Positions 1 through 15,379 of a stretch of DNA of 15,379 bases are shown here, in pieces. Source of the stretch: Chitinophagaceae bacterium (GTDB lineage Bacteria; Bacteroidota; Bacteroidia; Chitinophagales; Chitinophagaceae); the NCBI GenBank assembly GCA_025455205.1, contig JALOMZ010000009.1, positions 1 to 15,379 on the forward strand, given 5' to 3'. A program made the position numbers and the translations under genes. Positions within the stretch are counted from its first letter, which is position 1, and every line of letters begins with the position of its first letter. The notes beneath the pieces are model-generated. The model did no database searches. It saw only the letters and a list, made by a program, of their open reading frames with translations, and was not told the origin of the DNA.

Positions 1-104
1 GCAACAACCGCTTGGCACGGGTCGCCCCTGTTGTACCGCGCAGCGTCCCACGAATGATGCTCTGCCAGTTGTTGCAAACACCAAATACAGCGTAAACGCA
101 CCCT
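1..104. other. Left edge, no assignable gene
   Basis: No supported gene is seen before the repeat at 105. Short frames are open on both strands; for example a minus-strand frame runs through 1-80 toward the left edge but has no ATG and no recognisable domain. A gene co-directional with the acyltransferase may lie beyond the edge. Confidence 0.4.
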
Positions 105-147
105 TTCTGGAATTTGGATTTTCCCCTTTGGAATTTGGCATTTCCCT
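105..147. repeat. Dispersed-type intergenic repeat, copy 1 (GGAATTTGG family)
   Basis: Contains two GGAATTTGG units separated by a T/C-rich spacer and ends in a TTTCCC tract. A closely similar block lies at 4064-4105. This copy abuts and slightly overlaps the stop codon of the minus-strand acyltransferase gene. It has no strong hairpin and no coding sense. The pattern of unit, T/C spacer, unit, T/C tail is kept in both copies. Confidence 0.6.
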
Positions 148-1000
148 ACAGGTTCTTCACCTTTTCCCAGATCTCCGGAATGCGTTTGATCCACACCAAT
201 TCGCGGCGCTTGATGCCGGCTTCCTCGGCAGGATACCCGAAATAGGTTTTGCCACCGGCCAGTGATGAAGGCACACCACTCTGGGCCAGCACACTGGCGC
301 CATCGCCAATGGTGAGCGTTTTGCTTACCCCTACCTGTCCCCACAGGTTCACGCCGTTGCCAATGGTGGTGGCGCCTGCAATACCCACCTGTGCGGCAAT
401 GATGCAGTTGCGGCCTATCACCACGTCATGGCCCACCTGCACCAGGTTGTCTATCTTGGTGCCCTGCCCTACAATGGTATCGTGGGTAACGCCTTTGTCG
501 ATGCAGCAGTTGGCGCCAATCTCCACATCATCTTCCAGTATCACGCGCCCGCAGCTCTTCATCTTTTTATACCATACGGCCCGGTCGCGCTTGCTGTTGT
601 AATAGAAGGCATCGGCGCCCAGTGTGGTGCCGGCATGTACAATCACATTATCGCCAATCACCGTATGATCATAAATGGTAACATGCGGATGGATGACGCA
701 GTTTTTGCCAATGGTAACATGGTGGCCGATGAACACACCCGGACTGATGATGCTGTTCTCCCCGATCAATGCCGTTTCGCTGATCATGCCGGTGGCCGGC
801 ACAAAGGGCCTGAAATGCTCCACGATCTTCAGGTAAGCTTCAAAAGGCTGTTCACATACCAGCAAAGTCTTGCCATAGCGTTCCTCCACTTCCTTGTTGA
901 TGATGATGAAGGAGGCGGCGCTCTTCAGGCAGGTATCGTAATACTTGGGATGGTCAACAAAGCAGAGACATTGTACCGATACCGGTTGCGGAAACTTCAT
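146..1000 (-). CDS. LpxD-like UDP-3-O-acylglucosamine N-acyltransferase (solitary, short N-terminus)
   Basis: Left-handed beta-helix acyltransferase of the LpxD family, which adds a 3-hydroxyacyl chain to the amino group of UDP-3-O-acylglucosamine in lipid A synthesis at the cytoplasmic membrane face. The 284-residue protein has hexapeptide repeats from about residue 75 to 245. [14 protein letters not shown] carries His191, the likely counterpart of the E. coli LpxD catalytic His239. A helical C-terminus follows (EIWEKVKNL). I chose the ATG at 1000 because a perfect -7 box lies at 1016-1023; an ATG at 1081 would be upstream of that promoter. The N-terminal uridine-binding domain looks cut short: [10 protein letters not shown] runs straight into [11 protein letters not shown], and the protein is about 50 residues below the usual 340. 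No other lipid A gene is adjacent, so it may be a second LpxD or a sugar N-acyltransferase for another surface glycan. Confidence 0.85.
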
Positions 1001-1015
1001 GGGAGAATATTTTGT

Positions 1016-1023
1016 CAAAAGTA
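1016..1023 (-). promoter_or_regulatory. Bacteroidota -7 box for the LpxD-like gene
   Basis: On the minus strand this reads TACTTTTG, a perfect match to the Bacteroidota -7 consensus TAnnTTTG. Transcription would start near 1009, giving a leader of about ten bases before the ATG at 1000. No clear TTTG -33 element is seen at the expected distance. Confidence 0.5.
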
Positions 1024-1081
1024 GAGCATATCTCAACAGTGCGGGGCATTGAATAAATTCCAGAATACCGGGGAGACACAT

Positions 1082-1500
1082 ATCCCTTTAGTCCCCATTA
1101 TAATGTATGCGTTGCTGTAATGTGTTGCTGGTACTTTGTCTTCACCTTTACGGTTAAGCCACGCCGGGGAGATGGGTGCAGCCTGCGGTGCATGCTGTTT
1201 TGGTTTCGTGCTTTAGCTTTCGCCTGCAGCGTTGCAAAGCCGCCATAATTAGAACACCGCATACACGTATGCTCCGTAAAGACGTCGGCTTACGCTGCAT
1301 GCAGTACCATTCTCTGATATGTGTTACACGATAGCTGTAAGACAGAAAAAAATCCCGGTCATCCCCCTGCATCGCATGTCAATTCATTCCTATCTTCACC
1401 CTCTTCATCGCCTAAGATGTCTTGCCTTCTGATGGTGTAATTCACAATGATGTGGAAATTGTGAATAACTATGCGCTTCCAAATTTTTACATCCCAGCTT
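1082..1500. other. Long intergenic stretch with palindromes, no gene seen
   Basis: Part of the 743-base gap between the divergent acyltransferase and phosphatase genes. No convincing coding frame is present. It holds several inverted repeats: arms GCATAC/GTATGC at 1259-1272, a perfect 10-base palindrome CTGCATGCAG at 1295-1304, and ATTCACAAT (1440-1448) facing ATTGTGAAT (1458-1466) across 9 bases. The last could be an operator or a weak hairpin. Nothing here matches a known RNA family that I recognise. Confidence 0.4.
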
Positions 1501-1520
1501 TTGTTAGCTAATATTGTGCA

Positions 1521-1592
1521 GGGAATTACTTATCCCAGTACTTACTAACCCATTGTTGGAAAATCCCCCGAGTCATCGGGGGATTTCCTTTT
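1521..1592 (+). ncRNA. Candidate small RNA ending at an orphan terminator
   Basis: A -7-like sequence TAATATTG at 1509-1516 (one mismatch to TAnnTTTG) would start transcription near 1523, and an intrinsic terminator closes at 1586-1592. The product would be about 70 bases, beginning with a small GGGA/TCCC hairpin and ending in the GC-rich terminator stem. No plus-strand gene precedes the terminator within the gap, which is the main argument. I see no family match; the promoter is weak and the call is inference. Confidence 0.3.
1561..1592 (+). terminator. Rho-independent terminator hairpin
   Basis: Perfect 11-base stem, AAATCCCCCGA (1561-1571) against TCGGGGGATTT (1576-1586), with a 4-base loop, followed by CC and TTTT on the plus strand. 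The T tract points to plus-strand use. It sits 150 bases upstream of the phosphatase start and before that gene's own -7 box, so it does not end either flanking gene. Confidence 0.7.
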
Positions 1593-1682
1593 GAGATACT
1601 TTCCTCCGGTGCAATGTTGGGTCAGCCGCGGCATCCGGAAATTACAGCGCATACAGTTCGCTTTCATTCATTGCATTTCTGC

Positions 1683-1690
1683 TAAATTTG
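1683..1690 (+). promoter_or_regulatory. Bacteroidota -7 box for the histidine phosphatase gene
   Basis: TAAATTTG is a perfect TAnnTTTG match. A start near 1697 gives a leader of about 47 bases to the ATG at 1744 and excludes the in-frame ATG at 1591 as the translation start. The -33 region has only a TTTC at 1662-1665. Confidence 0.5.
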
Positions 1691-1743
1691 AAACGATGGC
1701 ACCGGAACCAGCCGGTATGCCTTCATCCATAACATACAGCGGC

Positions 1744-2436
1744 ATGAAACCCAACAGGATCATATTGGTGCGGCACGGCGAGTCGGAGGGGAACCTGGAC
1801 CGCAATACCTATGCAGAGAAGCAGGACTACAAGCTGTTGCTTACGCCGCTGGGTGAACAGCAGGCCGATGAAGCCGGCAAAAAACTGAAGGCGGTGATTG
1901 GCGATGAACGTATTCTTTTCTATGTGTCGCCCCTGTGGCGCACGCGCATGACCTTTGAACATATTGCCAAGCATTTTAATCCCGACCACTACCGATGGAA
2001 GGAAGACCCGCGTTTGCGTGAACAGGAGTGGGGACATTTCCGCGACCTGAAAGCCAACATCCAGATCGACGCGGAGCGCAACCGCTTCGGCACTTTTTAT
2101 TACCGCATCAAGGACGGGGAAAGCTGCGCCGATGTATACGACAGGGTGAGCGATTTCATGCACAGCATGTACCGCGATTTTGAGAAGAACTATTTCCCGC
2201 AGAATGCGGTGATCGTAAGTCATGGTATGACCATCCGCCTCTTTTTGATGCGATGGTTTCACTGGACGGTGGAGGAGTTTGAAACCCTGCGCAACCCGCG
2301 AAATGCTGAGATGATCTACATGGAGCAGAATACGGTAACCGGCAAGTACCACCTGGTAACGGAGCTGAAACGCAAGAACATTCCGCCCGATGACCAGTAT
2401 ACCTGGAGCATACTCGGCGGACACCGTCCGGCATAG
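1744..2436 (+). CDS. Histidine phosphatase (phosphoglycerate mutase superfamily)
   Basis: Cytosolic 230-residue member of the branch-1 histidine phosphatase fold. Visible motifs: RHGESEGN at 10-17 with the phospho-accepting His11, LTPLGEQQA at 33-41, SPLWRTRMT at 62-70, REQEWGHF at 92-99 with the acid/base glutamate region, and VSHGMTIR at 158-165 with the second catalytic His160. Such proteins dephosphorylate small phosphoesters or phosphoproteins; the substrate cannot be read from sequence, and the length and motifs fit a phosphatase better than a glycolytic mutase. I chose the start at MKPNRIILVRHGES because the fold begins there and the -7 box at 1683 lies before it; ATGs at 1696 and 1717 remain possible. 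The exported amidohydrolase follows 69 bases downstream on the same strand. Confidence 0.85.
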   Translation: MKPNRIILVRHGESEGNLDRNTYAEKQDYKLLLTPLGEQQADEAGKKLKAVIGDERILFYVSPLWRTRMTFEHIAKHFNPDHYRWKEDPRLREQEWGHFRDLKANIQIDAERNRFGTFYYRIKDGESCADVYDRVSDFMHSMYRDFEKNYFPQNAVIVSHGMTIRLFLMRWFHWTVEEFETLRNPRNAEMIYMEQNTVTGKYHLVTELKRKNIPPDDQYTWSILGGHRPA

Positions 2437-2505
2437 CAGCGCCTGCTTTTGGTTTTCCCTGCGTCTAATGTGTGCGAGCATTCACCTTCTAATATTTTCC
2501 GGCGC

Positions 2506-3969
2506 ATGTATACAAATTCCTTGCTGAAGGCTGCGGCCTTCTTCCTGTTGCTGTTTGCTATGGGCCCTGTTGCCATAGCGCAGCCCACTGCTTCGCAAAC
2601 CATCCTCAAGCAGCAGGCACTGACCGGCCTGCAGGCGGGTTATGATAAGTACAAAAAGACAGCCCTGCAGATCTGGGGCTATGCCGAACTGGGCTACAAG
2701 GAAACCCAAAGCAGCGCCCTGCTGCAGCAGCAACTCAAAGACAATGGCTTTGTGGTGGAAGCGGGAGTGGCAGGTATCCCCACGGCATTTGTAGCTACCT
2801 ATGGCAGCGGCAAGCCGGTGATTGGCATACTGGCGGAGTATGATGCCCTGCCGGGCCTGGCACAGGAAGCGGTGCCGGAAAAGAAATCCATTGCCGGACA
2901 GAAGGGAGGACATGGCTGCGGACACCATCTCTTTGGCGTGGCATCGGTAGCAGCAGGTATTGAGATCAAGAAGCTGATCGAACAGCGACAATTCAAAGGT
3001 ACCATCAAGGTGTTTGGCTGTCCGGCTGAAGAAGGCGGCAGTGGCAAAGTGTATATGGTTCGTGCCGGCCTGTTCAGGGATGTGGATGCAGCCATTCACT
3101 GGCACCCCGACAACCTGAATGAGGTGACCATGACCAGCGCCCTGGCCAACAAATCGGCCAAGTTCCGCTTTCGCGGCCTGAGCGCCCATGCTTCCATGGC
3201 ACCTGAAAAGGGACGCTCCAGCCTGGATGCCGTGGAGGCCATGAACTATATGGTGAATATGATGCGCGAACATATTCCGCAGGAAACGCGCATCCACTAT
3301 GTGATCACCGATGGCGGCAAGGCGCCCAACGTCATACCCGATTATGCCGAAGTCTATTATTATGTGCGCCACCCCAAACGAAGCGAGGTGGTGGCCATTT
3401 TTGACCGTGTGGTGAAAGCGGCCGAGGGCGCCGCAACAGGCACCGAAACCCGCATGGAATACGAAGTGATTGGCGGTACGCACGACCTGCTGCTGAACCG
3501 CACCCTCGCGGAGGTGATGCAGCAGAACCTGGAGCAGATAGGCGGTTTTACCTATTCACCGGAAGAAGAGGCCTTCGCCAGAAAGATTCAGTCCACTTTC
3601 ACTTATACCGTACCGGATGTGAAATCCGTATCCAATATCCTGCCGCTCAAGGCCCAGCCCAACGCGGGAGGGGGCAGTACCGATGTGGGCGATGTGAGCT
3701 ATGTAGTGCCCACCGTGGGCCTCAGCGCCGCTACCTGGGCACCCGGCACCCCGGCCCACAGCTGGCAGGCCGTGGCCTGCGGCGGCACCGAAATAGGTAC
3801 CAAGGGCATGCTGCTGGCCGCCAAAACCATGGCCCTCACCGCCATTGACCTGTATACCAGTCCGGCCATTATTTCCAAGGCCGCAGAAGAATTACGCCGT
3901 AATATTGGCGATTATCAGTACCAGGCACTGCTGGGCAACCGGCCGCCTGCTCTCAACTACCGAGATTAA
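2506..3969 (+). CDS. Exported M20 amidohydrolase, AbgB-like
   Basis: 487-residue metallo-amidohydrolase of peptidase family M20, closest by eye to AbgB-type (aminobenzoyl-glutamate utilisation protein B) enzymes, which cleave amide bonds of N-acyl amino acids. Metal-site motifs are present: EYDALPG at 111-117, GHGCGHH at 135-141, PAEEGGSGK at 173-181 and HWHPD at 198-202. The lid domain follows (SAHASMAPEKGRSSLDAVEA, then a helical stretch). A signal peptide is clear at residues 1-25 (MYTNSLLKAAAFFLLLFAMG, ending IAQ), so it acts in the periplasm or outside, unlike cytosolic E. coli AbgB. The start at 2506 was chosen because the signal peptide begins there; an upstream in-frame ATG at 2449 would add a charged, unconserved-looking leader. 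Its role may be peptide or dipeptide scavenging; the substrate is unknown. Confidence 0.85.
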   Translation: MYTNSLLKAAAFFLLLFAMGPVAIAQPTASQTILKQQALTGLQAGYDKYKKTALQIWGYAELGYKETQSSALLQQQLKDNGFVVEAGVAGIPTAFVATYGSGKPVIGILAEYDALPGLAQEAVPEKKSIAGQKGGHGCGHHLFGVASVAAGIEIKKLIEQRQFKGTIKVFGCPAEEGGSGKVYMVRAGLFRDVDAAIHWHPDNLNEVTMTSALANKSAKFRFRGLSAHASMAPEKGRSSLDAVEAMNYMVNMMREHIPQETRIHYVITDGGKAPNVIPDYAEVYYYVRHPKRSEVVAIFDRVVKAAEGAATGTETRMEYEVIGGTHDLLLNRTLAEVMQQNLEQIGGFTYSPEEEAFARKIQSTFTYTVPDVKSVSNILPLKAQPNAGGGSTDVGDVSYVVPTVGLSAATWAPGTPAHSWQAVACGGTEIGTKGMLLAAKTMALTAIDLYTSPAIISKAAEELRRNIGDYQYQALLGNRPPALNYRD

Positions 3970-4063
3970 GGATCGTTCCTGAGAAGCCCGGATTTCAATC
4001 CATCAGGAGCACGGCTGCACCTTGTGTGCGGCCGTTTTTCATGGTGCCTGGCCCACCACGCCT

Positions 4064-4105
4064 CTCTGGAATTTGGTATTTCCCCCTTTGGAATTTTTTC
4101 TTCCC
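4064..4105. repeat. Dispersed-type intergenic repeat, copy 2 (GGAATTTGG family)
   Basis: Nearly the same block as at 105-147: CTGGAATTTGG, a T/C-rich spacer, then TTTGGAATTT and a TTCCC tail. It lies between the amidohydrolase stop and the helicase start, about 70 bases before the helicase ATG. It does not form a strong hairpin, so it is not an obvious terminator. Confidence 0.6.
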
Positions 4106-4171
4106 TTCTTACCCGTAAAATTTTTCCACCCACCCCGGGGCGGTGCTGCCACGCTGTAAATTGCACCTCTT

Positions 4172-6664
4172 ATGCAGGACATTTTAGCAGGATTGAATGA
4201 GCAGCAGCGCGAAGCCGTGGTACATAAAGATGGCCCGCTGATGATTGTGGCCGGAGCCGGCAGTGGTAAAACCAAGGTACTTACCACCCGTATTGCCTAC
4301 CTCATGGGGCACCACGGCGTGGATGCCTTCAACATACTGGCCCTCACCTTCACCAATAAGGCTGCCGCCGAAATGAAGGAGCGGATCCAGAAACTGCTGG
4401 GCAACAGCGAAGCGCGCAACCTGTATATCGGCACCTTCCACAGCGTATTCGCCCGCATCCTGCGCGGGGAAGCCCACCATATTGGCTATCCCAACAACTT
4501 CACCATCTACGATACCGACGACAGCCGCAGCGTGATCAAGACCGTGGTGCAGGAGCTGAACCTCGACGACAAGACCTATAAGCCCAACGTGGTGCACAAC
4601 CGCATCAGTTCCGCAAAAAACGCCCTGATCACGCCGGAAGAATATGCCCAGGACCACCACATCCTGCAGGAAGATGCCCGCCAGAACCGGCCGGCCATGG
4701 CCCGCGTATACGATGCCTACTGCAAGCGCTGCTTCAAGAATGGCGCCATGGACTTTGATGACCTGCTGCTGAAGATGTATGAACTGCTGCGCGACTTTCC
4801 CGCCGTACTGCATAAATACCAGCACAAGTTCAAATACGTGATGGTAGACGAGTACCAGGATACCAACACCACGCAGTACGCCATCACCAAACTGCTGGCC
4901 GCTGCCCACGAGAATATCTGTGTGGTGGGCGATGATGCCCAGAGCATCTACAGCTTCCGCGGCGCCACCATCGAAAACATCCTGCAGTTCCAGAAAGACT
5001 ACGAAGACGTAAAGGTGGTGAAGCTGGAACGCAACTACCGCAGCACGGCCACCATCCTGAACATCGCCAATGAGGTGATCAGGAACAATAAGAACCAGCT
5101 GCCCAAGGAACTGTGGACCGAAGCCGATGCCGGCGACAAGGTGAAGATCGTGCGGGTGATGACCGACAACGATGAAGGCCGCTTTGTGGCCGACGCCATC
5201 CAGGAGCAGAAACTGCGCAACCATTTCAGCAACCACGACTTCGCCATCCTCTACCGCACTAATGCCCAGAGCCGGGCCTATGAAGAATGCCTGCGCCGCA
5301 TGAATATACCTTACCGCATTTATGGTGGTATCAGCTTTTACCAGCGCAAGGAGATCAAAGACTTCCTGGCCTACCTGCGCATTATTGTGAACACGCGTGA
5401 TGAAGAGGCCCTGAAGCGCATCATCAACTACCCGGCGCGGGGCATCGGCAAAACAAGCATCGAAAAACTGGTGACCGATGCCAACGAGCGCGGCATCAGC
5501 ATGTGGAAGGCCCTCGAAAATGCCCAGCAGCTGGGCATTCGCGGCGGCAGCCTGGAGAGCATGCAGGCCTTTGTGCAGATGATCAAATACTTCCAGAGCA
5601 TGCTCAAGCAGAGCACGGCCTACGAAGTGGCCTTTCAGGTGGGTAAGCATACCGGCATTGTGAAGGAACTTTTCAACGACAAGAGCGCCGAAGGCCTGGC
5701 CCGCTATGAGAACATACAGGAATTACTGAACTCCATCAAGGAGTGGGTGGATGATGCGGAAAACCGCAGCATGATTGACGACGAAGGGGTGATCCTTGAA
5801 ACCCCGCCGCCCACAGATATGCCCGCCGCCGCTGACGAAAACAATGGCCTGCTCTTTGGCAATGAGACACCCGCCGATGCAGCACCCTCCGGCACTTCAG
5901 CTTCGGTGGCTTCCCTGGGCGCCTACCTGCAGCAGATCACCCTGCTCACCGATGCCGACAACGACAAGGATGAGAACGCCGATGTGGTGAAGCTCATGAC
6001 CATCCACGCCGCCAAGGGGCTGGAATTTCCCTGCGTGTTTGTAGGCGGTATGGAGGAAAGCCTTTTCCCCAATGCCATGGCCATCAATACCCGCGAGGAG
6101 CTGGAAGAAGAGCGGCGCCTGTTTTATGTGGCGGTAACCCGCGCCAAGAGCAAGCTCTGGCTCACCTATGCACAGAGCCGGTACAAATTCGGGCAGATCA
6201 CGGCCAATGAGCCCAGCCGCTTCCTGGATGAGGTGCCAACGCAATATGCCGATCGTACCATGGCCGGCGGCGGCCTCCGCAACCAAGGCGGCAGCATGAA
6301 CTTTGGCGGCGGCATGAGCGCCTTCGAAAGATTGCATGGCGGCCGGGGTGGCGTAAGTAGTGGTAACAGTGCTGCGGCGGCAGAAAAACGATATGGCCCC
6401 CCGCCCGGTAAAACCGGCGCCAAGCCTTCTTATGTAGGTCCTGCGCAGCCGCCCAAGGTGAAGGAGCACCAGCCCTCGCCCGACTTCGTACCCAGCGACA
6501 CCAGCAACCTGCAGGTGGGCGACAAAGTGGAACACCAGAAGTTTGGCTTTGGTGTGGTGATCAAAATGGAGGGCGCCTCACACAATCCGATCGCTACGGT
6601 CAAGTTCGACCAGAACGGCGAAAAGAAGATCATGCTCAACTATGCCAAGCTGCGGATATTCTGA
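4172..6664 (+). CDS. pcrA: UvrD/Rep/PcrA-type superfamily 1 DNA helicase
   Basis: ATP-dependent 3'-5' helicase of superfamily 1, acting in nucleotide excision repair, mismatch repair and replication-fork maintenance in the cytoplasm. The 830-residue protein shows all motifs: Q motif LNEQQREAV at 8-16, Walker A AGAGSGKT at 27-34, TFTNKAA (Ia) near 59-65, VDEYQD (II) at 225-230, GDDAQSIYSFRG (III) at 253-264, NYRST (IV) at 288-292, TIHAAKGLEF (V) at 610-619, and VAVTRAK (VI) at 653-659. Residues 540-600 are an acidic, Ala/Pro-rich insert before motif V. A Gly-rich linker (698-735) leads to a Tudor-like C-terminal domain (NLQVGDKVEHQKFGFGVV, 779-796) that in PcrA binds RNA polymerase. The ATG at 4172 begins the conserved N-terminus. 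Its stop lies 49 bases before the next regulator gene, so read-through into module 1 is possible. Confidence 0.93.
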   Translation: MQDILAGLNEQQREAVVHKDGPLMIVAGAGSGKTKVLTTRIAYLMGHHGVDAFNILALTFTNKAAAEMKERIQKLLGNSEARNLYIGTFHSVFARILRGEAHHIGYPNNFTIYDTDDSRSVIKTVVQELNLDDKTYKPNVVHNRISSAKNALITPEEYAQDHHILQEDARQNRPAMARVYDAYCKRCFKNGAMDFDDLLLKMYELLRDFPAVLHKYQHKFKYVMVDEYQDTNTTQYAITKLLAAAHENICVVGDDAQSIYSFRGATIENILQFQKDYEDVKVVKLERNYRSTATILNIANEVIRNNKNQLPKELWTEADAGDKVKIVRVMTDNDEGRFVADAIQEQKLRNHFSNHDFAILYRTNAQSRAYEECLRRMNIPYRIYGGISFYQRKEIKDFLAYLRIIVNTRDEEALKRIINYPARGIGKTSIEKLVTDANERGISMWKALENAQQLGIRGGSLESMQAFVQMIKYFQSMLKQSTAYEVAFQVGKHTGIVKELFNDKSAEGLARYENIQELLNSIKEWVDDAENRSMIDDEGVILETPPPTDMPAAADENNGLLFGNETPADAAPSGTSASVASLGAYLQQITLLTDADNDKDENADVVKLMTIHAAKGLEFPCVFVGGMEESLFPNAMAINTREELEEERRLFYVAVTRAKSKLWLTYAQSRYKFGQITANEPSRFLDEVPTQYADRTMAGGGLRNQGGSMNFGGGMSAFERLHGGRGGVSSGNSAAAAEKRYGPPPGKTGAKPSYVGPAQPPKVKEHQPSPDFVPSDTSNLQVGDKVEHQKFGFGVVIKMEGASHNPIATVKFDQNGEKKIMLNYAKLRIF

Positions 6665-6713
6665 AGCTCGTCAATACCATCCTGGCCGCACGCCACACCA
6701 TCCGCTTCGCCGG

Positions 6714-8435
6714 ATGGGGCGGTATCTGCTAGGTTTATCCCTGTTCTTGTGCGCCGCAAATACCCAGGCGCAGCCCGACAGCCTGATACAGGTACCCGAA
6801 TCCTGGGGCTCCAAGGTGATCATCCGGGTTTTTGATCATTACCTGAAGCCCAACAGGGTGGATTCAGGTATTCAGCTCCTGCAGCAAATGTCGGCCGCTT
6901 ATGGCCGAGAGGGCAAGCCCATTCTTCAGCAGAATGCCTGGGTGTTTGCCCAGGTACTGGCAGGATCCAAAATAGAGGACTTAGAAGCCAAGATCAGCAT
7001 GCTGGACAAGCAGTCGGCATGGGCGTTGAAAAAGGGCTGGCCCTCCGCTGCAACGCAACTGCAGTTCTTTATAGGCACCGCCTGCTACGACAGCGGACTG
7101 AAGGGGAAGGGTTTTGAATACTTGCTGCGTGCGTATGGGAAGCTGGAACAAATGGACCCCGCCAGTATGCCTTTGCTGTATTACTATGCACATCATCTGG
7201 CCAGCATATATTATAACCTCGGCGATTTTGAGAACAGTGTTCGCTTCGTTGGTACCTACGAAAACACAGATACCGCGTTGCTGCCGGAAGCTGACCGGTT
7301 TGGGTTTCGGAATTCCATGGGCCTGGCCTTCATGCAGCTGAAGAAGTACGACAGTGCCGATGCCTTCCTGGCAAAGGCCCACCACGCTTCCAGTTTGCGG
7401 GGCGACACCATGTGGATGGCGCTGATCCATGGCAACCTGGGTGCTTCGTTATGGGAACAGGGCAGGCTGAACGAGGCATTGCCCCTGCTGCAAAATGATT
7501 ATGCAACAAGCCTGCAGTATGGTAATCGCAGCAGTGCTGTGAATGCCGGCCTGTTGATGGCCAGGATCTATCTGGCCCGGCAAGAGCTTGCAGCATTGGC
7601 GCAGATCATGTCGGCCATTGATACACTCATGCCTTCGGCAGAAAGTGCAGCTACCAGGCAGCAATATTTTGAGCTGAAGTTTCAGCTGGCGCAAAGGCAG
7701 GGGCGGTGGCAGCTGGCCGCAGCCATGGCCGACTCCGCCATATGGTACCACTCCTCGGCCGACAAAGACCGCAATAATGCCCTCAGCCTTCGCATACGCA
7801 ACAAACTGGAAACCGAAAATTACCTGAACAGCATTGCCACCCTGCAGGCACAGAAGGATACCGAGATCATGTTGCGCAATGCCCTGCTGGCCCTGGTGGT
7901 AACGGGCACCATGGTGGTGCTGCTGTTTATCAACCGTTACCGGATCAAGAAGCAGAAAGAGGCGGATGCGGCCTACTACGCCAGGCAGATTGCCGAAGAC
8001 AAATTGCAGCTGGTGAAATCCGAGCTGGATCAGTACACCCTGCGGATGAAGGAGAAAGCCGCCCTCACCCAGCGGCTGCAGGAAGAAATAGAGGCACTGA
8101 GGCAGGAGCACCAGCAGGTATCGGCCGAAAGAGAAAACGTACTGCAGCAACTGCTGCAGGCCACCATCCTTACGGAAGAAGACTGGACCACCTTCCGGGA
8201 ATTGTTCGAGAAAGTGCATCCCGGCTTCCTGGTGCGTCTTCGCCAGACCTTCCCCGACCTTACACCTGCCGAAACCAGGCTGCTGGTACTCACCAAGCTG
8301 CAGCTGTCGAACAAAGAGATGACGGCCATGCTGGGCATTGGCTATGATGCCATCAAGAAGACCCGGCAGCGCCTGCGCAAAAAAATTGATCTGCCCGAGG
8401 ATGGCGGACTGGAAGATCTTATCCAGCAGATCTGA
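6714..8435 (+). CDS. Membrane-anchored TPR / LuxR-type HTH regulator, module 1
   Basis: 573-residue single-pass regulator. Residues 1-19 form a signal peptide (MGRYLLGLSLFLCAANTQA). Residues 20-370 are helical with TPR-like repeats, clearest at about 157-180, 198-226, 236-266 and 275-306, and should lie in the periplasm. A membrane helix spans about 387-407, followed by basic residues and a Glu/Gln-rich coiled coil to about 480. The C-terminus (515-560) is a GerE/LuxR-like HTH beginning LTPAETRLL, with a recognition region around GIGYDAIKKTRQRLRKK. This topology is a one-component membrane transcription factor: periplasmic sensing, cytoplasmic DNA binding. The start at 6714 matches the paralogue at 9970 residue for residue; an in-frame ATG at 6642 overlaps the helicase gene and would bury the signal peptide. 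No receiver or kinase domain is present. Its likely targets are the heptamer arrays at 8479-8531 and 11732-11784 (inference). Confidence 0.85.
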   Translation: MGRYLLGLSLFLCAANTQAQPDSLIQVPESWGSKVIIRVFDHYLKPNRVDSGIQLLQQMSAAYGREGKPILQQNAWVFAQVLAGSKIEDLEAKISMLDKQSAWALKKGWPSAATQLQFFIGTACYDSGLKGKGFEYLLRAYGKLEQMDPASMPLLYYYAHHLASIYYNLGDFENSVRFVGTYENTDTALLPEADRFGFRNSMGLAFMQLKKYDSADAFLAKAHHASSLRGDTMWMALIHGNLGASLWEQGRLNEALPLLQNDYATSLQYGNRSSAVNAGLLMARIYLARQELAALAQIMSAIDTLMPSAESAATRQQYFELKFQLAQRQGRWQLAAAMADSAIWYHSSADKDRNNALSLRIRNKLETENYLNSIATLQAQKDTEIMLRNALLALVVTGTMVVLLFINRYRIKKQKEADAAYYARQIAEDKLQLVKSELDQYTLRMKEKAALTQRLQEEIEALRQEHQQVSAERENVLQQLLQATILTEEDWTTFRELFEKVHPGFLVRLRQTFPDLTPAETRLLVLTKLQLSNKEMTAMLGIGYDAIKKTRQRLRKKIDLPEDGGLEDLIQQI

Positions 8436-8478
8436 CCACCCTTTTCCTGAAACCATTGACTGACAGGCTGTTCTGGCC

Positions 8479-8531
8479 TGTCCCCCTTTTTGTCCCCGTC
8501 TTTTTCAGGGCTTGTCCCCGCTTTTGTCGCC
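8479..8531 (+). promoter_or_regulatory. Four-unit TGTCCCC operator-like array, module 1
   Basis: Four direct heptamers: TGTCCCC at 8479-8485, 8491-8497 and 8513-8519, and TGTCGCC at 8525-8531. Spacers are CTTTT (5), 15 bases, and GCTTT (5). Units within each pair are 12 bases apart start to start, about one helical turn, and the pairs are 34 apart. The array ends 44 bases before the small membrane protein ATG. The same layout recurs at 11732-11784. This fits a site for a dimeric activator; binding by the HTH regulator is inferred. Confidence 0.7.
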
Positions 8532-8575
8532 ATGCAAAAAACGCATGTAGGTAAAAGCCTGGGCATATTGCGGTC

Positions 8576-8725
8576 ATGTTGCACGATGCGCCGAATAACA
8601 ACAACAAAGCTTTTCACACCGCAGCATGGATAGCAGCAGTGCTGGTTATCAGCCTGCTGCTTATCCTGCTTATCTGGTGGTATTTTGAATACCGCATTGC
8701 GGTTATTGATCAAAAAATAAACTAG
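8576..8725 (+). CDS. Small single-pass membrane protein, module 1 (49 aa)
   Basis: Encodes 49 residues: a polar Asn-rich start (MLHDAPNNNN), one strongly hydrophobic helix at about 18-36 containing AAVLVISLLLILLIWWYF, and a short tail RIAVIDQKIN. Length alone would not make it convincing, but the second module has a homologue (11830-11973) in the same position. Over the last 31 residues the two agree at 21 positions, including ISLLLIL, IWWYF and the RIA-ID tail. It lies 9 bases before the secreted fibre gene, so the two are probably co-translated. No signal-peptidase site is evident after the helix, so it should stay in the membrane. Function unknown; it could tether or help export the fibre, or talk to the regulator's membrane helix. 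Confidence 0.75.
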   Translation: MLHDAPNNNNKAFHTAAWIAAVLVISLLLILLIWWYFEYRIAVIDQKIN

Positions 8726-8734
8726 CCTACTATC

Positions 8735-9820
8735 ATGAAATTGAAACACCTGATTTACCTGCTGCTGCTGAGTCAGTTTTCCCGGGCCCAGAACATTGGG
8801 ATTGGTACCACCCAGCCGCAGTCGCCGCTGGATGTAAAAGCTGCTTCAGCCGGCCCATTGATCATGTTAGAAAATACCACGCCGATGGCTGAGACTGCCC
8901 TCAGGCTTCGATCTAACTGGCCTTCAGACGGCAGCTCCAACACAACAATTACCCTGGGACTGCAAGAATCAAAATTTAATATTTACGCTAGCGTTCCTCA
9001 ATATCCGCAATATAAAATCAGTCTCCTCACATTGGCCCCCGTTCAACCAGATAGTTATGCGGGGGGTATCAGAACGGGCATTAACACCTTCAATCCGCAG
9101 GCGCCACTGCATGTAAGAGGCAGCGCCACGTCCACCATTGCATCCAATATCACTTTCTTCAATGCCGAAGCTGCCGGCATAAACGGAATAAGGAGTACCC
9201 CCAACTGGACCGGCACCGTGGTCGGCTACTTTGAAGGTAATGTGGTAAGCACCATTTCCTTCATTGCTGCCGCCAACAACATATTCTCCGACAAAAGGAT
9301 CAAGGACATCATCGGCCAATCCAATGGAGCTGAAGATCTGGAGAAACTGCGCCGCATTGCCATCACGCGGTATCGTTACAAAGACAAATGGCAGATGGGT
9401 GATGCTGTGCATACCAAGGTCATTGCGCAGCAGGTGAAGGAAGTGTTTCCGGAAGCGGTGTCGCAGATCCGGAACTATGTGGCCGATGTATTGAAGGAAG
9501 CACAGGTGCTGCAGCGCCAAAACAATACCACCACCATTGAACTGATGGGTGGTGCCACCCTGAAACCTGGTGTGCGGATCAAGTGCTTCACCCCCACCGG
9601 TTCGGAGATATACGCCACGGTGCTGTCTGTACAGGGCAACAACTGCACGCTGGATCAGGCTGTGGAAGCCGACCGCTTATTTGTGTATGGAACCGAAGTG
9701 CCCGATTTCCATGTGGTGGATTACGATGCCATCAGCATGCTGAATGTAAGTGCCACGCAGGAGTTGCTGCGCCGGATTGAAGCGCTGGAAAAGGAACTGG
9801 AGGCGCTGAAGAAAAAGTAA
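8735..9820 (+). CDS. Secreted fibre-like protein with S74-type chaperone domain, module 1
   Basis: 361 residues with a signal peptide at 1-18 (MKLKHLIYLLLLSQFSRA). The mature end begins QNIGIGTTQPQSPLDV, and a second related unit occurs near 112-129 (GIRTGINTFNPQAPLHVRGS); these units are common in beta-helical tail-fibre-like proteins of Bacteroidota. From about 183 the protein resembles the intramolecular chaperone/peptidase S74 domain of phage tail spikes: FSDKRIKDI at 184-192 includes Ser185, Asp186 and Lys190, then VIAQQVKEVFPEAV at 229-242. In known S74 proteins this domain trimerises the fibre and then cuts itself off before the Ser. A further beta-rich segment (265-330) and a heptad-like tail (345-361) follow. 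It probably forms a trimeric surface fibre; no receptor is known. Bases 8941-9060 are AT-richer than neighbouring genes. Confidence 0.75.
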   Translation: MKLKHLIYLLLLSQFSRAQNIGIGTTQPQSPLDVKAASAGPLIMLENTTPMAETALRLRSNWPSDGSSNTTITLGLQESKFNIYASVPQYPQYKISLLTLAPVQPDSYAGGIRTGINTFNPQAPLHVRGSATSTIASNITFFNAEAAGINGIRSTPNWTGTVVGYFEGNVVSTISFIAAANNIFSDKRIKDIIGQSNGAEDLEKLRRIAITRYRYKDKWQMGDAVHTKVIAQQVKEVFPEAVSQIRNYVADVLKEAQVLQRQNNTTTIELMGGATLKPGVRIKCFTPTGSEIYATVLSVQGNNCTLDQAVEADRLFVYGTEVPDFHVVDYDAISMLNVSATQELLRRIEALEKELEALKKK

Positions 9821-9969
9821 GCAGACATCAGTTGAGATACATGCCGGTGTGAGGGGGCGGCAGTAATGTCATGCTCCTGAGCCCCCAGCATCCCGTGCCT
9901 GCCTCGTTGGTGATGCCGCCTTTGCTCAGGCAGATCATTTGACGCCGGGCCTTAACTTCATCCTGCATT
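9821..9969. other. Gap between modules 1 and 2
   Basis: 149 bases separate the first fibre gene from the second regulator. No TGTCCCC array is present here, in contrast to the gaps inside the modules. A GGGGGC/GCCCCC pair (9853-9858, 9881-9886) has a 22-base loop and no T tract, so it is not called a terminator. A 36-codon frame opens on the minus strand (9828-9938) without a recognisable product. Confidence 0.4.
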
Positions 9970-11691
9970 ATGAAAAGGATCGGGTTCATTCTATGCTGTC
10001 ACCTGCTGATCTGGTGTGCGCGGGCACAGCCTGATTCCTTGATGCAGCTAAGCGGAGCAGCCGGCCGGCAGGCACTGGAACAACTGTATGGTTCCTTCGC
10101 CAATCCTGATTCACTCCACAAGGGCATTGGGGTATTTGATAAGTTGACGGCGCATTACCGGCAGCAATCGCAGTCGCACATGGAGCAGTCGGCATGGCTC
10201 TTCGGTCAGCTGCTGCGTACGCATCAGGCCGCTACAATGGCAGACAAGCAAAAAAGCCTTCAGAAGGCGAGGAAACAAGCGGTTGCCAATGGTTGGCCGG
10301 TGGTGGAGGCTGAACTGCAGTTGTACCAGGGGCTCTACTTTTTCGAGGCAGGCGAGAAAGGACCTGGCTTTGAGAACATGCTGCGCGCCTTCGGCAACAT
10401 GGAGCGCCTGGGTTTCGACAAGCATCCCTGGCTGGCAAAATACAGCGTAGTGCTGGCAAACAGTTATTTCGCCCTGGGTGATATGGAGGGCACGGTGCGC
10501 TATGCCCCCTTTTTTGAAAATGCACCTGATGCCTGGAACAAACAAAGTGCCCGATTTTATTTCCGCAATACCATCGGGCTGGCATACCGTGATATGGAGC
10601 GCTACGACTCGGCGGCCTGGTTCTTTCAAGAGGCCTATGAATCGGCCCGACTTGCCAGCGACAGTTTCTGGATGGCACTTTCCCTGGGCAACCTGGCCGC
10701 TGTGTATTACGATGAGCAACGGTATGCGGAGGCCATTCCTTATTTGCAAACAGATTTTGCCGCCAGCAGGCGATTTGGCCAATGGGGCAGCATGCTCAAT
10801 GCTGGGCTCATGCTGGCCGACTGCATGGTCAGGACGGGGCGTGTGAACGAGGCCCGCACCATAGCAGCCGTCATCGATTCAATGGCCGGCAAGAGTACAG
10901 GAGCCAACACGCTGAAGCTGTGGTACAAACTGCAGTTTGACCTGGCCAAGGCCGATGGGCGAATGGCCGAGGCCTTGCGCTTTGCCGACTCTGCCCTGGT
11001 ATATCAAAGCAAAGTAGGGAGCAAGCGTAATGCCGATCTTATCAATGCAACACGCAACAAGCTGGAAATGGAAGGCTACCTGCACAGCATTGAAAACCTG
11101 CAACAACAAAAAGAAAAAGAGATCCTGCTGCGCAATGCCCTGCTGGCCATCATCCTGTTGAGTACGGTCATTGCTGTGCTGTTCATCAACCGCAGCCGGC
11201 TGCGCCGCAACAAACAACTGGCGGAAATGGCCTTTGAAAAACGCATGGCTGATGAAAAGTTGCACCAGCTGAACCACGACCTGGAGCAATTCACCCTGCG
11301 CATGAAGGAAAAGACGCTGATGCTGGAGCGTTTTGAGCAGGAGTTGAACCTGCTGAAGCAATCCGGGCAGGCGCAGGCCAGCGAAACAGACAGGGCGATG
11401 GAGCAAATGCTGCAGGCCAGCATCCTTACGGAGGAAGAATGGCAGCAATTCCGCGAACTGTTTGAGAAAGTGCATCCCGGTTTCCTGTCGAGGCTCCGGA
11501 TGAGGCTACCCGACCTGACGCCGGCAGAAACCCGCCTGCTGGTGCTTACCAAACTGCAGCTCAGCAGCAAGGAAATGGCGGCCATGCTGGGCATTGGGTA
11601 CGAAGCCATCAAGAAAACCCGGCAAAGGTTGCGCAAGAAAATTGACCTGCCGGAAAACGGCGGCCTGGAGGATCTCCTGGAAATGATCTGA
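9970..11691 (+). CDS. Membrane-anchored TPR / LuxR-type HTH regulator, module 2
   Basis: Paralogue of the regulator at 6714, also 573 residues, aligning end to end without a gap. Signal peptide 1-19 (MKRIGFILCCHLLIWCARA), the same QPDSL mature start, TPR-like helices at about 159-182, 198-228, 236-266 and 276-306, membrane helix 387-407 (ILLSTVIAVLFIN core), coiled coil to about 480 and a GerE/LuxR-like HTH at 515-560. Over 481-573 it matches its paralogue at 78 of 93 positions and within the HTH at 43 of 46, whereas over 101-140 only 16 of 40 agree. So the DNA target is probably shared while the sensed signal may differ. The start at 9970 is the first ATG of the frame and puts the signal peptide at the N-terminus. 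It lies 149 bases after the first fibre gene and may have its own promoter; none is clear. Confidence 0.85.
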   Translation: MKRIGFILCCHLLIWCARAQPDSLMQLSGAAGRQALEQLYGSFANPDSLHKGIGVFDKLTAHYRQQSQSHMEQSAWLFGQLLRTHQAATMADKQKSLQKARKQAVANGWPVVEAELQLYQGLYFFEAGEKGPGFENMLRAFGNMERLGFDKHPWLAKYSVVLANSYFALGDMEGTVRYAPFFENAPDAWNKQSARFYFRNTIGLAYRDMERYDSAAWFFQEAYESARLASDSFWMALSLGNLAAVYYDEQRYAEAIPYLQTDFAASRRFGQWGSMLNAGLMLADCMVRTGRVNEARTIAAVIDSMAGKSTGANTLKLWYKLQFDLAKADGRMAEALRFADSALVYQSKVGSKRNADLINATRNKLEMEGYLHSIENLQQQKEKEILLRNALLAIILLSTVIAVLFINRSRLRRNKQLAEMAFEKRMADEKLHQLNHDLEQFTLRMKEKTLMLERFEQELNLLKQSGQAQASETDRAMEQMLQASILTEEEWQQFRELFEKVHPGFLSRLRMRLPDLTPAETRLLVLTKLQLSSKEMAAMLGIGYEAIKKTRQRLRKKIDLPENGGLEDLLEMI

Positions 11692-11731
11692 TGCCCTCCC
11701 CAAAACCCCTTCATTCACAAGGATTTGTGAT

Positions 11732-11784
11732 TGTCCACCTTTTTGTCCCCCGTGCTTTTTGCGGGTGTCCCTGCTTTTGTCACC
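11732..11784 (+). promoter_or_regulatory. Four-unit TGTCCCC operator-like array, module 2
   Basis: Heptamers TGTCCAC (11732-11738), TGTCCCC (11744-11750), TGTCCCT (11766-11772) and TGTCACC (11778-11784), separated by CTTTT, 15 bases and GCTTT: the same spacing and the same two 5-base spacers as at 8479-8531. The array ends 45 bases before the small-protein ATG. Conservation of spacing while the sequence between array and start codon differs points to selection on the array itself. Confidence 0.7.
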
Positions 11785-11829
11785 CCTCCCGTAGTGCCCA
11801 TCTGGTCATTTGCCCTTCATCTTGCAGCC

Positions 11830-11973
11830 ATGCCTGCAAAGGAGCCCAACACAACATCCCGCCACACGTACCAATGGATGGCAGCAGTGCTGTTGATCAG
11901 CCTGCTGCTCATCCTGTTTATCTGGTGGTATTTCAGCGCTCGCATTGCAGCCATCGACCATCAACTTCACTAA
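11830..11973 (+). CDS. Small single-pass membrane protein, module 2 (47 aa)
   Basis: Encodes 47 residues: polar start MPAKEPNTTSRHTYQ, a hydrophobic helix at about 17-35 (MAAVLLISLLLILFIWWYF) and the tail SARIAAIDHQLH. Homologous to the 49-residue protein at 8576, with the helix core and the IWWYF and RIA-ID motifs kept. The frame is open from an ATG at 11731, but that start lies at the very edge of the heptamer array and would give no counterpart to module 1, so I chose 11830. Nine bases separate its stop from the next start, exactly as in module 1. Function unknown; strict co-location with the fibre gene suggests they work together. Confidence 0.75.
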   Translation: MPAKEPNTTSRHTYQWMAAVLLISLLLILFIWWYFSARIAAIDHQLH

Positions 11974-11982
11974 ACCAACCCT

Positions 11983-13047
11983 ATGCGTTTCATTGTATTG
12001 CTATCCGGCATGCTGCTCCTGTTCCAATTCACCAGCGCCCAGAATGTGGGCATTGGCACCAACAATCCCCTGGATAAACTTCATGTGGCAGGCGGGATTC
12101 TTTCAGACGGCTTAAGGATTGATGGTGGCAGGTACAGTGATATTTTGGCCCAGGTAAATTTCAATCGAGACATTACTGACCAACAACAACTGGTAGCAGA
12201 TCAGAAAAGTCTGGTGTTAGAAAAATTTGCTACTGCCTGGCAGTCTTTCACCGCGGGTATGTCTGGTGAATTGGTTTCCATTAGCTTCATGCTCAATACT
12301 ACCATATCCCAGGTCAGATTTACCCTATACACAGGCGAAGGAACAGGCGGCACGCCCTTGTATTCTGCGATACTCTCCCAAGCCATCGACTTAATAAGCA
12401 CGGGTTTTAGCACCGCCAAAATTTACGGGGTTAGGCTAACCGCCGGACAAAAATATACGTTTGCAATCGGCAACAACACCGGGGAAAGGGAAGTCTTCAT
12501 TCGAGGCACTGAGAATGATTCTTACCCAGCTGGAAAAAGTAGTTTTGGTGCGGCTGATTTTACTTTTAGAACTATTGTTAACGGCACCGTACCTGGCTTG
12601 GTCGTCAAGAATGAGGGGATGGTGGGCATCGGCACCAGTAATCCTGCCAGCCTGCTCGATGTGGCCGGCAACCTGAATGTTTCGGGGAACATTACGCTGG
12701 GCGGAACCCTCAATTACAACGGTTCATTTGTCAATGAAAGCCCCATCAGCCTTCCCATGAGCAACGGCTGGGTGAATTATGGTTCAGGCTTTCAGGGGGC
12801 CACCTACTACAAGGACCGAAATGGCATTGTGCACCTGGAGGGATTGATCAAGAACGGCACCAGTAATGTGATTGCGGTATTGCCTGCAGGCTACAGGCCG
12901 GGGGCTGCCCAGATTTTCATAGGCGTAAATGGATATGCGGGTTTTGCGCGTATCGATGTCAATCCGAATGGTACCGTCAGTGCCGTTGCACCCTATACCA
13001 ATGGCTATCTGAGTCTCAGCGGTATTACTTTCAGGGCAACCCAATGA
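11983..13047 (+). CDS. Secreted fibre-like protein without S74 domain, module 2
   Basis: 354 residues with a signal peptide at 1-19 (MRFIVLLSGMLLLFQFTSA). The mature end QNVGIGTNNPLDKLHVAGG matches the N-terminal design of the module 1 fibre. Residues about 80-200 look like a beta-sandwich of the kind seen in adhesins and extracellular enzymes (AWQSFTAGMSGELVSISFML, then RLTAGQKYTFAIG). A second VGIGTSNPASLLDVAGN unit lies at 214-230, followed by a Gly/Asn-rich strand region and a C-terminal domain (260-354) containing WVNYGSGFQGATYYKDRNG and LPAGYRPG, a pattern seen at the ends of phage tail and other receptor-binding proteins. There is no S74 domain, so it is not expected to self-cleave. 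Bases about 12110-12560 are AT-richer than the flanks. Probably a surface or secreted adhesin-like fibre; ligand unknown. Its stop is 24 bases from the stop of the convergent kinase gene. Confidence 0.7.
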   Translation: MRFIVLLSGMLLLFQFTSAQNVGIGTNNPLDKLHVAGGILSDGLRIDGGRYSDILAQVNFNRDITDQQQLVADQKSLVLEKFATAWQSFTAGMSGELVSISFMLNTTISQVRFTLYTGEGTGGTPLYSAILSQAIDLISTGFSTAKIYGVRLTAGQKYTFAIGNNTGEREVFIRGTENDSYPAGKSSFGAADFTFRTIVNGTVPGLVVKNEGMVGIGTSNPASLLDVAGNLNVSGNITLGGTLNYNGSFVNESPISLPMSNGWVNYGSGFQGATYYKDRNGIVHLEGLIKNGTSNVIAVLPAGYRPGAAQIFIGVNGYAGFARIDVNPNGTVSAVAPYTNGYLSLSGITFRATQ

Positions 13048-13071
13048 TGACAGCCTCTGCTGCCCTCTGCT

Positions 13072-14190
13072 TCAGGGATTCCATTGCTCCACCAGGCGTG
13101 CCGCTTCCTGCTCCAGCAATGCAGCTGCCTGTTGCATGCAAAATGCCGGATCGGCGTGTTCAGGGCAGATGGTTCGCACCTGCTTCCATCCTAACCTTTT
13201 CCATTCCCTTTCTTCCAGGCCCAGCTGCCCGCAGAGCGCTGCTACAGGAATACCATGGGCCTTGCACAGGGCCTGGATCTTGCCCGGCAACTTGCCCTGC
13301 AGGCTCTGCTGGTCAAGCCTGCCTTCACCGGTGATCACCAGTTCGGCTACGGGTAATAGGGGTAAGAAGCCGCTGGCTTCCAGCACCAGTTCTGCCCCGC
13401 TTTGCAGGCTTGTGGGAAACCAGGCCATCAGGGAGGCGGCAATACCACCTGCGGCACCCGTACCGGGCACCTGGTCCGGCATCTTTCCGGTGTATATCTG
13501 GAGCACCTGTGCATAGTGCCGGAGCCCTGCATCGAGCAGCCTTATCTGATGGGCATCTGCTCCCTTTTGTGCGGCATACACAAAGGCAGCCCCATCTGGA
13601 CCATATAAGGGGTTGGTTACATCGCAGGCTATGGTAAAGGAGATGGAAGGCAGTACAGGCGGCGGGGCAATATGCGCAACCCTGGCAAGGCTTGCCCCAC
13701 AGGCAGGCAATGCAGCACCCTGATGATCTGTAAAGCAGAATCCCAGCGCTTCCAAAATTCCCATACCGGCATCATTGCTGGCACTGCCACCCAACCCCAG
13801 TACAATGGTTCGCGCACCCCGCTGAATGGCATCGGCTATCAATAAACCCGTGCCATACGTGGAGGCATGCATCACATCGTTTTCATGAGGCCGTAGCCGG
13901 GCCAGGCCACTGGCGCTGGCCACTTCAATCACTGCTGTGCCAACCGACGCCTGCCATTCATAATCGGCTGTAATGGGTCTGCCCAAAGCATCTGCTGCAT
14001 CACAGCGCACTGTCTCAGTATGCAGGTAATGCTTCATCACCGCAGAAAACCCGTCTCCGCCATCGGCCATGGGAAAGGTATGGATTACCGCATGGGGCAG
14101 TACCTGCCGGATACCGCGGGCTATGGCATCACAGGCCTCAAATGTGGTGAGGCTGCCTTTGAACTTGTCGGGGGCAACGAGGATGGTCAT
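13072..14190 (-). CDS. Glycerate kinase (GarK/GlxK family)
   Basis: 372-residue cytosolic kinase that phosphorylates D-glycerate using ATP, feeding glycerate from glyoxylate, serine or sugar-acid breakdown into glycolysis. Family hallmarks: VAPDKFKGSLTTFEA at 5-19, PMADGGDGF at 40-48, GLGGSASNDAGMGILEALG at 132-150, ACDVTNPLYGPDGAA at 188-202, GTGAAGGI at 243-250 and TGEGRLDQQSLQGK at 287-300. The length is normal and no key motif is missing. I chose the ATG at 14190 because the conserved N-terminus MTILVAPDKFKG begins there; the in-frame ATG at 14229 would add a nonconserved leader. A -7-like TAGCTTTA lies at 14197-14204 on the minus strand, which would give an almost leaderless message; one base departs from consensus. 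The gene converges on module 2. Confidence 0.92.
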   Translation of the reverse strand: MTILVAPDKFKGSLTTFEACDAIARGIRQVLPHAVIHTFPMADGGDGFSAVMKHYLHTETVRCDAADALGRPITADYEWQASVGTAVIEVASASGLARLRPHENDVMHASTYGTGLLIADAIQRGARTIVLGLGGSASNDAGMGILEALGFCFTDHQGAALPACGASLARVAHIAPPPVLPSISFTIACDVTNPLYGPDGAAFVYAAQKGADAHQIRLLDAGLRHYAQVLQIYTGKMPDQVPGTGAAGGIAASLMAWFPTSLQSGAELVLEASGFLPLLPVAELVITGEGRLDQQSLQGKLPGKIQALCKAHGIPVAALCGQLGLEEREWKRLGWKQVRTICPEHADPAFCMQQAAALLEQEAARLVEQWNP

Positions 14191-14299
14191 GCAACGTAAA
14201 GCTACTGCATGCTGCCCGGCCATGGCCATTGTTTTCGTTTGAACTGCCCCAGTCCCGCCCGGCTATTGTACCCGGTCTGTTCAATGGCAGACGCCTTGA

Positions 14300-14743
14300 T
14301 TACAAACCAGCATGGAATGAAAGGGATGCGGATCCATTGCCGGCAAAGTCATTAGCCGCGCGCATGCTCTGCTGATTGAGCGCATCGCGGTAACGAATGG
14401 AATAGCTGGCGGTAATGGATTCACGATGATCATCCTGCACGGGCAGTTGCTTCATCATGCGCCAGGGCTGTTGCATAGACGGGTATTGCCGGAGGGAACG
14501 ATAGGGCACCAGGGTATCCCAGATCAGGATGGCGGCCCCGGTTTGTTTGTTCACCCTGGCAATGGACATGCGCAATTCTGCTTCAACGCCATCGAAAATA
14601 GGAGCGCTGTAATCTTTATCCTGCGCAAAACTGACCGCCACAGTTTTGGTAACCGTTTGCGGAGGAGGCGCAGGCAGTGAATTATCCCTGCTGCAGGATA
14701 CCAGTAAGGAAATCAGGGCAACCAAAAGGAGTGCAGGTTTCAT
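14300..14743 (-). CDS. Small putative lipoprotein, function unknown
   Basis: 147 residues. The N-terminus MKPALLLVALISLLVSC is a lipoprotein signal with the lipobox cysteine at 17, followed by SRDNSLPAPPP, a flexible linker. The remainder (about 30-147) has alternating hydrophobic and polar residues suggesting a small beta-rich domain; the C-terminal SASLSFHAGL would suit a final strand. I recognise no family. The start at 14743 was chosen because the lipoprotein signal begins there; an ATG at 14779 would add 12 unlikely residues. It lies 109 bases upstream of the glycerate kinase on the same strand; a shared message is possible, but function gives no link. Membrane leaflet and surface exposure cannot be judged from the residues after the Cys. 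Confidence 0.7.
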   Translation of the reverse strand: MKPALLLVALISLLVSCSRDNSLPAPPPQTVTKTVAVSFAQDKDYSAPIFDGVEAELRMSIARVNKQTGAAILIWDTLVPYRSLRQYPSMQQPWRMMKQLPVQDDHRESITASYSIRYRDALNQQSMRAANDFAGNGSASLSFHAGL

Positions 14744-14866
14744 ATGTGAGGTGTTGTTTGTGATGAGATGTAACCACAAAATTGGATGGAGGGTATTTTT
14801 GCGCCAATCACATATTCATGTGGAAAAGGGCGATGGCTGCAAAAGCGGTCGTTGGCGAAAATGCCT
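14744..14866. other. Non-coding stretch upstream of the lipoprotein gene
   Basis: Start of the roughly 500-base gap up to 15241. It should hold the lipoprotein promoter, but no good -7 box is visible. It contains the palindrome TCACA-N6-TGTGG at 14808-14823, which recurs in similar form at 15217-15232. Confidence 0.35.
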
Positions 14867-14873
14867 CGTATGA

Positions 14874-14993
14874 CAATGTCATAAAGTAAATATCTGCAGT
14901 TTTCAAGCAGGGAGATCTGCGGGGAATGTTTCCCGCAGATGACGCAGATTTACGCAGATGAACAAGGCGCCGCTTGTTAACTATATGACATTG
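14874..14993. repeat. MITE-like element with inverted ends and CGCAGAT repeats
   Basis: Inverted ends: CAATGTCATAAAGTAAA (14874-14890) against the complement of 14977-14993, agreeing at 15 of 17 positions. Inside is a hairpin with 9-base arms, ATCTGCGGG (14915-14923) and CCCGCAGAT (14932-14940), then CGCAGAT again at 14943-14949 and 14953-14959, giving three direct units 9 and 10 bases apart. An AACAAG/CTTGTT pair lies at 14961-14978. There is no coding frame and no clear target-site duplication. CGCAGAT-type intergenic repeats occur widely in bacterial genomes; the inverted ends make a small non-autonomous mobile element plausible. Confidence 0.5.
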
Positions 14994-15067
14994 CACGTAT
15001 GATTAGTCAAACAAGGAGGGTTTTTCCCGGAGAGAATGCGGAAGAACCATCAGGGGGCTTCCAAAGA

Positions 15068-15097
15068 AAACAGCCTCCTGCTGCGGGGAGGCTGTTT
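15068..15097 (-). terminator. Intrinsic terminator for the right-edge minus-strand gene
   Basis: 11-base stem AAACAGCCTCC (15068-15078) and GGAGGCTGTTT (15087-15097) with an 8-base loop. On the minus strand the stem runs into TTTTCTTTGG, a fair T tract; on the plus strand the following GTTCC is poor. It lies 145 bases past the stop codon of the partial gene at 15242, the only gene it could serve. Confidence 0.6.
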
Positions 15098-15137
15098 GTT
15101 CCTGAAAAAATTGCTGACCAACGACTTACGAAACGCT

Positions 15138-15180
15138 TTTTCTGTGTGTGTTGTTGGTGTGTTGCGTGTGTGTGATTTGA
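15138..15180 (-). promoter_or_regulatory. GT-rich tract; C/A-rich, G-poor RNA on the minus strand
   Basis: Plus strand is a GT-rich low-complexity tract. Transcribed from the minus strand (15141-15180) it would give a 40-base RNA with 16 C and only 2 G, unstructured and like a Rho loading site, between a stop codon and an intrinsic terminator. Rho use is inference. Confidence 0.3.
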
Positions 15181-15241
15181 TAATGCAAACATACAGCGCC
15201 ATGCCTGGCCGGGCAATCACACGTTCATGTGAAAATGTATG

Positions 15242-15379
15242 TCAGTCGCTGGGCAGCTGACTGCTTATGAATTCCTGCATGGTGGTGGGTTCCAGGCCAA
15301 ACTGCTGCACACTCTGGTGGGGCGTAAGCAACTGCGATGCTGTATCCGTCCACAGGCTGAAGCGCATCACGCGTGCCAC
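15242..15379 (-). CDS. Partial CDS, C-terminal 45 residues, unknown product
   Basis: A minus-strand frame enters from the right edge and stops with TGA at 15242-15244. The visible end includes RFSLWTDTASQLL, TPHQSVQQFGLEPTTMQ and EFISSQLPSD. Codon choice resembles the other genes, and a terminator lies downstream at 15068-15097, supporting a real gene end. The fragment is too short to name. The FGLEPTTMQEF end faintly recalls the C-terminal ends of thiamine-dependent transketolase-like enzymes, but I do not assign it. Confidence 0.6.
   Translation of the reverse strand: MARVMRFSLWTDTASQLLTPHQSVQQFGLEPTTMQEFISSQLPSD

Follow-up and report, generated by a model that had tools for sequence, protein, structure and literature searches.

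The window, a stretch of 15,379 nucleotides from a Chitinophagaceae genome, carries on its plus strand two tandem copies of a cassette in which a regulator gene is followed by genes for a micro-membrane protein and a secreted GIGT protein (Table 1). ORF coordinates confirm the preliminary description of two copies in the same order and on the same strand, each comprising a 573-aa regulator, a 47-49-aa membrane protein and a 354-361-aa secreted protein, with repeated gaps of 140 nt (copy A) and 138 nt (copy B) after the regulator and 9 nt before the fibre in both. An alternative upstream start of regA gives a 597-aa ORF from 6642; the start at 6714 yields a signal-peptide-like N-terminus. The remaining ORFs of the window, as read from the ORF list for signs of mobile or prophage origin, are chromosomal in appearance.

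Table 1. Genes and predicted elements of the two cassettes in the window.
Feature	Position	Strand	Description
regA	6714-8435	+	Regulator A, 573 aa: signal peptide, TPR solenoid, one TM helix (by eye), coiled coil, C-terminal HTH
Operator array A (predicted)	8479-8530	+	TGTCCC 8479, TGTCCC 8491, TGTCCC 8513, TGTCGC 8525; spacing 12-22-12
-7-like element A CATATTGC	8564-8571	+	Last base 4 nt before smA ATG
smA	8576-8725	+	Micro-membrane protein A, 49 aa: one TM, then W-x-[YF]-xx-RI-xxID-xK tail
fibA	8735-9820	+	Secreted fibre-like protein A, 361 aa: signal peptide, GIGT motif, S74 intramolecular chaperone domain, C-terminal coiled coil (by eye)
regB	9970-11691	+	Regulator B, 573 aa: architecture as regA; helix 544-558 includes K549 and Q552
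Operator array B (predicted)	11732-11783	+	TGTCCA 11732, TGTCCC 11744, TGTCCC 11766, TGTCAC 11778; spacing 12-22-12
-7-like element B CATCTTGC	11818-11825	+	Last base 4 nt before smB ATG
smB	11830-11973	+	Micro-membrane protein B, 47 aa
fibB	11983-13047	+	Secreted fibre-like protein B, 354 aa: signal peptide, GIGT motifs

The two regulators are 43% identical and the two micro-proteins 57%, and a tree of 68 rows pairs regA with regB as sisters (support 100). Significant alignment of fibA with fibB is limited to the N-terminal GIGT part (29 aa, 52%). The tandem is best read as a whole-cassette duplication, with the fibres diverging or being exchanged later. A Pfam search with the regulator returned TPR plus weak other profiles only. 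The structure model, made for regB alone, displays TPR repeats at the N-terminus and HTH-like helices (488-558) at the C-terminus, with a predicted recognition helix at 544-558 that includes residue 549. Fold matches of the TPR part are generic, the best being designed TPRs and LGN. The predicted topology is a periplasmic TPR sensor, one TM segment and a cytoplasmic C-terminal HTH. The likeness of fibA to phage-tail-type fibres lies in its S74 domain (Pfam PF13884, E 1.2e-10), in which S185 and K190 are present, a couple we take to be the catalytic Ser-Lys pair of this chaperone domain; the C-terminal region of fibB bears a weak likeness to a lactococcal phage receptor-binding protein (E 0.004).

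Direct-repeat arrays and their possible reading by the HTH

Between the regulator stop and a Bacteroidota-like promoter lies an element absent from the preliminary description, a direct-repeat array of TGTCCC-type half-sites 10-12 nt apart. Both regulator-to-small gaps of the window contain four TGTC half-sites with identical 12-22-12 nt spacing. Such arrays were searched for in a family set of 86 regulators and in a larger set of 168 non-redundant regulators, counts that are lower bounds as at most four candidates per genome were scored in one search and at most three in another; a first survey covered 120 regulator places, from which 35 of the weakest were left out, and the named loci L143-L211 were obtained via HTH patterns. 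Under criteria fixed only after sequences had been inspected, a strict array is present downstream of 68 of the 168 regulators, upstream of one, and in 28 of 3360 shuffles, with units 11 nt (53), 12 nt (24) or 10 nt (7) apart where spacings of 10-12 were searched. Exact 6-mer repeats at a lag of 11 (spacings 8-16 searched) occur downstream of 26/86 regulators, against 1/86 upstream and 14/488 after other genes. A looser rule demanding at least two units, some of whose two-unit arrays are doubtful (L037, L072 and L082, for example), detects arrays on the coding strand downstream of 42/86 regulators, on the opposite strand in 12/86 and upstream of the regulator in 7/86, with control values of 57/487 after other genes and 83/452 before other genes, cargo promoters included. 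With at least three units the values are 13/86 downstream of regulators versus 0/487 after and 7/452 before other genes. Across the phylum and the named loci, the looser rule finds an array in 57/95.

Leaving aside one repeat-rich genome, the exact array TGTAACG-N4-TGTAACG has 10 sites, five of them next to a regulator; the TGTAACGCTTTTGTAACG form is regulator-adjacent in 4/4. The bare pattern TGTAACGNNNNTGTAACG is not enriched over 288 genomes outside genome G104 (10 matches versus 23 in the reversed control). In G104 it has 15 matches, and the 13 listed are copies of an intergenic repeat scattered through the genome, none of them having a regulator within 1.5 kb. It is the placement of the TGTAACG pattern beside regulators, rather than its frequency, that stands out. 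As to a large regulon, TGTCCCN{4,7}TGTC gave no sign of one in the window's genome (62% complete), with 11 matches against 22 in the reversed control; three of the 11 fall in the two regulator-to-small gaps.

A -33/-7-like pattern is found at a fixed distance 3' of the last array unit (n=67). The strict form of the -7 pattern lies 3-8 nt before the ATG in 12/36 small ORFs versus 38/498 control genes, and neither copy in the window matches it (CATATTGC, CATCTTGC); for smA a leaderless mRNA is possible, judging from the position of the element. The adjoining array and promoter-like pattern make it likely that the regulator controls the genes that follow.

Among the 65 of 68 array-bearing regulators that have C or A at the sixth unit base, this base agrees with residue 549 in 63: Lys or Arg occupies the position in 35/36 C rows, and other residues in 28/29 A rows. 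Across the entire protein, residue 549 scores highest for the fifth and sixth unit bases (mutual information 1.03 and 0.92, followed by columns at 0.87 and 0.75), values that kinship inflates. Unit bases 7 and 8 give values of up to 0.87 and 0.94 in columns other than 549, and in a test confined to the HTH region five more columns exceed the label-shuffle limit of 0.594. In independent pairs, residue 549 changes in the same direction as the base in about 4 of 5 or 6 and never in the opposite one (sign test p=0.125); residue 552 does so in about 2/6, sometimes in the opposite direction (p=0.5). The 63/65 agreement points to the HTH as the reader of the array, shared kinship being the alternative source of this agreement.

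A recurrent core and variable cargo

The micro-proteins constitute one family, as yet nameless. Run against 13643 short ORFs, a profile seeded with ORFs adjoining regulators gives 37 matches at E<=0.01, of which 30 sit between -40 and 300 nt after a regulator stop. Over 288 whole genomes the profile matched 40, and 30 loci were fetched, one per genome (7 from seed and 23 from non-seed genomes). A regulator is present within 1.5 kb in 18 of the 23 non-seed loci and absent in four (L240, L242, L246, L247); one, L248, is doubtful, its match lying inside a long frame. Purifying selection is revealed by pN<pS in 35/35 small-ORF pairs (identity >=45%, >=35 aa). Under the criteria used, array and small ORF are both lacking in 31/86 family regulators, so that the pairing is common, not obligate; together with the 100/168 that have no strict array, this means that some members do not fit or that the criteria overlook them. 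Regulators beyond the window's family often have arrays, small ORFs more rarely, and on these genome comparisons the micro-protein is part of a steadier core mainly within that family.

The ordered trio of regulator, small ORF and GIGT secreted gene recurs at L034, L059, L089 and L101, with small-to-cargo gaps of -19 to 19 nt, and a near-GIGT cargo is found at L071. Elsewhere the cargo varies, the kinds in relatives being GIGT fibres, T9SS adhesins, FISUMP proteins, lipoproteins and, twice, LytTR. From 36 next genes called, 30 were scanned, six spurious or unrelated ones (L053 and L072 among them) being omitted; they displayed T9SS sorting domains (7 by Pfam, 8 by NCBIfam), Ig_7 (4), PKD (3), S74 (2), LytTR (2), FISUMP (2), PorP/SprF (1) and others. 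The 36 small-ORF cassettes, 30 with a small ORF at E<=0.01 and six weaker, were classified by manual N-terminus reading, without a matched background, as secreted (25, hence 25/34 evaluable), LytTR (2; L035 and L036), other, spurious or none (7) and not evaluable (2; L041, masked, and L081, at a contig end). No same-strand ORF of >=80 aa starts within 420 nt past the small ORF at L058 and L110. In array-only cassettes the next gene is secreted in 13/17, again by manual reading without a matched background. This reading supersedes a cruder secretion rule, which gave 26/36 small-ORF cassettes, 211/468 background genes and 7/15 cassettes with neither array nor small ORF.

The proposal that sensor, small partner and secreted product evolve as a unit is not supported, as the part that changes class between relatives is the secreted gene. 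The conserved core appears to consist of regulator, DNA element and micro-protein, with the secreted cargo interchangeable. The view of the locus as a self-contained surface-fibre expression system holds in so far as the trio recurs at four other loci and regulator control is likely, but not for the cargo, which varies.

Proposed circuit and competing explanations

Computation establishes the array, the promoter-like pattern, a coding small ORF and their association. The explanation we consider probable is that each copy is a self-contained switch in which a one-component regulator of SusR architecture activates the adjacent operon, the micro-protein being its membrane partner, a role assigned by inference. 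The regulator would be exported and retained in the inner membrane, its TPR solenoid sensing in the periplasm, with one TM helix and a long coiled coil linking the sensor to the cytoplasmic HTH. The HTH would bind the array just past the regulator's own stop, several copies side by side on one DNA face, and the bound regulator would presumably activate the Bacteroidota-type promoter downstream. The first product would be the micro-membrane protein, in some cassettes perhaps via a leaderless mRNA, and the second the secreted cargo, in the window a phage-tail-like fibre. Beside the regulator in the membrane, the micro-protein would act as a dedicated feedback partner, most likely a damping one, role and sign both being inferred; a partnership is proposed because the micro-protein tracks the regulator across genomes, not one cargo kind.

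A tentative alternative, carrying perhaps a minor share of the weight, is that the micro-protein serves the cargo, as membrane chaperone, export guide or translational-coupling leader ORF, while the regulator merely controls a two-gene surface operon. The near contiguity of small ORF and cargo in the GIGT trios and the secreted cargo in 25/34 evaluable cassettes agree with this, yet the cargo classes are unrelated where the small protein is a single family, LytTR genes follow it at two loci, and 13/17 array-only cassettes have a secreted gene without any micro-protein. It is unlikely that the micro-protein is instead a ligand whose periplasmic tail binds the TPR groove, so that the cell gauges micro-protein or surface output, either its own or that of its neighbours. 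If true, this would amount to a membrane-tethered, RRNPP-like receptor-peptide logic in Gram-negative Bacteroidota, equipped with its own operator, a DNA code that can be read from one residue and surface cargo that can be swapped.

Activation itself would be in question if the regulator acted as a repressor, or if the array served to attenuate or terminate transcription of the regulator gene, with small ORF and cargo transcribed otherwise. We regard this as improbable: immediately past the regulator stop is a plausible site for such elements, but the constant distance of the array to the -33/-7-like pattern is an activator's place, and the array is directional (42/86 on the coding versus 12/86 on the other strand) and not upstream of the regulator. 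That the genes are chance neighbours, locally duplicated with no functional link, seems very improbable. The trio and the core recur in further genera of the window's family and outside it, and operator base and HTH residue agree, even though 4/5 same-genus genomes searched are without the regulator at E<=1e-20 and 31/86 family regulators have neither element. For a class of Bacteroidota membrane regulators, the analysis supplies predicted operators and targets together with a candidate residue for specificity, and it flags a family of tiny membrane proteins. If the residue-base code holds, the operators of many such regulators would be predictable from sequence, and experiments could address how T9SS adhesins and phage-tail-like surface fibres are controlled.

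Relation to known regulators

By the tests made, the regulator is not SusR, SARP or RRNPP. In line with the earlier statement that no described system is known to have this make-up, the exact combination of regulator, micro-protein and secreted cargo was not found among the open-licence PMC texts searched, but the regulator has a known, SusR-like architecture. SusR-like membrane regulators of Bacteroides have a periplasmic sensor and a cytoplasmic HTH, often lie beside their target locus and have predicted direct-repeat operators, with similar motifs in similar regulators (Ravcheev et al. 2013, PMC3878776, in its available part). Sequence and model are consistent with the same membrane layout here, and the other features recur, operators and targets by prediction. 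In contrast with the two boxes of the SusR operator motif, 67 or 77 bp apart in that source, half-sites here recur every 10-12 nt (10-12 searched; 8-16 in the 86 set), the targets are mostly surface proteins, and a micro-protein is present, of which the available part of PMC3878776 makes no mention for SusR. Against the SusR family profile (NCBIfam NF058541) regB scores 20 bits versus a cut-off of 480, with its best stretch at 351-451, and regA is not listed at E<=1; polysaccharide utilisation genes are not among the families listed for the 30 cargo genes (25 of 39 Pfam, 10 NCBIfam). The top-scoring NCBIfam profile for both regulators is the BT3442 family (NF053779; regB 27 bits over residues 324-560, including the HTH), with scores far under its cut-off of 940 bits. 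The one paper found to name BT3442, PMC2954219, deals, as far as its available text goes, with the structure of a MACPF protein.

The SARP activators, AfsR among them, include large members with TPRs and bind direct repeats next to the promoter, spaced by one helix turn (11 bp), through an N-terminal DNA-binding domain accompanied by a BTA domain (PMC10936776, available part). Promoter-side direct repeats with a spacing of 11 or 22 bp are shared, the window copies being spaced 12-22-12, whereas the HTH here is C-terminal in a protein predicted to be membrane-anchored, without the N-terminal DNA-binding and BTA arrangement described in that text. The resemblance to RRNPP receptors consists of a regulator gene adjoining a small ORF and of Rap structures among the TPR fold matches. 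In RRNPP receptors the HTH is N-terminal to the TPR repeats, and the product of the adjoining small ORF is secreted, processed and bound in the TPR groove; in the regB model the HTH-like helices follow the TPR part. These receptors are, in the available part of PMC10075063, intracellular and paired with peptides; here, in contrast, the TPR part is predicted to be periplasmic (signal-peptide-like N-terminus, TM segment), and the product of the small ORF is a TM protein. The available main text of PMC10269533 on transmembrane transcription regulators does not contain the terms LuxR, TPR, tetratricopeptide or small protein. It describes them as one-component DNA-binding proteins of the cytoplasmic membrane that are frequent in Bacteroidia, the same general class, on that description, as regA and regB.

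Genes of the two cassettes and distribution of the regulator

The order, strand, length and spacing of the six genes in the preliminary description are all borne out by the ORF coordinates. The regulators regA and regB share 43% identity and the micro-membrane proteins smA and smB 57%, while significant alignment of the secreted proteins fibA and fibB is limited to 29 N-terminal residues. FibA is assigned an S74 chaperone domain by Pfam (E 1.2e-10) and has a PDB match to MYRF, and the C-terminal part of fibB shows weak similarity (E 0.004) to a receptor-binding protein of a lactococcal phage; thus, judged by sequence, both look like phage-tail-type secreted proteins. In Pfam and NCBIfam, regA and regB match TPR plus weak other profiles only. 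The AlphaFold model of regB presents a pLDDT of 81.5 overall and ~55-77 per block over the last 90 residues.

Elements of the regB AlphaFold model (regB numbering)
Element	Residues	Remarks
TPR solenoid	29-348	
Single long helix	352-482	contains the TM segment
HTH-like helices		C-terminal
Helix within the HTH-like region	544-558	includes residues 549 and 552

Regulators at E<=1e-20 occur in at least 80 of 294 genomes of the window's family, and profile matches at E<=1e-40 in at least 54 of 395 genomes across the phylum, both lower bounds because few candidates were scored per genome. A scan of named genomes revealed 69 regulator loci, including Niastella, Flavihumibacter, Flavipsychrobacter, Taibaiella, Mucilaginibacter, Pedobacter, Spirosoma, Algoriphagus and Flagellimonas. 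At three loci of other genomes (L066, L067, L111), two family regulators lie near each other in the same orientation, an arrangement like that of the window. The L170 regulator, from a record titled Azovibrio restrictus, matches the regulator of a Bacteroidota bin (L172) almost exactly, a similarity suggestive of a mis-binned contig.

Operator array and its relation to the HTH

Tandem half-sites ~11 nt apart (TGTCCC, TGTAACG, TGTGACG, TGCAGC and similar), absent from the preliminary description, lie 3' of regulator stops among the sequences listed for 86 regulators. Exact 6-mer repeats at lag 11 were found downstream of 26/86 regulators and upstream of 1/86, with controls at 14/488 after other genes and 10/430 shuffles. 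Under a stricter rule, 68 of 168 non-redundant regulators displayed a downstream array, against 1/168 upstream and 28/3360 shuffles; 12 of the 68 comprise three or more units, and unit spacing was 11 (53), 12 (24) or 10 (7). Both window gaps have a 12-22-12 half-site layout, and arrays of related type extend to families beyond the window's own (e.g. TTGTTTAC-TTGTTGAC and TTGTCCAC-TTGTCCAC). Anchored alignment (n=67) revealed a T/A-rich element ending in G at +12 to +18 from the last unit and TT at +44/45, a layout we take to be the Bacteroidota -33/-7 promoter. In one repeat-rich genome (G104; L252, L260, L262-L272), the operator is mimicked by a repeat scattered over intergenic regions, built of 11-nt units (TGTAACGGCTA...) with GGCTCTTTAAAGAG after them; none of the 13 listed matches has a regulator within 1.5 kb.

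Base-residue information was calculated over all protein columns of the 68 array-bearing regulators. Residue 549 is the top column for the fifth and sixth unit bases (1.03 and 0.92; runners-up 0.87 and 0.75). Leaving out three rows with G or T at the sixth base, C is accompanied by K (32), R (3) or N (1), and A by V (13), Q (7), T (5), N (2), S (1) or K (1), with mismatches in 2 of 65 rows, L084 (mixed units) and L187 (doubtful array). Against this, columns distant from the HTH reach 0.87 and 0.94 for the seventh and eighth unit bases, so kinship by itself yields high values. When the test was confined to the HTH region, 549 (1.03) and 552 (0.76) were the best two columns, and five others exceeded the label-shuffle limit of 0.594. 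The HTH-free tree displays six operator changes; on its supported branches, independent pairs for residue 549 comprise about four in the same direction, none opposite and one without difference (p=0.125), while those for residue 552 gave no support. In places, sister rows change residue and operator jointly: L171, L179 and L189 form a group pairing K with TTGTCCAC and Q with TTGTCACC, and L100 presents V with TTGTAACG where its tree neighbours L109/L111 have R with TTGTCCGC or TTGTCTCG. Binding of the array by the regulator HTH is suggested.

Micro-protein and secreted cargo

When 13643 short ORFs from 81 sources were searched with an iterated profile, 37 matched at E<=0.01; 30 of these start -40 to 300 nt past a regulator stop on the same strand, and among the remaining seven, five have a regulator within ~420 nt on one side or the other. 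Over 288 whole genomes, matches occurred in 40. At 26 of 30 fetched loci a regulator-like frame lies no more than 1.5 kb away (L248 being a doubtful case), or at 18/23 without the seven seed-genome loci. All 35 small-ORF pairs have pN<pS. The protein database holds two close unnamed homologues (90% and 73%), and matches outside the window's family include a Saprospiraceae bin, Spirosoma and a few others. At L060, L072 and L095 the small ORF is not downstream of the regulator but lies upstream or in divergent orientation; at L084 and L089 a second subfamily, TM plus an ESWQRSRKI tail, replaces the main small protein.

A secreted gene comes next in 25/34 evaluable small-ORF cassettes and 13/17 array-only cassettes (manual reading). 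Cargo families are diverse (30 of 36 called genes scanned; Tectonin, Pfam, in one), and several genes encode large secreted proteins extending beyond the fetched region. Besides the window's, trios with GIGT-motif fibres occur at L034, L059, L089 and L101, the last with three consecutive GIGT-type secreted genes, a local cargo expansion. Cargo at L061, L085 and L091 has a common N-terminal motif, QDIAVGKNG..WATG, with variants. At L035 and L036 a LytTR DNA-binding protein gene, in place of a secreted one, follows the small ORF, which may represent a regulatory cascade.

Comparison with known systems

In our reading, each cassette combines a regulator of SusR architecture and the operator belonging to it with a membrane micro-protein as partner and with surface cargo that can be exchanged; we infer the regulator's function as an activator, its topology and the micro-protein's role. 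In the open-licence literature searched, no description of this make-up was found. SusR-like regulators are the nearest described family, although their operators comprise boxes 67 or 77 bp apart (PMC3878776), a geometry unlike the present arrays, and the profile score also differs. SARP regulators have the 11-bp repeat in common with the present regulators but not the DNA-binding domain (PMC10936776). RRNPP systems share the adjoining small ORF and TPR fold, but their receptors are intracellular (PMC10075063), in contrast with the predicted membrane location of the present regulators.
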